NCBI RefSeq assembly: GCF_002020135.1
Contig: NZ_MPZS01000003.1
Coordinates: 372,001-436,000, forward strand
Direction: 5' to 3'
Length of the DNA stretch: 64,000 nucleotides
DNA from: Thioclava marina
GTDB taxonomy: Bacteria > Pseudomonadota > Alphaproteobacteria > Rhodobacterales > Rhodobacteraceae
The notes under the pieces are model-generated. The model worked only from the letters and a program-made list of their open reading frames with translations. It ran no database searches and had not been told where the DNA came from. Made by a program: the position numbers and the translations under genes. Positions 1-64,000 of the stretch are shown here, one piece after another. Every line of letters starts with the position of its first letter. Within the stretch, counting starts at the first letter, position 1.

Positions 1-453
1 GCGATCTTCGCCGAGGCCGCAAGGCGCGCTGGGCTGCGCGCGGTTTTCGTGGGCGATGGGCCCGAGGCGGCCCACATCCGCGCGATCAACCCGCAGGCCG
101 AGATCACCGGCTGGGTCACGCCAGACGAGGTCCAACAACATCTTGCGCGCGCCCGCGCGGTCGTCTTCCCGAGCCTCTGGTATGAATGCCAGCCCCTCGT
201 GCCGATCGAGGCGCTGTTGCGAGGGGTGCCGGTGGTGACGGGGCGCTGGAGTGCGGCCCATGAGGTCGTCGAGGACGGGGTGAACGGGGTGATCTATGAC
301 CGCCCCGATGCGCAGACGCTGGCCGAGGCGCTGGGCCGGGTGGAGCGGATCGGTCCATTCGAGAGCGCGGGCCTCGCCGAAGCGGTCTCGCCCGCGCGAC
401 ATGTCGAAAGCCTCATCGCGATCTGCGAGGAGATGCTAGGGCGCCCAGCCTGA
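1..453 (+). CDS. Glycosyltransferase, GT-B family (5' truncated by window edge)
   Basis: The frame is open from the first base, so the true start lies upstream of the window. The visible 150 residues are the C-terminal half of a GT-B glycosyltransferase: a Rossmann-like strand ending VGDGPE, then a PSLWYE...PLVPIEAL segment, which corresponds to the nucleotide-sugar binding E-x7-E region of GT4 enzymes, and G(V)NGVIYD near the end. The family transfers a sugar from a nucleotide donor to a lipid-linked acceptor in the cytoplasm. It lies beside other polysaccharide genes and its 3' end overlaps the convergent sulfotransferase gene by 18 bp. Donor and acceptor cannot be read from the sequence. 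Confidence 0.85.
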   Translation, partial: AIFAEAARRAGLRAVFVGDGPEAAHIRAINPQAEITGWVTPDEVQQHLARARAVVFPSLWYECQPLVPIEALLRGVPVVTGRWSAAHEVVEDGVNGVIYDRPDAQTLAEALGRVERIGPFESAGLAEAVSPARHVESLIAICEEMLGRPA

Positions 454-1317
454 GAGATCGAGGTCGAAGGCCTCGGCCAGCCGCGCATTCTTTTCCGCGA
501 AACCCCGGCGCAGATCCACCATAAACGCCGCATCGCCGTCGCGCTCGGGCGGGCGGGTATTGAGTGTGCGATAGAGCGCGCGCGCGGCCGAATAGACCCG
601 CCCCTTCGGCAATGCGCCCCGCACCGCGATATTGAGCCGTTGCAGGGCGCGGTTGCGCGGCGTGTAGCTCTCGTTCTCGACCGGGAAGGCATAAGCGGCG
701 TAGAAAGCCGGGTCGATTCCGCACCAATCCGCAATCTCCGTCACAAGCCCGGTGGGATCGGTGCGCAGCCGGTCGAAGGTCACCACCTTCATCCGTGCGG
801 GGTCCAGCCGGTCGCGCCAGCGCTCCAGCCAGGGCAGGTAATCGGCGCAGGCCAGCGCGTTCGCCGCCAGCTCGTTGCCACCGAAGACCTGCGTGCCCGC
901 GCGAACCGCCGCGAGATAGTCGGGAAAACTCATTCCGGCGGGGATGTAATCCCAGTTGTCGCGGAAGTAATCATACCCGGAGCGGATCTGGCTTGCCGGT
1001 TCGCGCAGCACGAAGAGCGCGCGCGCCTTGGGCAGTTCGGGGATCAGGGCGAGCGCTGTGCGGGAATAGATCGTGCTGGGCGTACCCTCGACGCGCAGGC
1101 GGGTCGCTGCATCTAGGGGTGGGAAGGCGTCGGCCAACCTCTCGATCCCCTGACCGGCGTTGAACGTCGGGCGGAAGACATGGCTGCCGGGATCGGCGAA
1201 GAAACAGCTCTCCTTTTCGTGCGAGCCCTGCACCTGCGGATGATCTGCAAGCCAACCGAAAAGCGACGAGGTGCCCGCCTTCGGCACGCCGGCGAGAAAG
1301 AGGATCGGTGCGCTCAT
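436..1317 (-). CDS. Sulfotransferase, heparan-sulfate-type PAPS fold
   Basis: This 293-residue protein begins with a hydrophobic strand leading into VPKAGTSSL (about residues 11-19), the 5'-phosphosulfate-binding loop of PAPS-dependent sulfotransferases. FVLREPASQIRSGYDYF (about 115-131) fits the 3'-phosphate-binding region. The family moves sulfate from PAPS to a hydroxyl or amino group of a carbohydrate. The ATG at 1317 lies inside the last codons of the upstream glycosyltransferase (end 1314), a 4-bp overlap indicating co-translation. Context suggests that it sulfates a sugar of the locally made polysaccharide; the acceptor is inferred, not shown. Confidence 0.85.
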   Translation of the reverse strand: MSAPILFLAGVPKAGTSSLFGWLADHPQVQGSHEKESCFFADPGSHVFRPTFNAGQGIERLADAFPPLDAATRLRVEGTPSTIYSRTALALIPELPKARALFVLREPASQIRSGYDYFRDNWDYIPAGMSFPDYLAAVRAGTQVFGGNELAANALACADYLPWLERWRDRLDPARMKVVTFDRLRTDPTGLVTEIADWCGIDPAFYAAYAFPVENESYTPRNRALQRLNIAVRGALPKGRVYSAARALYRTLNTRPPERDGDAAFMVDLRRGFAEKNARLAEAFDLDLSGWAP

Positions 1318-2411
1318 CGCCGCGCCTCCAACTCTGCCAGATGAACTGCCATCTCGCGGGCAAAGCGCTCCAGCGTGAATCGGTTTTCGTAGCTTTGGCG
1401 CGCTGGACCGCGCATCGCCTGCAGGGCGTGACGGTCGAGCGAGGCAAGCATCCCGACCAGGGCGTCCGGTTCGAGTGCGAAGACGAACCCGGTCCTGCCG
1501 GAAGCCACCAGCGCGCCCATATCGCTGCGATCGGAGACAAGGACCGGCGTCCCATTGCGCAACGCCTCCGGCACGATCAGCGGCAGGCCTTCCCAGCGCG
1601 AGGGTACGATCAGCGCATCGGCCGCCGCGTAATATCCATTAAGCGCCTCGGGTGGCTGCCAGCCATGCATCGTGACGCCCTCGGGCAAATCCGGCGTCAC
1701 TCCTCCGCGCACCGGCCCGCCCACGAGGTGCAGATGCAAATGCGGCCCTGCGCGACGGGCGCTTGCGAAGGCGGGCAGGAGGATATCGAGCCCCTTCTGA
1801 TGGTCGAAGCGGCCGACGAACAGCAGATGGATCTCGTCCTCGGATCCACGGGCGAAAGGGGCAGGGGCCGTGTCCGGCGCGCGATCGGTCACGGCGTTTT
1901 CCACCACGACGTGCCGCCCGCGATAGCCATGGCGCCGCGCGAGCGCGAGATCGCCCTGCGAGACATTGACCACGAGATCGGCAAGCCCGCTCAGCCGCCC
2001 CTCGATCGCGCGCACGATCCGGCCCTTTGGCGATGCCGGATCGTAATTGCTGATCGCCCAGGCATGGGCGCAATAGAGCGCGGGGCTCCGATCGCCCATC
2101 GCCCGCAAGGCGAGGAGTGCCAGCAGCGAGAAGGTGCTGTTGAAGACATAGATATCAGGGCGGATCTCGCGCCGGGCGGTGCGGAATGCGCGCAGGAACC
2201 GGCCTAGCGCACCGAGGGTGCGCCCACCGCGCCGGAACCCGATCACGCCGGTTCGGTCCGCAAGGATGCGGGCGTCTTCTTCCGGCATCACTATGTTCAG
2301 ATCATAACCATGAGGGGCAAGCGCGCGCAGGCTGTCTTGATAGCGCCCGACCCCGCCCAGAGCGGTCTCGCAAAGGCTCAGGATGCGTTTTCGAGAAGAC
2401 GATTCGGGCAA
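1314..2411 (-). CDS. Glycosyltransferase, GT4 family
   Basis: This is a GT-B glycosyltransferase of 365 residues from the chosen start. The N-terminal acceptor domain has GGVGRY; the C-terminal domain has LLFVGRFDHQKGLDIL, WQPPEALNGYYAAADALIVPSRWEGLPLIVPEAL and the GT4 E-x7-E pattern. The frame stays open upstream to an ATG at 2579, but those 56 extra residues look nothing like a GT start. I chose TTG at 2411 because GAAAGG (2426-2421) sits 9 nt upstream and the protein then begins just before the first beta strand (KRILSLCETALGG). It is co-transcribed with the sulfotransferase. The start is the uncertain part; the family is not. Confidence 0.85.
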   Translation of the reverse strand: MPESSSRKRILSLCETALGGVGRYQDSLRALAPHGYDLNIVMPEEDARILADRTGVIGFRRGGRTLGALGRFLRAFRTARREIRPDIYVFNSTFSLLALLALRAMGDRSPALYCAHAWAISNYDPASPKGRIVRAIEGRLSGLADLVVNVSQGDLALARRHGYRGRHVVVENAVTDRAPDTAPAPFARGSEDEIHLLFVGRFDHQKGLDILLPAFASARRAGPHLHLHLVGGPVRGGVTPDLPEGVTMHGWQPPEALNGYYAAADALIVPSRWEGLPLIVPEALRNGTPVLVSDRSDMGALVASGRTGFVFALEPDALVGMLASLDRHALQAMRGPARQSYENRFTLERFAREMAVHLAELEARR

Positions 2412-2673
2412 ATTGCACAACCTTTCAGCGACGCCATTGGGAAGCTTTACACCTAAGCGATGGGGAGTTGCTTGATTTTGCGCAGCGACGCGCCGCTTCT
2501 CTCCGCACTTGGCGCACAATGCCGAAAAAGAGGTCAAATTGTCGGGCTCGAGTGCACAGAGCCCGGATATGAAGAACATTCACCTGACTTTTTGACGGAA
2601 TTGTGTCAAAAATGTGATGCCGGATGAGCTGTAAGGGGCAGTGCGCCGGCCTCCTTTCTGGGGGTGGGAGAAC
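2412..2673. other. Divergent intergenic region of the polysaccharide locus
   Basis: This stretch of about 260 bp separates the minus-strand glycosyltransferase from the plus-strand sugar transferase. It is more AT-rich than its surroundings and must hold both promoters. The only clear structure is a perfect inverted repeat at 2589-2612, listed separately. I see no RNA gene and no convincing short ORF. Confidence 0.5.
2589..2612. promoter_or_regulatory. Perfect inverted repeat, candidate operator
   Basis: TTTTTGAC (2589-2596) and GTCAAAAA (2605-2612) are exact reverse complements separated by 8 bp, the geometry of a dimeric repressor site. It lies 60-85 bp before the sugar transferase start, in the divergent promoter region of the polysaccharide locus. 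The cognate regulator is not in the window. Confidence 0.45.
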
Positions 2674-3357
2674 ATGCAAGATCAGTCGTATCAGGCCGAT
2701 TTCATCGGCTTTTCAGGTCATGGCCGAGAGGCTTTGCCGAGTGGTTCCGTTTACGAGCGCTTCGGCAAACGTCCTGTCGACATTTCCTGCGCCGCATTCC
2801 TTTTGATGCTGAGTGCGCCGCTGATGGTGGCAATCACGCTCGGGCTGATGCTGACGGGCGGCACGCCGGTCTTCGCGCATCGCCGGGTCGGGCGCGACGG
2901 GATCTCGTTTCGCTGCTACAAGTTCCGCACGATGCGCAAGGATTCCTCGCGCGTGCTGCGCTTTGTCCTGCGGACCGATCCGGCGGCGGCCGAGGAATGG
3001 GCGGGCGCGCAGAAGCTGCTCGACGATCCGCGAGTGACCCGGATCGGGCTTTTCCTGCGCAAGACAAGCCTTGACGAATTGCCACAGCTTTTCAACGTAT
3101 TGCGTGGCGATATGAGCATGGTCGGGCCGCGCCCGGTGACTGATCGGGAACTGCCGCGCTATGGCCGTTTCCTGCAGGCCTATCTCGCAGTGCGCCCCGG
3201 CGTGACGGGGCTCTGGCAGGTCCATGGCCGCGGCACGACGCTGTTTTCCGAGCGCGTCGAGATGGACGTGGCCTATATCCGCAAAATCCGCCTGTTCACC
3301 GATCTGAAACTGATGTTCCAGACCGCCGAAGTGGTGTTGCGGAGGTCGGGCAGTTGA
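2674..3357 (+). CDS. Undecaprenyl-phosphate sugar-1-phosphate transferase (ExoY/WcaJ family)
   Basis: This bacterial sugar transferase of 227 residues starts polymer synthesis by moving a sugar-1-phosphate from a nucleotide sugar to undecaprenyl phosphate at the inner membrane. One hydrophobic helix (about residues 34-56) precedes the catalytic domain, which has KFRTMRKDS, the LRKTSLDELPQL segment, GDMSMVGPRPVTDRE and RPGVTGLWQVHGR. The single helix makes it ExoY-like rather than the five-helix WbaP type. GGGAG lies just upstream of the ATG at 2674; an in-frame ATG at 2641 lacks support. It is the first gene of a run of overlapping genes to 9086. Confidence 0.93.
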   Translation: MQDQSYQADFIGFSGHGREALPSGSVYERFGKRPVDISCAAFLLMLSAPLMVAITLGLMLTGGTPVFAHRRVGRDGISFRCYKFRTMRKDSSRVLRFVLRTDPAAAEEWAGAQKLLDDPRVTRIGLFLRKTSLDELPQLFNVLRGDMSMVGPRPVTDRELPRYGRFLQAYLAVRPGVTGLWQVHGRGTTLFSERVEMDVAYIRKIRLFTDLKLMFQTAEVVLRRSGS

Positions 3358-5624
3358 AACACCTTCCCGCCTTCTCGCCCGATGGGGGTCGTGATCCATA
3401 TCGCGACCCGGAGCTGGCCGAGGTGTTGCGCGCCGCAGCCATGCTGTTGCGGCGCAATCTCTGGGCGATGGTGCTGACAGGGCTCGTATTTGTCGCGTTG
3501 GGGCTGGTGATGGCGCAGCGTGTCGACAAACTCTACCGCTCGAGCACCCAGCTGATGATCGAGCGCCCCGTTTCAAGCCCGATCGAGGTCGAGCAGGGCG
3601 GGACCGGGGGCATTGACGCGGGCTATGTCGAGGGGCAGGTGTTGCTGCTTTCATCCGATGACATGCTGCGCAAGGTGGTCGAGCAGGCGGATCTGCTCGA
3701 AGAGCCCTCTTTTCAGACGCAACCGCCGAGCCTGCTGCGTCAGGGGATCAATTGGGTGAAATCGCTGGTGCCTGCTCCGGCGGCCTCCGCCCCTGCGGCC
3801 TCGGAAGAGGAACGCCGGATGATCTCGGCGGTGAACACGCTGTCGGATCTGGTCAGCGTGGATCGCGAGGGCGAGACGAATGTCGTCACGATCCGCGCCA
3901 GCGCGACCTCGCCGCGATTGGCGCAGCGCATCGCGCAGACCCTGGCGCAAAGCTATATCACGTTGCGGCTCGATCAGCGTGAGGCCGAGGCGCGGGGCCT
4001 GAGCGACTGGATCGACGCGCGCGCCTCCGAGTTGCGCGACAAGCTCTCCGAGGCCGAACGCGCCGCGACCGCCTACCGCATCGAGAACAACCTGATCGGT
4101 GATGCGCAGGGCACGGGGCTGGGCGGCCAGCAATTGACCGAACTCAATGCCGAACTGATCCGCTCGCGTGCCGACCTCGCGCAGAAACGCGCCTCTCTCG
4201 AACAGGCGCAACAGGTGCTTTCAGGAGGTGGTGACCCCGCGAGCCTGCCCGAAGTGCAGGCTTCGCCGATCATCCAGGCCTTGCGCGAAACCCAGATGCA
4301 GCTGGAGCTGCGCGCCGAGGATGCCGCGCGGATCGGGCGTGAGGACAATCCCCGCCTGAGCCAGATCCAGCGCCAAATCGCGGCGGTCGAACAGCAACGC
4401 CGCGACGAGATCGGGCGCATCGCGCAGGTGCTTGCCAATGAAACCGAGGCGCTGGAAAGCCGCGCGCGGCTTCTCTCGGAGGCGTTGGCGCTGGCCGGGG
4501 GAGAGACCGGGCAGGAAAGCCGCGATGCGCTCAAGCTGCGCGAGCTCGAACGGATCGTCGAGGCCTATCGCACCCGCTATGAGCGCTATCTCAACAATGC
4601 GGGGCTTGCGAGCGAGCTGCAAAGTTTCGACACCAGCGGCACGCAGATCGTCAGCGCTGCCTCGTTGCCGCTGGAGCCCTATTACCCGCCCACCAAGGTG
4701 TTCATGATCCTCGGGTTTCTCGGCGGGGTAGCACTTGTCCTGATCGCGGCGCTCGTCCGCAATGCGCTGGGGCGCGGCTTTGCCTCGATCGAGGAGGTCG
4801 AAAACGAGCTCGGACTGCGTGTCCTCTCGGCGCTGCCGCTGCTGAGCGAACGCCAGTCGGGTCCAGACGTCATCCGCCGCGAACCTTTCTCGGATTTCAG
4901 CGAAACGGTGTCGGTGCTGCGCCAGAGCGTGATGGCCAGCGCGCAGGAGATGCGCGCGGGAACGGGCGCGCCGGTCGTGCTGATCACCTCGGCCGAGGAC
5001 AATGTCGGCAAGACCACCGTCGCGGCCTCGCTGGGGGAGGCGACCAGTGCGGCGGGCAAGCGGGTTCTGGTCGTCGATGCCGACCTGCGCTTCGCGGGTC
5101 TCACGGCGCTTTACGACATGGAAGACAGCCCCGGCCTGTGCGAGATCCTGCGCGGCCAGAACTGGTTGCCCGATATCGAGCCGCCGGAGGGGGGCTCGCT
5201 CGAGGTGATGCCTGCGGGCGCTCTGCGGGGGCGCCAGCCCTCGGGCTATTTCGAGACGCCGCACCTGCGCACCTTCCTGCGTGCGGCGGCGGCGGAATAT
5301 GACTTCGTGGTGGTCGATGGTCCTCCCGTCGCCAATCTCGCAGACTGCCGCATTCTCGCGCGCGAATGTTCGGCCGTCGGGGTCGTGATGCGGGTCGGGC
5401 GAACCTCGCGCGACGTGATGCGCGCCGCGATCCGCCAATTGCCGCGCCAGAAACTGGCGGGGGTGATCGTGACGGGCGTGCCGCCGCAGGATCCGGCCGG
5501 CCGCTGGAGCCTTGGCGGGGGCTATACCTCAAGCGCGATCCGCGCCGTCTCGACCGAGCCCCGCCGGGTCAGCCCCGCAACCGCGAGCGCGATCGCGAAA
5601 GCGCGCAAACAGGAGCCGGCATGA
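3354..5624 (+). CDS. Polysaccharide co-polymerase / tyrosine-kinase-like ATPase (Wzc/GumC-ExoP family)
   Basis: This 756-residue protein has a Wzz-type chain-length domain (transmembrane helix about 38-56), a long periplasmic coiled-coil region (about 200-430), a second helix (about 448-468) and a C-terminal CpsD/CapB-type P-loop domain. That domain has Walker A SAEDNVGKTT, Walker A' VLVVDADLR and Walker B FVVVDGPP. The family controls polymer length and export. Translation probably begins at TTG 3354, which overlaps the previous stop and has GGAGG 8 nt upstream. The C-terminal tail carries a single tyrosine instead of the usual tyrosine cluster, so autophosphorylation may be reduced or absent. 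Confidence 0.88.
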   Translation: MKHLPAFSPDGGRDPYRDPELAEVLRAAAMLLRRNLWAMVLTGLVFVALGLVMAQRVDKLYRSSTQLMIERPVSSPIEVEQGGTGGIDAGYVEGQVLLLSSDDMLRKVVEQADLLEEPSFQTQPPSLLRQGINWVKSLVPAPAASAPAASEEERRMISAVNTLSDLVSVDREGETNVVTIRASATSPRLAQRIAQTLAQSYITLRLDQREAEARGLSDWIDARASELRDKLSEAERAATAYRIENNLIGDAQGTGLGGQQLTELNAELIRSRADLAQKRASLEQAQQVLSGGGDPASLPEVQASPIIQALRETQMQLELRAEDAARIGREDNPRLSQIQRQIAAVEQQRRDEIGRIAQVLANETEALESRARLLSEALALAGGETGQESRDALKLRELERIVEAYRTRYERYLNNAGLASELQSFDTSGTQIVSAASLPLEPYYPPTKVFMILGFLGGVALVLIAALVRNALGRGFASIEEVENELGLRVLSALPLLSERQSGPDVIRREPFSDFSETVSVLRQSVMASAQEMRAGTGAPVVLITSAEDNVGKTTVAASLGEATSAAGKRVLVVDADLRFAGLTALYDMEDSPGLCEILRGQNWLPDIEPPEGGSLEVMPAGALRGRQPSGYFETPHLRTFLRAAAAEYDFVVVDGPPVANLADCRILARECSAVGVVMRVGRTSRDVMRAAIRQLPRQKLAGVIVTGVPPQDPAGRWSLGGGYTSSAIRAVSTEPRRVSPATASAIAKARKQEPA

Positions 5625-6964
5625 GCGCCGCGCGCCCTGACGGCGTGCGCATGCGTCTGATCGGCTGGGCGCTCGTGCTAGCGCTGGCGGGGCTGCCGCT
5701 GACCTGGATCCCGCTGGCGAGCCTTGGCGGGTTCGACCTCACGTTACCCTATGCGCTGAGTATCGCACTTGGCGCGGCGCTGCTGCTGCGGGTTTTGCGT
5801 GCTATGCTTGCCGCCAGCGCATTGATCCCAGCGGTGACGCTCTGGCTCGTGCCTTATCTCGCCTATCTCTTCGTGCTGAAACTTCATCTTGCGGGGCTGC
5901 CCGATAACGGCATGATCCTGCGCCAGCTCTTCTTTCTCACCTGTGGCGGAACGATCGCGACAGCAATTTTGCTTTGCGGGGGAGAGGCGCGTCTCTTGCG
6001 TCGGGGCGGGTTCGCGGCGCTGGCGGGGTTCGTGGTGGTCGCCGAGATCCATGCCCGCCAGTTGGGGATGAGTTGGCTCGACGCGGTGACCCGCTTTCTC
6101 TCGGGCGATCTGAATTTCGTCATCTACAAATTCTTGCGCCCGATCTTCCAATCCGCGAGCGGTGATCCGGGTGAGGTGCCCGCCTCGCTCAAGAACGCGG
6201 TCTCGGGCGGGATGCTGATCGCGCTTGTCCTCTTCCGCGCGGGCCATGAAAGCGCGGCGCGCGACAGCCGGGGGTGGGTCGTGACCTTGATCACGCTCGT
6301 GATCCTCGTATTGCTCAATACCCGCTCCGTGCTGTTGATCGCGGCGCTGGTGCTGCCGGGAGCTGCGATCATCGCCACGCTGCGCCGCCCGAGCCATAGC
6401 GCCAACCGGCTGGTCGTGAAGCTCCTGATCGGCGCGCTTGCACTGGCGCTCGGGGCGATGATGCTGCTCAACGGCTCGGCCGCGACCGATCTGATCGAGA
6501 GCCGTTTCACCTTCGAGGATGCCTCGACCGGAGGACGTTTCGCACAGTTCTCCTTCGCGCTCGCCGGGATCGAGCGGCATGTGATTGCGGGCTCTGGCCT
6601 GCACGAGATCAACGGCCTGCTGGTGCATAACCTCTTTCTCGGCGCGTGGCTTCATGGCGGGTTGCTGGCCTTCCTGCTGGTGCTGCTCAGCTATTGCGCG
6701 ATGATCGGGCTTTGGGGGCGCTTCGTGGCGCGGATCGTGACCCAGCGCGGCTATTGGTTGCTGCCTGTGCGAGCCGAATGGGTGGCGATGCTGCCGGTCT
6801 TGGCTTTCTTCCGGGTCTGGATCGCGGGGGATGCGGGCCATCCGGGCTATCCCGAATGGATCTCGATCACCGGTTTCTTCGCGCTGGTTCTGGCCAATGC
6901 GCAGGCACGCCGCCCCGTTGCGCGCAGGGCGAGCTATCCGGTCGCGCGGGAGGCTTTCGCATGA
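5621..6964 (+). CDS. Wzy-like polysaccharide polymerase / O-antigen ligase family membrane protein
   Basis: This polytopic membrane protein of 447 residues has about ten or more hydrophobic helices spread over its length. A larger extracytoplasmic loop near residues 285-325 contains TGGRFAQFSFALAGIE and a later SGLHEINGLLVHNLFL. The alternation of helices with one long loop containing a NLFL-type motif is typical of Wzy polymerases and WaaL ligases, which share little sequence. The ATG at 5621 overlaps the previous stop (ATGA). Position between co-polymerase and flippase favours polymerase. The assignment rests on topology and context. Confidence 0.7.
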   Translation: MSAARPDGVRMRLIGWALVLALAGLPLTWIPLASLGGFDLTLPYALSIALGAALLLRVLRAMLAASALIPAVTLWLVPYLAYLFVLKLHLAGLPDNGMILRQLFFLTCGGTIATAILLCGGEARLLRRGGFAALAGFVVVAEIHARQLGMSWLDAVTRFLSGDLNFVIYKFLRPIFQSASGDPGEVPASLKNAVSGGMLIALVLFRAGHESAARDSRGWVVTLITLVILVLLNTRSVLLIAALVLPGAAIIATLRRPSHSANRLVVKLLIGALALALGAMMLLNGSAATDLIESRFTFEDASTGGRFAQFSFALAGIERHVIAGSGLHEINGLLVHNLFLGAWLHGGLLAFLLVLLSYCAMIGLWGRFVARIVTQRGYWLLPVRAEWVAMLPVLAFFRVWIAGDAGHPGYPEWISITGFFALVLANAQARRPVARRASYPVAREAFA

Positions 6965-7791
6965 GCTCGGGTCTGCCACAGGGCCAGCGCGCGGACTGGC
7001 ATCGCGAAAGCGGCGGCGCGGTGGGCCGCTTGCGCCGCGTGCGAGAGCGCGTGCTGGACCGCGCCATCCCGCAACGTTTCGTCTTCCATCACGTGCCCAA
7101 ATGCGGCGGCACCTCGGTTGGCCGCGCTTTGCGCAAACGCTGTATCCTGAGCCAGGGAACGGTTCTGCCTGAGGCAAGTTACCGCGCGTTCGAGGCCTTC
7201 ATGGGCCAAGGCGATACCGAGCGGATGCTCGTCGATGTGCTAGACCTGCGCGAGCAGATGCTGCTCTACCTGATGTTCGCCGACACGCGCTGCATCTCGG
7301 CCCATGTGCGCTTTTCCGAAACCGCCTATGAACGCTTCGCCGAGCGCTACAAGTTCATCACCATCCTGCGCGAGCCGGTCTCTCGTTTCCTGTCCCATTA
7401 CGCCTTTAGTCATGGCCGCAGCGGCGCCCATGCCGAGATCCGCGAGAGGTTCGATGCCTTCCTCGACACGCCCCGCGCGGCGCGGCTGGGGGCGAGCTAT
7501 GTCGAGTTCTTCTCTGGCCTGCCCAAGGAGGCGGATCTGAGCGCGGATGCCTCGATCGACAAGGCGATCGCGGCGCTGTCGCGCTTTGCCGTGGTGGGGC
7601 GGCTCGACGATCAGAAGGGTTTTGCCGAGGCGATCCGGCGCGAGCTGGCCCTGCGGGTGCGCATCGGTCACGAAAACCGTGCGGGCGGTGCGCGTCCCGG
7701 GCTGCGGGCCCACGATCTGAGCGAGGCGCAACTTACCCGCGTGCGCGCGCTTTGTGCTCCCGATCTCGCGGTGTGGGAGGCGGCGCCATGA
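6961..7791 (+). CDS. Sulfotransferase family 2-like protein
   Basis: In this 276-residue protein FVFHHVPKCGGTSVGRAL (about residues 40-57) is the PAPS 5'-phosphosulfate loop of the family 2 (Gal-3-O/HNK-1/2-OST-like) sulfotransferases, and FITILREPVSRFLSHYAF (about 132-149) is the 3'-phosphate motif. It differs from the heparan-type enzyme at 436-1317, so the locus encodes two distinct sulfotransferases. The ATG at 6961 overlaps the stop of the upstream polymerase gene and the gene's own stop overlaps the flippase start, so it belongs to the same translationally coupled operon. The likely role is decoration of the polymer or its repeat unit with sulfate. Confidence 0.85.
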   Translation: MSSGLPQGQRADWHRESGGAVGRLRRVRERVLDRAIPQRFVFHHVPKCGGTSVGRALRKRCILSQGTVLPEASYRAFEAFMGQGDTERMLVDVLDLREQMLLYLMFADTRCISAHVRFSETAYERFAERYKFITILREPVSRFLSHYAFSHGRSGAHAEIRERFDAFLDTPRAARLGASYVEFFSGLPKEADLSADASIDKAIAALSRFAVVGRLDDQKGFAEAIRRELALRVRIGHENRAGGARPGLRAHDLSEAQLTRVRALCAPDLAVWEAAP

Positions 7792-9086
7792 CCGATCTTC
7801 CCCGACCGGCCGTCTCTGCGGCCGTCGCATCCCTCCCTGTCGCCGAGCTCTCCTTGCGGCGCAATATCGTCTACGCGATGGTCGGGCGGGGCTATTACGC
7901 GGTCACGCAGTTCCTGATCATCGCCATCACCGCGCGGCTCGGCTCGGTTTCGGATGTCGGCGCACTGACGCTGGCGACGGCGCTTGTCACACCGCTGTTC
8001 TTCTTCACCTCGATGGGAGCGAAGACGGTGATGACGGTCGATGATTTCGACCGGTTCACCCGCGCCGATTATGTCGGACTGCGCTTTGCCGGAGGCTTGC
8101 TTGCGCTTGCGGCCTCGATGCTGACCGTGGCGTTGATCTATCCCGATCGGGGCTGGCTGGTGATCGCCTCGGTCGCCGGGGTGGCGCTGGTCCGGTTCTT
8201 CGGTGCGCAGGCGGCGCTCAATCAGGCGATCTTCCAGCGCGCCGAGCGGCTCGATTATGTCGCCGCCTCGATCTTTACCCGAGCCACGGCAGGACTGGCG
8301 GCCTTTGCGCTGGCCTTCTGGTGGAGCCGCGATCTGCCCTTGGCCCTTTTTTGCGAGGCCGCCTTGTGGTTCGCGAGCTATTGGCTGATCGACACGCGGC
8401 TGCTGGCGCGGCTCGGGATGGAGATCCCGTTCGCCATCCTGCGCCAGACCACGCCGCGCCGGATCTGGGCGCTGACGCTCTGGGTGCTGCCGATGGGCCT
8501 TGCGCTGTGGTTGATGCGGGCGGTTGGCTCGATCCCGCCGGTGATGCTCGAACATTACGCAGGGCTTGGCGCGGTAGGGATATTCGGGGCGCTGGCCTAT
8601 GCGCATACGCTGATGTCGATGGTCTCGAACGCGATGGCCGGGGCGGCGGCGGCGCGGTTGCGGCGCTATGCGCGCAAGAGGCAGATGGGCGCGTTCCGCA
8701 CCCTGACGCGCAAGATGATGCTCTTGTCGGGCGGGCTTGGGCTCGGGGCGTTTGTGCTGGCATGGATCATCGGCGCGCCGGTATTGGGGCTGGTCTTCGG
8801 CCCGGATTATGCGGATCGGGAGCTGTTCACGGTGATCGTGGGCGCATCGGGCCTCGCGCTGGTGGCGGCTACGCTCAACACCGCGATCACCGCGCTTCAC
8901 GCCTTCGGCTGGCGGGTCGCGGTTGCCGGGGCAAGTTTCCTCGCGGGGCTTGCGGTCGCGCTGGCGCTTGTGCCCTCGCATGGCGCACTGGGCGGCGCCG
9001 TGGCGTTTCTGGCCTCCAGCGCGGTGAGCCTCTTGATGTCCTGGGGCGCCTGCCGCCTGCTCATCGCCCGCGCCAGGAAGGTCTGA
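7788..9086 (+). CDS. Wzx-like polysaccharide flippase (MOP superfamily)
   Basis: This 432-residue membrane protein has about twelve to fourteen hydrophobic helices and the layout of polysaccharide export (Wzx/RfbX) proteins, which flip undecaprenyl-linked repeat units across the inner membrane. The region LVFGPDYADRELFTVIVGASGLALVAATLN fits the conserved second half of the family. Start ATG 7788 overlaps the preceding stop by 4 bp. Together with the neighbouring priming transferase, polymerase and co-polymerase it completes a Wzx/Wzy-type assembly line. The recognised substrate cannot be predicted. Confidence 0.85.
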   Translation: MTDLPRPAVSAAVASLPVAELSLRRNIVYAMVGRGYYAVTQFLIIAITARLGSVSDVGALTLATALVTPLFFFTSMGAKTVMTVDDFDRFTRADYVGLRFAGGLLALAASMLTVALIYPDRGWLVIASVAGVALVRFFGAQAALNQAIFQRAERLDYVAASIFTRATAGLAAFALAFWWSRDLPLALFCEAALWFASYWLIDTRLLARLGMEIPFAILRQTTPRRIWALTLWVLPMGLALWLMRAVGSIPPVMLEHYAGLGAVGIFGALAYAHTLMSMVSNAMAGAAAARLRRYARKRQMGAFRTLTRKMMLLSGGLGLGAFVLAWIIGAPVLGLVFGPDYADRELFTVIVGASGLALVAATLNTAITALHAFGWRVAVAGASFLAGLAVALALVPSHGALGGAVAFLASSAVSLLMSWGACRLLIARARKV

Positions 9087-9089
9087 CGG

Positions 9090-10130
9090 ATGCGGGCGGG
9101 TCTGAAACCCGTGGCCAAGGCCGCGATCGCATCGCTCACGCTCAATGAATTGCGGTGGCGTAAACGTCGTGAAGCCGAGGCCGGGCTGCGCGTGCTCGCG
9201 GCGAATGGGCGCAAGATCTCGGAGGCGGCCCGGCGACGCGCGCGCGAGGAGGCAAAGCAGAAATTCGGGCACGAACGGCACGCGCCCTGGTTGATGCTCT
9301 ATGCCGCCGCGCGTGGCGATTATCTGGAAGGCTGGCTCCCCGAGAGCTTCTATGCCGAAAACCTGATGCCGCAGGTCAACGGGATTGCCCATCACCTCAG
9401 CCGCGTGCAGGCGACCAACCCGGTCTTTTTCGACAGCCCCGCGATCTGTGACCTGCTCTATCTGATCAACGGGCGTATCCTGACCCCGCAGAAGGTCGCG
9501 ATCGAGCCTTCCGCAGCGCTTGAGCGGCTGCGTGCGGGGGGCGAGACACTGGTATTCAAGGCCGATCATTCCGCCTTCGGCAAAGGGGTGCGAAGCGTGG
9601 CGGTCAAGGATCTCGACGCCGCGACGCTGTACGGGTTCGGCAATGGCGTGTTCCAGCCGCTGCTGCGACCGCATCCCGAGCTTGCGCGCTTCGGCTCGCC
9701 CGCCTTGGCCACCCTGCGCGTAGCGACCGTTCTGGCTCAGACCGGCGCGCCGCTGATCCGGTCAAGCTATCTGAAGATCGGCCAGCCGGGGCAGGCGCAT
9801 GTGCTCGCGCGAGATCAGCTGCGCGTGGCGGTGGACCCGGAGAGCGGTGAACTGGCCGCCGAGGGTTTTCACGCCGACTGGCGACCCGCGACAGGGGCGC
9901 AAGGCGCGGGGCCTTTCGCGGGCCACCGTGTGCCCGCCATCAGCGAGGCAGTGCAGACCGCTCTCCATCTGCATCGGCAATTGCCCCTGGCACGTTTCAT
10001 CTGCTGGGATTTCGCGATCGACGAGGCCGAACGTGTGCGGCTTCTGGAATGGGAGGGCGGGGTGGTCAGCTTCGCTGAGGCCACGCAGGGTCCGTGCTTT
10101 CAGGGGCTTGGCTGGCCGGGGCTGGCATGA
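9090..10130 (+). CDS. Sugar-transfer associated ATP-grasp protein
   Basis: This 346-residue protein resembles the ATP-grasp family found in capsule and exopolysaccharide clusters. The N-terminal third is basic and helical. The ATP-grasp core has the lysine segment ETLVFKADHSAFGKGVRSV (about residues 151-169), RVATVLAQTGAPLIRSSYLKIG and a C-terminal acidic metal/ATP segment FICWDFAIDE...LLEWEGG. Enzymes of this fold join a carboxylate to an amine or other nucleophile, so it may attach an amino acid or other acid to a sugar. It follows the flippase gene by 3 bp, probably as the last gene of the polysaccharide operon. Substrate unknown. Confidence 0.7.
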   Translation: MRAGLKPVAKAAIASLTLNELRWRKRREAEAGLRVLAANGRKISEAARRRAREEAKQKFGHERHAPWLMLYAAARGDYLEGWLPESFYAENLMPQVNGIAHHLSRVQATNPVFFDSPAICDLLYLINGRILTPQKVAIEPSAALERLRAGGETLVFKADHSAFGKGVRSVAVKDLDAATLYGFGNGVFQPLLRPHPELARFGSPALATLRVATVLAQTGAPLIRSSYLKIGQPGQAHVLARDQLRVAVDPESGELAAEGFHADWRPATGAQGAGPFAGHRVPAISEAVQTALHLHRQLPLARFICWDFAIDEAERVRLLEWEGGVVSFAEATQGPCFQGLGWPGLA

Positions 10131-10197
10131 GAGGTCACGCCAGCGCCCTGATCTTAATAAAGCCGCCGGGGAAAGCGCCTGAAAAGCCGCGCCGCGC

Positions 10198-12591
10198 TCA
10201 ACCCTTCGCTTCCGCCTTCGCAACCGTCGCCTTCACCGCAAGGAAGCTGTCGGGCGTCACCGAGATCGTGTCGATCCCCGCTTTCACCAGAAGCTCGGCA
10301 AAGCCCGGATCGTTGCTCGGCGCCTGACCGCAGAGGCCGACCTTGCGTCCTGCCGCATGGGCCTTCGTGATCAGCGTCTCGATCATCCAGACCACCGCCG
10401 GGTCCCGCTCGCTGAACAGGGGCGCCAAGGCCTCGGAGTCGCGGTCGATGCCAAGCGTGAGCTGGGTGAGGTCGTTCGAGCCGATGGAGAACCCGTCGAA
10501 GCGCTCGGCGAAGCCTTCCGCGCTGATCACGTTCGAGGGGATCTCGGCCATCACATAGACCTTCAATCCGTTCTCCCCGCGCCTGAGGCCGTTGTCGCGC
10601 ATGACGTCGAGCACATCATCTGCCTCGCCCAGCGTGCGGCAGAAGGGGATCATCACGATGACATTGTCGAAGCCGATCTCCTCGCGCAGCCGCCGGATCG
10701 CGCGGCATTCGAGCGCGAACCCGTCGCGATAGGCCTCCGAGTAGTAGCGCGAGGCGCCGCGGAACCCGATCATCGGGTTTTCCTCGGCAGGCTCGAAACC
10801 GCGCCCGCCCAGAAGATCGGCATATTCGTTCGTCTTGAAATCGCTCATCCGGATGATGACCGGGTTGGGATACCAGATCGCGGCAATCCGCGAGAGGCCC
10901 ATTGCGAGTTTCTCGACGAAATAGGCCTCGCGCTCGGCATAGCCCCTGGTGAGCGCGTCGATCGCCTTGCGATCCTCGGCGCTTTTCACCTGATCGTAGC
11001 GGGTCAGCGCCAGCGGGTGCACTTTCACCTCGTTGGAGACCACGAATTCCATCCGCGCAAGCCCCACGCCATCGGCGGGCAGTCGCCACCAGCGCATCGC
11101 GGCCGCCGGGTTGGCGAGGTTGAGCATGACCTTGGTGCGGGTGTGCGGCACCGCGTCGAGATGCAGCTCTTCGACCGTGACCTCGGCCTTGCCCTCATAG
11201 ATCGCGCCATCCTCGCCCTCGGCGCAGGAGACGGTGACCATCTGGTGATCGTGCAGCACATGGGTCGCATTGCCGGTGCCGACGATCGCGGGCACGCCCA
11301 GCTCGCGGCTGATGATCGCGGCATGCGAGGTGCGCCCGCCGTGATCGGTCACGATGGCCGAGGCGCGTTTCATGATCGGCACCCAGTCGGGGTCCGTGTT
11401 CGAGGTGACCAGCACCGCGCCGTCGACGAAGCGGTCGATATGCTCGGCGCTCTCGATGATGCAGACCTCGCCGGTCGCCACCGCACCGCCCACGCTGAGC
11501 CCGGTCGCAAGCAGCTTGCCGCGATGGCCGAGCGTGTAACTTTTCATCGCTCCGGCGCCAGCGCGTGACTGCACCGTCTCGGGCCGCGCCTGCACGATGT
11601 AGAGTTTGCCATCTTCGCCGTCGCGCGCCCATTCCATGTCCATCGGGCAGCCGTAATGATCCTCGATCACGCGTGCCATCTGCGCCAGCTCGAGAATCTC
11701 GGCATCGCTCAGCACAAAACTCTCGCGCTCGGCTTTCGAGGTCGGGACGTTGCGCGTGGCAGGCTCGCCTTCGCGCCCGTAGATCATCTTGATCGCCTTC
11801 GCGCCGAGGCCCTTGTGCAGGATCGGCGTGGTCTCGGGCCTGTTGAGGAATGGTTTGTAGACCTGGTATTCGTCGGGGCTGACCGCCCCTTGCACCACGT
11901 TTTCGCCCAGACCCCAGGCGGCATTGATCAGCACCACATTGTCGAAGCCGCTTTCGGTGTCGAGCGAGAACATCACGCCCGAGCCCGCCAGATCCGAGCG
12001 CACCATCAATTGCACGCCGATCGAGAGAGCCACTTCCATGTGATCGTAACCGCGCAGGTTGCGATAGGTGATCGCGCGGTCGGTGAAGAGGGACGCGTAA
12101 CACCGGCGGCACGCGCTCAGGAGCGCTTCTTCGCCCACCACGTTGAGGAAGGTCTCCTGTTGGCCTGCGAAGCTCGCATCGGGCAGATCTTCGGCGGTGG
12201 CCGACGAACGCACCGCGACGGCCGGATCGTTGCGCCCGGACCGTTTCGCAAGCTCGCGATAGGCCGAGCGGATATCGGCCTCGAGGGCGGCAGGCCACTG
12301 ACCCGAGGCAAGCGTCGTGCGGATCGAAGTTCCGGTTTCGGACAGGCTCGCGCGCCCGTCGGCCATCTTGTCGAGCGCGTCTTTCAGGCTCGCGCCGAAA
12401 TCGTTCTCGGCGAGGAATTCGCGATATGCGTCGGCGGTGGTCGCGAACCCGGGAGGGACGCGGATGCCCTTTTGCCCCAGCTCCTGAACCATCTCGCCCA
12501 GCGAGGCATTCTTGCCGCCCACCTTGGCGACATCGGTTCGGCGCAGCTCTTCGAACCAGATCAGACGCGTGTCGCTCGTCCCGTTTTTCAT
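10198..12591 (-). CDS. ppsA: Phosphoenolpyruvate synthase
   Basis: This 797-residue protein makes PEP from pyruvate, ATP and water (AMP and phosphate released), for gluconeogenesis. The N-terminal nucleotide-binding domain has VGGKNASLGEM and VRSSATAEDLPDASFAGQQETFLN; the swivelling domain carries the phospho-histidine in GGRTSHAAII (His423); the C-terminal TIM barrel ends with the catalytic cysteine segment VGLCGQAPSNDP. Length is normal for the family (about 790). A strong GGAGAGGAGAA Shine-Dalgarno precedes the ATG at 12591. It is a monocistronic gene divergent from the N-ATPase operon; no clear terminator is seen between it and the convergent polysaccharide operon. Confidence 0.97.
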   Translation of the reverse strand: MKNGTSDTRLIWFEELRRTDVAKVGGKNASLGEMVQELGQKGIRVPPGFATTADAYREFLAENDFGASLKDALDKMADGRASLSETGTSIRTTLASGQWPAALEADIRSAYRELAKRSGRNDPAVAVRSSATAEDLPDASFAGQQETFLNVVGEEALLSACRRCYASLFTDRAITYRNLRGYDHMEVALSIGVQLMVRSDLAGSGVMFSLDTESGFDNVVLINAAWGLGENVVQGAVSPDEYQVYKPFLNRPETTPILHKGLGAKAIKMIYGREGEPATRNVPTSKAERESFVLSDAEILELAQMARVIEDHYGCPMDMEWARDGEDGKLYIVQARPETVQSRAGAGAMKSYTLGHRGKLLATGLSVGGAVATGEVCIIESAEHIDRFVDGAVLVTSNTDPDWVPIMKRASAIVTDHGGRTSHAAIISRELGVPAIVGTGNATHVLHDHQMVTVSCAEGEDGAIYEGKAEVTVEELHLDAVPHTRTKVMLNLANPAAAMRWWRLPADGVGLARMEFVVSNEVKVHPLALTRYDQVKSAEDRKAIDALTRGYAEREAYFVEKLAMGLSRIAAIWYPNPVIIRMSDFKTNEYADLLGGRGFEPAEENPMIGFRGASRYYSEAYRDGFALECRAIRRLREEIGFDNVIVMIPFCRTLGEADDVLDVMRDNGLRRGENGLKVYVMAEIPSNVISAEGFAERFDGFSIGSNDLTQLTLGIDRDSEALAPLFSERDPAVVWMIETLITKAHAAGRKVGLCGQAPSNDPGFAELLVKAGIDTISVTPDSFLAVKATVAKAEAKG

Positions 12592-12800
12592 GATCGTTTC
12601 TCCTCTCCCGGTGGCGGCAGGTTAGGCCGACCTCGGCGAAGCGCAATGATCCGAGTCAATTTTTCCGCGACAGGTCAGTCACTCGATCGTGATTGTCCTC
12701 AGGATAAAGGCGGGCTGAAAAACCGCGCAAATCTCTGAGCAATTTCGCGAATTCGCGGCTGCACTTGTCAGAGATCATGTGAAATGATCCAATCCAGTGA

Positions 12801-14741
<1,941 letters not shown>

Positions 14742-14752
<11 letters not shown>

Positions 14753-15026
14753 GCGCAAGAACGAGGATCCGGTCGAGGAGGCCACCCGCCGCGCCGAGGC
14801 GCGCGAGAAGATGGGGATCGAAACGCCCGAACCCTCTTTAGGGTCACGGCTGGGGCAGATCGGTATCCTCGGTTGGGCCATCGTGACGCCGATTCTTCTA
14901 GGGATCGTGCTGGGCCGGCTGGCCGACCGGGCCTTCGGGACCGGCATCTTCTTCACCGCGCCTGCGATCTTCCTCGGTGCGGCCATAGGGCTGCACGCGG
15001 CCTGGAAATGGATGCATCACCAATGA
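14742..15026 (+). CDS. atpQ: N-ATPase AtpQ (AtpI-like membrane protein)
   Basis: This small membrane protein of 94 residues has a charged N-terminus (RKNEDPVEEATRRAEAREK) and two hydrophobic helices, ILGWAIVTPILLGIVLGRLAD and FFTAPAIFLGAAIGLHAAWKW, the AtpI/AtpQ pattern. AtpQ is one of two small proteins specific to N-ATPase operons and is thought to help assembly or ion supply. Of two neighbouring ATG codons, 14742 was chosen because GGAGGG (14728-14733) lies 8 nt upstream; 14736 is only 2 nt from it. It overlaps atpC. Confidence 0.85.
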
Positions 15027-15292
15027 ATTCGCCTTTCGTCTTCGCCGCTCTTGCCCTTCTGCTCGGTTTTGCCGTCGGGCTGGTGCATTTCCTTTCGCTC
15101 AAGCGGGTCGCGGCGCTTTATCTGGGCGGCTCGGTGGGCTGGCCGATCGCGCTGCAACTGATCCGTCTCGCGATCCTAGTGGTGATGATGGTCTGGCTGG
15201 CGAAGGCCGGGGCGCTGCCGCTTCTGGCAGGGGCCTTGGGCGTGATCCTCGCTCGCATCGTTGTGCTGCGGCTGGCCGGGAAGGAGGCGTGA
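15023..15292 (+). CDS. atpR: N-ATPase AtpR membrane protein
   Basis: This hydrophobic protein of 89 residues has three predicted transmembrane helices. It carries the AtpR-type pattern of conserved arginines inside or beside helices ([33 protein letters not shown]), which have been suggested to contact the carboxylates of the c-ring during assembly. It is encoded directly before atpB, with its ATG overlapping the atpQ stop. Size, topology and position all fit AtpR of N-ATPase operons. Confidence 0.85.
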
Positions 15293-15999
15293 TGGAAAAC
15301 CCGCTGACCCTTCAGCCGCTGTTTCATCTGGGTCCCGTGCCGATCACATCGCCGGTTGTGATCAGCTGGGCGCTGATCGCGATCCTCACGCTCGGCTCGA
15401 TCCTGCTCACGCGCAATCTCAGCCTCACGCCGTCGAAGACCCAGACCGTGCTGGAACTGTTCGTCACCACAATCGAGGCGCAGATCCGGGACACGATGAA
15501 CCGCGAGCCCGGACCCTATCGCGCGCTGATCGGGACGATCTTCCTCTTCGTGCTCGTGGCGAACTGGTCCTCGCTGGTCCCCGGGATCGAACCGCCCACC
15601 GCGCATCTGGAAACCGACGCGGCGCTCGCCGTCGTGGTCTTCGCCGCGACCATTTCCTTCGGAATCGCGCAACGCGGTCTCAAGGGTTATCTCGCGACCT
15701 TCGCCGAGCCGAGCTGGGTGATGATCCCGCTCAATATCATCGAGCAGATCACCCGGACCTTCTCGCTCATGGTGCGCCTCTTCGGAAACGTGATGAGCGG
15801 GGTCTTCGTGGTCGGGATCGTGCTCTCGCTCGCCGGCCTTTTCGTGCCGATCCCGCTGATGGCGCTCGATCTGCTGACCGGGACCGTGCAGGCCTATATC
15901 TTCGCGGTGCTCGCCACCGTCTTCATCGGCGCGGCCGTGGGCGACGGGCCCGCGCGAGCGCCCTCCGACACATCCGACAAGGAGACCCCCCAACCATGA
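15292..15999 (+). CDS. atpB: N-type ATP synthase subunit a
   Basis: This membrane stator subunit has 235 residues and five or six helices. The essential arginine that separates the two half-channels is present as Arg162 in [25 protein letters not shown] and a C-terminal [17 protein letters not shown] helix are typical. An in-frame GTG at 15289 could also start, but it is only 1 nt from the AAGGAGG ribosome site, whereas ATG 15292 has 4 nt. It acts with the c-ring in ion translocation. Confidence 0.92.
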
Positions 16000-16244
16000 C
16001 CGGAAATCTCGTCCATATCGTCTCGATCCTTGCCGCCGCGATTGCGGTGAGCTTCGGAGCCATCGGGCCCGCACTGGGCGAAGGCCGTGCGGTGGCCGCC
16101 GCGATGGATGCCATCGCCCGCCAGCCCGAAGCTGCGGGCACGATCAGCCGCACCCTCTTCGTGGGGCTTGCGATGATCGAGACGATGGCGATCTACACGC
16201 TTGTAATCGCGCTGCTCGTCCTTTTCGCCAACCCCTTCGCCTGA
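15996..16244 (+). CDS. atpE: N-type ATP synthase subunit c with two-carboxylate ion site
   Basis: The 82-residue rotor hairpin has a first helix ending in GPALGEGRA, the polar loop ARQPE, and a second helix with [17 protein letters not shown]. Glu62 is the conserved ion-carrying carboxylate. A second glutamate, Glu29, occupies the position of the Na+-binding Gln32 of Ilyobacter tartaricus, with Thr63 and Tyr67 at the other ligand positions. This double-carboxylate motif is known from N-ATPase c-rings such as that of Burkholderia pseudomallei, reported as a large proton-binding ring. The start ATG overlaps the atpB stop. Confidence 0.93.
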
Positions 16245-16254
16245 GCGGGCGGCG

Positions 16255-16989
16255 ATGACCATCGACTGGTGGACATTGGGGCTTCAGACGATCAACGTCG
16301 TCGTCCTCGTCTGGCTGCTGGCGCGGTTCCTGTTCCGCCCGGTGAGCCGGATCATCGCCGAGCGGCAGGCGGCGGCGCAATCGGCGCTCGATGCCGCGAA
16401 GGCGGCACAGGCCGAGGCTGAAGCGGCGCGGGCGCAAGCGAAATCGGAAGCCGCCGAACAGGCAAGCGCGCGCGTGGCGCAACTCGCGCAGGCACAGGAG
16501 GCGGCGAAACAGGAAAGCGCACGGCTTCTGACGAAGGCCCATAACGAGGTCGCGGCATTGCGGGCGCAGACCGAGGCCGAGATCGCCAAGGAGCGCGAGG
16601 CGGCACAGACGCAGATGGCGCGCGAGGCGGGGGTGCTGGCGAGCGACATCGCCGCGCGCCTGCTGTCGCGCCTGCCCGAAGGCGCCCGGATCGACGGTTT
16701 CGTGCCCGGACTCGTCGAGGCGGTGCGCAAGCTGCCCGAGCCGACCCGAGAGGCGCTTCTTGCACAAGGAAAGCTGGCGCTGCGCGCTGCGCGTGCGCCG
16801 AGTGCCGAGGAAACCACCCGGATCGAAGCGCAGCTTTCCGAGGCGCTTGGCGGGCCTGTCACGGTGGATCTCAGCGTGGACGAGGGCCTGCTGGCGGGGC
16901 TCGAGCTTGATGCGGCGACAGCGGTGGTGCGCAACCACCTGCGCGCCGATCTCGACCGGATCAAGGCGGAGGTGACGCAAGATGACTGA
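16255..16989 (+). CDS. atpF: N-type ATP synthase subunit b, long form with delta-like C-terminus
   Basis: At 244 residues this b subunit is much longer than a usual b (about 160-180). It has one N-terminal transmembrane helix (about 5-30), a long Ala/Glu-rich coiled coil (about 35-135) and then a globular part ending [19 protein letters not shown] and a final helix. That ending resembles the C-terminal end of the delta/OSCP subunit, which is otherwise absent from the operon. It is probably the peripheral stalk that also caps F1. The gene overlaps atpA by 8 bp. Confidence 0.88.
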
Positions 16990-18520
16990 TCGCGCATTGC
17001 CCCCCGATTGGCTCGAAACCCGCCGCGCGCGTCTGGCGAGGGCAGAGCTTGCCCCCGAGGCCGAGGCGGTTGGCCGGATCACCCATCTGGCCGACGGGAT
17101 CGCGCAGGTCGCGGGCCTGCCCGAGGCGCCGCTGGGTGCGCTGCTGCGCTTCGAGAGCGGCGGCTACGCTTTCGCGCACAGTCTCGGACGCGAGGCGATC
17201 GACGCGGTGTTTCTCGATGCGGCGACCTCGGTCAGCGTGGGGGAGAGGGTGACGGATACGGGCGACGTGCTGCGCGTGCCGGTCGGCGAGGCTCTGCTGG
17301 GCCGGGTCATCGACCCGCTTGGCCGCCCGCTCGACAACGGTCCCGTGCCCGAGACGACCGCACGGATGCCCGTCGAGCGCCCGGCGCCCGCGATCATCGA
17401 GCGCGATCTGGTCTCGGCCCCGCTTGAGACGGGCCTGCTGGTGGTCGACAGTCTCTTTGCCCTCGGGCGCGGCCAGCGTGAGCTGATCGTGGGCGACCGC
17501 TCCACGGGCAAGACCTCGCTCGCGGTCGATGCGATCATCAACCAGAAGAATTCCGACGTGATCTGCATCTATGTCGCGGTCGGCCAGCGCGCCACGGCGG
17601 TCGAGCGGGTCGTGGCGGCGGTGCGCGAACATGGCGCGCCCGAGCGGTGCATCTTCGTCGTGGGCAGCGCCGCGGCCCCGCCGGGTCTGCAATGGATCGC
17701 GCCTTTCGCGGGCATGACGATGGCCGAGTATTTCCGTGACAAGGGGCAGGACGCGCTGATCGTGATCGACGATCTGACCTTGCATGCCGCGACCCACCGG
17801 GAACTTGCATTGCTCACGCGCGAGCCGCCCGGACGCGAGGCCTATCCGGGCGATGTCTTCTACCTCCATGCGCGGCTTCTGGAGCGCGCCGCGAAGCTCT
17901 CGCCCGAACTGGGCGGCGGCTCGCTCACCGCGCTGCCCATCGCACAGACCGATGCGGGCAACCTCTCGGCCTATATCCCGACCAACCTGATCTCGATCAC
18001 CGACGGGCAGATCGTGCTCGACACGCATCTCTTCTCGGCCAATCACCGGCCCGCCGTCGATGTCGGGCTCTCTGTGAGCCGGGTGGGCGGCAAGGCGCAA
18101 AAACCTGCGCTGCGGGCGGTCTCGGGGCGGGTGCGTCTCGATTACGCGCAGTTTCAGGAGCTTGAGATGTTCACGCGTTTCGGCGGGATCTCGAATGCGC
18201 GGGTGAAGGCGCAGATCGCGCGGGGCGAGCGGATTCGAGCGCTTCTCGCCCAGCCGCGCTATTCGGGGTTGCGGCTGGCCGATCAGGTGGCGTTGCTTGC
18301 GGCGCTGGCCGATGGGGTGCTCGATGCCTTCCCGGTCGCGATCATCCCCGATCTGCGCGCGCGGCTTGCGGGCTGGCTGGATGCCCATGCGGGGGAGGCA
18401 GTGGCCGAACTTGCGCGCAGCGGCGAGCTGACCGACGAGACGCGCGCGGCGCTCGTGGCGGCGCTCAGGACATTAGCAGAGGAACTGGCCCCCGCAAACG
18501 ACACGGAAGGCGCGTCATGA
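16982..18520 (+). CDS. atpA: N-type ATP synthase subunit alpha
   Basis: The 512-residue F1 alpha subunit, regulatory partner of beta, has P-loop [11 protein letters not shown] and the segments [15 protein letters not shown] and [16 protein letters not shown]. The adenine-pocket and arginine-finger region [10 protein letters not shown] is also conserved. The N-terminal region is slightly divergent ([23 protein letters not shown]), as in other N-ATPase alpha subunits. It overlaps atpF by 8 bp and atpG by 4 bp. Confidence 0.95.
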
Positions 18521-19365
18521 GCGGACGGGCCGCGGAACTGCGCGAGCGGATCGAGACGGTCCACAAGCTCGAGACGGTGATCTCGGCGATGCGCGGGATC
18601 GCGGCCTCGCGGGTGCAGGAGGCGCATCAGCACCTCGATAGCATCCGCACCTTCGCCGCCACGATCGGCGCGGCGATCTCGGAAGTGCTCGCGGGGCTCG
18701 ATCCTGCGGGCGGTGGCGTCGACGCGCCGCAGGATGAACGCCAGCTCCTGTTGCTGTTCGCCGCCGAGCAGGGGTTCGCGGGCAGCTTCTCGGAGAAGCT
18801 CTTCGATGTGGCGCAGGCGCAGCTCAAACGCGGAGGGGAGCTGTTCCTCGTCGGCGATCGCGGGCTGCTGGTCGCGGCCGAACGTGGGCTCTCGGTGGAT
18901 TGGTCCGTGCCGATGATCGCCCATCCGATGCAGGCCGCAGGGCTCGCGACCCGGATCACCGACGCGATCTTCGCGCGCATCGCGGGCGCGGGGATCACCC
19001 GTGTCACGCTTGTCCATGCCAGCCCCGACGGCGCCGAGCCGGTCCATATCGAGACCAAGACCCTGATGCCCTTTGACTTCACGCGCTTCCCGCCCCCGAA
19101 GACGCGGATCGCGCCCCTGATGACCCTGCCGCCTGAACAGCTCCTGCAAAGCCTGATCGAAGAACATGTCTTCGCCGAGATCAGCGAGGCCGTGATCCTG
19201 TCCTTCGCCGCCGAGAACGAGGCGCGGATGCGGGCGATGATCGCGGCGCAGGAGAACACCTCGGACACGCTTGACGAGATGGTGCGCGGCGCGCGCCGCC
19301 TGCGTCAGGAAGAGATCACCGAGGAAATCGTCGAGCTTGCAACGTCAAGCCTAACCCAGTCCTGA
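18517..19365 (+). CDS. atpG: N-type ATP synthase subunit gamma
   Basis: This is the central stalk subunit (282 residues). The N-terminal helix [33 protein letters not shown] and the C-terminal helix [25 protein letters not shown] form the coiled-coil shaft, with a Rossmann-like domain between. It is last in the N-ATPase gene order, which is therefore complete. No separate delta gene follows. The gap to the downstream LOG gene is only 16 bp, so transcription probably continues. Confidence 0.93.
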
Positions 19366-19381
19366 CCTTGCGAGGAATACC

Positions 19382-20386
19382 ATGGCAAGCGACCCGCTTT
19401 CCGCATCCGAAAAACCCGAACCCGCGCCCGATATCGAGCGCGTGATCGAGCTGCCCTGGAGCCAGCCGAAAACCGACCAGGAGGATGTGCGCGCCCCCGA
19501 TCTGCTGCGCGAGATCATGGAGCATCCGAACTATCTCGAAGCGGATGCCGATCTGGGCTTTCTCAACCGTGACGACATGCGCGGCACGCGGCTCCAGATG
19601 GATTATCAGAAGGCCGAGACGCTGCTCAACGAGCACGGCATCGCCCATTCAATCGTGGTCTTCGGCGGCACACGCATCCCCGAGCCCTCGGTCGCGCAGG
19701 AGCGTCTGGCCGAAATTGCCGCGCAGGCTGCGGCCCATCCGGCAGACGAGGGGCTGCGCACCCGGGTCGCGATTGCCGAGAGGATCGTCGAGAAGAGCCG
19801 GTATTACGATGTCGCCCGGGAATTCGGACAGATCGTGGGGGCGCAGGAAGGTCCCGAGGACAACCGTCTCGTGATCGTCACCGGTGGCGGGCCGGGGATG
19901 ATGGAGGCCGCCAATCGCGGCGCATGCGAGGCGGGCGCGAAGACCATCGGGCTCAATATCACCCTGCCGCACGAACAGTTTCCCAACCCCTATATCACGC
20001 CGGGGCTGTGCTTTCGCTTTCGCTATTTCGCCCTGCGCAAGCTGCATTTCCTGATGCGCGCACGGGCGCTCGTCGTGTTTCCGGGCGGCTATGGCACGCT
20101 CGACGAGCTGTTCGAGACGCTCACGCTGATCCAGACGCGCAAGATCCGCCCCGTCCCGGTGATCCTGGTGGGGCGCGACTATTGGAAGCGCGCCTTCGAT
20201 CCCGATTTCCTCGTGGCCGAGGGGGTGATCGACCCGGAGGATCGCGAACTCTTCTGGTATGCCGAGAGCGCCGAGGAGATCTGGCAGGATATCCGTCGCT
20301 GGTACGCGCGCATCGGGCGCGAGATCGTCGAGACGCAAGAGGGAGGAGAAAGCTATGAAGATTTCATTTCACGGTGCCGCACATGA
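19382..20386 (+). CDS. LOG family nucleotide 5'-monophosphate nucleosidase
   Basis: This 334-residue protein has the Rossmann-like LOG fold: GGTRIPEPS, VTGGGPGMMEAANRGA, and the family signature PGGYGTLDELFE. Characterised members hydrolyse the N-glycosidic bond of nucleoside 5'-monophosphates, giving the base and ribose 5-phosphate; many are still labelled lysine decarboxylase although they are not. It is longer than plant-type LOG (about 200) because of a roughly 90-residue N-terminal extension. A GAGGAA ribosome site precedes ATG 19382. Downstream, its last 32 bp overlap the next gene. The link to the N-ATPase operon is by position only. Confidence 0.85.
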   Translation: MASDPLSASEKPEPAPDIERVIELPWSQPKTDQEDVRAPDLLREIMEHPNYLEADADLGFLNRDDMRGTRLQMDYQKAETLLNEHGIAHSIVVFGGTRIPEPSVAQERLAEIAAQAAAHPADEGLRTRVAIAERIVEKSRYYDVAREFGQIVGAQEGPEDNRLVIVTGGGPGMMEAANRGACEAGAKTIGLNITLPHEQFPNPYITPGLCFRFRYFALRKLHFLMRARALVVFPGGYGTLDELFETLTLIQTRKIRPVPVILVGRDYWKRAFDPDFLVAEGVIDPEDRELFWYAESAEEIWQDIRRWYARIGREIVETQEGGESYEDFISRCRT

Positions 20387-21734
20387 GGTGACGGGCTCGT
20401 GCCATCTGGTCGAGTGCTGCGGCAAGCGCATCCTGATCGATTGTGGCATGTTCCAGGGGCGTGCGGAACTGACCGACGCCAATGCGGCGAAATTCGGCTT
20501 CGAACCCGCGCAGATCGACGCGGTCTTGCTTACCCACGCCCATCTCGACCATTGCGGGCGTCTGCCGCTACTGGTCAAGCGCGGGTTCAAGGGCGAGATC
20601 ATCGCGACCTCGGCCACGCGCGATCTGGCGCGGCTGGTGATGCTCGACGCGGCGCATCTTCAGATGGAAGAGGAGCGCCATCACCATCGCCATGGTCAGC
20701 ATGGGCGCGCCGATGAAGCGCTTTATGATGAGATGGATGCGCTCGACGCGGTCGACCGGTTCGGCCGCAATGCAAGCTATCGCGAGCCGATCGAGCTCTT
20801 TCCCGGCATCACCGCGACCTATCACGAGGCGGGGCATATCCTCGGCTCGGCCTCGATCGAGCTGAGCCTGAGCGAACACGGCAAAACCCGGCGCGTGCTG
20901 TTCTCGGGCGATCTTGGACCGCTGGGGCGGCCGCTCCTGAATGATTTCGACCCGCCCTCCGGTGTCGATGTGGTGGTGATGGAAACGACCTATGGCGATC
21001 GGACCCATCGCAGCCTCGAAGCCTCGGTCGAAGAGTTCACCCACGCCATCACCGCGACCGAACGGCGCGGAGGCAATGTGATCATCCCGACCTTCGCCCT
21101 TGAGCGCGCGCAGGAAATCCTGTGGTTCCTGCGCGAGGGGATGGAGGCGGGCAAGATCCGCAAGTCGCTCAAGGTCTTTCTCGACTCGCCGATGGCGATC
21201 TCCGCCACGCGGATCTTCGCGCGTCATGAAGAGGCGTTGCGGCCCGAACTGGCGAAGATGATCGCCCATGGCCGCGATCCCTTCCAGCTGCCCGAGTTGC
21301 ACATGACCCGCGAGACGCAGGAATCAATGGCGCTGAATGAGATCCGCGCGGGCGCGGTGATCATGGCGGGCTCGGGCATGTGCACGGGCGGGCGGGTGCG
21401 TCACCACCTGCGCCACAATCTCGCGCGGCGCGATGCGAGCGTGATCTTCGTGGGCTATGCGGCCGAGGGTACGCTTGCGCGGATCATCATCGACGGGGCG
21501 AAACATGTGAAACTCTTCGGCGCGGAGATCCCGGTTCAGGCGCAGATCCACACGATCAACGGCTTTTCGGCCCATGCCGACCGCGACGATCTGATCGAAT
21601 GGCTGAGCCGTACCGGACACCCCTCGAAGGTCTTTCTCGTGCATGGCGAGACCCGTGCCATGGAGAGCTTCGCCAAGGCGATCGGGCCGGAGCGGGTCGA
21701 GATGCCGAAAGCCGGACAGAGCTTCGAGCTCTGA
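20355..21734 (+). CDS. Metallo-beta-lactamase / beta-CASP family RNA hydrolase
   Basis: In this 459-residue protein the MBL metal motif is THAHLDHCGRLP, followed by HEAGHILGS and a metal-bridging aspartate in FSGDLG. The beta-CASP cap has PTFALERAQEIL, FLDSPMA and GSGMCTGGRVRHHL; the C-terminal HGE segment completes the set (motifs A-C). Such proteins resemble CPSF73/archaeal aCPSF-like nucleases and are often annotated RNA-processing exonucleases; in bacteria the substrate is usually unknown. GGGAGGAGAA precedes ATG 20355, which lies within the LOG gene (32 bp overlap), so the two are translationally coupled. Confidence 0.9.
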   Translation: MKISFHGAAHEVTGSCHLVECCGKRILIDCGMFQGRAELTDANAAKFGFEPAQIDAVLLTHAHLDHCGRLPLLVKRGFKGEIIATSATRDLARLVMLDAAHLQMEEERHHHRHGQHGRADEALYDEMDALDAVDRFGRNASYREPIELFPGITATYHEAGHILGSASIELSLSEHGKTRRVLFSGDLGPLGRPLLNDFDPPSGVDVVVMETTYGDRTHRSLEASVEEFTHAITATERRGGNVIIPTFALERAQEILWFLREGMEAGKIRKSLKVFLDSPMAISATRIFARHEEALRPELAKMIAHGRDPFQLPELHMTRETQESMALNEIRAGAVIMAGSGMCTGGRVRHHLRHNLARRDASVIFVGYAAEGTLARIIIDGAKHVKLFGAEIPVQAQIHTINGFSAHADRDDLIEWLSRTGHPSKVFLVHGETRAMESFAKAIGPERVEMPKAGQSFEL

Positions 21735-21995
21735 AGGGTGGCGAACCGGGTGCACTGGGTGCCCGGTCATCCGCCGGGAGCAGGCATCACGACAGCCCGC
21801 GCTGTCGCGAAGCGGCGATGCGATACGTTGCGATGGCGCGGCTGAGATCGGCGGTTTCGCCCGCGAGGGAGTCACTTCCGCGATCATCCCGCCGGGATGC
21901 GCGCCTGTTTTTTGGGCAGCTGGAGTCTCGGGGCGCAAAAGAGCGAGGCCTCGCTTTGAGAAGCGCGGCGGAGTGGTTTTTGATGAAAGGGCAGG
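21735..21995. other. Intergenic region before the guanidine riboswitch
   Basis: No convincing gene is present. A weak stem CATCCC/GGGATG (21885-21899) followed 8 nt later by a six-T run (21908-21913) could end the upstream transcript. A perfect 14-bp palindrome AGCGAGGCCTCGCT lies at 21942-21955. The promoter of the guanidine operon must lie here or just downstream, but I could not identify clear -35/-10 elements. Confidence 0.4.
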
Positions 21996-21996
21996 G

Positions 21997-22099
21997 CGCT
22001 TAGGGTTCCGTTGCCGATACGGCAGGTCTGGTCCGAGAAGTGCCACCCTTGCGGCAAAATCCGCGACGGGCACACGGCGGGCCAAAATCCCGGGAGATT
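21997..22099 (+). promoter_or_regulatory. Guanidine-I riboswitch (ykkC class) aptamer
   Basis: The conserved blocks of the ykkC motif appear in the right order: TAGGGTTCCG (22001-22010), CTGGTCCGAGAA (22028-22039) and, after a variable stem, ACACGGCGGG (22072-22081), then AAAA and CCCGGGAGA (22089-22097). The variable stem pairs GTGCC (22040-22044) with GGCAC (22069-22073) and has an inner GCGG/CCGC hairpin; GGG (22079-22081) pairs with CCC (22089-22091). The class binds free guanidinium and switches genes on. The genes downstream encode guanidine uptake and hydrolysis, which agrees with the call. Confidence 0.93.
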
Positions 22100-22112
22100 A
22101 CTGCGCAGGTCT

Positions 22113-22147
22113 GACCCGCGCCTAATCTCTTGTTCCGCCAGCGGGTC
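22113..22147 (+). promoter_or_regulatory. Stem-loop after the aptamer, possible expression platform
   Basis: GACCCGC (22113-22119) and GCGGGTC (22141-22147) form a perfect 7-bp stem downstream of the aptamer. No U-tract follows, so if it is part of the switch it is more likely to act on translation or by alternative pairing than as an intrinsic terminator. Low certainty. Confidence 0.35.
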
Positions 22148-22194
22148 GGCCTCTACGCCAAAATACGGCGGGACGCATGCCAACGGGGAAGACC

Positions 22195-23262
22195 ATGACC
22201 AGAACGAAATTCCTGTCCGCCACGGCCCTCGGCTTGGGCATTCTCGCCGCCTCCTTCTCGCCCGCGATGGCCGAGAAGAAAACCGATTTCAAACTCGCCT
22301 GGTCGATCTATGCTGGCTGGATGCCCTGGGGCTATCTGGACAGCTCGGGCATCATGGACAAATGGGCCGAGAAATACGGCATCACCGTCGATATCGTGCA
22401 GATCAACGACTACGTGGAATCGATCAACCAATATACGGCGGGCGCCTTCGATGGCGTCTCGGCGACCAATATGGACACGCTTTCGATTCCCTCGGGCGGT
22501 GGCGTGGATACGACCGCGCTGATCGTGGGCGATTATTCCGACGGCAATGACGCGATCATCTCGAAGAGCGCGAAAACGGTCGAGGAGCTGAAGGGCACGA
22601 AGGTGAACCTCGTTGAGCTGTCGGTCTCGCATTACCTGCTGGCGCGCGCACTCGACAAGGCGGGGCTGGCCGAGAAGGATCTGGCCGGTGTGGTGAACAC
22701 CTCCGACGCCGACATGATCGCGGCCTTCGCGACCCCCGAGGTCGAGACGGTGGTGACCTGGAACCCGCTCGTGTCTGAAATTCTCGGCTCGAACCCCGAT
22801 GCGATCAAGCTTTTCGACAGCTCGCAGATCCCGGGCGAGATCCTCGACCTGATGGTGGTCAATACCGAGACGCTCAAGGACAATCCCGACTTCGGCAAGG
22901 CCGTGGCCGGTGCCTGGTATGAGGTGATGGCCAAGATGGCCGCGGGCGACGAAGAGGCGCTGAGCGCGATGGCCGAGGCCGCCGGGACCGATCTGGAGGG
23001 CTACAAATCCCAGCTGGCCGCCACGGCGATGTTCTACGACCCGGCCAAGGCGGTCGCGCAGGCGACGAGCGCCGAAATGCCCGAGACGATGACGATGGTC
23101 GCGAATTTCCTCTTCGACAAGGGGATCCTCGGCGTCGATGCGCCCTCGGCCGATTTCGTGGGCGTCGAATATCCCGATGGCAAGGTCACCGGCGATCCGG
23201 CCAATGTGAAGTTCCGCTTCGACACCACCTACATGCAGATGGCTGCCGACGGCAAACTCTGA
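22195..23262 (+). CDS. Guanidine ABC transporter, periplasmic substrate-binding protein
   Basis: This 355-residue NitT/TauT-type binding protein (type 2 periplasmic fold) has a clear signal peptide (hydrophobic core SATALGLGILAASFS, cleavage after AMA). Binding proteins of this subgroup occur beside urea carboxylase or guanidine-degrading genes. It is the first gene after the guanidine-I riboswitch, so guanidine is the probable ligand (inference). ATG 22195 was chosen because GGGGAAG lies just upstream and the signal peptide then has normal length; an in-frame ATG lies at 22177. A stem-loop follows the stop codon. Confidence 0.88.
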   Translation: MTRTKFLSATALGLGILAASFSPAMAEKKTDFKLAWSIYAGWMPWGYLDSSGIMDKWAEKYGITVDIVQINDYVESINQYTAGAFDGVSATNMDTLSIPSGGGVDTTALIVGDYSDGNDAIISKSAKTVEELKGTKVNLVELSVSHYLLARALDKAGLAEKDLAGVVNTSDADMIAAFATPEVETVVTWNPLVSEILGSNPDAIKLFDSSQIPGEILDLMVVNTETLKDNPDFGKAVAGAWYEVMAKMAAGDEEALSAMAEAAGTDLEGYKSQLAATAMFYDPAKAVAQATSAEMPETMTMVANFLFDKGILGVDAPSADFVGVEYPDGKVTGDPANVKFRFDTTYMQMAADGKL

Positions 23263-23271
23263 GCTGACTTG

Positions 23272-23295
23272 CCCGGCCTTCGGGCCGGGTCTTTT
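23272..23295 (+). terminator. Stem-loop with T-run after the binding-protein gene
   Basis: CCCGGCC (23272-23278) pairs with GGCCGGG (23283-23289) around a stable TTCG tetraloop and is followed by TCTTTTT. It lies between the binding-protein and permease genes of one operon, so it probably causes partial termination or protects the 3' end of the first cistron, giving more binding protein than membrane components. Confidence 0.75.
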
Positions 23296-23317
23296 TGCCG
23301 ACAGCACGGGACCGCCT

Positions 23318-24130
23318 ATGCGCCTTCTCAACCGACGTCCGACCCGACCCGCAGGCGTCCTGCTTGCCGCGCTGCCTTTCGTGGCGGTGCTGATCGCCTA
23401 TTGGATCGGCTCGGAAATCCGGCTGGCGGCGAACCCGCAGGACAAACTCCTTCCCGCGCCCGCGACGATCCTGAACACCGCTGGCGGGCTCTTCACCGAG
23501 CCCAACAAGCGCACGGGCGAGATCCTGCTCTGGGCCGATACATGGGCGAGCCTGCGGCGGCTGGCGCTTGGCGTCGGGATCGGGGCGCTGATCTCGCTGA
23601 CGGTGGGCGTGGGGATCGGGCTGCTGCCTTACGTGCGGCGGGGGGTGTCGAGCTTCGTCGCGGTGCTCTCGATGGTGCCGCCGCTGGCGCTTTTGCCGAT
23701 CCTGTTCATCGTTTTCGGACTGGGCGAGACCTCGAAAGTCGTGCTGATCGTGATCGGCATCACGCCCTTCCTGACCCGCGACCTCTCGCAGCGGGTGCTC
23801 GACATTCCGCACGAAGAGATCGTGAAGGCACAGACGCTCGGGGCCTCGACTTGGGTCATCGCGCTGCGCGTTGTGCTGCCGCAAATCCTGCCGCGCCTGA
23901 TCGCGGGGATAAGGTTGTCGCTCGGCTCCGCCTGGCTGTTCCTGATCGCCGCCGAGGCCGTCGCGGCCGAGGTGGGTCTGGGCTACCGCATCTTCCTCGT
24001 GCGCCGCTATCTCGCGATGGACATCATCCTCACCTACGTCATCTGGATTACGCTGCTCGCCTTCCTGATCGACTTCGCGCTCAAGACGCTCTCGCGCAAA
24101 GCCTTCCCCTGGCTGGGAGGTGGGCTATGA
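23318..24130 (+). CDS. Guanidine ABC transporter, permease
   Basis: This permease of 270 residues has about six transmembrane helices and belongs to the SsuC/TauC family. The cytoplasmic coupling-helix segment EEIVKAQTLGASTWVIALRVVLPQILPRLIAG carries the EAA-loop pattern that contacts the ATPase. It lies between the binding protein and ATP-binding genes of the riboswitch operon, overlapping the latter by 4 bp. Import of guanidine is inferred from context. Confidence 0.88.
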   Translation: MRLLNRRPTRPAGVLLAALPFVAVLIAYWIGSEIRLAANPQDKLLPAPATILNTAGGLFTEPNKRTGEILLWADTWASLRRLALGVGIGALISLTVGVGIGLLPYVRRGVSSFVAVLSMVPPLALLPILFIVFGLGETSKVVLIVIGITPFLTRDLSQRVLDIPHEEIVKAQTLGASTWVIALRVVLPQILPRLIAGIRLSLGSAWLFLIAAEAVAAEVGLGYRIFLVRRYLAMDIILTYVIWITLLAFLIDFALKTLSRKAFPWLGGGL

Positions 24131-24912
24131 GCTTCGTCACCGTTCGCGACGTGTTTCAGGAATATGACGGCCGCCCGATCATCGAGCGGGTCAATCTCGA
24201 CGTGGCCGAGGGCGAGTTCGTCTCGATCGTCGGCGCCTCGGGCTGCGGCAAATCCACCTTCCTGCGGTTGCTCTTGGCCGACGAGACCCCCACGCGCGGT
24301 CGCATCACCGTCGATGGCGGCAAGCCCGCACGAGAGCCGGGGCGCGAGCGCGGCGTGGTGTTCCAGAAATACTCGGTCTTTCCCCATATGACGGTGCGCG
24401 ACAACATCGTCGCTGCCGAGAGCTTCCCGAAAGGCTGGGGCTGGTTTCACGGTGCGAAGCTGCGCGAGGCGCGGGCACGAGCCGATGAGGTACTCGAACG
24501 GATCGGGCTCGCCCATGTCGCGGGCAATTACCCCGCGACGCTCTCGGGCGGGATGCAGCAACGCCTCGCCATCGGGCAGGCGCTGCACGCGCGCCCGCGC
24601 ATCCTGTTGCTCGACGAGCCTTTCGGCGCGCTCGATCCCGGTACACGGCTGTCGATGCATGAATTCCTCACCCAATTGCGCGCCGAGACCAAGATGACCG
24701 TCTTCATGGTTACGCATGATCTGGGCGAGGGGTTCAAGCTGGGCGACCGCGTTCTGGTTTTCGACAAGACCCGCTGGGACCCGGACTATCCCGAACGCTA
24801 CGGTGCGACGATCACCTATGATTTCGACGCCCGCGATCACGGCATCCCCTACCAGCACATCCTCGACAAGATCCCGTCTCTGGCCGCCGCCGCGACCCCG
24901 CCGCCCGCCTGA
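24127..24912 (+). CDS. Guanidine ABC transporter, ATP-binding protein
   Basis: The 261-residue ATPase has Walker A GASGCGKST, Q-loop VFQKYSVFPH, signature LSGGMQQR, Walker B ILLLDEPFGALD and H-loop THD. The subfamily is that of nitrate/taurine importers (SsuB/TauB). A C-terminal extension after the H-loop (RYGATITYDFDARDHGIPYQHIL) is seen in the urea-carboxylase-associated group. ATG 24127 overlaps the permease stop. Confidence 0.9.
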   Translation: MSFVTVRDVFQEYDGRPIIERVNLDVAEGEFVSIVGASGCGKSTFLRLLLADETPTRGRITVDGGKPAREPGRERGVVFQKYSVFPHMTVRDNIVAAESFPKGWGWFHGAKLREARARADEVLERIGLAHVAGNYPATLSGGMQQRLAIGQALHARPRILLLDEPFGALDPGTRLSMHEFLTQLRAETKMTVFMVTHDLGEGFKLGDRVLVFDKTRWDPDYPERYGATITYDFDARDHGIPYQHILDKIPSLAAAATPPPA

Positions 24913-24925
24913 GGCCCAAGTTTCA

Positions 24926-24954
24926 CCGCGCGCGCCGCTGGGCCCCGCGCGCGG
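24926..24954 (+). other. Strong intercistronic stem-loop before gdmH
   Basis: CCGCGCGCG (24926-24934) and CGCGCGCGG (24946-24954) form a perfect 9-bp GC stem with an 11-nt loop. No T-run follows. A second small hairpin, GCCCC/GGGGC at 24982-24997, lies nearer the gdmH start. These may be mRNA processing or stability elements separating transporter and enzyme cistrons. Confidence 0.5.
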
Positions 24955-25015
24955 GCCGCCGCCAAGGTCCAGAAAGTGCTTGCCCCGACAGAGGGGCGAT
25001 AGATTGGAGACAGCG

Positions 25016-26290
25016 ATGTTCCATGATCTGCCAGGCGGGCGCTCGCGCCCGCATCACCCGCAAGCGGCTATTTCGGCGCGCGTCCAGCGCGCGCGCCGCC
25101 AGCATCACCCGGACCTGACGAAGCTCGCGGGCTGGAAGGCGATGCGCAAGGAAGCCGACCTGCCCGAGGGCCGCTGGGCCGAGGAACGGGCCTGGGCGCT
25201 GCGCATGGGGCTGACCGGCGCGGACAGCATCGACGACAAGTCGATCCCGACCTTCGCGCGCGGCGAGCTGCCCCATTACGCGGGCATCAACACCTTCCTG
25301 AAGGCGCCCTATACCGAGGACGTGCTGGAGGTCGCCCATTACGACGCGACCGTGCTGGGCATCCCCTTCGACGGCGGCACCACCTACCGCGCGGGAACCC
25401 GTTTCGGGCCGCAGGGCGTGCGCAAGATCTCGGCGCTCTACACGCCTTACAATTACGAGATCGGCGTCGACCTGCGCGAGCAGATGACGCTGTGCGACGC
25501 GGGCGACGTATTCACCATCCCTGCGAATATCGAGAAGAGCTTCGACCAGATCAGCCGCGCCGTTTCCCACGTCTTCTCGTCGGGCTCGCTCCCGATCATG
25601 ATCGGCGGCGACCACTCGATCGGCTTCCCTTGCGTGCGCGGCATCGCCGAATGCACCTCGAAGAAGATCGGCATCGTCCATTTCGACCGCCATGCCGACA
25701 TTCAGGAAAAAGACCTCGACGAGCGGATGCACACGACCCCGTGGTTCCACTCGACCAATCTGCCCAATGTGCCCGCGAAGAACCTCGTGCAGATCGGCAT
25801 CGGCGGCTGGCAGGTCCCGCGCGAGGCGGTGAAGGTCGCGCGCGAACGCGAGACCAACATCATCACCATGGGCGACATGGAGAAGATGGGCATCGACAAG
25901 ACGATCGAGATGGCGCTGGAGATGGCGTGGGACGGGGTCGACATGGTCTATATGTCCTTCGATATCGATTCCATCGACTGCGGCTTCGTGCCAGGCACCG
26001 GCTGGCCCGAACCGGGCGGTTTCCTGCCCCGCGAGGCGCTGGCGCTGGCCTCGGGCATCGCCGCCGAAGGCATCTGCGGGATGGAGCTGGTCGAGGTCGC
26101 ACCGCCCTATGACACCTCCGATATCACCGCGCTGATGGGCACCCGCGTGATCGTGGATGTGCTGGGGGCGCTCGTGTCGAACGGCAAGCTCGGGGCGCAC
26201 AAGAAGCATATCGACAAGCCGGTCTCGATCCCGCATGGCGAGTTCGAAGGCAAGCGCTGGTCGAACCCCGATCCGCATAAGGTGGGTTGA
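25016..26290 (+). CDS. gdmH: Guanidine hydrolase, Ni-dependent ureohydrolase family
   Basis: The 424-residue ureohydrolase splits guanidine into urea and ammonia. The binuclear metal site is intact: GGDHS (His200), FDRHADIQE (Asp224, His226, Asp228) and SFDIDSID (Asp316, Asp318). Features beyond agmatinase match cyanobacterial GdmH (Sll1077): the long N-terminal arm, the block DERMHTTPWFHSTN, QIGIGGWQVPRE, and FVPGTGWPEPGG after the last metal ligands. Known GdmH needs nickel and HypA/HypB-like helpers; here a His-rich protein follows instead. Start ATG 25016 follows GGAGA. Downstream of a guanidine riboswitch and importer, this function is strongly supported. Confidence 0.92.
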   Translation: MFHDLPGGRSRPHHPQAAISARVQRARRQHHPDLTKLAGWKAMRKEADLPEGRWAEERAWALRMGLTGADSIDDKSIPTFARGELPHYAGINTFLKAPYTEDVLEVAHYDATVLGIPFDGGTTYRAGTRFGPQGVRKISALYTPYNYEIGVDLREQMTLCDAGDVFTIPANIEKSFDQISRAVSHVFSSGSLPIMIGGDHSIGFPCVRGIAECTSKKIGIVHFDRHADIQEKDLDERMHTTPWFHSTNLPNVPAKNLVQIGIGGWQVPREAVKVARERETNIITMGDMEKMGIDKTIEMALEMAWDGVDMVYMSFDIDSIDCGFVPGTGWPEPGGFLPREALALASGIAAEGICGMELVEVAPPYDTSDITALMGTRVIVDVLGALVSNGKLGAHKKHIDKPVSIPHGEFEGKRWSNPDPHKVG

Positions 26291-26293
26291 GCC

Positions 26294-26794
26294 ATGCCGC
26301 ATGATCACGGCCCCCACGGGCACCATCATCACCACCACCACGATCACGGGCACGCCCATTCGCACGGGCACAGCCATGATCACGCCCATCACGGGCATGG
26401 CCACAATCACGCCCATGGCGAACACTTGCACAGCCACATGCATCACGAGGACGAGGCGGCCGACCTGCAGGTTCTCGCCACCCAGTTCATCGACGGTTTC
26501 GTGCAGGCTTCCGACAAGACGAGCTATCTCAAGCTCGCCGGAGTGCCCTTCGAGCGCGCCTCGGCCAGCGGTCCGAAATCGCTCAAGCTGGTGGATGTGG
26601 AGCTGAAGACCGAATGGCAGGTGGGCACCGCCTCGCCCTCCTTCGGTTCGCGCGAGCTCTCCTACCTTCCGTTCCCGGGCGAGATGGTCCGCGAACGCAC
26701 CAACATGTCGCTGATCTACGTGTCGATGGATGAGAAATCCGTCCTCGACATCCGCGACTTCCTGACCCAACGCAAGAAAGAGATCGACCAATGA
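26294..26794 (+). CDS. His-rich protein of the guanidine operon, candidate nickel chaperone
   Basis: This 166-residue protein is of unknown family. About 28 of its first 52 residues are histidine, including a run of seven, mixed with Gly, Asp, Ala and Ser, a typical metal-storage tail. The remaining 110 residues look globular (LATQFIDGFVQASDKTSYLKLAGVPF, SLKLVDVELKTEWQVG, ELSYLPFPGEMVRERTNMSLIYVSM) and have no CxxC zinc knuckle (HypA) and no P-loop (HypB). It starts 4 bp after gdmH and overlaps the next small gene by 4 bp. I infer that it stores or inserts nickel for GdmH. I do not recognise the C-terminal domain. Confidence 0.8.
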   Translation: MPHDHGPHGHHHHHHHDHGHAHSHGHSHDHAHHGHGHNHAHGEHLHSHMHHEDEAADLQVLATQFIDGFVQASDKTSYLKLAGVPFERASASGPKSLKLVDVELKTEWQVGTASPSFGSRELSYLPFPGEMVRERTNMSLIYVSMDEKSVLDIRDFLTQRKKEIDQ

Positions 26795-26955
26795 AACCGC
26801 TGTTTTTCATCCTCCTCGCCACGCTCGCTGCTGGCCCCGCACTGGCCCATGACGGGATGCACATGCATCCGCATGGCTTCGAGAACGTGATCTCGCTCGC
26901 GCTTATCGCGGCCGCCGTCTGGGGGCTGGTCGTGGTGATGAAGCAGCGCCGCTGA
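26791..26955 (+). CDS. Small His-containing membrane protein (54 residues)
   Basis: This short gene starts ATGA-overlapped with the His-rich protein gene and is therefore probably translated from the same mRNA. The product has a signal-peptide-like start (KPLFFILLATLAAGPALA), a short segment HDGMHMHPHGFEN with four His and two Met after the predicted cleavage point, then one transmembrane helix (VISLALIAAAVWGLVVVM) and a basic KQRR end. A periplasm-facing His/Met motif on a membrane anchor suggests metal binding or delivery. Nothing similar is known to me; function unassigned. The stop lies 5 bp before the convergent next gene. Confidence 0.7.
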   Translation: MKPLFFILLATLAAGPALAHDGMHMHPHGFENVISLALIAAAVWGLVVVMKQRR

Positions 26956-26960
26956 CGCTC

Positions 26961-27881
26961 TCACAACCCCGGCAGGTCGATCACCACGGCGGCGTGATCG
27001 CTCGCATGGGGCCGGTGAAAGCCCACACCGTCGAGCCGCGCGCCCGCAAAGCGCGCGGCTTCTTCGCCCAGCCCCTTGCGCAGGATGCGGGGCACCGCAT
27101 CCGGGTAGCGCGCGGCCAGCGCGGGCGAGGCCAGCATCGCATCGGGGCAGTGATAGCGGCCCGAATGCGGATCGAAATAGGTCCAGCGTTCCGGGCGCGG
27201 CATGCGCGCCATCAGATCCACGCTGAACCCCTGTTCGAGCGGTGCGGTCGCACGCGGCAGCGCCAGTTGCGGATCGTCGGGCTCGTTGAGATCGCCGAGG
27301 ATCAGCCACAGCGCTCGGGAGGGATTGTCGAAACGCCGCTCGATCAGCGCGCGCGTCGCCTGTGCTTCGAGGCTCCGGGTGCGCCATGACGCCGCCTCGT
27401 CGGGATAGGGCGATTTGAAATGCGTCACGAACAGCGTCAGCGAGCCGACTTCGGCCGTCAGGCAATCGCGCCGGAAGACCGGCATCTCGGGATCGACGCC
27501 TTCGGGCAGGCGCAGCCCCAGATCGCCCGGGGTGAGCGTGGCATGGCTGCGCACCTCTCCCAACGCTCTGCGCGACAGGATCGCCACGTCGAGCCCGCGC
27601 CCGTCATTGCCCGGAAGGCAGACCCGGTGAGGGTAGGGGCGCGCGCCACTGGCAAGCAGGTAACGGGCGTGGAAATGCTCCAGCGTGGCGAAGTCGAAGA
27701 CCTCCTGAAGCGCGATCAGATCGGCGTCGGCTTCGTGCAGAATCTCTGCGGTGAGCCGCCGGTCGATCCGGTCGAGGCTCGGATCTTCGGGATCGTCGCT
27801 GTCCCACGCGCCGTGCAGCTGCCCCACCTCCCGGTTTGGCAGTAGGCGCATGTTCTGGGTGTTCAGGCTCGCGATACGCAT
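26961..27881 (-). CDS. Endonuclease/exonuclease/phosphatase family protein
   Basis: This EEP-fold hydrolase has 306 residues. N-terminal RIASLNTQNMRLL, the acidic metal residue in DLIALQEV, GDLNEPDD and the C-terminal catalytic SDHAAVVIDL are the family's signature blocks. The fold covers DNases, phosphodiesterases and lipid phosphatases, so the substrate is open. The frame extends upstream to 27995, but ATG 27881 starts exactly at the first beta strand and fits the family. There is no signal peptide. It is monocistronic, convergent with the guanidine operon. Confidence 0.85.
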   Translation of the reverse strand: MRIASLNTQNMRLLPNREVGQLHGAWDSDDPEDPSLDRIDRRLTAEILHEADADLIALQEVFDFATLEHFHARYLLASGARPYPHRVCLPGNDGRGLDVAILSRRALGEVRSHATLTPGDLGLRLPEGVDPEMPVFRRDCLTAEVGSLTLFVTHFKSPYPDEAASWRTRSLEAQATRALIERRFDNPSRALWLILGDLNEPDDPQLALPRATAPLEQGFSVDLMARMPRPERWTYFDPHSGRYHCPDAMLASPALAARYPDAVPRILRKGLGEEAARFAGARLDGVGFHRPHASDHAAVVIDLPGL

Positions 27882-28008
27882 CTTGGCGGCACTTTCGCAT
27901 GGGCGAGGCGGAAAGGGGTAGAGCGAAATCGCGCGCTGCGGTTGATGCGGCTCAATGCGCGCCGATGCAAGTTCGGCTAAGTTAAAAGCCAGCAAAGAGG
28001 AGGAGGGG

Positions 28009-28557
28009 ATGATGATCCTGATCGCCTATGCCAGCAGCGAGGGCCATACTCGCAAGATCGCGCGCCATGTCGCCGACCGGATCGCCGGGGCCGGGCAGGG
28101 GGTGGAATTGATGCCGCTTTCCGAGGCTGATGAAACGCTCGATCTCGGGCGGTTCTCCGGGGTGATCCTCGCAGGATCGGTGCATGTCGGCCAATACCAG
28201 CGCGCGCTCGGCGAATTCGCGGGCGATCATGGAAAGGCGCTTTCCGCGATGCCGTCGCTCTTCGTTTCGGTCTCTCTCGCAGCTGCGGGGCATGATGCCG
28301 AGGATTGGCGCGGGCTCGACCAGATTCTCGAGGATTTCATCGCCGCGACCGGCTGGCATCCGGGGCGGGTGGCGCAGGTGGCCGGAGCTTACCTGCCTTC
28401 GAAATATGATATCTTCCGCCGCTTCGTGATGCGCCGGATCGTGGCGAAGAAAGATCCGCAGGCCGATCTCGACGCCGATCGAGAATATACCGACTGGGCG
28501 GCGCTCGACGCGCTGGTCGATGACTGGATTTCCGGACAGGCGAAAGAGGCGACCTAG
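28009..28557 (+). CDS. Flavodoxin-fold protein, HemG-like protoporphyrinogen oxidase
   Basis: This 182-residue protein has an N-terminal flavodoxin FMN loop (AYASSEGHTRKIA). It shares with E. coli HemG the overall length, the GSVHVGQYQ segment, MPSLFVSVSLAA, the GWHPGRVAQVAGAYLPSKYDIFRRFVMRRI region and the YTDW motif near the end. HemG oxidises protoporphyrinogen IX to protoporphyrin IX with quinone as acceptor. Two adjacent ATGs (28009, 28012) follow an AGGAGGAGGGG ribosome site; either may be used. The 3' end overlaps the convergent marR gene by 4 bp. Substrate is inferred from similarity only. Confidence 0.75.
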   Translation: MMILIAYASSEGHTRKIARHVADRIAGAGQGVELMPLSEADETLDLGRFSGVILAGSVHVGQYQRALGEFAGDHGKALSAMPSLFVSVSLAAAGHDAEDWRGLDQILEDFIAATGWHPGRVAQVAGAYLPSKYDIFRRFVMRRIVAKKDPQADLDADREYTDWAALDALVDDWISGQAKEAT

Positions 28558-29033
28558 CGCGCGGGCGCCTTGGGCGGGGTCGGGCGCAGCGGCGCGCGGC
28601 TCAATTCGTTATTCGCATCGGCCATCTTGCGCAAAAGCCGCAGCAGCGTTTCTTGCTCTTCGGGGGTGAGATCCTTCAGGATCGTCTCTTGGGTGCGCCG
28701 AACGGCGGGCCAGACAGTGGTGAGGACGGATTCGCCCCGCTCGGTCAGGCGCAGCTGGCGTGCGCGCCGATCGGTTTCGCTGATCGTACGCTCGATCAAT
28801 CCGCGTGCCTCGAGCCGGTTCACCACTCCCCCGAGCGTCACTCGGTCATAAGCGATCAGCCCCGCGAGCGTCGCCTGGTCGATATCGGGGTGTTCCTTGA
28901 GCATCCGCAGCGCCGCGAATTGCACCGGCGTCAGGTCGAAACCGGCCGCGCCCACCTCCTGGGTGAAGGCGGAGACGGAAATCTGATGCAGGCGCCGGAT
29001 CAGGTGGCCGGGCAATTCGTGAATGACGCTCAT
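28554..29033 (-). CDS. MarR family transcriptional regulator of the gentisate operon
   Basis: This 159-residue winged-helix protein has dimerisation helices at both ends and a central DNA-binding domain (about residues 32-100): FDLTPVQFAALRMLKEHPDIDQATLAGLIAYDRVTLGGVVNRLEARGLIER and the wing SETDRRARQLRLTERG. It is transcribed away from the 3-hydroxybenzoate/gentisate operon. Identical repeats in the shared promoter region (29092-29142) are likely its binding sites, so it probably represses the operon until an aromatic ligand binds. The effector is inferred. Confidence 0.9.
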   Translation of the reverse strand: MSVIHELPGHLIRRLHQISVSAFTQEVGAAGFDLTPVQFAALRMLKEHPDIDQATLAGLIAYDRVTLGGVVNRLEARGLIERTISETDRRARQLRLTERGESVLTTVWPAVRRTQETILKDLTPEEQETLLRLLRKMADANNELSRAPLRPTPPKAPAR

Positions 29034-29091
29034 GCTTTCTGCCTAAGTCAACCGGCCGGTCCAGACAAGATGGGGGACGCACCATGCAAAC

Positions 29092-29142
29092 ATGATAAGC
29101 ATACGCATCTTTGATTGACACGTATACTAATGATAAGCATAC
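29092..29142. promoter_or_regulatory. Paired direct repeats, candidate MarR operators
   Basis: ATGATAAGCATAC occurs twice, at 29092-29104 and 29130-29142, 38 bp apart (start to start), in the marR/gentisate intergenic region. The second copy, with the preceding GTATACT (29122-29128), forms an imperfect dyad GTATACT...AGCATAC and covers the -10 region of the predicted gentisate promoter. The first lies nearer marR and could serve autoregulation. Confidence 0.65.
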
Positions 29143-29143
29143 T
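29115..29143 (+). promoter_or_regulatory. Promoter of the 3-hydroxybenzoate/gentisate operon
   Basis: A perfect -35 hexamer TTGACA (29115-29120) is followed, after 17 bp, by CATACT (29138-29143) as a moderate -10. The spacer and -10 overlap the second direct repeat, so a bound MarR protein would block polymerase. The gene start is 38 bp downstream. Confidence 0.55.
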
Positions 29144-29180
29144 TCCTATAAATCGAGTCGCTTTTTAGGGAGGAGTGCCG

Positions 29181-30260
29181 ATGGACGCCAACGCCATGCA
29201 GCCGGACGATAGTCCGGCCCTGCGTCAGCTCTACGCAGATTTCAAAGCTCAACACCTCAATCCGCTCTGGACCCAGACCGGAGACCTGATGCCGCGTCAT
29301 CCGCGCCCGAAGGCGCAAGCGCATGTCTGGAAATGGTCCGATCTCTACCCGCTGGCAAAAGCCTCGGGCGATCTGGTGCCGGTGGGCCGTGGCGGCGAGC
29401 GCCGCGCGATCGGTCTGGCCAATCCGGGGCTGGGCGGGGCCGCCTATGTCTCGCCGACGCTCTGGTGCGCGATCCAGTATCTCGGCCCCAAGGAAACCGC
29501 GCCCGAGCACCGTCACTCGCAAAACGCGTTCCGTTTCGTCGTGGAAGGCGAGGGGGTCTGGACCGTGGTGAACGGCGATCCGGTGCGCATGAGTCGCGGG
29601 GATTTCCTGCTCACCCCGGGTTGGAATTTCCACGGCCACCACAACGAGACCGACCAGCCGATGGCCTGGATCGACGGGCTCGACATTCCGTTCAGCTACC
29701 AGAACGACGTGGGCTTCTTCGAGTTCGGCTCGGATCGCGTCACCGATTACGCGACGCCCAATTTCTCGCGCGGCGAGCGGCTCTGGTGCCATCCGGGACT
29801 GCGCCCGCTCTCGCAGCTGCAAAACACCGTTTCCTCGCCGATCGGCGCTTATCGTTGGGAATATACCGACGCGGCGCTGACCCAGCAGTTGCTGCTCGAG
29901 GAAGAGGGCTACCCGGCCACGGTCGAGCAAGGCCATGCAGCGGTGCGCTACGTGAACCCCACGACCGGCGGCGACGTGATGCCCACGATCCGCGCCGAGT
30001 TCCACCGCCTGCGCGCAGGGACCGAGACGCCCACGCGGCGCGAGGTCGGATCCACCGTTTTCCAGGTGTTCGAAGGCAAGGGCGCGGTGGTCATGGGCGG
30101 CGAGACGACCAAGGTCGAGAAGGGCGATATCTTCGTGATCCCTTCGTGGGTGGCGTGGTCGCTTCAGGCCGAGACCGAGTTCGACCTGTTCCGCTTCTCG
30201 GATGCGCCGATCATGGAACGGCTGCATTTCGACCGCACCCAGATCGAGCCGGCCGAATAA
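29181..30260 (+). CDS. Gentisate 1,2-dioxygenase
   Basis: This 359-residue bicupin protein opens the ring of gentisate (2,5-dihydroxybenzoate) to maleylpyruvate using Fe(II) and O2. The N-terminal cupin has the metal-binding stretch EHRHSQNAFRFVVEGEG and a later HGHHNE; the C-terminal cupin has GSTVFQVFEGKGAVVMGGET and VEKGDIFVIPSW. ATG 29181 follows AGGGAGGAG; GTG 29175 is in frame but too close to it. It is the first gene of an operon encoding the whole lower 3-hydroxybenzoate route plus a transporter. Confidence 0.95.
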   Translation: MDANAMQPDDSPALRQLYADFKAQHLNPLWTQTGDLMPRHPRPKAQAHVWKWSDLYPLAKASGDLVPVGRGGERRAIGLANPGLGGAAYVSPTLWCAIQYLGPKETAPEHRHSQNAFRFVVEGEGVWTVVNGDPVRMSRGDFLLTPGWNFHGHHNETDQPMAWIDGLDIPFSYQNDVGFFEFGSDRVTDYATPNFSRGERLWCHPGLRPLSQLQNTVSSPIGAYRWEYTDAALTQQLLLEEEGYPATVEQGHAAVRYVNPTTGGDVMPTIRAEFHRLRAGTETPTRREVGSTVFQVFEGKGAVVMGGETTKVEKGDIFVIPSWVAWSLQAETEFDLFRFSDAPIMERLHFDRTQIEPAE

Positions 30261-30261
30261 T

Positions 30262-30825
30262 ATGGCGGATCTCGAGCAAGCACGCGCTGCGCTGCGCGAG
30301 CGTCAGGGCATGGGGGCGCGTTACGATGCCCCCGAGGCTCCGGCCGCCGAGCTCGCGCTCGCCCGCAGCGGCACGGCCTATTTCGCGCGCAAGCTCAACG
30401 AGTTGAGCGACGCGGCGATTTATCAGCCTTCCGCGATCGCGGGGCAGAGCCGGGCGCATGTGATCTGCGCGGTCTCCTATCAGGCGCGCGCACTGGCGCG
30501 TCAGCTTGAGGCCGCGACGTCGGGGCAGGCGATCCCGCCGATGGTCGATCCCGCATGGGCGGAGCTTGAGGATCTCGATCTGGGCGCGACCCTGCCGCCG
30601 CGTGCGCTGCGCCATCTATTCGACCATTCCGCGATCCATCTCGACGTGGTCTGGCGCGATCTGCCAGGCCCGGCCTGGGATCTCGAGGCCTCCGACGTAG
30701 CGGGGCGGATGCGCCCCCTGCGCGCCACCGCAATCGAACGCGCGCATGCCCTCTGGCATGGCGCCCTGCATCTGGGCAATGGTGCGCGCATGCGCGACCT
30801 GCCGCCCGAGCTGCGCGCGAACTAA
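30262..30825 (+). CDS. Maleylpyruvate isomerase N-terminal-domain (DinB-fold) protein
   Basis: This 187-residue all-helical protein resembles the MDMPI/DinB fold. Histidines are spaced as in the metal site of that fold: HVICAVSYQARAL, HLFDHSAIHLDVVWRDLPGPAWD and LWHGALHLGNG. In actinobacteria this family includes a mycothiol-dependent maleylpyruvate isomerase. Being one base after gentisate dioxygenase and before fumarylpyruvate hydrolase, it probably isomerises maleylpyruvate or a substituted form. A glutathione-type isomerase gene also occurs in the same operon, which makes its exact job uncertain. Confidence 0.75.
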   Translation: MADLEQARAALRERQGMGARYDAPEAPAAELALARSGTAYFARKLNELSDAAIYQPSAIAGQSRAHVICAVSYQARALARQLEAATSGQAIPPMVDPAWAELEDLDLGATLPPRALRHLFDHSAIHLDVVWRDLPGPAWDLEASDVAGRMRPLRATAIERAHALWHGALHLGNGARMRDLPPELRAN

Positions 30826-30860
30826 GCCGCGCAACGATCTGAAAAACAAGGAAACGACAG

Positions 30861-31556
30861 ATGACCAACCTCTTTCCCTCGCCGCAGTGGCCCACCGTTC
30901 CCGTCAAGGGTGAGACTGCGGCTTATCCGGTGCACCGCATCTTCTGCGTCGGGCGCAACTATGCCGCCCACGCCGCCGAGATGGGTGTCGAGGTCGATCG
31001 CGAGGCACCGTTCTACTTCACCAAATCGGCGCTGATGGCGCAGGCGACCGACACCACCATTCCCTATCCGCCGGGCACCGAGAATTTCCATTACGAGATG
31101 GAGCTGGTGATCGCGATCGGCGCGCCGGTCTTCAAGGCCGATACCGAGCGTGCCGCGAAGGCGATCTACGGTTATGCCTGCGGGCTCGACATGACGCGCC
31201 GCGATCTGCAACTGGCCGCGCGCGCCAAGCAGCGCCCCTGGGATCTGGGCAAGGATGTCGAGCAATCGGCAGTCTTCGCGCCGATCACCAAGGCGGGCGA
31301 GTTCGCCGCACCGGGGCCGCAGCGCATTCACCTCGAGGTCAACGGCGAGACCCGCCAGGAGGCCCGGCTCGACGACCTGATCTGGAAGGTCGAGGAGATC
31401 GTCTCGCACCTGTCGCATTACTATCACCTCCAGCCGGGTGACCTGATCATGACCGGCACGCCCGCGGGCGTCGGCGCTGTCGTCGCGGGTGATGTGATCA
31501 CCGGCGGGATCGACGGGCTCGATCCGATCAAGCTCACCATCGGGGCGGCGGAATGA
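30861..31556 (+). CDS. Fumarylpyruvate hydrolase (FAH family)
   Basis: This 231-residue member of the fumarylacetoacetate hydrolase fold hydrolyses fumarylpyruvate to fumarate and pyruvate, the last step of the gentisate route. The family blocks are present: [15 protein letters not shown], the metal-ligand segment [28 protein letters not shown], and the C-terminal [16 protein letters not shown]. The size matches the NagK-type enzymes of gentisate operons. It overlaps the following isomerase gene by 4 bp. Confidence 0.93.
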
Positions 31557-32200
31557 TCCGCTTCCACGGATATTTCCGATCCTCCAGCGCCTATCGCTGC
31601 CGGATCGCATTCAACCTCAAGGGGGTGGAGTATGACTTCACCTCCGTACATCTGAGGAAGGATGGCGGGCAGCAGAAGACGCCGGGCTATCGCGCGCTCA
31701 ATCCGCAGGCGCTGGTGCCGACGCTGGAGGAAGGCGATCTGCGCCTCACCCAGTCGCTGGCCATCATCGAGTGGCTCGACGAGGTGAAGCCGGGGCCGAA
31801 ACTGCTGCCCGACGATGCCGGTCTGCGCGCGCAGGTCCGCGCCTTTGCTCAGGTCATCGCCTGCGACGTGCATCCGCTGCAGAACCTGCGCGTGCTCGAT
31901 TATCTCAAGGCCGAGTTCGGGGCCGATCAGGCCGCGCTCGACGCCTGGTGCGGGCGCTGGATTCACGACGGTCTGGCTGCCTGCGAAGCGCTTCTCGCGG
32001 CGCGACCCGAGAGTGAATTCTGCTTCGGAGGCACGCCGGGGCTGGCCGATATCTGTCTGATCCCGCAGGTCTTTTCCGCCGCCCGCTTCAAGGTCGACAT
32101 CTCCGATCTGACCCGCGTCAGCCGCATCACCCAGACCTGCAACGCGCTCCCGGCTTTTGCCGATGCGCATCCGAAGAACCAACCGGACTGGGAGGCCTGA
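31553..32200 (+). CDS. Maleylpyruvate/maleylacetoacetate isomerase (zeta-class GST)
   Basis: This glutathione S-transferase-like protein has 215 residues. The N-terminal thioredoxin domain carries the zeta signature [16 protein letters not shown] and the glutathione-contacting [28 protein letters not shown]. The C-terminal domain has a [17 protein letters not shown] segment. The family catalyses glutathione-dependent cis-trans isomerisation of maleylpyruvate or maleylacetoacetate. In this operon it should convert maleylpyruvate to fumarylpyruvate, possibly in parallel with the DinB-fold protein encoded at 30262. Confidence 0.92.
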
Positions 32201-32246
32201 GGAGGGCCCCATCCAACGAGACCGTCATGCACAGGGAGGATACGCC

Positions 32247-33236
32247 ATGACATTCGCCAAACTCACCAAATCCGCGCTGATCGGCGCCTTGATGGCCACC
32301 GTGGCCGCCGGTGTCGCACAGGCGCGCGACCTGCGCATGGGGCTGATCACGCCGCCCAGCCACGTCTGGACCAAGGTCGCCAACCGGATCGCCGAGAAGC
32401 TTCCCGAGGCCACCAATGGCGAGTTGACTGTCTCGGTCTTCCCCGCGGGCCAGCTCGGTTCGGAACAGGAGATGTTCCAGCAGATGTCGGCGGGTCTTCT
32501 GGATGCGGGCCTGATGACGGCGGCGATCACCTCGCTGCGCGCGCCCTCGATGCAGGGCTGGTTCACGCCCTACCTGTTCAGCGACGTGACCGAGGCGGAA
32601 AAGGCCGCAAGCCTTCCGGCGGCAGGCCAGATGCTTGACGAGCTCCAGGCCGCGAACCTACACGGCATGGGCTACACTTTCGCCGGGATGCGCCAGATCC
32701 TGATGAAGGACAAGCCCGCGACCTCGGTCGATGATCTCAATGGCAAGAAGATCCGCATCGTGCCCTTCCCGGCGATGAAGGTCTGGTGGGGCGAGATCGG
32801 CGCGGTGCCGACCCCGGTGAACCTCACCGAGGTCTATCAGGCGCTGCAAACCGGCCTTCTGGACGGGATCGACATCGACCTCGACGCGCTGGTCGGCCTG
32901 AAATTCGACGAGGTGGCCAAGGGGCTGACGATCACCAATCACATGGCCTTCCCGGCGGTGATGATGGTCTCGAACCCGACCTGGAACAGCCTGTCGGTTG
33001 CCGACCAGGAGGCCTTCCAGAAGGTTGTCGACGAGGCGCTCGCCTGGGGCTCGGCCCAACAGGTCGAGGCGGAGAAATCGAACCTCGCCGCCCTCGAGGG
33101 CAAGCTCGAGATCGTGCATCTCGACGATGGCGCCAAGGCCTTCGCCGCCGCCGACGACGCGGTCGCGCAAAGCTTCGCGCAATACCCGCTGATCGCCGCG
33201 TTCCAGCAGGAAGTCGCCGCGGAGCAAGGTCAGTGA
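32247..33236 (+). CDS. TRAP transporter substrate-binding protein (DctP family), aromatic acid operon
   Basis: This 329-residue extracytoplasmic solute receptor has a signal peptide ending AQA-RD. The DctP fold shows FPAGQLGSEQEMFQQMSAGLLDAG and the conserved carboxylate-binding arginine region GKKIRIVPFPAMKVWWGEIGAVPTPVNLTEVYQALQTGLLDGI. It binds the substrate in the periplasm and hands it to the DctQM pair encoded next. Position inside the gentisate operon suggests 3-hydroxybenzoate or gentisate as ligand. GGGAGGA precedes ATG 32247. Confidence 0.9.
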   Translation: MTFAKLTKSALIGALMATVAAGVAQARDLRMGLITPPSHVWTKVANRIAEKLPEATNGELTVSVFPAGQLGSEQEMFQQMSAGLLDAGLMTAAITSLRAPSMQGWFTPYLFSDVTEAEKAASLPAAGQMLDELQAANLHGMGYTFAGMRQILMKDKPATSVDDLNGKKIRIVPFPAMKVWWGEIGAVPTPVNLTEVYQALQTGLLDGIDIDLDALVGLKFDEVAKGLTITNHMAFPAVMMVSNPTWNSLSVADQEAFQKVVDEALAWGSAQQVEAEKSNLAALEGKLEIVHLDDGAKAFAAADDAVAQSFAQYPLIAAFQQEVAAEQGQ

Positions 33237-33727
33237 GACTGTTTCCCGCTCTCTCGGGCGGGCTGGTCCGGCTGGAACGCTGGACCAGCCGGGCCCTGGT
33301 CGTGCTGTTCGTGGGCCTGATCGTGGTGAATGTCGCCATGCGCTACCTCGCGGGCAAGCCGATCGTCTATGCCGAAGAGCTCGCGGCGATCCTGCTGGTC
33401 TGGCTGACCCTCGTCGCGGTCTCGATCTCGATCCGAGACAAGGCGCAGATCGGAGTGACGCTGATGGTCGACAAACTGCCGCGCGTGACCCGGCTCTGGG
33501 TCGATGTGCTGATCTGGGCGCTGATCGCGGGGATGTTGGGGCTCTTGCTCAAGGCCGGCATTGCCTGGGTCACCGGTCCCTCGGTCGGATTTGAGCAGGT
33601 CATCACCACCGGCTGGCCGAAATGGCCTTTCTTCTGGATTTTCCCGATCTTCTGCGCGACCGCGCTCATTCATGTCCTTGGCCATCTGAGCGATGCCGTG
33701 GCCCGGATCACGGGGAGGCTCGCATGA
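33233..33727 (+). CDS. TRAP transporter small membrane subunit (DctQ family)
   Basis: This 164-residue protein has four predicted transmembrane helices; YAEELAAILLVWLTLVAVSISIRDKAQIGVTLMVDKLP is the usual DctQ middle region. It starts at GTG 33233, overlapping the receptor's stop (GTGA), and ends overlapping the DctM start. It couples the receptor to the large permease in Na+-driven uptake. Confidence 0.88.
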   Translation: MRLFPALSGGLVRLERWTSRALVVLFVGLIVVNVAMRYLAGKPIVYAEELAAILLVWLTLVAVSISIRDKAQIGVTLMVDKLPRVTRLWVDVLIWALIAGMLGLLLKAGIAWVTGPSVGFEQVITTGWPKWPFFWIFPIFCATALIHVLGHLSDAVARITGRLA

Positions 33728-34986
33728 CCGGCGGTGTTTTCCTTGCGCTGATGCTCACGGGCATGCCGATCGCTTTCGTGCTGATCGGCGCGACCCTCGC
33801 TTTCGTGGCCTTCTCGGGCAACACCGCGATCCTCTCGGCGATCCCGCAGATCGCCTTCGGCTCGGTCGAGAATTTCGACCTGCTCGCGATACCGCTCTTC
33901 GTTCTGCTGGGCGAGATCATGAATGAAAGCGGGCTGACCCGGCGTATCATCCTTGCGGTGCGGGTCTGGCTCACACGGCTTCCGCATAACCTCGTGATCG
34001 TGAACCTCGTCTCGAACCTCGCGCTGGCGGCGATCATGGGCTCGGCCACAGCGCAGATGGCGGTGATGAGCCGCGTTGTCGTCCCCGAGATGGAGCGCGA
34101 CGGCTACAAGCGTGGCTATGCCGCCTCGATCACGGCTTCGGCCGGTCTGCTGGGGCCGATTATCCCGCCCTCTATGGTCTTCATTATCTATGGCGTGATC
34201 GCGCAGGTCTCGATCGCGGACATGTTCACGGCGGGCATCATGCCGGGGCTGATGCTGTTCGTGCTGATGGTCGGGATCGCGATGTGGCAGGCGGGGCGCA
34301 ATCACGACCCGGCGGCCGCGGGCGCAGGGCTGCCCGATATCCCGCGCTGGAAGGCGACGCTGCCGGGGCTGGCCACGATGCTCATTCCGCTGACCATCGT
34401 CGGCGGGATCTCTGCGGGGATCTTCACCCCGACCGAAAGTGCCGCGGCCGCGATCGTGGTGGCGCTCGTCTTCGGCGGCCTCGTCTTCCGCGAGCTGCCG
34501 CTGCGCGCGATCCCGGCGATCATCGACCGGACCGTGTCGAACTCTGCGATCGTGCTGTTCCTGATCATGGCGGCCAAGGTCTTCGGTTGGGTGCTGACCT
34601 ACAATCAGGTCCCCCAGGCGGTTACGGCCTTCATCACCTCGCTCTCGGACGATCCCACGATCTTCATGCTGCTGATCATGGGCGCGCTGATGGTGGTGGG
34701 AATGTTCCTCGACGGGGTGGCGGCGCTGATCATCCTGACGCCGATCCTTCTGCCGGTCGCGATGAACCAATACGGCATCGACCCGATCCAGTTTGGCGTG
34801 ATGATGAGCCTGACGCTCGTGCTGGGACTGCTCACCCCGCCGGTGGGGACGGGGCTTTACATCGCCGCGGCGCTGTCGAACGTGCCGATCCTTCAGCTCT
34901 CGAAACTGGTCATGCCTTACGTGCTGGCCACGATCCTCGTGATCCTCACGACGATCTTCCTGCCCTGGATGGTCCACCCGTTCTGA
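33724..34986 (+). CDS. TRAP transporter large permease (DctM family)
   Basis: The 420-residue permease has about twelve helices. Family blocks include AIPLFVLLGEIMNESGLTRRI, MGSATAQMAVMSRVVVPEMERDGYKRGYAASITASAGLLGPIIPPSMVFIIYG and FTPTESAAAAIVVALVFGG. It translocates substrate with Na+. Start ATG 33724 overlaps the DctQ stop. The roughly 70 bp gap to the hydroxylase gene contains a perfect palindrome ACCGGGCCCGGT (35019-35030). Confidence 0.92.
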   Translation: MTGGVFLALMLTGMPIAFVLIGATLAFVAFSGNTAILSAIPQIAFGSVENFDLLAIPLFVLLGEIMNESGLTRRIILAVRVWLTRLPHNLVIVNLVSNLALAAIMGSATAQMAVMSRVVVPEMERDGYKRGYAASITASAGLLGPIIPPSMVFIIYGVIAQVSIADMFTAGIMPGLMLFVLMVGIAMWQAGRNHDPAAAGAGLPDIPRWKATLPGLATMLIPLTIVGGISAGIFTPTESAAAAIVVALVFGGLVFRELPLRAIPAIIDRTVSNSAIVLFLIMAAKVFGWVLTYNQVPQAVTAFITSLSDDPTIFMLLIMGALMVVGMFLDGVAALIILTPILLPVAMNQYGIDPIQFGVMMSLTLVLGLLTPPVGTGLYIAAALSNVPILQLSKLVMPYVLATILVILTTIFLPWMVHPF

Positions 34987-35059
34987 GGCGGGCCATTCCT
35001 TCATCATCTTACCCTGACACCGGGCCCGGTTCCGCCGCGGCCAAAGGAGGAGACTTGTC

Positions 35060-36280
35060 ATGACCCAAGACCAACCCATCCTGATCGCGGGCGGCGGTAT
35101 CGGCGGGCTTGCCACCGCGATCGGCCTTGCCCAGAAAGGTTTTCGCTCGCTCGTGCTGGAAAAGGCGCCCGAGCTTGGCGAGATCGGCGCGGGCATTCAG
35201 CTCGGCCCGAACGCCTTCCACGCCTTCGACTATCTCGGCGTGGGCGATCAGGCCCGCGAGATGGCGGTCTATATCGACAATCTGCGCCTGATGGACGCGA
35301 TCGACGGCACCGAGATCACCCGCATCCCGCTCGACGAGGCCTTCCGCGCGCGCTTCAAGAACCCTTACGCGGTGATCCATCGCGGCGATCTGCACAGCGT
35401 CTTCCTGCGCGCCTGTGAAGTGCATCCGCTCGTCGGCCTGCGGACCAATTCCGAAGTGGTCGATTACGAACAGGACGGCAGCTCGGCCACCGCGATCCTC
35501 GCCAACGGCGAGCGGGTCACGGGCCGGATGCTGGTCGGCGCGGACGGCCTGTGGTCGAATATCCGCAAGAAGGTGGTGGGCGACGGCGCACCGCGCGTCT
35601 CGGGTCACACCACCTACCGTTCGGTGATCCCGACCGAGGAAATGCCCGAAGATCTGCGCTGGAACGCCGCGACGCTCTGGGCCGGGCCGAAATGCCATAT
35701 CGTGCATTACCCGCTCAAGGGCTGGAAGATGTTCAACCTCGTCGTGACCTACCACAACGACGCGCCGTCGCCCGAGGCAGGTGTCTCGGTCACCCATGAA
35801 GAGGTGAAGAAGGGTTTCGAACATGTCGCCCCCGTCGCGCGACAGATCATCGACCGTGGCCAGAACTGGAAACGCTGGGTGCTGTGCGATCGTGATCCGG
35901 TGACGAACTGGGTCGACGGGCGGGTGGTCCTGCTGGGCGATGCCGCCCATCCGATGCTGCAATATTTCGCGCAAGGGGCCTGCATGGCGATGGAAGATGC
36001 CGTGGCGCTTGCGCATTGCATGGAAGCGCATGGCGATCTCGACGTCGCCTTCCGCCGCTATCAGGACCTGCGCGAGCTGCGCACCGCCCGCGTCCAGCTG
36101 CAATCGCGCGAGATCGGCCAGCATGTCTATCACCCCGCCGGGGCCCATGCCGAGCTGCGCAATGCCGTGATGCGCGCCAAGTCTCCTGAGAACTGGTACG
36201 ACATCGTCGACTGGCTCTATGGCTCGACCGGTCTCGAGGGTGCCGTCTCGGCCGAGACCCACAACGCGCACGCCGCCTGA
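35060..36280 (+). CDS. 3-Hydroxybenzoate 6-hydroxylase (FAD monooxygenase)
   Basis: This 406-residue class A flavoprotein monooxygenase has an N-terminal FAD fold GGGIGGLATAIGL, a middle DG motif VGADGLWSNIRKKV and the GD motif VVLLGDAAHPMLQYFAQGACMAMEDA. It resembles 3-hydroxybenzoate 6-hydroxylases, which use NADH and O2 to make gentisate, exactly the substrate of the first enzyme in this operon. AAAGGAGGAG lies before ATG 35060. A terminator follows, marking the operon end. Salicylate 5-hydroxylase is excluded by family (multi-component Rieske enzyme). Confidence 0.9.
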   Translation: MTQDQPILIAGGGIGGLATAIGLAQKGFRSLVLEKAPELGEIGAGIQLGPNAFHAFDYLGVGDQAREMAVYIDNLRLMDAIDGTEITRIPLDEAFRARFKNPYAVIHRGDLHSVFLRACEVHPLVGLRTNSEVVDYEQDGSSATAILANGERVTGRMLVGADGLWSNIRKKVVGDGAPRVSGHTTYRSVIPTEEMPEDLRWNAATLWAGPKCHIVHYPLKGWKMFNLVVTYHNDAPSPEAGVSVTHEEVKKGFEHVAPVARQIIDRGQNWKRWVLCDRDPVTNWVDGRVVLLGDAAHPMLQYFAQGACMAMEDAVALAHCMEAHGDLDVAFRRYQDLRELRTARVQLQSREIGQHVYHPAGAHAELRNAVMRAKSPENWYDIVDWLYGSTGLEGAVSAETHNAHAA

Positions 36281-36304
36281 ACGTCTCGGGATTGAACGGA
36301 AATT

Positions 36305-36337
36305 CCCCGGTCGCGCCCCCAGCGCGGCCGGGTTTTT
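36305..36337 (+). terminator. Intrinsic terminator of the gentisate operon
   Basis: CCCCGGTCGCG (36305-36315) pairs with CGCGGCCGGG (36323-36332), with one T opposite G, and is followed by five T residues (36333-36337). It lies 25 bp after the hydroxylase stop. Confidence 0.8.
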
Positions 36338-36409
36338 CGTGACTCAGGTGCGGCGGCACGAGATCGTCGCCTGTTTTTTGCGCAATCCGGTCCGAAATGC
36401 GGCATCTGC

Positions 36410-36424
36410 CGCGAAAATTTCGCG
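36410..36424. promoter_or_regulatory. Palindrome upstream of the BMP-type importer operon
   Basis: CGCGAAA and TTTCGCG flank a single central A, giving a 15-bp perfect dyad about 110 bp before the receptor gene. A similar imperfect dyad, GACTTCGCGAAAGTC, follows at 36431-36445. Together they may be operators for an unlinked regulator. No promoter hexamers stand out clearly. Confidence 0.4.
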
Positions 36425-36530
36425 CCTTGCGACTTCGCGAAAGTCAGAGAATTGACCGGGTTGTGCAAAAAGTTTCACCACTTGATCAAATCTCTGCAAT
36501 ACTTCGCGCACCATCAACAGGAGATCACCC

Positions 36531-37559
36531 ATGGCTGCCAAGACCCGTTTTCTCTCGCCCTCGCGCCGCGCCTTCCTGCTGTCCTCGCTTGCAGGTGCCG
36601 CACTTGTCGGCACCGCACCGGGCCGCGCGCTCGCGCAGGACGCCAAGAAGCTGAAGGTCGCGGGCATCTACACCGTTCCGGTCGAGCAGCAATGGGTCAG
36701 CCGCATCCACATCGCCGCGATGGCCGCGCAAGAGCGTGGCGATATCGAATATACCTATTCCGAGAACACCGCGAATGCCGACTATCCGCGCGTGATGCGT
36801 GAATATGCCGAGGGCGGTTACGACCTGATCATCGGCGAGGCCTTCGCGGTCGAGCAGGAGGCCCGCGAGGTCGCCGCCGACTATCCGGGTGTGGCCTTCC
36901 TGCTGGGCTCGTCCTTCAAGCCCGACGCGGCGTTGCCGAATTTCGCGGTCTTCGACAACTACATCCAGGACGCCTCCTACCTGTCGGGCATCATCGCGGG
37001 TGCGATGACCAAATCGGGCAATATCGGCATGGTCGGCGGCTTCCCGATCCCCGAGGTCAACCGCCTGATGCATGCCTTCATGGCCGGCGCGCGCGAAATG
37101 AACCCCGAGATCAAGTTCCAGGTCGCCTTCATCGGTTCGTGGTTCGATCCGCCCAAGGCCAAGGAAACCGCCTATGCGATGATCGAAAACGGCGCGGACC
37201 TGCTTTATGCCGAGCGCTTCGGCGTCTCGGATGCGGCCAAGGAAAAGGGCATCCTTGCCATTGGCAACGTGATCGACACGCAATCCGACTACCCCGACAC
37301 GGTCGTGGCCTCGGCGCTGTGGCATTTCGAGCCGACGCTTGATCACGCGATCGAGCAGGTGCGCGCGGGTTCTTTCTCGGCCGAGGATTACGGCATCTAT
37401 TCCTTCATGAAGGAGGGCGGCTGTTCGCTCGCGCCCTATGGCACCTTCGAGGGCAAGATCCCGCAGGAGGCGCTCGATCTGGTCGCCAAACGCAGCGGCG
37501 AGATCATGGATGGCAGCTTCACCGTCGAGATCAACGACGCAGAGCCGAAATCCTCCTGA
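36531..37559 (+). CDS. BMP family ABC transporter substrate-binding protein
   Basis: This 342-residue receptor is of the basic-membrane-protein (PnrA/Med) type, which usually binds nucleosides or related nitrogen heterocycles. The leader SRRAFLLSSLAGAALVGTAPGRALA carries a twin-arginine-like RR followed by a hydrophobic stretch. The core has YDLIIGEAFAVEQEAREVAADYPGVAFLLG and GNIGMVGGFPIPEVNRLMHAF. The downstream genes encode the ATPase, two permeases, a CodA-like deaminase and a creatinase, so the ligand may be creatine, creatinine or a pyrimidine (inference). CAGGAG precedes ATG 36531. Confidence 0.85.
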   Translation: MAAKTRFLSPSRRAFLLSSLAGAALVGTAPGRALAQDAKKLKVAGIYTVPVEQQWVSRIHIAAMAAQERGDIEYTYSENTANADYPRVMREYAEGGYDLIIGEAFAVEQEAREVAADYPGVAFLLGSSFKPDAALPNFAVFDNYIQDASYLSGIIAGAMTKSGNIGMVGGFPIPEVNRLMHAFMAGAREMNPEIKFQVAFIGSWFDPPKAKETAYAMIENGADLLYAERFGVSDAAKEKGILAIGNVIDTQSDYPDTVVASALWHFEPTLDHAIEQVRAGSFSAEDYGIYSFMKEGGCSLAPYGTFEGKIPQEALDLVAKRSGEIMDGSFTVEINDAEPKSS

Positions 37560-37562
37560 TCC

Positions 37563-39113
37563 ATGACAGACAAGGCGCAGGCGCAGACCGTTCTGCGCCT
37601 TTCCCACATCACCAAGCGCTTCGGCGCGTTGACGGCCAATGACGATGTGAGCTTCGAGCTGAAGCGGGGCGAGGTGATTGCCCTGCTTGGCGAGAACGGC
37701 GCGGGCAAGACCACGCTGATGAACATCCTCTTCGGCCAATACACCGCCGATGCGGGCGAGGTGGAAGTGTTCGGGCAGGTTCTCCCGCCCGGCAATCCGC
37801 GCGCGGCTCTGGATGCGGGCGTGGGCATGGTGCACCAGCATTTCACCCTCGCAGGCAACCTGACGGTCTGGGAAAATATCGTGCTGGGCACGCAGGCCCT
37901 GGGCGCGCTGCGGCTCGATGCGAAAGCGGCACGGGCGAAGATCAAGGCCCTGTCGACGCGGTTTCATCTCGCCGTCGATCCCGAGGCGAAAGTGGGGCGG
38001 CTCTCGGTGGGCGAACGGCAGAGGGTCGAGATCCTCAAGGCGCTCTATCGCGAGGCGCGCATCCTGATCCTGGACGAGCCGACCGCCGTTCTGACGCCGC
38101 AGGAAAGCGACGCGCTCTTTGCGACGCTGCGCGAGGCGGTGGGGCAGGGGCTTTCGGTGGTCTTCATCTCGCACAAATTGCACGAGGTCATGGCGATCTC
38201 GGATCGCACGGTGGTCCTGCGCCATGGCAAGCTGGTGGCCGAGCACGCGACCGCCGAGACATCGCGCGAGGAACTGGCCGCGCTCATGGTCGGCGGCGAG
38301 GTTTCGGCGCCGAAGATCGAGGCGATGCCGCCGGGGCCCGCACTGATGCGGCTTTCCGGCGTCTCGACCAGGGGTGAGGGCCGTGCGCCGGGGCTGCATG
38401 CGGCCGATCTGACGCTTCATGCGGGCCAGATCAGCGGGCTCGCGGGCGTGTCAGGCAATGGGCAGAAGGCTCTCTCGGATCTGATTTCGGGGCTGGCCCA
38501 TCCGGTCGCGGGCAGCTTCGAGATCGCGGGTGAGCCGGTCGCCGACTGGTCGCCGCGCCGCGCTCTGGCCCGTAGGATCGGGCGCATTCCCGAGGACCGC
38601 CACCACACTGGCACGATTGCCGATTTCGACCTGACCGAGAACGCGGTTCTCGAGACTTACGCCTCCGATTTCGCCCGTCACGGCTGGATGGACTGGAAGG
38701 GCGCGCGGGCGCAAGCCGAGGGGTTGATCGCCACCTACGACGTGCGCTGTCCCGGGCCCGATACGCGCATTCGGCTGCTCTCGGGCGGGAATATGCAGAA
38801 ACTGATCCTCGGCCGCGTGCTCGAGACCGCGCCACGTATCATCCTCGCCAACCAGCCGGTGCGGGGGCTCGATATCGGGGCGGTGAATTACGTGCACGGA
38901 CGCCTTGCCGAGGCGCGCGAAAAGGGGGCGGCGGTGCTGCTGATCTCGGAAGATCTCGACGAGATCATGAAGCTTTCGGATGTGATCCACGTGATTTCCG
39001 AGGGGCGCCTGAGCCCCGGTTTCGCACGCGGCACGATGCGCGCGGAAGAGCTTGGCCAGTGGATGGCGGGCGAGGGGTTCGCCCCGCTGACGGAGGCCGC
39101 CCATGCGTCTTGA
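37563..39113 (+). CDS. Double ABC ATPase of the BMP-type importer
   Basis: The 516-residue protein has two fused ABC domains, as in RbsA/NupA-type ATPases. The first is complete: Walker A GENGAGKTT, VHQHFTLAGNLTVWEN, signature LSVGERQR, Walker B ILILDEPTAVLT. The second has a degenerate Walker A (GVSGNGQKALS), signature LSGGNMQK and Walker B with an atypical IILANQPVRGLD, where Asn replaces the usual Asp, as often in this family. It lies 3 bp after the receptor gene and overlaps the first permease gene by 11 bp. Confidence 0.92.
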   Translation: MTDKAQAQTVLRLSHITKRFGALTANDDVSFELKRGEVIALLGENGAGKTTLMNILFGQYTADAGEVEVFGQVLPPGNPRAALDAGVGMVHQHFTLAGNLTVWENIVLGTQALGALRLDAKAARAKIKALSTRFHLAVDPEAKVGRLSVGERQRVEILKALYREARILILDEPTAVLTPQESDALFATLREAVGQGLSVVFISHKLHEVMAISDRTVVLRHGKLVAEHATAETSREELAALMVGGEVSAPKIEAMPPGPALMRLSGVSTRGEGRAPGLHAADLTLHAGQISGLAGVSGNGQKALSDLISGLAHPVAGSFEIAGEPVADWSPRRALARRIGRIPEDRHHTGTIADFDLTENAVLETYASDFARHGWMDWKGARAQAEGLIATYDVRCPGPDTRIRLLSGGNMQKLILGRVLETAPRIILANQPVRGLDIGAVNYVHGRLAEAREKGAAVLLISEDLDEIMKLSDVIHVISEGRLSPGFARGTMRAEELGQWMAGEGFAPLTEAAHAS

Positions 39114-40152
39114 ACCGATCGCCGACCCAAGCCTTGCGCGCAAGCTCTTGCCGCCGGTGCTCGCCATTGTGGGCAGTTTCCTTGTGGCGAGCCTTCTGGC
39201 GCTGATCGCCGGTGGCAATCCCTTCGCGGTCTTCGGGGCCATTATCAAGGGCGCGGTGGGTTCGAAATTCGCGCTGCTGGAGACCCTCAACCGCGCCACA
39301 CCGCTGATTTTCACCGGGCTCGCGGTCGCGGTGGCCTTCCGCGCGAAGCTCTGGAATATCGGGGCGGAAGCGCAGCTTTACGCGGGCGCGGTTGTGACCG
39401 CGGTGCTCGGCACTGGCATGTTGCAATGGCCCGCCGCGCTGCTGTTGCCAACCATCGCGGTGCTGTCGATGCTGGCCGGGGCGCTCTTGCTGCTGGGCCC
39501 GGCGCTGCTCAAGACCCGGTTGGGTGTCGATGAAGTCGTCACCACGCTGCTTCTCAATTTCATCTTCCTGCTCTTCGTCAGCTACCTGCTCGAAGGGCCG
39601 CTGAAGGATCCCATGGGCATGGGCTGGCCGAAATCGCCGCGCCTGATCCCCGAGGCCCGCCTGCCGCGCATCATCGACGGGTTGCGGCTGCATTGGGGCT
39701 TCGTGCTGGCGCTGATCGCGGCGATTGCGCTCTGGGTCATCAACACGCGCACGACCCTTGGTTTCGAGATGCGCGCGGTGGGCCAGAATGCGGAAGCGGC
39801 GCGGTTTGCCGGAATGCCGGTGACCGGTGTGATCCTCAAGACCGCGCTTCTGTCGGGCGGTCTGGCCGCGCTTGCGGGTTTTTCCGAGGTGTCGGGGCTG
39901 AAGGGCTCGCTCACGCTCGATATCTCGCCCGGCTATGGCTACACCGGGATCGTGGTCGCGATGTTGGCGCTGCTGCATCCGCTGGGGGTCGTGGCGGCGG
40001 CGCTGTTCGTCGCGGCGGTCTTCGTGGGGGCTGATGCGATGAGCCGCGCGCTCGATGTGCCGAGCTATCTGGCCGATATCATGCTGGCCTCGGCGCTCCT
40101 GATGATGGTGCTGGCGATCCTTCTGACGAAATTCCGCGTGGTGAGGGACTGA
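39103..40152 (+). CDS. BMP-type ABC importer, permease 1
   Basis: This permease of 349 residues has about nine or ten transmembrane helices and belongs to the BPD_transp_2 family that partners BMP receptors. Characteristic segments are IFTGLAVAVAFRAKLWNIGAEAQLYAGA and GFEMRAVGQNAEAARFAGMPVTGVILKTALLSGGLAALAG. The start lies inside the end of the ATPase gene. It forms a heterodimeric channel with the next gene product. Confidence 0.9.
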   Translation: MRLEPIADPSLARKLLPPVLAIVGSFLVASLLALIAGGNPFAVFGAIIKGAVGSKFALLETLNRATPLIFTGLAVAVAFRAKLWNIGAEAQLYAGAVVTAVLGTGMLQWPAALLLPTIAVLSMLAGALLLLGPALLKTRLGVDEVVTTLLLNFIFLLFVSYLLEGPLKDPMGMGWPKSPRLIPEARLPRIIDGLRLHWGFVLALIAAIALWVINTRTTLGFEMRAVGQNAEAARFAGMPVTGVILKTALLSGGLAALAGFSEVSGLKGSLTLDISPGYGYTGIVVAMLALLHPLGVVAAALFVAAVFVGADAMSRALDVPSYLADIMLASALLMMVLAILLTKFRVVRD

Positions 40153-41096
40153 TGGACATTTTCGAGATCCTCACTTCCGCTGCCTTCTGGGCCGCCGCGA
40201 TCCGCATCGCCTCGCCGCTGATCTTCGCGACGATGGGCGAGTTGATCTGCGAGCGTGCGGGCGTGCTCAACCTCGGGATCGAGGGGATCATGGTCGCAGG
40301 CGCCTTCGCGGGCTGGATCGCGGTCTGGGCGGGTCTGCCGCTTTGGGGGGGCGTCGCAGTGGCCTTCGTGACGGGCATGGCGTTTGGCTTGCTGCACGGG
40401 ATCTTCTCGGTGCCGTTCGGGTTGTCGCAACACGTGGTGGGGATTGGCGTGACGCTGCTTGCGACCTCGCTGACCTTCTACACCTACCGCGTGGTTTTGC
40501 CCGAGGTCTCCTCCCCGCCAAAGATCACGGCCTTTCAGCCGGTCGAGATCCCGCTCCTGTCGAAAATCCCGCTGATCGGGCCTGCGCTGTTCAACCAGAC
40601 GCCGCTGACCTACGCAGCCTTTATCCTCGTTGGTCTCGTCGCGCTCGTCCTTTACCGCACGCCGCTGGGCCTTGCGGTGCGCGCCGCCGGAGAAAGCCCC
40701 TCGGCGGTCGCGGCCCAAGGTCTGTCGGTTACCGCGATCCGCATGGGCGCGGTGATCGTCGGCTCGGGCTTCATGGCGGTGGGAGGCGCGTTCCTGACGC
40801 TCTCGGCTTTTGACAGCTTCTTCTTCGACATGGTCAACGGACGCGGGTGGATCTGCATCGCTCTGGTGGTCTTTGGCGCGTGGAAGCCGGGCAAGGCGCT
40901 TCTCGGCGCGATCCTCTTTGCCGCCTTCGACGCCTTGCAGATCCGCCTGCAACAAACCACGATCGGCGCAGTGGTGCCCTATCAGCTCTTCCTGATGCTG
41001 CCCTATATCCTGTCGATCCTCGCGCTCGTGCTGATGTCGCGCCGCGCCGAGGTGCCTGCGGCCCTGATGGTGCCGTTCAACAAAGGGGAACGTTGA
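40152..41096 (+). CDS. BMP-type ABC importer, permease 2
   Basis: This 314-residue permease has about eight helices. It shares with permease 1 the family pattern, here as IRIASPLIFATMGELICERAGVLNLGIEGIMVAGAFAGW and LAVRAAGESPSAVAAQGLSVTAIRMGAVIVGSGFMAVGGAFLTL. Its ATG overlaps the stop of permease 1 (TGATG) and its stop overlaps the start of the deaminase gene, tying transport to catabolism. Confidence 0.9.
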   Translation: MDIFEILTSAAFWAAAIRIASPLIFATMGELICERAGVLNLGIEGIMVAGAFAGWIAVWAGLPLWGGVAVAFVTGMAFGLLHGIFSVPFGLSQHVVGIGVTLLATSLTFYTYRVVLPEVSSPPKITAFQPVEIPLLSKIPLIGPALFNQTPLTYAAFILVGLVALVLYRTPLGLAVRAAGESPSAVAAQGLSVTAIRMGAVIVGSGFMAVGGAFLTLSAFDSFFFDMVNGRGWICIALVVFGAWKPGKALLGAILFAAFDALQIRLQQTTIGAVVPYQLFLMLPYILSILALVLMSRRAEVPAALMVPFNKGER

Positions 41097-42373
41097 TGTT
41101 CGATCTTCTCGTCAAGGGCGGTACGTTGCCCGATGGCACCGTCGCCGATATCGCGATCACGGGCGACCGGATCGCCGAGATCGCGCCGAAGATCGAGGGC
41201 GAGGCGCGCGAGGTGATCGACGCCTCGGGCGATCTGGTCTCGCCGCCGTTTGTCGATCCGCATTTCCACCTCGACGCCACGCTCAGCTATGGGCTGCCGC
41301 GGGTGAATGCCTCGGGTACGCTGCTCGAGGGGATCTCGCTTTGGGGCGAGCTGCGCGAGATCGCGACGGTCGAGGAGATGGTCGAGCGCGCGCTGCAATA
41401 TTGCGACTGGGCGGCCTCGACGGGGCTCTTGGCGATCCGCAGCCATGTCGATACCACGCCCGATCACCTCAATACCGTGACGGCGATGCTCGAAGTGCGC
41501 GAGAAGGTGAAGGATTACATCGACCTGCAACTTGTGGCCTTCCCGCAGGACGGTCTCTATCGCACGCCGACAGGACGCGAGAACCTGATCCGCGCGCTCG
41601 ACATGGGCGTCGAGGTGGTGGGCGGTATCCCGCATTTCGAGCGCACGATGGCGGATGGGGCCGAGAGCCTCGCCGATCTGTGCGAGATCGCCGCCGAACG
41701 GGGCTTGCGCGTCGACATCCATTGCGACGAGACCGACGACCCGATGAGCCGCCATATCGAGACGCTGGCCTTCGAGACCCAGCGGCTGGGCTTGCAGGGA
41801 AGGGTGGTCGGCTCGCACCTGACCTCGATGCATTCGATGGACAATTACTATGTCTCGAAACTGCTGCCGTTGATCGCGGAGGCCGGGATTTCGGCGATCC
41901 CCAATCCGCTGATCAATATCGTGCTGCAAGGCCGTCACGATACCTTCCCCAAGCGCCGGGGCCTAACGCGGGTGAAGGAGATGCAGTCGATGGGGATCCC
42001 AGTGGGGTGGGGGCAGGATTGCGTCCTTGATCCATGGTACAGCCTTGGCACGGCGGACATGCTCGACGTAGCCTTCATGGGGATGCATGTCGCGCAGATG
42101 ACCCATCCCGAGGAAATGGCGCGCTGCTTCACCATGGTCACCGAGACCAACGCCCGGATCATCGGGCTCGAGGATTACGGGCTGAAGAAAGGGGCGAAAG
42201 CCTCGCTGGTGGTTCTGGATGCAGCAAGCCCGGTCGATGCGCTCCGGCTGCGGCCCGCGCGGCTGGCGGTGGTCTCGAAGGGCAAGGTGATCGCGCGCGC
42301 ACCTCGTGGGGATTCCGGGCTTTCGATCCCCGGTCGCCCGGAAAATGTGCGCCGCCGCGCGCCGCGCCGCTGA
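41096..42373 (+). CDS. CodA-like amidohydrolase: cytosine or creatinine deaminase
   Basis: This 425-residue metal-dependent amidohydrolase follows E. coli cytosine deaminase along its length. The metal and catalytic residues are kept: DPHFHLD (His56, His58), HCDETDDP (His209, Glu212), SHLTSMHS (His241) and GQDCVLDPWYSLG (Asp308), with Gln151 in VAFPQDG. The family converts cytosine to uracil, and some members deaminate creatinine to N-methylhydantoin. Being coupled to an importer and followed by creatinase, creatinine is a plausible substrate, but N-methylhydantoin would not feed creatinase directly. The specificity is therefore open. Confidence 0.82.
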   Translation: MFDLLVKGGTLPDGTVADIAITGDRIAEIAPKIEGEAREVIDASGDLVSPPFVDPHFHLDATLSYGLPRVNASGTLLEGISLWGELREIATVEEMVERALQYCDWAASTGLLAIRSHVDTTPDHLNTVTAMLEVREKVKDYIDLQLVAFPQDGLYRTPTGRENLIRALDMGVEVVGGIPHFERTMADGAESLADLCEIAAERGLRVDIHCDETDDPMSRHIETLAFETQRLGLQGRVVGSHLTSMHSMDNYYVSKLLPLIAEAGISAIPNPLINIVLQGRHDTFPKRRGLTRVKEMQSMGIPVGWGQDCVLDPWYSLGTADMLDVAFMGMHVAQMTHPEEMARCFTMVTETNARIIGLEDYGLKKGAKASLVVLDAASPVDALRLRPARLAVVSKGKVIARAPRGDSGLSIPGRPENVRRRAPRR

Positions 42374-42563
42374 TCCGCGCGAGAGAGCTTGGCAGCGGCG
42401 CGTTTCTCGGCCAGTGTCATTCCCGAGGGCAGGCGATGGCGTCGCCAGCGCAGCTTGCGCGCCCGTTGATCCGTCCTGAACGCCGGGATCTTGCTTTGCC
42501 GCTGCCGCGGTGAGGGGAGATCGCCCCTCGCGTGGCCGAGCGGCCTCGTGAAGGAGAGTGTCG

Positions 42564-43766
42564 ATGGACCGTCCCGAATTCTACCGTTTCCATCAGGGCG
42601 ACCGCGTGTTGCCCTTCGCTTCCGAGGAATATGACGCGCGGCTTGCCGGTCTGCGCGCCGCGATGGAGGCCTCGGGCGTCGAGGCCTGCGTTTTCACCTC
42701 GATGCACAACATCGCCTATTACTCGGGCTTTCTCTATTGCAGCTTCGGGCGGCCCTACGGGCTGGTCGTGACCGCGAGTGAGAGCGTCACGATCTCGGCG
42801 GGGATCGACGCGGCCCAGCCCTGGCGGCGCTGTCATGGCGACAACATCACCTATACTGATTGGGCGCGGAACAATTACTGGCGCGCGATTGCCTCGGTGA
42901 TTGGCACGGGCAAGGTTGTGGGGGTCGAGGCCGACCATCTGACGCTGGCGCAGGCGGGGCTCTTGCAGGAGTTCCTCGCCCCCGCCGAAACCCGCGACAT
43001 CGCGGGCGCGACGATGCGCCAGCGGATGCACAAATCCCCCGCCGAGATCGCGCTGATCCGTCACGGTGCGCAGGTGGCCGATGTCGGCGGTTACGCGATC
43101 CGCGAGGCGATCCGCGAAGGCACCCGCGAGATCGACGTGGCGATGGCGGGCCGCGACGCGATGGAGCTGGAGATCGCCAAGCGCTTCCCCGAGGCCGAAT
43201 ATCGCGACACCTGGGTCTGGTTCCAGTCGGGCATCAACACCGACGGCGCGCATAACCCGGTGACGGGGCGGGTGCTGGAGCGCGGCGATATCCTCTCGCT
43301 CAACGCCTTCCCGATGATCTCGGGCTATTACACGGCGCTGGAGCGCACGCTCTTCGTGGGCGAGGTCGATGACGCGTCCCTGAAGATCTGGGAGGCCAAT
43401 GTCGCGGCGCATGAATACGGGATGAGTTTGCTCAGGCCCGGCGCGACCTGCGCGGAAATCACCCAGAAGATCAATGCCTTCTTTGACGAACGTGATCTGC
43501 TGCAATACCGCACCTTCGGCTATGGCCACAGCTTCGGGGTGCTGTCGCATTACTACGGGCGCGAGGCGGGGCTGGAGCTGCGCGAGGATATCGACACGGT
43601 GCTGGAGCCTGGCATGGTGATCTCGATGGAGCCGATGCTGACGATTCCCGAGGGCCAGCCCGGCGCGGGCGGCTATCGCGAGCACGACATCCTCGTGATT
43701 ACCGAGGAGGGCAACGAGAATATCACCGGCTATCCCTACGGCCCCGATTTCAACGTCGTCGGCTAA
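42564..43766 (+). CDS. Creatinase (creatine amidinohydrolase)
   Basis: This 400-residue pita-bread enzyme hydrolyses creatine to sarcosine and urea. Similarity to Pseudomonas putida creatinase is strong across the length, for example FTSMHNIAYYSGFLYCSFGRPY, WFQSGINTDGAHNPVT and the block FGYGHSFGVLSHYYGREAGLEL. The catalytic His232, Glu262, Glu358 and His376 of that enzyme correspond to His230, Glu260, Glu356 and His374 here, a constant offset of two. This separates it from metal-dependent Xaa-Pro peptidases of the same fold. AAGGAG lies 7 nt before ATG 42564. The 190 bp upstream hold nothing recognisable. Confidence 0.93.
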   Translation: MDRPEFYRFHQGDRVLPFASEEYDARLAGLRAAMEASGVEACVFTSMHNIAYYSGFLYCSFGRPYGLVVTASESVTISAGIDAAQPWRRCHGDNITYTDWARNNYWRAIASVIGTGKVVGVEADHLTLAQAGLLQEFLAPAETRDIAGATMRQRMHKSPAEIALIRHGAQVADVGGYAIREAIREGTREIDVAMAGRDAMELEIAKRFPEAEYRDTWVWFQSGINTDGAHNPVTGRVLERGDILSLNAFPMISGYYTALERTLFVGEVDDASLKIWEANVAAHEYGMSLLRPGATCAEITQKINAFFDERDLLQYRTFGYGHSFGVLSHYYGREAGLELREDIDTVLEPGMVISMEPMLTIPEGQPGAGGYREHDILVITEEGNENITGYPYGPDFNVVG

Positions 43767-43820
43767 GCCTGCAAGGCGCGGCGCCGTTGGTGCCGCGCCA
43801 CCAAGGATCCCGCTGAAAAA

Positions 43821-43846
43821 GTGAAGATCGCCAAAGTGATGTTCAC
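43821..43846. promoter_or_regulatory. Imperfect dyad GTGAAGATC...GATGTTCAC
   Basis: The two 9-bp arms (43821-43829 and 43838-43846) match at eight of nine positions when inverted. It is the first of three dyads upstream of the TRAP receptor gene and a candidate operator or activator site. Confidence 0.4.
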
Positions 43847-43857
43847 GAAACCTCCCG

Positions 43858-43905
43858 TGCATGTGAACGCTTGCGAAATGCGACGGCACATGCAAACCTT
43901 TGCAT
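43858..43905. promoter_or_regulatory. Nested perfect dyads, candidate operator
   Basis: TGCATGTG (43858-43865) and CACATGCA (43887-43894) are perfect inverted arms 21 bp apart. Overlapping the right arm is a 16-bp palindrome ATGCAAACCTTTGCAT (43890-43905). The overlap could let one regulator bind two alternative half-site pairs. About 170 bp separate it from the start of the TRAP receptor gene. Confidence 0.5.
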
Positions 43906-44074
43906 CACAGGGGGAGAAAAGAGGCTTTCCGTTTTTGAGGAGAAACGGAGAGTGACCTTATCACCAAGGCTCACAGCCGCGCGATCTCGTTTGAAGGCAA
44001 GAATCGCGGTGATCTTTGCTCCCCTTATCGCAGGTGCCGGGCCAACCGGTGTCGCATTCAAACGGGGAGGAACC

Positions 44075-45172
44075 ATGAAACATATCACGAATCGCAGACA
44101 CGCTCTGCGCACTCTGGCCGCTGCGGGGGCCGCAACGCTCGCCGCACCGCATATCGCAGGGGCGCAGGCCAAGGGCACGACCTGGAAGGTCCAGACCTCG
44201 TGGCCCGGCGGTGTCGGGCTTCAGATCTTCAAGGACTGGTGTGCCTCGATCGCCGAGAAGACGGGCGGCGAGCTTGCGTTCCAGCCTTTCGGCGCCAATG
44301 ACGTCGTGGGTGATTTCCAGCTTTACGACGCGGTGAAGAACGGCGTCCTCGACGCGGTGAACCCGTTCACCATCTACGCGCAGGGCATCATTCCCGCCGC
44401 GACCTTCCTGACCTCGATCCCGCTGGGTCTGCGTCAGCCGTCGGAATTCGACACGTTCTACTATGGCCTTGGCGGGCTCGATATCGCACGCGAGCTCTAT
44501 GCCAAGCAGGGCATGTATTTCGTCGGTCCGATCCACCACGACGCCAATATCATCCACTCGAAGGTTCCGATCCGCTCGATCGACGACTTCCGCGGCCGCA
44601 AGATGCGCCTGCCCGGCGGCATGGTTGCCGAAGTGTTCAGCGAAATCGGCGCCGAGACCACCGTTCTTCCGGGCTCGGAGATCTTCCCGGCGCTCGAAAA
44701 GGGCACGATCGACGTGGCCGATTACGTGGGTCCTGCGGTGAACTACGCGCTCGGGTTCAGCCAGGTGACCAACTACATCGTCATGGGCCCGCCCGGCTTC
44801 ATGTCGCTCTACCAGCCGGTCGACATCATGGATCTGACGGTGGGTATGGATGCGTGGAACGCGCTCAGCCCGCAGATGCAGCAGTTCGTCGAGATGGAAA
44901 CGCATGTCTATTCGGACATGCATTACGCCGCGATCCAGGAAGCCGACCAGGAAGCCTGGAAGAAGTTCGAGGCCGACGGCACCGAGGTCACGCGCCTGAG
45001 CCAGGACGATGTTGAACTGATGACCGAAGTCGCAGCGCCGATCTGGTTCAAATACGCGAACCGCGATCCCGACAGCGCGCGCGTCTTCAAGATCCAGCTC
45101 GATTACATGATGTCCGGCTCGCTGGGCTACGTGACGCCCGAACTCGTCGACGGGCTCGAGCTGAAACTCTGA
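44075..45172 (+). CDS. TRAP transporter substrate-binding protein (DctP family), Tat-like leader
   Basis: The 365-residue receptor has the leader NRRHALRTLAAAGAATLAAPHIAGAQA, with a paired arginine typical of Tat-exported or Tat-like TRAP receptors. The mature part has WKVQTSWPGGVGLQIFKDWCASIAEKTGGELAFQPF and the conserved RGRKMRLPGGMVAEVFSEIGAETTVLPGSEIFPALEKGTIDVADYVGP region. This subgroup often binds 2-oxo acids or similar carboxylates. GGGGAGG lies before ATG 44075; the frame is open further upstream, but that stretch does not look coding. Confidence 0.88.
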   Translation: MKHITNRRHALRTLAAAGAATLAAPHIAGAQAKGTTWKVQTSWPGGVGLQIFKDWCASIAEKTGGELAFQPFGANDVVGDFQLYDAVKNGVLDAVNPFTIYAQGIIPAATFLTSIPLGLRQPSEFDTFYYGLGGLDIARELYAKQGMYFVGPIHHDANIIHSKVPIRSIDDFRGRKMRLPGGMVAEVFSEIGAETTVLPGSEIFPALEKGTIDVADYVGPAVNYALGFSQVTNYIVMGPPGFMSLYQPVDIMDLTVGMDAWNALSPQMQQFVEMETHVYSDMHYAAIQEADQEAWKKFEADGTEVTRLSQDDVELMTEVAAPIWFKYANRDPDSARVFKIQLDYMMSGSLGYVTPELVDGLELKL

Positions 45173-45194
45173 GCGGATCTCCATGATCTGAGGA

Positions 45195-45220
45195 CGGGCC
45201 CGCCCTTTGGCGCGGGCCCG
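45195..45220 (+). other. Stem-loop after the TRAP receptor gene
   Basis: CGGGCCCGC (45195-45203) and GCGGGCCCG (45212-45220) form a perfect 9-bp stem with an 8-nt loop, 22 bp after the receptor stop and 44 bp before the DctQ-fusion gene. It lacks a T-run, so it is more likely an mRNA-stabilising or processing element that raises receptor yield than a full terminator. Confidence 0.6.
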
Positions 45221-45264
45221 GTTCAACTTATAGCCGGGCGCGATCCGGCAACAGGGGGTGGGCA

Positions 45265-46587
45265 ATGCCCAATATTGACTTCACTCTACCGCATTGGGCC
45301 TATTGGGCGGGTTTGATCCTGTTCCCGCTCATTGCGGCGGCGCTGGCCAATCGGCCGCGCAAGACCGAGCGGCGATATTCGCTTACGCTTGGCTATTTCA
45401 TTCTGGTGACCGGTGGGATGCTGGGGCTGCATCGCTTCTACGTGAAGAGCCTTCTGGGCTTTCTCTTCATCCCGGTATTCATCGTCATCCTCTATGCGAA
45501 CTCGCAGGGCCACGAGGCACGCGGGGTTCTCTCGGACATGAACAACGTCGTGCGCGTGGCGGAGCGTTCCCTGAGCCGCGAGACTGAACGGTTCGAAAGC
45601 GCGCAGGCGGATCTGCCGCAATTGCGCGCAGAGCTGGCCGCCACCGAAGAGGGCAGTTTCGCCCAGAAGCGCGCACAGCGGAACGTCGACCGGGCCGAAA
45701 AGCGGATCGCCGAGGGCGAGGCGCTGATCGAAAAGGCAAAGGCCGATCTCGCCGAGGCGCAGCCCCGGATGGAGACCGCCTCCGCCATGCTCGTGAAATG
45801 GCGCAGCATCTCGAAATATGCCTTCTGGGTGCTGTTGGCGGGGATCGTGATTGACGCGCTCCTGATGCCGATGCTGGTGCGCCGCGCCAATGCCACGCTG
45901 CCTGAGCACGAAGAGGAAAGCGAGGTCGAACGCCGTCTGGAGGAACTCGAAGAGGCCGAGGGCAAGGAAGACGCCCGCCATGTCTCGCAAGGCTGGACCG
46001 GCTGGATCGACCGGCTCTCGCTCAAGGCGGGCGAGTTTGTCAGCTACTGGGCGATCATCGCTGTCTTCGTCTATTATTTCGAGGTCATCAGCCGCTACGT
46101 CTTCAACAGTCCGACAAGCTGGGCGCATGAGGCGATGTATCTGATGTTCGGGATGCAATACCTGATCTCGGGCGCCTATGCGATGCTGACCGAGAGCCAT
46201 GTGCGCGTCGACATCTTCTACGCGCCGCTGTCGAAACCGCGCAAGGCGTGGGTCGATCTGCTCACCTCGGTCTTCTTCTTCATCTTCGCGGGCACCCTGC
46301 TGGTGACCTCGTGGATCTTCGCGATGGACGCGATCGCCGTGCCGACGGGCAACGGGCTCATTTCGCAATGGGCACGCGGCGAGATCCCCACGGGCGAGAT
46401 GCTGGCGAACTGGAACCTCGCGCAGTGGACCGATCCGAATATCCGCTGGGGCGAGATCAGCTTCAACGAATGGGAGGTGCCTCTGTGGCCGATGAAATGG
46501 GTCATGGTGATCGGCGCTCTGCTGCTTGTTTTGCAGGGCATTTCGAAATTCGCACAAGATCTGCGGATCGTGATGAGCAGGGGCTGA
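45265..46587 (+). CDS. TM2-like / coiled-coil / DctQ fusion subunit of a TRAP transporter
   Basis: This 440-residue protein is far longer than ordinary DctQ (about 160-200). N-terminal part (1-75): two helices with GGMLGLHRFYVKSLLGFLFIPVF, the pattern of TM2 domains. Middle (about 85-175): a charged coiled coil (SLSRETERFESAQADLPQLRAEL, RNVDRAEKRIAEGEALIEKAKADLAEAQ). Then one more helix and an acidic linker (EEESEVERRLEELEEAEGKED). C-terminal part (about 250-440): DctQ helices with YVFNSPTSWAHEAMYLMFGMQYLISGAYAMLTESHVRVDIFY. It lies between receptor and DctM. The extra domains are unexplained; they may scaffold or regulate the transporter. Confidence 0.85.
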   Translation: MPNIDFTLPHWAYWAGLILFPLIAAALANRPRKTERRYSLTLGYFILVTGGMLGLHRFYVKSLLGFLFIPVFIVILYANSQGHEARGVLSDMNNVVRVAERSLSRETERFESAQADLPQLRAELAATEEGSFAQKRAQRNVDRAEKRIAEGEALIEKAKADLAEAQPRMETASAMLVKWRSISKYAFWVLLAGIVIDALLMPMLVRRANATLPEHEEESEVERRLEELEEAEGKEDARHVSQGWTGWIDRLSLKAGEFVSYWAIIAVFVYYFEVISRYVFNSPTSWAHEAMYLMFGMQYLISGAYAMLTESHVRVDIFYAPLSKPRKAWVDLLTSVFFFIFAGTLLVTSWIFAMDAIAVPTGNGLISQWARGEIPTGEMLANWNLAQWTDPNIRWGEISFNEWEVPLWPMKWVMVIGALLLVLQGISKFAQDLRIVMSRG

Positions 46588-46590
46588 TCA

Positions 46591-47946
46591 ATGGGACTTG
46601 ATATTGGAATCGAGTGGCTGACACTCATCATGTTCGGCTCGCTGGTCGTCCTGCTGATGGCAGGGCTACCGCTGGCCTTCGTTACGGGCGGTCTGGCCTG
46701 TGTCTTCCTGTTCATTCTGGGCGACGAACGCGCGCTCAACATCGTGCCAAGCCGGATCTTCCCGCTGATGACGAATTATCAGCTCTCGGCGATCCCCTTG
46801 TTCATCTTCATGGCGTCAATGCTGGAGAGGGCGGGGATCATCAACGAGATGTTCGACGTCATCTACAAGGTGCTGGGCGGGGTGCGCGGCGGTCTGGCCG
46901 CGGCCACCATCATCGCCTCGACGGTGCTCGCCGCAATGGTGGGCGTGATCGGCGCCGCGGTGGTGACGATGGGCATAATCGCGCTGCCGGCGATGCTCAA
47001 GCGTGGCTATGATCCGAAGATCGCGATGGGCTCGATCATGGCGGGCGGTACGCTCGGCATCCTGATCCCGCCGTCGATCCTCGCGATCATCTACGCGGTC
47101 GTGGCCGAGCAATCGGTGGGCGAGCTGTTCATCGGCGCGGTCATTCCGGGCCTGCTGCTCTCGGGCATGTACGTGGCCTATGTGCTTGTCCGTTGCGCGA
47201 TCAACCCCGAGATGGGGCCGCCGATCCCGATGGAAGAGCGGATCACGGGCCGCGAGAAGATGCGTCTGATGGGCAACATGTCCGCGCCGATCTCGCTGAT
47301 CGTGATCGTTCTGGGCGTGATCTTCACCGGTGTCGCAACCCCGGTGGAGGCCGCCGGTATCGGCACCTTCGGCGCGATCATCGTGGCGGCGATCCACCGC
47401 AAGCTCGACTGGCAGACGATCCGCGAGGCGGCGATCACCACGCTCAAGGCCTCGGCCATGGTGATCTGGATCATGTTCGGCGCGACGATCTTCGTCGGGC
47501 TCTACGTGCTCGAAGGCGGACAGCAATTCGTGCAGAACGCGTTGCAGGCGACGGGTCTCGGCCCCTGGGGTATCCTGATCATCATGCAGATCGTCCTGAT
47601 CATCCTGGGCATGTTCCTCGACTGGGTCGGCATCCTGCTTCTGTGCGTGCCGATCTTCGTGCCGATCATCAGGGCGCTCGGCGCGGAGGCTTTCGGGCTG
47701 AGCGATCCGGACGATCTGGTGCTGTGGTTCGGGGTTCTCTACCTGGTGAACATGCAGATGAGCTTCCTCTCGCCGCCCTTCGGCTACGCGCTGTTCTACC
47801 TGCGCGGGGTCGCTCCGCCGGAGATCCCGATGGCGGATATCTTCCGCTCGGCGCTGCCCTTCCTGGCGCTTCAGGTGGTCGGTTTGCTGCTGTGCATGTT
47901 CTTCCCCGAGATCATCATCTGGCTGCCAAAACTGGTCTACGGTTGA
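46591..47946 (+). CDS. TRAP transporter large permease (DctM family)
   Basis: The 451-residue permease has about twelve helices, including LSAIPLFIFMASMLERAGIINEMFDVIYKVLGGVRGGLAAATIIASTVLAAMVGVIGAAVVTMG and MAGGTLGILIPPSILAIIYAVVAEQSVGELFIGAVIPG. It follows the DctQ fusion gene by 3 bp and completes the transporter. A strong terminator lies 24 bp after the stop. Confidence 0.92.
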   Translation: MGLDIGIEWLTLIMFGSLVVLLMAGLPLAFVTGGLACVFLFILGDERALNIVPSRIFPLMTNYQLSAIPLFIFMASMLERAGIINEMFDVIYKVLGGVRGGLAAATIIASTVLAAMVGVIGAAVVTMGIIALPAMLKRGYDPKIAMGSIMAGGTLGILIPPSILAIIYAVVAEQSVGELFIGAVIPGLLLSGMYVAYVLVRCAINPEMGPPIPMEERITGREKMRLMGNMSAPISLIVIVLGVIFTGVATPVEAAGIGTFGAIIVAAIHRKLDWQTIREAAITTLKASAMVIWIMFGATIFVGLYVLEGGQQFVQNALQATGLGPWGILIIMQIVLIILGMFLDWVGILLLCVPIFVPIIRALGAEAFGLSDPDDLVLWFGVLYLVNMQMSFLSPPFGYALFYLRGVAPPEIPMADIFRSALPFLALQVVGLLLCMFFPEIIIWLPKLVYG

Positions 47947-47970
47947 TCGGCCGGAAAGGTCTGATCCTTG

Positions 47971-48006
47971 CCCCGAGGCGCAACCCGCGCCTCGGGGTTT
48001 TCTTTT
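47971..48006 (+). terminator. Intrinsic terminator of the TRAP operon
   Basis: CCCCGAGGCGC (47971-47981) and GCGCCTCGGGG (47987-47997) form a perfect 11-bp stem with an AACCC loop, followed by TTTTCTTTT. This is the strongest terminator in the window. Confidence 0.92.
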
Positions 48007-48009
48007 GTT

Positions 48010-48480
48010 GAAGACGCGCGGCTCGCCGTGCCGGTCCTCTCTGCTTGCGTCGAGACTTCGCAGACGGGGCTTCCGGCCGGGGGGCAGGCGAAATACGCGC
48101 GCGCCGGGCTTGTCGCGGACGTGGGCGACCGGGTGGTGTCGAGTAAATGGCAGGCGGCGCTCAACACGCTCGGACAGGATTGCAATCCGAGGCGCGATTT
48201 CTTCGTGCTCTGGATCCGCAATCCCGAGGCCGACAGGGCCTGGATCGGCGAGAATGCCTAGCACGGTGGGGCTGCAGGCCGCGCTGGTCGATCCCGCGAC
48301 CGGCGAGGGCGCCACGCTGGGCGTTCAGGTCACCGGGCGCGCGATCATTCCCGGCAAGCTGACGGCGCGGGATTGGGATCACCTGCCCAAGGCCGAGAAT
48401 CGCGGTTCTGGGCGCCTGCCGCTCCGCGCTCAACGGCGCGGTCTCGCAGGCGCTGCGGAAGCTGGATGTGGGGAAGTGAG
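48010..48480 (+). pseudogene. Possible decayed coding remnant
   Basis: The 564-bp gap between the TRAP operon and the minus-strand carbamoylase has no intact gene. Protein-like stretches occur in successive frames: one ends WQAALNTLGQDCNPRRDFF...ENA at 48261, the next runs from about 48254 (TVGLQAALVDPATGEGATLGVQVTGRAIIPG) and a third, ending LNGAVSQALRKLDVGK, stops at 48480. Each frame change would be a frameshift of one reading frame. I do not recognise the family. Chance open frames are common at this GC, so this is tentative. Confidence 0.3.
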
Positions 48481-48510
48481 CCCGGGCGGCGCAACCGCCG
48501 CCCCAAGCTT

Positions 48511-49416
48511 TCAGCGTTCGGCGATCTTGCGATATTCCTCGGGTTCGCGATGCTGCGCGAAATCGAAGACATTGCGCCGGATCTCCGAGCAGCGGTCGAG
48601 ATCTATCCGCGCGGTGATCACCTCGTCGTCCGAACCTTGCGTGCGGGCGAGCACCTCGCCGGTGGGGGCGACGATGATCGAGCCTGCGATCAGCTCGCAC
48701 CCCTCCTCGAAGCCCGCCTTGGCCACCGCAACCGCCCAGAGCCCGTTCTGATAGCAGCCCGCCTGGATCGACAGCTCGTTGTGGAAATATTGCAGGTGGT
48801 CGTGTTCGGGCGCGGGCGGGTAATGCAGGGGCGTGTTATAACCCAGAACCACCAGCTCTGCTCCGTTGAGCCCCAGCATCCGCCAGGTCTCGGGCCAGCG
48901 CCGGTCATTGCAGATGCACATGCCGAGTTTGCCGCCGAATGCATCGAATGCGGGAAAGCCCAGATCACCCTTTTCGAAATAGTATTTCTCGAGATGCTGG
49001 AAGGGCCGCCAATCCTGCCGGTCGCGATGGCCGGGCAGGTGGATCTTGCGATATTTGCCCAGGATCGCGCCATCGGGGCCGACGAGGATCGCCGTGTTGA
49101 AATGGCGTCCCTCGGGGGTCAGCTCGGCATAGCCGAGGTGAAAGCCGATCCCCAGTTCCACCGCCAGATCGAAAAGCGGCTGCGTGTCGGGCCCGGGCAT
49201 TTCGGTCTCGAACCAGCGGTCGATCTCGTCCTGGTTCTCGGGCCACCAGCGCGGGAAGAAGGTGGTCAGCGCCAGTTCCGGAAAGACCACGAGTTCCGCA
49301 CCACGCGCCTTCGCCTCGCGCATCATGGCGCAAAGCCGCGCGACGACGGAGGGACGGGTCTCTTCCTTGGCGATCGGGCCGAGCTGGGCGCCCGCGACGA
49401 TGAAACTGCGGCTCAT
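48511..49416 (-). CDS. N-carbamoyl-D-amino-acid hydrolase (nitrilase superfamily)
   Basis: This 301-residue enzyme follows Agrobacterium D-carbamoylase along its length (FPELALTTFFPRW, GKYRKIHLPGHRD, ICNDRRWPETWR, QHDHL-like EHDHLQYFHNELSIQAG). The catalytic triad is Glu47, Lys124 and Cys169. It removes the carbamoyl group of N-carbamoyl-D-amino acids, giving the amino acid, CO2 and ammonia. It is the last gene of a minus-strand operon and overlaps the L-type carbamoylase gene by 4 bp. No hydantoinase is in the window, so ureido compounds themselves may be the substrates. Confidence 0.9.
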   Translation of the reverse strand: MSRSFIVAGAQLGPIAKEETRPSVVARLCAMMREAKARGAELVVFPELALTTFFPRWWPENQDEIDRWFETEMPGPDTQPLFDLAVELGIGFHLGYAELTPEGRHFNTAILVGPDGAILGKYRKIHLPGHRDRQDWRPFQHLEKYYFEKGDLGFPAFDAFGGKLGMCICNDRRWPETWRMLGLNGAELVVLGYNTPLHYPPAPEHDHLQYFHNELSIQAGCYQNGLWAVAVAKAGFEEGCELIAGSIIVAPTGEVLARTQGSDDEVITARIDLDRCSEIRRNVFDFAQHREPEEYRKIAER

Positions 49417-50645
49417 GATTTGCCTCCTGCGAGATCGAGCACGACGTCGAGCAGCACCTGCGCGCCCGCGACGAGGTCCTGCACCTCGGTATGTTCGTTG
49501 ATATTGTGGCTGAGCCCGTCCTTCGAGGGCACGAAGGTCATCGCGGTCGGGCAGGCGGGCGCGAACATCTGCGCGTCATGCCCTGCGCCCGAAGGCATCC
49601 GTTTCACGCTGAGTTGGCGTGCGTTGGCGGCGGCCTCGACGCGGTCGATTACCTGAGGCGCGAACGCGACCGGGTCGAACCGGGCGAGGCTGCGCCGCGC
49701 AATCGTGCAGCCATGCGCGCTCGCGGCCTCTTCGGCGGCGCTTTGCAACCGTGCTTCGGCCTGTTTGAGCAGGTCGTTGTCGGTGTTGCGCAGATCGACG
49801 GTCAGTCGCGCTTTCTCGGGCACGACGTTGACCAGCGCGGGCGAAAGCTCGAACACCCCCACGGTCGCGACCTGTGGCGGGCCGAGATCGGCGGCGATCT
49901 CATGCGCGGCCAGAGCGATTTTCGCAGCCACAACGCCCGCGTCGTGGCGCAGCGCCATCGGCGTGGTCCCTGCGTGGTTCGACTGCCCCGAGATCGTGTA
50001 TTCGGTCCAGGAAATCCCCTGCACGCCAGTCACGGCCCCGATGCGGATCCCTTCGCGTTCAAGGACCGGGCCCTGTTCGATATGCAGCTCCAGATAGGCT
50101 GCGGGCGTCACCGGCATGTCGCTGCCGCGATAGCCGATCCGGTCGAGTTCTTCTCCGAAGATCGCCGAGCCATCGGTCGCGACGGTCGCCAGCATCTCCT
50201 CGCGGTCGAGCGCGCCCGTGTAGACGCCGGACCCCATCATGTCGGGGGCAAAGCGCGCGCCTTCCTCGTTGGTGAAGGCGGCCACGGCCAGAGGCGCATG
50301 GGTGGTGATGCCCGCTTCATTGAGCGCCGCGATCACCTCGAGCCCCGCCAGCACGCCAAGCGCCCCGTCATAAAGCCCGCCCGTCGCCACCGTGTCGATA
50401 TGCGACCCCATCATCACAGGCGCGCCATCGACTAACCCTTTGCGCAGCCCCCAGATATTGCCGATCGCGTCGATCGAGACGGTCAGCCCGAGGGCCTCCA
50501 TCTGTGCCACCAGCCAGTCGCGCCCGGCGCGGTCGGTATCGGTGAGCGCGAGGCGACAGACCCCGCCGCCCGACAGCGCGCCGACGCGGCCCAGACCGGC
50601 GACCCGGTCGAGAAGACGGCTAGAGGAAATTTCCGGTCCGCTCAT
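49413..50645 (-). CDS. M20-family amidohydrolase, N-carbamoyl-L-amino-acid hydrolase / allantoate amidohydrolase type
   Basis: This 410-residue binuclear metal hydrolase has metal-site blocks MGSHIDTVATGGLYDGALGVLAG, FTNEEGARFAPDMMGS, LELHIEQGPVLE and SHNINEHT. A lid domain lies between about residues 210 and 325. The family (HyuC/AmaB/AllC) hydrolyses ureido or carbamoyl groups. It shares 4-bp overlaps with the genes on both sides. Whether it acts on the L-isomers corresponding to the neighbouring D-carbamoylase is inferred. Confidence 0.88.
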   Translation of the reverse strand: MSGPEISSSRLLDRVAGLGRVGALSGGGVCRLALTDTDRAGRDWLVAQMEALGLTVSIDAIGNIWGLRKGLVDGAPVMMGSHIDTVATGGLYDGALGVLAGLEVIAALNEAGITTHAPLAVAAFTNEEGARFAPDMMGSGVYTGALDREEMLATVATDGSAIFGEELDRIGYRGSDMPVTPAAYLELHIEQGPVLEREGIRIGAVTGVQGISWTEYTISGQSNHAGTTPMALRHDAGVVAAKIALAAHEIAADLGPPQVATVGVFELSPALVNVVPEKARLTVDLRNTDNDLLKQAEARLQSAAEEAASAHGCTIARRSLARFDPVAFAPQVIDRVEAAANARQLSVKRMPSGAGHDAQMFAPACPTAMTFVPSKDGLSHNINEHTEVQDLVAGAQVLLDVVLDLAGGKS

Positions 50646-51877
50646 GCTTGCGCCCTCACGGCCCCGGCGCTCATGCCGACGAGTTCTTCATAAAGGGCCG
50701 GATCGGTATCGCCTTCGGTCCCGAACACGACGACGCGCGAGGTCTCGTCAAGTTCGAGGGCCGCGCGGGCTTCGGGGACCGTCATCGCGGCGGCCAGCCC
50801 CGCAAGACCTGCCACGGCGGACTCGCCCGCCACGATCGGCGGATCGCCGGGCAGCGGATGGGCGAGACGGCGCATCTCGGCCACGGCGGCGGCATCGGTC
50901 AGCGCCATCACCGCATCGGCGTGATCCTTCAGGATCTCCCAGGCGAGCGCGGAGACCTCGCCACAGGCCAGCCCCGCCATCAGCGTATCGAGATCGCCCT
51001 CGACCGCGACCGGCTCGCCCGCGCGCAAGCTGTCGAGCCAGCAGGCCGACTGGTCGGGATCGCACAGGACGATCCTGGGACGTGCCGCGCCCCAGCGGCG
51101 CACGGCCTGCGCGGCGACCGCAGCGGCCATCCCGCCCACGCCGGTTTGCAGGAAAACATGGGTGGGGGGCTGATCGAGCGCATCGAAGGCCTCCGCCGCC
51201 ATCACCTCATAGCCCTGCATCACGTCCTTGGGCACCTCCATGTAGCCCGGATAGGAGGTGTCGGAGACCACGAACCAGCCTTCGCGCGTTGCGGTCTCCT
51301 GCGCCTCGCGAACGCTATCGTCGTAATTGCCCGCACAACGGCGCACCTCGGCACCATAGGCTTCGATCGCGGTCTTGCGGCCGTCGGAGACGGTGGCGTG
51401 AATGAAGATCACGCAGTTGCAGCCGAAGCTCTGCGCCCCCCAGGCGACCGAGCGGCCGTGATTACCGTCGGTGGCGCAGCAGACGGTGATCTCGCGGGCC
51501 TGAGGGATCGCGCGGGAGGTGATCTCTTCCATCGAAACGGGGCGGCCCAGCCGCTTGCCGAGTTCCGATTGCAGCAGTCGCGCCACCGCGTAAGCGCCGC
51601 CGAGCGCCTTGAAACTGCCCAGACCGAAGCGCCCGCCCTCATCCTTGTAATGAATCGCGGCAACGCCAAGATCGGCGGCCAGCGCGGGCAGGGCATGCAG
51701 CGGCGTCGGGGCATAGCCCGGCCAGCCCGAGATCGTCGCGCGCGCAGCGGCGAGGCCCGCATCGCTCAGGATCGCATCCTGCGCGGGGCTCCAGTTTCCG
51801 TCGCTGCGAGCTTCGGGGTTGAGCAGCAGGGTAAAGGCCGCGTCCGTTCCCGGCGCGTGGTGGAGTTCGGTGGACAT
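50642..51877 (-). CDS. dpaL: Diaminopropionate ammonia-lyase (PLP fold II)
   Basis: The 411-residue protein has the PLP lysine in GRFGLGSFKALGGAYA (about residue 90), CCATDGNHGRSVAWGAQ, a glycine-rich phosphate loop QTGVGGMAAAVAAQ and VAGESAVAGLAGL. This combination marks diaminopropionate ammonia-lyase (YgeX) rather than threonine dehydratase. It converts 2,3-diaminopropionate to pyruvate and two ammonia. Enteric ygeX is likewise beside an M20 hydrolase and hydantoinase-like genes. It overlaps the M20 hydrolase gene by 4 bp. Confidence 0.88.
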   Translation of the reverse strand: MSTELHHAPGTDAAFTLLLNPEARSDGNWSPAQDAILSDAGLAAARATISGWPGYAPTPLHALPALAADLGVAAIHYKDEGGRFGLGSFKALGGAYAVARLLQSELGKRLGRPVSMEEITSRAIPQAREITVCCATDGNHGRSVAWGAQSFGCNCVIFIHATVSDGRKTAIEAYGAEVRRCAGNYDDSVREAQETATREGWFVVSDTSYPGYMEVPKDVMQGYEVMAAEAFDALDQPPTHVFLQTGVGGMAAAVAAQAVRRWGAARPRIVLCDPDQSACWLDSLRAGEPVAVEGDLDTLMAGLACGEVSALAWEILKDHADAVMALTDAAAVAEMRRLAHPLPGDPPIVAGESAVAGLAGLAAAMTVPEARAALELDETSRVVVFGTEGDTDPALYEELVGMSAGAVRAQA

Positions 51878-51919
51878 CAGTAAACCTTTGGATATGTCGA
51901 GCCCGCTCAGTCTGGCGGG

Positions 51920-51952
51920 AAAAATGCCCGGGCGAAACCCTGCCGCCCGGGC
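51920..51952 (-). terminator. Stem-loop with T-run after the TRAP receptor gene
   Basis: Read on the minus strand, GCCCGGGCG (51952-51944) pairs perfectly with CGCCCGGGC (51934-51926) and is followed by ATTTTT. It lies 12 bp after the receptor stop and before dpaL, so it probably gives partial termination within the operon, favouring receptor production. Confidence 0.75.
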
Positions 51953-51964
51953 CAGTCGGACCGA

Positions 51965-53002
51965 TCAGAAGTCGGTCTTCTCTTCGTTGATCGAGGTCAT
52001 CATCGCGTCGAGCATCTCGGTGCCCTCGGCGCCGAATTTCTCTTCGATGAGCGCACGCACGGCAGGCTGCGAGGCGGCGGCGAATTTCTCGAGCTCGGCC
52101 GGATCGACCGCGTTGACTTCCATCTTGGCCGCCAGTGCCGGCAGACCCTTGTCGGAGGCTTCGATGACGCGGCTCATCGAGCGGCCCGCATCGGTGGCGA
52201 CGTCAGCCGCCCAGGAGATCAGGTATTGATCCTCGGGGCTCAGGCCTTTGTAGAAGTCCTCGTTCATCGTCCAGACATAGGGGGTGATGAGGTGGTTGGT
52301 CAGCGAGAGGTATTTCTGCACCTCGTCGAATTTCGCAAACGCGATGATCGGAACCGGGTTCATCTCGCCATCGACAACGCCGGTCTGAAGCGCGGTGTAA
52401 AGCTCTGCCCAGGGCATCGGCGTCGCGTTCGCGCCCAGAGAGTTCACCAGCGCCTCCTGCGTCGGGACGGTCATCGTGCGGATGCGCAGGCCCGCCATGT
52501 CCTCGACCGTCTTGATCGGCTTCTTCGAGTTGGTGAATTCGAAGAACCCGCCCGAGTCGAGCAGCCCCAGAACCTTCAGCCCGGTCTTGGCTTCGAGATC
52601 GGCGGTGAACTTCTTGCCGAACGAGCTGTCCTTGGTGATCACCTTGGAGGCCACGCCGATATTGGGGAAGGCGAAGGGAATGTCGAACACGCCCACGAGC
52701 GGGTAGTGCTGCGCGATGCCGCCCGAGGACGAGATCACGCTTTCCACCAGCCCGTTGCGGACCTGGTCGATCACCTCGTTATCCTTGCCAAGCTGGCCGT
52801 TCGGGAACAGCTGCACCTCGATCCGGCCGCCCGAATTGCTCTCGACGATCGATTTGAACACCGCCGCCATCGCGCCCGAATGGCTGCCGAACGGGTCTTC
52901 GGGGTTCAGGTGCGCCAGCCGGATCGTGATATCGGCGGCCTGCGCTTGAAACGCCATGCAGGCGGCGGCGAGCGTCGTCGCTGCGAATTTCATGAAACTC
53001 AT
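51965..53002 (-). CDS. TRAP transporter substrate-binding protein (DctP family)
   Basis: The 345-residue receptor has signal peptide MSFMKFAATTLAAACMAFQAQA. DctP features include IRLAHLNPEDPFGSHSGAMAAVFKSIVE, FPNGQLGKDNEVIDQVRNGLVE and the binding-arginine region GLRIRTMTVPTQEALVNSLGANATPMPWAELYTALQTGVVDGEMN. ATG 53002 is preceded by AAGGA at 8 nt; the frame extends to 53038 without support. The ligand is probably the amino-acid-like compound degraded by the downstream enzymes. Confidence 0.9.
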   Translation of the reverse strand: MSFMKFAATTLAAACMAFQAQAADITIRLAHLNPEDPFGSHSGAMAAVFKSIVESNSGGRIEVQLFPNGQLGKDNEVIDQVRNGLVESVISSSGGIAQHYPLVGVFDIPFAFPNIGVASKVITKDSSFGKKFTADLEAKTGLKVLGLLDSGGFFEFTNSKKPIKTVEDMAGLRIRTMTVPTQEALVNSLGANATPMPWAELYTALQTGVVDGEMNPVPIIAFAKFDEVQKYLSLTNHLITPYVWTMNEDFYKGLSPEDQYLISWAADVATDAGRSMSRVIEASDKGLPALAAKMEVNAVDPAELEKFAAASQPAVRALIEEKFGAEGTEMLDAMMTSINEEKTDF

Positions 53003-53042
53003 GGAGGGGATCCTTTCCTGTTGGGTTGGATGCCGCACGGGT

Positions 53043-54329
53043 TCATAGCCCGAGCAGTCTGGGAACGAAGAGGGTGAGACTCGGCCAGAAGGCGATCATG
53101 ATGAGGATCGCGACCTCGGCGAGGATGAAGGGCCAGAGCTCTTTGGTGATACCCTCGACCTTCTCGCCGGTGACCGAGGCCAGCACGAAGAGGCAGGCGC
53201 CGACGGGTGGGGTCATCAGCGAGATATTGAGCGCGAGAATGATCATGATGCCCGCATGCACCGGGTCCATCCCGATCTGCAGCGTCAGTGGCGCGAGCAC
53301 GGGGGCAAGGATGATCAGCGTCGCGTTGATATCCATCACCAGCCCGATCGCAAGCAGCAGCAACAGGATCATGCCGATGATCACCTGCGGGTTCGACGAG
53401 AACGACAGCATGCCGCTCGCGATCTCTTGCGGGATGCGGTTGAAGGTCATCCACCAGCCGAGGATCGAGGCCGAGGCGATGATCAGGAAGATCACGCCGG
53501 TGATGCGGGTGGTGCGCAGGGCGATCTCGTAGAGGTCGCGCCAGCTCAGTGCGCGGTAGATCACGCCGCCCACGAAGAGCGCATAGGCCACGGCGATGGC
53601 GGCGGCCTCGGTGGGCGTGGCCCATCCGCCCAGGATCGAGCCGAGGATGAAGACCGGCAGCAGCACCGCGAGGAAGCCCTCGCGCAGCGCGGTGAAGACG
53701 ATGCGGATGCTCGGGCGGCCCTGACCTTTGGGCAGGTTCTTGCGCTTCGCATGGGCCGCGATCACGCCCATGCAGATCGCGCAGATCAGCAGGCCCGGCA
53801 GGATACCCGCCGCGAACAGACCCGCGATCGACACGCCCATGATCGAGCCGTAGATGATCGCCAGCGTCGAGGGCGGGATGGTCGGCCCGATGATCGAGCC
53901 CGCCGCCGTCACCGCGCAGGCATAGCCGCGCGAATAGCCCGCGCGCTGCATCGCGGGCACCAGCGTATTGCCGAAGGCTGCCGCATCGGCCGTGGCCGCC
54001 CCGGTCAGCCCCGCGAACATCACGCTCGCCACCATGTTCGAATGCGCCATGCCGCCGCGCATCCAGCCCACCAGCGCATCGGCCAGCTTCACCAGCCCCT
54101 CGGTAATCCCCGAGCGGTTCATGATCTCGCCCGCGAGGATGAAGAAGGGCATCGCGAGGAAGGGAAACAGATCAAGGCCCGCGAAGACGCGATCCGGCGC
54201 CATCGCGAGAAAGCGCGGTCCCATGTCGAGGATCCCGATCATCCCCGCGATCCCGATGGAGAACCCAACCGGCATCCCAAGGGCCATCAGTCCGAAAAAC
54301 GCGATGACGACGAACAGCGTGCCCATCAT
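53043..54329 (-). CDS. TRAP transporter large permease (DctM family)
   Basis: This 428-residue permease has about twelve helices; FPFLAMPFFILAGEIMNRSGITEGLVKLADALVGWMRGGMAHSNMVASVMFAGLTGAATADAAAFG and GYACAVTAAGSIIGPTIPPSTLAIIYG are family blocks. ATG 54329 overlaps the DctQ stop (ATGA). The open frame continues to 54920, but that part is the shadow of dctQ. The stop is about 40 bp before the receptor gene. Confidence 0.92.
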   Translation of the reverse strand: MMGTLFVVIAFFGLMALGMPVGFSIGIAGMIGILDMGPRFLAMAPDRVFAGLDLFPFLAMPFFILAGEIMNRSGITEGLVKLADALVGWMRGGMAHSNMVASVMFAGLTGAATADAAAFGNTLVPAMQRAGYSRGYACAVTAAGSIIGPTIPPSTLAIIYGSIMGVSIAGLFAAGILPGLLICAICMGVIAAHAKRKNLPKGQGRPSIRIVFTALREGFLAVLLPVFILGSILGGWATPTEAAAIAVAYALFVGGVIYRALSWRDLYEIALRTTRITGVIFLIIASASILGWWMTFNRIPQEIASGMLSFSSNPQVIIGMILLLLLAIGLVMDINATLIILAPVLAPLTLQIGMDPVHAGIMIILALNISLMTPPVGACLFVLASVTGEKVEGITKELWPFILAEVAILIMIAFWPSLTLFVPRLLGL

Positions 54330-54856
54330 TCCTCTCCCTGAACGAGGGTGGCGCCGGTGCGCTCGGGCGCGCGGGCGGAGAAGAAGTCGTGAATGCCGAC
54401 CAGCAGGAGTTGCAGCGCGGCCATGAAGGCCGCGAGCGGCACCCCCGCGAAGGGGTAGGCCTTGGGGATCGCATTGATCATCGTGAAGCGCGAGAAGCCG
54501 CGGATCGTGAAGCCGAGCCCGTAGAGAAACAGCAGCGCGAAGAAGATGAACGCCATCGCGTCGAAGCTGACGGCGAGCCAGCGACGCATCTTCGCGGGCA
54601 GGCGGCCGAAGATGAATTCGACCCCGATATGCTCGCGATAGGCGATGCCCGACGACACCGCGAGCAGCGCCATCCAGATCATCAGGTAGCGCGCGAGTTC
54701 CTCGGTGAAGGTCAGCGGCAGCGGGATCACGTAGCGCACCAGCACACCCAGCCAGACATCGAGCACCAGCAGCGCGAGCAGCACCACGCAGGCGATCTCG
54801 ACCACGCGGTTCACCCGCAGGCTCCAGCGCCGCGCCGTATTGGCAATCTCGGACAC
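54326..54856 (-). CDS. TRAP transporter small membrane subunit (DctQ family)
   Basis: The 176-residue protein has four helices, including VEIACVVLLALLVLDVWLGVLVRYV and LTFTEELARYLMIWMALLAVSSGIAYREHIGVEFIFGRLP. I chose GTG 54856 because AAGGAG lies 9 nt upstream and translation upstream of it is not DctQ-like. It is the first gene of the six-gene minus-strand operon that runs to 48511. Confidence 0.85.
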   Translation of the reverse strand: MSEIANTARRWSLRVNRVVEIACVVLLALLVLDVWLGVLVRYVIPLPLTFTEELARYLMIWMALLAVSSGIAYREHIGVEFIFGRLPAKMRRWLAVSFDAMAFIFFALLFLYGLGFTIRGFSRFTMINAIPKAYPFAGVPLAAFMAALQLLLVGIHDFFSARAPERTGATLVQGEE

Positions 54857-54900
54857 GTTGCGATTCTCCTTGATCCGTGCTGTCCTCTCGACGCAAAACC

Positions 54901-54929
54901 ATTTTCGTAAAAACTGACAATGCGAAAAT
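54901..54929. promoter_or_regulatory. Inverted repeat in the dctQ/rpiR promoter region, candidate RpiR operator
   Basis: ATTTTCG (54901-54907) and CGAAAAT (54923-54929) are exact inverted arms 15 bp apart, in the 98-bp gap between the divergent dctQ and rpiR genes. The position would let one bound RpiR dimer or tetramer control both directions. Confidence 0.55.
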
Positions 54930-54954
54930 AGATTTCCACAGAGGGAGTCCGGAA

Positions 54955-55824
54955 ATGCCCGAAAAATATGCATCCGCCGTGCCCGGATCGGTTTCACAGC
55001 GTATCCACCGGGCATTTTCGGAACTCTCCGAGGGCGAGAGACGGATCGCCGATCAGGTTCTGGCCGCCCCGGGCGAGTTGGCCTTTCTCTCGGCGTCTGA
55101 GCTTGCGGGGCAGGCGGGGGTCTCGAACGCGACGGTGAGCCGGTTCTTCCAGCGGCTGGGCTATCGCAATTTCGATGCTGCCCGTCAGGAGGCGCGGCGG
55201 TTGCGCGAAACCGGTTCGCCGCTCTATCTCTCTGGTGGGGCGGGGCAGGGCACGCCTGCGGGCGATCCGCTTTCGGCCTTTTTGCAGGAAGAGGCGGCAC
55301 GGCTCGAGGCGACACTGCGCGGCGTGCCGCAGCCGCTTCTGGCCGAGATCGCGCAGGCCATCGCCGGGGCGGGGCAGATCCGGACGCTGGGGTTTCGCAA
55401 TAGCCATTTCCTCGCGCAATATCTGACCGCGCAGCTGGCCCAGATCCGGCCCGGAGTGGCGCCTTTGCTGATGCCGGGGCAGACCCGCGCGGAGGCGATC
55501 GCGGGGCTTGGGTCGCGGGATCTGGCGATCGTGATCGGGCTGCGACGGCGTCCGGCGGATTTTCTGCGCACTGTGGAACAGATTGCGGCTCAGGGCGTGC
55601 CGGTGCTTCTGGTGAGCGATCCGACCGTGCGCGGGGCTCCGGCGCTGGCGCGCTGGACGCTGAGCTGCCATGTCGACACCGTGCAATTCCTCGACAGCTA
55701 CGCCGCTCCGATGACGCTGTTGCGGATGATCACTCTGGAAGTCGCGCGTGAGCTGGGCGCGGCAGGGCGGGCGCATCTCGACCGGGTCGAGGCGCTGCGC
55801 GGGGATCTGAACGAGCTGGAATAG
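54955..55824 (+). CDS. RpiR family transcriptional regulator
   Basis: This 289-residue protein has an N-terminal helix-turn-helix (SELSEGERRIADQVLAAPGELAFLSASELAGQAGVSNATVSRFFQRLGYRNF) and a C-terminal SIS sugar-isomerase-like domain (about 130-260: IRTLGFRNSHFLAQYLTAQLAQIRPGV, LAIVIGLRRRPADFLRTVEQIAAQGVPVLLVSD). RpiR proteins sense sugar phosphates or, in many alphaproteobacteria, amino-acid-like metabolites. It is divergent from the TRAP/diaminopropionate operon, which it probably controls. GAGGGAG precedes ATG 54955. Confidence 0.92.
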   Translation: MPEKYASAVPGSVSQRIHRAFSELSEGERRIADQVLAAPGELAFLSASELAGQAGVSNATVSRFFQRLGYRNFDAARQEARRLRETGSPLYLSGGAGQGTPAGDPLSAFLQEEAARLEATLRGVPQPLLAEIAQAIAGAGQIRTLGFRNSHFLAQYLTAQLAQIRPGVAPLLMPGQTRAEAIAGLGSRDLAIVIGLRRRPADFLRTVEQIAAQGVPVLLVSDPTVRGAPALARWTLSCHVDTVQFLDSYAAPMTLLRMITLEVARELGAAGRAHLDRVEALRGDLNELE

Positions 55825-55893
55825 GGCGCGGTCAGATCTGGCTTGCCGCCTGTCCCTTGGGGCGCGGCGGACATTCGAGATCGCGAAACGAAA

Positions 55894-55925
55894 TCACCCC
55901 CGCACGCAGGCGGGGGTGACAGTCT
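55894..55925. terminator. Bidirectional terminator between rpiR and katG
   Basis: TCACCCCCGC (55894-55903) and GCGGGGGTGA (55910-55919) form a perfect 10-bp stem. On the plus strand CAGTCTTTTT follows; on the minus strand a T-rich stretch follows. It serves the convergent ends of rpiR and katG. Confidence 0.85.
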
Positions 55926-55943
55926 TTTTCCGAACCGTTCGGA

Positions 55944-58423
<2,480 letters not shown>

Positions 58424-60280
58424 TCATGTCGCGCTGTCTTGCGTTTCGGGGCGAATTCGCAGCGCGCGCAAGGCGTTGAGGATCACCGCCACGTCGATTG
58501 CTTCCTGAAGCAAAGCGCCTTCGACCGGCGTCAGATAGCCCAAAGCAGCCGCGATCATGCCCAGCACCGAAAGTCCGATCCCTGCGATGACGCTCTGGGT
58601 TGCGATCCGGCGTGCGCGGCGGGCGATCTCGATGCCCGGTGCGAGCCGGTCGACCCGGTCGACCAGCAGCACGACATCGGCGGCTTCGGCCGAGGCTGCG
58701 GCCCCGCGCGCGCCCATCGCGACGCCCACATCCGCCGCCGCCAGCGCAGGCGCATCATTCACCCCGTCGCCGACCATCATCACCGGCCCGTTCTTGCGCT
58801 CGGTCAGCACCGTCAGCACCTTTTGGTCGGGCGTGAGGCCTGCACGCAGTGCATCGAGCCCCAGCCCCGCGGTCACCACGCGCGCCACCTCGGCGCGGTC
58901 CCCGGTTGCAAGCAGGATCCGCTCGATCCCCTCCCGACGCAGTCGTGCGATCATCTCCGGGGCGCCCTCGCGCAGCGGATCGGCCATGACGAGATGGCCC
59001 GCCATATGCCCATCGACTGCCACCGCGACGAGGACCGAGCCGGTGGGGAACGCGCCATGCTCGCCCGCCGGTCGCCCGACGCGTTTGGCGACGAAGGCGT
59101 CTCCGCCGACGAGAACACGATGCCCTTCGATCTCTCCGATCACGCCCTCGCCGGGGATTTCCGCGACCTCGCTGGGCAACGGAAGGCTGAGGCCCTGCTC
59201 CTGTGCCGCCGCGACGATCGCCTGGGCGACGGGATGTTTCGAAGCCTGATCGAGTGCCGCTGCGAAGCGCAGGATCTCGGCGGTCTCCATGTCGTCGTGG
59301 CTGTCGATCGAAACGATCTGTGGACGGCCATCGGTCAGGGTGCCCGTCTTGTCGAGGATCAGCGTGCGGATGCGCGCCATCGCTTCGAGCGGTCTCGCCC
59401 CCTTGATCAGCACGCCGAATTGCGCCGCCCGCGACAGCCCCGCCACGAGGGCGACCGGCACGGCGAGGATCAACGGGCAGGGGGTCGCCACGACCAGCAC
59501 CGCCACCGCGCGGATCGGATCGCCGGTGAACCACCAGGCCGCCAGCGCGATCGCGACGGTCACGGCGAGAAATCCCAGCGACCACTGATCGGCGAGCCGC
59601 GACATCGGCGCCTTGGAACGCTGCGCCTCTTCGACGAGACGCACGATCCCGGCATAGGTGCTGTCGCTGGCCATGCGCGTCGCGATCAGATCGAAGGCCT
59701 CGCCCGCATTGGTGGACCCGCTCAACGCCTCGTCGCCTCGGGCGCTGCGTACTGGCATCGGCTCGCCCGTCAGCGCGGAGGTGTCGAGAAAGGCGGTCTG
59801 CGATGCGATCGTGCCGTCGGCGGGCACCACGTCGCCCTGCCGGATCAGCAGCCGGTCGCCGGGGGCGATCTCGTCGAGCGGGATCTCTTCGAGCCCGCCA
59901 TCGCGATGGCGAGTCGCCGTGCGCGGCACGCGCGAGAGAAGATCACGCATCTCGCGCCGCGCGCGCCCCTCGGCAAAGCTTTCCAGAAAGGTGCCGCCCG
60001 AATACATCACCGCGACCACCGCCGCCGCGAGTGTCTCGTCGAAGGCCAGGGCGGCACTCATCGACAGGGCGGCGACGATATCGAGCCCGACCTCGCCCTG
60101 CGCGATGCTCGAGACGATCTCGACCACCAGCGCGATCAGCGCGGGCAACACCCCCGCGATCCAGACGAGCCGTGCGATCTCGGGCTGGCCCGCGAAATGC
60201 AGGCCCAGACCGACCAGCAGCCCCGCGAGCGCGATCCCGAGAAATGCGACCTTCAACCGGTCAGTCGTCGTATGCTCCAC
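58424..60280 (-). CDS. P1B-type heavy-metal-translocating ATPase without N-terminal metal-binding domain
   Basis: The 618-residue pump has actuator motif SALTGEPMPV, transmembrane metal motif TPCPL, phosphorylation site DKTGTLTDG, the P1B-specific HP pair (SKHPVAQAI) and hinge VGDGVNDAPAL. There is no CxxC HMA domain and there are only about six helices. The TPC motif differs from the CPC of copper and CPC/K of zinc-cadmium pumps, so the metal (possibly Ni, Co, Fe or Mn) cannot be assigned. It exports metal from the cytoplasm. It lies upstream of katG in the same direction but about 300 bp away, so it is not clearly co-transcribed. Confidence 0.88.
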   Translation of the reverse strand: MEHTTTDRLKVAFLGIALAGLLVGLGLHFAGQPEIARLVWIAGVLPALIALVVEIVSSIAQGEVGLDIVAALSMSAALAFDETLAAAVVAVMYSGGTFLESFAEGRARREMRDLLSRVPRTATRHRDGGLEEIPLDEIAPGDRLLIRQGDVVPADGTIASQTAFLDTSALTGEPMPVRSARGDEALSGSTNAGEAFDLIATRMASDSTYAGIVRLVEEAQRSKAPMSRLADQWSLGFLAVTVAIALAAWWFTGDPIRAVAVLVVATPCPLILAVPVALVAGLSRAAQFGVLIKGARPLEAMARIRTLILDKTGTLTDGRPQIVSIDSHDDMETAEILRFAAALDQASKHPVAQAIVAAAQEQGLSLPLPSEVAEIPGEGVIGEIEGHRVLVGGDAFVAKRVGRPAGEHGAFPTGSVLVAVAVDGHMAGHLVMADPLREGAPEMIARLRREGIERILLATGDRAEVARVVTAGLGLDALRAGLTPDQKVLTVLTERKNGPVMMVGDGVNDAPALAAADVGVAMGARGAAASAEAADVVLLVDRVDRLAPGIEIARRARRIATQSVIAGIGLSVLGMIAAALGYLTPVEGALLQEAIDVAVILNALRALRIRPETQDSAT

Positions 60281-60790
60281 CTCTGCGCCGCCCTTTCGCT
60301 TGCGTCCGGCGCGGGATGCGGGCGATGTGCCCGAGCCTGGCCAAGGGCAACCTGCGTCGAGAGCAGGCGCCGGTCAAGCTTTGCCGCAGGCGGATCTTTT
60401 TGCTGTGAGGCGCGGGGTCAGGCGTGGGGTCGCGCGGAGCGCTGATCCGCGCGCGGAAATTTCGGACCTTCAGCCCTTGCGCGCGGAAACGTCGCGGGGG
60501 GCTCGTCTTGCCCGCGCTATGCGCTGCAAATGCGATCCGAAAACGGAGGGCGATGAGGTTCAGTCTGCGCTCGCGTGCGCGGAGAATCCATATTTCCCGA
60601 CCTGAGTCCGGTAATAATTCATCGTTTAGATTAGGTTGCGTTTCGTTTTTAAAGTGTCGTCTTTGGGTGATGCCCCGAAACGTCGAGCCATTGCGCAAAC
60701 AGAAACGCGTGATCCCCAGACCGTGCCCCGACCGTGAACGGAGCGCTTTGGGCCCTTGTGAAGCGCGAGGGCTGAGCGAATAGTAGGCGC
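60281..60790. other. 510-bp intergenic region between divergent genes
   Basis: The P-type ATPase and the Na/Pi-type gene diverge from here. An AT-rich patch near 60605-60660 is the likeliest promoter zone. I found no convincing gene, strong dyad or RNA motif. Confidence 0.4.
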
Positions 60791-62404
60791 ATGATCTGGA
60801 ACGCCGTCAATGCGCTCGGCGGGGTCGGGTTGTTCCTCTTCGGGATGATCTGGCTGACCGAAGGGCTTCAGGGGCTCGCGGGGCAATCGCTGCGCCGCGT
60901 TCTCGCCCGTTTCACCAATACGCCGCTGAGCGGCGCGGTGACGGGGGCGGCGACAACCGCGCTGATCCAGTCGTCGAGCGCGACAACGGTGACGGCGGTC
61001 GGCTTCGTCAGCGCCGGACTCCTGAGCTTTCCGCAGGCGCTGGGGATCATCTTCGGCGCCAATATCGGGACGACGATGACGGGGTGGCTCGCGGCGATCC
61101 TCGGGTTCAAGCTCGATCTGGGCCAGATCACCATGCCGCTCATCTTCCTTGGCGCGTTCGCGCGGCTCTTCGGAGGTGCGAGGCTGCCGCTGATCGGCAC
61201 GGCCCTTGCCGGGTTCGCGCTGATATTTCTTGGCATCGACGTGCTGAAATCGAGCCTTTCGGGGCTCGAGGGTGTGCTGACGCCGGCCGATTTCCCGAAC
61301 GACGATCTTTTCGGCCGTTTGCAGCTGATCGGCATCGGTATCGTGATCACGCTCGTGACCCAATCCTCGAGCGCCGGGGTGACGACGGCGCTTGCGCTGC
61401 TGGGCGCAGGGGTGATCAACCTGCCGCAGGCGATGGCGCTGGTGATTGGGATGGATGTCGGTACGACGGGGACGGCGGCGCTCGCGACGCTCGGCGGCTC
61501 GACCCCGGCGCGGCGCACGGGGCTGTCACATGTGATCTACAACTGCCTGACCGGGGTGATGGCGTTTCTGCTGCTCGGGCCTGTCAGCGTGGCGCTCGGG
61601 CCCCAGGGGATCGGGCTCGACGGCCAGATCGCCCTCGTGGCTTTTCACTCCGGGTTCAATATCCTCGGCGTGGTGCTGATCCTGCCTTTCGCGCGTCCTT
61701 TCGCGCGGCTCGTGACCTTGATCGTGCGCGACAGGGGGCTTTCGCTCACCCGCAGCCTTGGCAAGGAAATGCTGAGCGACCCCAGGGCTGCAATGGATGC
61801 GGCGGTGTCGACGCATGAAGCGATCGCGAAGGCGCAATTTGCCTACCTCGCGCACCGGCTGCGTCACCGAGAGGATACGCGCGACGAGAAGGCGGAGCTG
61901 CGCGATATCCGCGCCGCGATTGCCGAGCTGCGCAGTTTCGTCGAGGCAGTCCCGACGCTGCAAAAGACCGATCCGGATGCGGCGCGGCTCTCCTCGATCT
62001 TGCATGCGCTCGATCACTTGCGGCGGCTGAATTTCCGTTGCGCTCAGGAGCCACGACTTGCGACCCTTCGCCGGGATGCGCGGTTGCGGCGGCTGGCCGG
62101 GCTGCTGGCGGGATGCGCGGGACTGGCCGCGCAGGACGTGGATCGCGCGGCGCTCGAGCATCGGCTGGACCGGCTCAGCCGGCTTTTGCGCAAGCAACGC
62201 GAGATCTATCGCGCCCGGATCGTGACGGGTGGATCGGGGCGGCTGAACGCCGAGGAGATGGGCGAGCGCCTCGATGCGATGCGCTGGCTCGACCGGGTGG
62301 GATATCACCTCTGGCGGATCGAATATCACCTGACCAAGATCAGCGATAGCCAGCTGCCCGTGTCGCCCGAACGCGAGGCCGCGGTCGAGGTGTTGAAGGA
62401 TTGA
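60791..62404 (+). CDS. Na/Pi cotransporter family protein (NptA/YjbB type, PhoU-like C-terminus)
   Basis: This 537-residue protein has an N-terminal membrane domain (about 1-310) with two inverted repeats, each with the family QSSSA motif (ALIQSSSATTVTAVGF and LVTQSSSAGVTTALAL), plus GANIGTTMTGWLAAILGF. The soluble C-terminal part (about 330-537) is helical and PhoU-like. Related proteins move phosphate, in some cases outward. The stop is 7 bp from the convergent glutamate dehydrogenase gene. Confidence 0.9.
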   Translation: MIWNAVNALGGVGLFLFGMIWLTEGLQGLAGQSLRRVLARFTNTPLSGAVTGAATTALIQSSSATTVTAVGFVSAGLLSFPQALGIIFGANIGTTMTGWLAAILGFKLDLGQITMPLIFLGAFARLFGGARLPLIGTALAGFALIFLGIDVLKSSLSGLEGVLTPADFPNDDLFGRLQLIGIGIVITLVTQSSSAGVTTALALLGAGVINLPQAMALVIGMDVGTTGTAALATLGGSTPARRTGLSHVIYNCLTGVMAFLLLGPVSVALGPQGIGLDGQIALVAFHSGFNILGVVLILPFARPFARLVTLIVRDRGLSLTRSLGKEMLSDPRAAMDAAVSTHEAIAKAQFAYLAHRLRHREDTRDEKAELRDIRAAIAELRSFVEAVPTLQKTDPDAARLSSILHALDHLRRLNFRCAQEPRLATLRRDARLRRLAGLLAGCAGLAAQDVDRAALEHRLDRLSRLLRKQREIYRARIVTGGSGRLNAEEMGERLDAMRWLDRVGYHLWRIEYHLTKISDSQLPVSPEREAAVEVLKD

Positions 62405-62411
62405 GACTCCC

Positions 62412-63749
62412 TCAATCCCCGTCGAAATAGGCCTGCGTGCCGCGCGCCTCGACCGATTCCGCAATCCGCCGCAGCCCGTGGATATAGGCCGCTTCGCGCA
62501 TCGAGAGCTTCATCTCGTTATGCAGCGCCCAGATCGCCTGGGTCTCGCGCTCCATCGTTTTCTTCAGGTGATCGGCGACTTCCGAGGCATCCCAGTAATA
62601 GCCGGACCGGTTCTGCACCCATTCGAGATGCGAGACCGTCACGCCCCCCGCATTGGCGAGGATGTCGGGGATGATGATGCGCCCGTCTTCGGTGAGTTTG
62701 CGGTCGGCTGCGGGGGCGATCGGTCCGTTGGCAAGCTCGAGGATCACCCGCGCTTTGACCCGGTCGCAATTTTCCAGCGTGATCTGACGCTCCAGCGCGG
62801 CCGGCACCAGCACGTCGCAGTCGAGTTCCAGCAGATCGGCATTGGTGATGTTGCGGGTCTTGCCGTGCCCCTTGGCCCCCTGAACCGAACCCGTCTCGTG
62901 CTTGTGCTGCATCACCGCGAGCGGGTCGAAACCTTTCTCGTCATAGATCCCGCCCGAAGAGTCGCTGATGCCGACGATGGTGTAGCCATCCGCATGCAGC
63001 AGCTTCGCGCAGTGATATCCGACATTGCCGAAGCCCTGGATCGCGACGGTGGATTTGTCCGGGTCAATCTCGAGCGAGTTCTCGAGATGGCGCAGTGCAT
63101 GATAGCCGCCGCGCGCGGTTGCATCGACCCGGCCCACCGTGCCGCCGAAGGCCAACGGCTTTCCGGTCAGCGCACTGGGCGAGGCTTGCCCGGTGATCGA
63201 GCTGTATTCATCGGCCATCCAGGCGATGACGATCCCGTTGGTGTACATGTCCGGCGCGAGGATATCGCGATCGGGACCGACGAAGGGGGCGAAGGCCTCG
63301 ATATAGGCGCGGCTGAGGCGCTCGAGCTCGGTCTGTGAAAGCTCCTTGGTGTTGACACAGACCCCGCCCTTGCCGCCGCCGAAGGGCAGGTTCGCGACCG
63401 CGCATTTGAACGTCATCCAGAAGGCGAGCGTCTCGATCTCGTCGAGCGAGACGTTGGGGTGAAAGCGGATGCCGCCCTTGGTCGGCCCGCGCCGGTCGTT
63501 ATAGCGGCAGCGCCAGGCCTTGAAGGCGCGTCGGCTGCCATCGTCCATGCGGATCAGCAAGGTCGCGGACAGGGTCTCGCGCGGCCATTTCAGTTCCTCG
63601 AACACATCGGGGTGGATGTTGAGCTGGTCGCAGGCCGTGCGCAGGCTCTCGCGGGCCTTGGCGAGCATCGGCCGCTCCGGCGTGGTCGTTTCTGCGGGAG
63701 GGCTGTCCTTTGCGCGCATCGGGTCGGGCTCCGTCTCAGGTCGGTTCAT
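62412..63749 (-). CDS. Glutamate dehydrogenase (hexameric Glu/Leu/Phe/Val dehydrogenase family)
   Basis: The enzyme interconverts glutamate and 2-oxoglutarate plus ammonia. The substrate domain has the lysine motifs GPTKGGIRFHPNV and PFGGGKGGV, and DMYTN; the Rossmann NAD(P) domain has IQGFGNVGYHCAKLL, and LANAGGVTVSHLEWVQN follows. From ATG 63749 it has 445 residues. ATG 63719, 10 codons later and with GGAG 9 nt upstream, is an equally good start; the frame runs to 63866 with no support. Its role may be to assimilate or release ammonia produced by the nitrogen-salvage genes nearby. Confidence 0.92.
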   Translation of the reverse strand: MNRPETEPDPMRAKDSPPAETTTPERPMLAKARESLRTACDQLNIHPDVFEELKWPRETLSATLLIRMDDGSRRAFKAWRCRYNDRRGPTKGGIRFHPNVSLDEIETLAFWMTFKCAVANLPFGGGKGGVCVNTKELSQTELERLSRAYIEAFAPFVGPDRDILAPDMYTNGIVIAWMADEYSSITGQASPSALTGKPLAFGGTVGRVDATARGGYHALRHLENSLEIDPDKSTVAIQGFGNVGYHCAKLLHADGYTIVGISDSSGGIYDEKGFDPLAVMQHKHETGSVQGAKGHGKTRNITNADLLELDCDVLVPAALERQITLENCDRVKARVILELANGPIAPAADRKLTEDGRIIIPDILANAGGVTVSHLEWVQNRSGYYWDASEVADHLKKTMERETQAIWALHNEMKLSMREAAYIHGLRRIAESVEARGTQAYFDGD

Positions 63750-64000
63750 GGCCCGAACTCTAGAGGAGGGGCAGGGCGGGGGTCCATCCCGATCTGGCAT
63801 GCATGCGGCATTAGGCGGCAGCGAGCCCGAGCGGCGTCGCACTCCGCTTTGCTCACGATCGCTCAAGAAAAGTTTACCTGACGTGATGGATCTGTGCGGA
63901 TCAACGGGTTGAAAGCCGGACGCCGGCTCTAGCTGATGGGGCGACCGAACGGGGGAGGAGCAAGACAGCCCGGTTCGGCAGGAGGACAGAGAAATACACC
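63750..64000. other. Window-end intergenic region
   Basis: No gene is seen. GGGGGAGGAG and CAGGAGGACAGAG near the last 50 bp look like ribosome sites, and a plus-strand gene may start just beyond the window. Confidence 0.3.

Follow-up and report, generated by a model that had tools for sequence, protein, structure and literature searches.

A histidine-rich protein encoded beside gdmH, a candidate nickel maturation factor for guanidine hydrolase in alphaproteobacteria

In cyanobacteria, HypA- and HypB-like genes share a guanidine-riboswitch operon with gdmH, which encodes a Ni-dependent guanidine hydrolase, and with genes for a TauABC-like importer (PMC10119275, PMC12186494); these hypAB neighbours are taken here from the papers. 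Published work reports a requirement for helpers of the HypA/HypB type both for GdmH and for the metformin hydrolase MefH (PMC12186494, PMC11399263), the activation of MefH depending on HypA/HypB (PMC11399263), and the nickel site of HypA is described as Met-His-Glu (PMC7055735). A metAB knockout failed to grow on metformin, yet extracts lacking MetAB still showed activity of the enzyme, and nickel added to extracts strongly raised metformin hydrolase activity with no need of the helpers (PMC11271267). Purified N. inopinata guanidinase that had been produced without helpers contained 0.42 Ni per subunit, and the same comammox study reports finding no nickel chaperone and describes the loading mechanism as unclear (PMC11410670). 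By analogy, these published cases suggest that nickel helpers matter at low nickel (PMC11271267, PMC11399263, PMC11410670).

The window analysed here, a stretch of 64,000 nucleotides from Thioclava marina, carries a guanidine-I riboswitch followed by genes for an ABC importer, GdmH, a histidine-rich protein and a small third product (Table 1). The riboswitch (RF00442) is upstream of the operon in all 13 related loci scanned. The importer (22177-24912) is probably specific for guanidinium, a substrate assigned from the operon; guanidinium is a likelier cargo than urea because the binding protein sits behind the guanidine-I riboswitch and before gdmH. The family TIGR03427 is titled 'putative urea ABC transporter', a name that may mislead here.

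Table 1. Features of the gdmH operon, in window coordinates
Feature	Position	Strand	Evidence or remark
Guanidine-I riboswitch (RF00442), operon head	21989..22098	+	78.4 bits against a gathering score of 63
ABC substrate-binding protein, TIGR03427	22177..23262	+	516.1 bits against a cut-off of 333.9
ABC permease (BPD_transp_1)	23318..24130	+	PF00528 1.4e-20
ABC ATPase	24127..24912	+	PF00005 1.8e-34
gdmH, Ni-dependent guanidine hydrolase, arginase family	25016..26290	+	PF00491 1.2e-75; PDB 7esr 2.2e-162, 9fek 3.4e-161
HHPD motif, GdmH residues 30-33, N-terminal extension	25103..25114	+	possible relay or docking site
His-rich GdmH-associated protein	26294..26794	+	166 aa; without known family
N-terminus M-P-H-D	26294..26305	+	MPHD in 80/80 listed relatives (of 128); invariant in alignment
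His-rich N-terminal tail, residues 1-52, 28 His	26294..26449	+	varies among relatives
C-terminal domain, residues 53-166	26450..26791	+	AlphaFold mean pLDDT 84, pTM 0.72; no PDB match at Foldseek E<=0.001
Best-conserved segment, residues 112-131	26627..26686	+	low-confidence loop in model; candidate GdmH docking loop
Third gene, 54 aa	26791..26955	+	ATGA overlap with His-protein gene

The gene upstream of the histidine-rich protein is, from its sequence, gdmH: membership of the arginase family, the metal ligands and the guanidine-specific Thr and Trp are all present. Among PDB entries the product is closest to the Synechocystis enzyme (7esr/7oi1) and the N. inopinata guanidinase (9fek). The key residues of these enzymes (Thr, Trp, His and Asp), with roles as given in PMC11410670, align to T122, H200, D224, H226, D228, H239, D316, D318 and W330; numbering in the paper and in the PDB chain appears to be shifted by about one residue. 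The HHPD motif is found in 107 of 116 recognised GdmH segments (duplicates included). Seven of the other nine read HHP[SN], one is truncated where the locus ends and one, from Nonomuraea and without the histidine-rich protein, lacks the motif, which is also absent from Rubrobacter radiotolerans GdmH. H-H-P-[DNS] is present at every histidine-rich protein locus whose GdmH N-terminus was read. As a marker of that protein the motif was dropped to a lead, because the GdmH of Rubrobacter indicoceani, which lacks the protein, begins MGAGHHHPE.

The histidine-rich protein has no Cys, and all 28 of its His residues lie within positions 1 to 52, in agreement with the initial annotation of the window, which had estimated about 28. 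That annotation also placed the gene 4 bp after gdmH; the gap from stop codon to start is 3 bp. The codons of the tract are mixed (19 CAC, 9 CAT), and in the rest of the window, at distances above 300 bp, the richest 52-residue stop-free stretch in any frame holds 12 His. Relatives were sought by scanning one genome per species with the C-terminal domain; 128 were found, and the counts given here rest on the 80 listed. The domain is 76-97% identical across these, and its mean dN/dS is about 0.12, calculated for the 52 of 60 pairs with a computable dS (60 of the first 65 loci having a full-length, stop-free domain of equal length, with dS unusable in eight pairs). Because of this identity and dN/dS we regard the reading frame, on sequence grounds, as a real gene.

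Is the protein tied to GdmH? In all 80 listed relatives (of 128) gdmH is directly upstream. The two genes overlap in 49 of 79 measured loci, overlap or lie at most 25 bp apart in 69, and are separated by 433 bp at the widest; the spacing count leaves out L035, where the motif search missed the gdmH that tblastn had found. A sample of 385 genomes of the class Alphaproteobacteria includes 11 with gdmH (E<=1e-100) and 13 with the domain, the protein adjoining gdmH in 11 of 11 (Fisher p = 1.3e-19), and a sample of 398 genomes of the phylum Pseudomonadota includes seven and eight, respectively, with the protein adjoining gdmH in seven of seven (p = 2.7e-14); these p values ignore relatedness. Two genomes are common to both samples, so together they comprise 16 different gdmH genomes, and the protein stands beside gdmH in all 16. 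The suggestion that homologues follow gdmH, which had been put forward for checking, is thus borne out at the 80 listed loci and in the 16 genomes.

Homologues apart from gdmH had been named in advance as a finding that would speak against the idea. They do occur, in three of the 19 genomes with a match, but all three copies are truncated or broken. One from the class sample (L097) covers only query positions 26-111 and has an in-frame stop; a second (L103), in a class-sample genome where no gdmH was found, places the domain straight after a truncated substrate-binding-protein gene and is possibly a deletion remnant or an assembly fault; the third, from the phylum sample (L138), is a 34-codon fragment. 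We judge all three to be remnants, and in the genomes sampled the intact protein, as recognised by its sequence, is present only alongside GdmH. In L103 (892-1890) a His-rich stretch lies at the C-terminal rather than the N-terminal end.

Among plasmid records the histidine-rich protein occurs in seven, always with gdmH, and gdmH occurs in 11; the four cases of gdmH without the protein are all actinobacterial. In three of these four (L120, L121 and L122; Embleya left out) neither the protein nor HypA/HypB was found within about 6 kb. In the R. indicoceani record (L120) urease genes lie close after gdmH. A helper is not required everywhere, given that these three actinobacterial gdmH genes lack either kind nearby and that the comammox study found no nickel chaperone in N. 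inopinata (PMC11410670). Of 33 GdmH sequences placed in a tree, the 30 that accompany the histidine-rich protein form one group (100/99), apart from three actinobacterial enzymes, two of them on long branches. The distance matrices of GdmH and the domain correlate weakly (r 0.39 for 77 of 80 loci, 0.35 corrected for the ATPase), and modelling GdmH and the protein as one read-through fusion gave a poor result (pLDDT 59.8, pTM 0.52) that leaves docking unsupported.

The initial annotation had held that neither HypA nor HypB is present. At the locus this stands: tblastn with two HypA sequences and one HypB sequence found neither within 5 kb on each side of the 80 listed loci (of 128), the positive controls being found. 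It stands also for HypA in the host: PF01155 has zero matches across the 3.65 Mb genome (rated 100% complete), and the same search gave matches in seven of 14 control genomes, including E. coli. No host protein exceeds the cut-off for HypB (TIGR00073); the best score, 67.7 bits against 121.2, belongs to UreG, and the five cobW-family matches in the genome are CobW, a ZigA-like protein, UreG, MeaB and one short match. Genome-wide the statement fails elsewhere. Among the 16 gdmH genomes a HypA match is absent from 11 and present in five (one partial), and HypB is over the cut-off in four, these matches being on contigs other than that of gdmH. Since five genomes keep a HypA match and four a HypB match, any replacement of HypA/HypB applies to the locus and not always to the genome.

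The third gene encodes a signal peptide, the sequence ALA-H-DGMHMHPHG, one hydrophobic segment and RR. A similar small gene follows that of the histidine-rich protein in 63 of the 80 listed loci (of 128), with the same ATGA overlap in 59 of the 63. Members of this family mostly have 50-60 residues, with a signal peptide ending in ALA, an H..(H)HPHG stretch, a single hydrophobic segment and a basic C-terminus; if the signal peptide is cut off after ALA, His becomes the first residue. A weak match to DUF6732 was seen in 10 of 32 third-gene sequences (best 0.00087). Sinorhizobium fredii NGR234 encodes a relative, 30-37% identical in the domain, in the same operon, with the same riboswitch upstream and a HupE/UreJ nickel permease gene next downstream, and a HupE/UreJ gene is likewise next after that of the histidine-rich protein in a second genome, G532. 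The layout of the third-gene product recalls the start of HupE/UreJ, which replaces the small gene in these two genomes. The window genome has two HupE/UreJ genes, both outside this operon.

The reported helper requirement of GdmH and MefH leaves a gap for the histidine-rich protein to fill. With a probability of roughly 60%, we consider it a dedicated maturation factor of GdmH, most likely delivering Ni(II), in place of HypA/HypB at the locus. Nickel binding, docking and transfer are what we infer from linkage, composition and analogy. The flexible, usually His-rich tail would collect Ni(II), and the conserved N-terminus, either Pro-His-Asp after loss of Met or Met-His, would set a His at mature position 2 to hold the ion for transfer. 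The C-terminal domain would dock on GdmH through the conserved loop, perhaps near the HHPD extension, and Ni(II) would reach the active site with no GTPase involved. Nickel import may be helped by the third gene or, in the two lineages seen, by HupE/UreJ.

The C-terminal domain was unfamiliar to the initial annotation and remains so after profile and structure-prediction searches, which matched no known unrelated enzyme. The protein has no Pfam or NCBIfam match at E<=1, the domain matches no PDB sequence, and 49 domain sequences compared with profiles gave no HypA, GTPase or UreE family match; the absence of a zinc knuckle and of a GTPase motif, also proposed at the outset, agrees with this and with the lack of Cys. 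AlphaFold predicts a confident alpha/beta domain with the layout alpha-alpha-beta-beta-loop-beta-beta-alpha. In the loop, residues 112-131, 19 of 20 positions have at least 90% identity in 79 aligned sequences, and mean conservation in 45 diverse sequences is 0.83 as opposed to 0.73 and 0.60 for the rest. The two pLDDT blocks of the loop are 53 and 54, and in the model it is a plausible docking site for GdmH.

It has to be asked whether the protein is instead a subunit for the assembly, stability or regulation of GdmH, with metal transfer not its main job and the tail a lineage add-on. The domain and loop are the conserved part and the tail can nearly vanish, being down to one His in a diverged member (L101) that keeps the C-terminal domain. 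Neither does the domain offer an invariant metal ligand: in a diverse alignment its invariant positions hold L, G, P and Y, and among those that are nearly invariant there is one acidic residue (D22) but neither His nor Cys. However, the target enzyme GdmH requires nickel, the number of His in the tail runs from 7 to 28 across the 80 listed relatives (of 128) and the protein of the window, and an N-terminal His, in M-P-H-D or M-H, is kept in nearly all members examined; the subunit explanation is, we think, unlikely. The Met-His form belongs to a rhizobial branch and some others, and an M-H-x reading is possible in nine of 19 further diverged members, whose start codons were picked by eye (in L087, L094, L100 and L102 M-H competes with a second possible start or uses GTG). 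A plain exception is L095, which begins MADIG, with neither MPHD nor MH. Read from MPHD, 79 of the 80 listed relatives (of 128) are without Cys.

The kept N-terminus also bears on how a maturation factor might work. The initiator Met is removed before Pro; if this holds here, the M-P-H-D protein has His at mature position 2, and a HypA-like way of working is possible. We put forward, tentatively, an independently evolved form of nickel loading: a single GTPase-free and zinc-free protein of distinct fold would use an N-terminal X-His-Asp Ni(II) site convergent with the Met-His-Glu of HypA, the tail serving as feeder only, the loop as the means of insertion, and a very small periplasmic His-tipped membrane protein (or HupE) as the import part.

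Storage had been offered as a role alongside insertion. As the core job of the tail it is unlikely, because the tail ranges from 28 His to one while the domain is conserved. A related explanation makes the protein an Hpn-like buffer or store for nickel or metals in general, shielding the cell during expression of the operon, with GdmH loading itself. The density of 28 His per 52 residues would suit such a buffer, as would the strong effect of nickel on metformin hydrolase in extracts where helpers were unneeded (PMC11271267). Nevertheless, a buffer would not be expected to occur solely in gdmH operons, with nothing but broken copies in genomes that lack gdmH, nor to keep domain and loop under strong selection while the tail shrinks, and we regard this explanation as distinctly unlikely.

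The host also encodes UreE and UreG, another possible nickel source. Its UreE (L086 1168-1731, minus strand) ends in a His-rich tail much like that of the GdmH-associated protein. HypB/UreG-type GTPases are the usual partners of nickel helpers, and UreE and UreG might themselves load the nickel, leaving the histidine-rich protein as a mere adaptor to GdmH; ureE and ureG are, however, outside the operon, on contig C2 as opposed to C3, and this arrangement seems highly improbable. Histidine tails bind several metals. That the tail serves Zn, Co, Cu, Mn or another role, the nickel link being accidental, is scarcely credible given HupE/UreJ after the histidine-rich protein gene in two lineages and a nickel enzyme as partner, even though crystals of the N. 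inopinata guanidinase produced in E. coli contained one Ni and one Mn in each subunit (PMC11410670).

Taking the evidence together, a role in GdmH maturation is favoured by the strict linkage, the missing HypA/HypB at the locus, the broken state of copies without gdmH, HupE/UreJ next door, the similar tail of UreE and the best-kept loop. Against it are the nearly tailless L101, the MADIG start of L095, GdmH without the protein or nearby HypA/HypB in three actinobacterial records, the failure to find a nickel chaperone in N. inopinata (PMC11410670), the activity of metformin hydrolase in extracts lacking MetAB (PMC11271267), the poor fusion model, the weak correlation, HypA in five of 16 genomes and UreE/UreG in the host. 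If the protein is indeed a maturation factor, GdmH and one small protein would make a two-gene system for studying GTPase-free nickel insertion, and the protein would be a practical co-expression partner for obtaining fully metallated guanidinases.

How does the protein compare with described nickel helpers? Like GhaA/GhaB, the helpers of Synechocystis GdmH, and those of metformin hydrolase, it is encoded beside a Ni-dependent ureohydrolase and is presumed to load nickel. Unlike GhaA/GhaB it is one protein rather than two and has no HypA or HypB profile match, no GTPase match and, there being no Cys, no zinc knuckle. The two zinc-binding CXXC motifs of HypA are missing, M-P-H-D replaces its Met-His-Glu nickel site of amine and His2 in all 80 listed relatives (of 128), and the P-loop GTPase domain of HypB/UreG was found neither in the protein nor in the 49 domain sequences. 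With UreE, the host's own included, it shares small size and a folded domain with a His-rich tail, but the tail is N-terminal in the GdmH-associated protein, which matches neither PF02814 nor the NCBIfam UreE models, and UreE is absent among the Foldseek and VIA matches listed for the domain model. By its sequence, which lacks the hallmarks of HypA/HypB and of UreE, the protein belongs to neither group, though it would work much like them. We could not find the family described in the open-access literature. Hpn and Hpn-like nickel-storage proteins of Helicobacter are very His-rich and without a further conserved domain. The GdmH-associated protein is equally distinguished by His and is presumed cytoplasmic, but differs in a confidently modelled, conserved domain of 114 residues and a strict link to one enzyme gene. 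CooJ of Rhodospirillum rubrum is a His-rich nickel protein dedicated to one enzyme and encoded in the operon of that enzyme; likened by description only, it has a different target and the same dedication. Many alphaproteobacteria carry, beside the same guanidine enzyme as in the comammox study (PMC11410670), a different and dedicated candidate helper.
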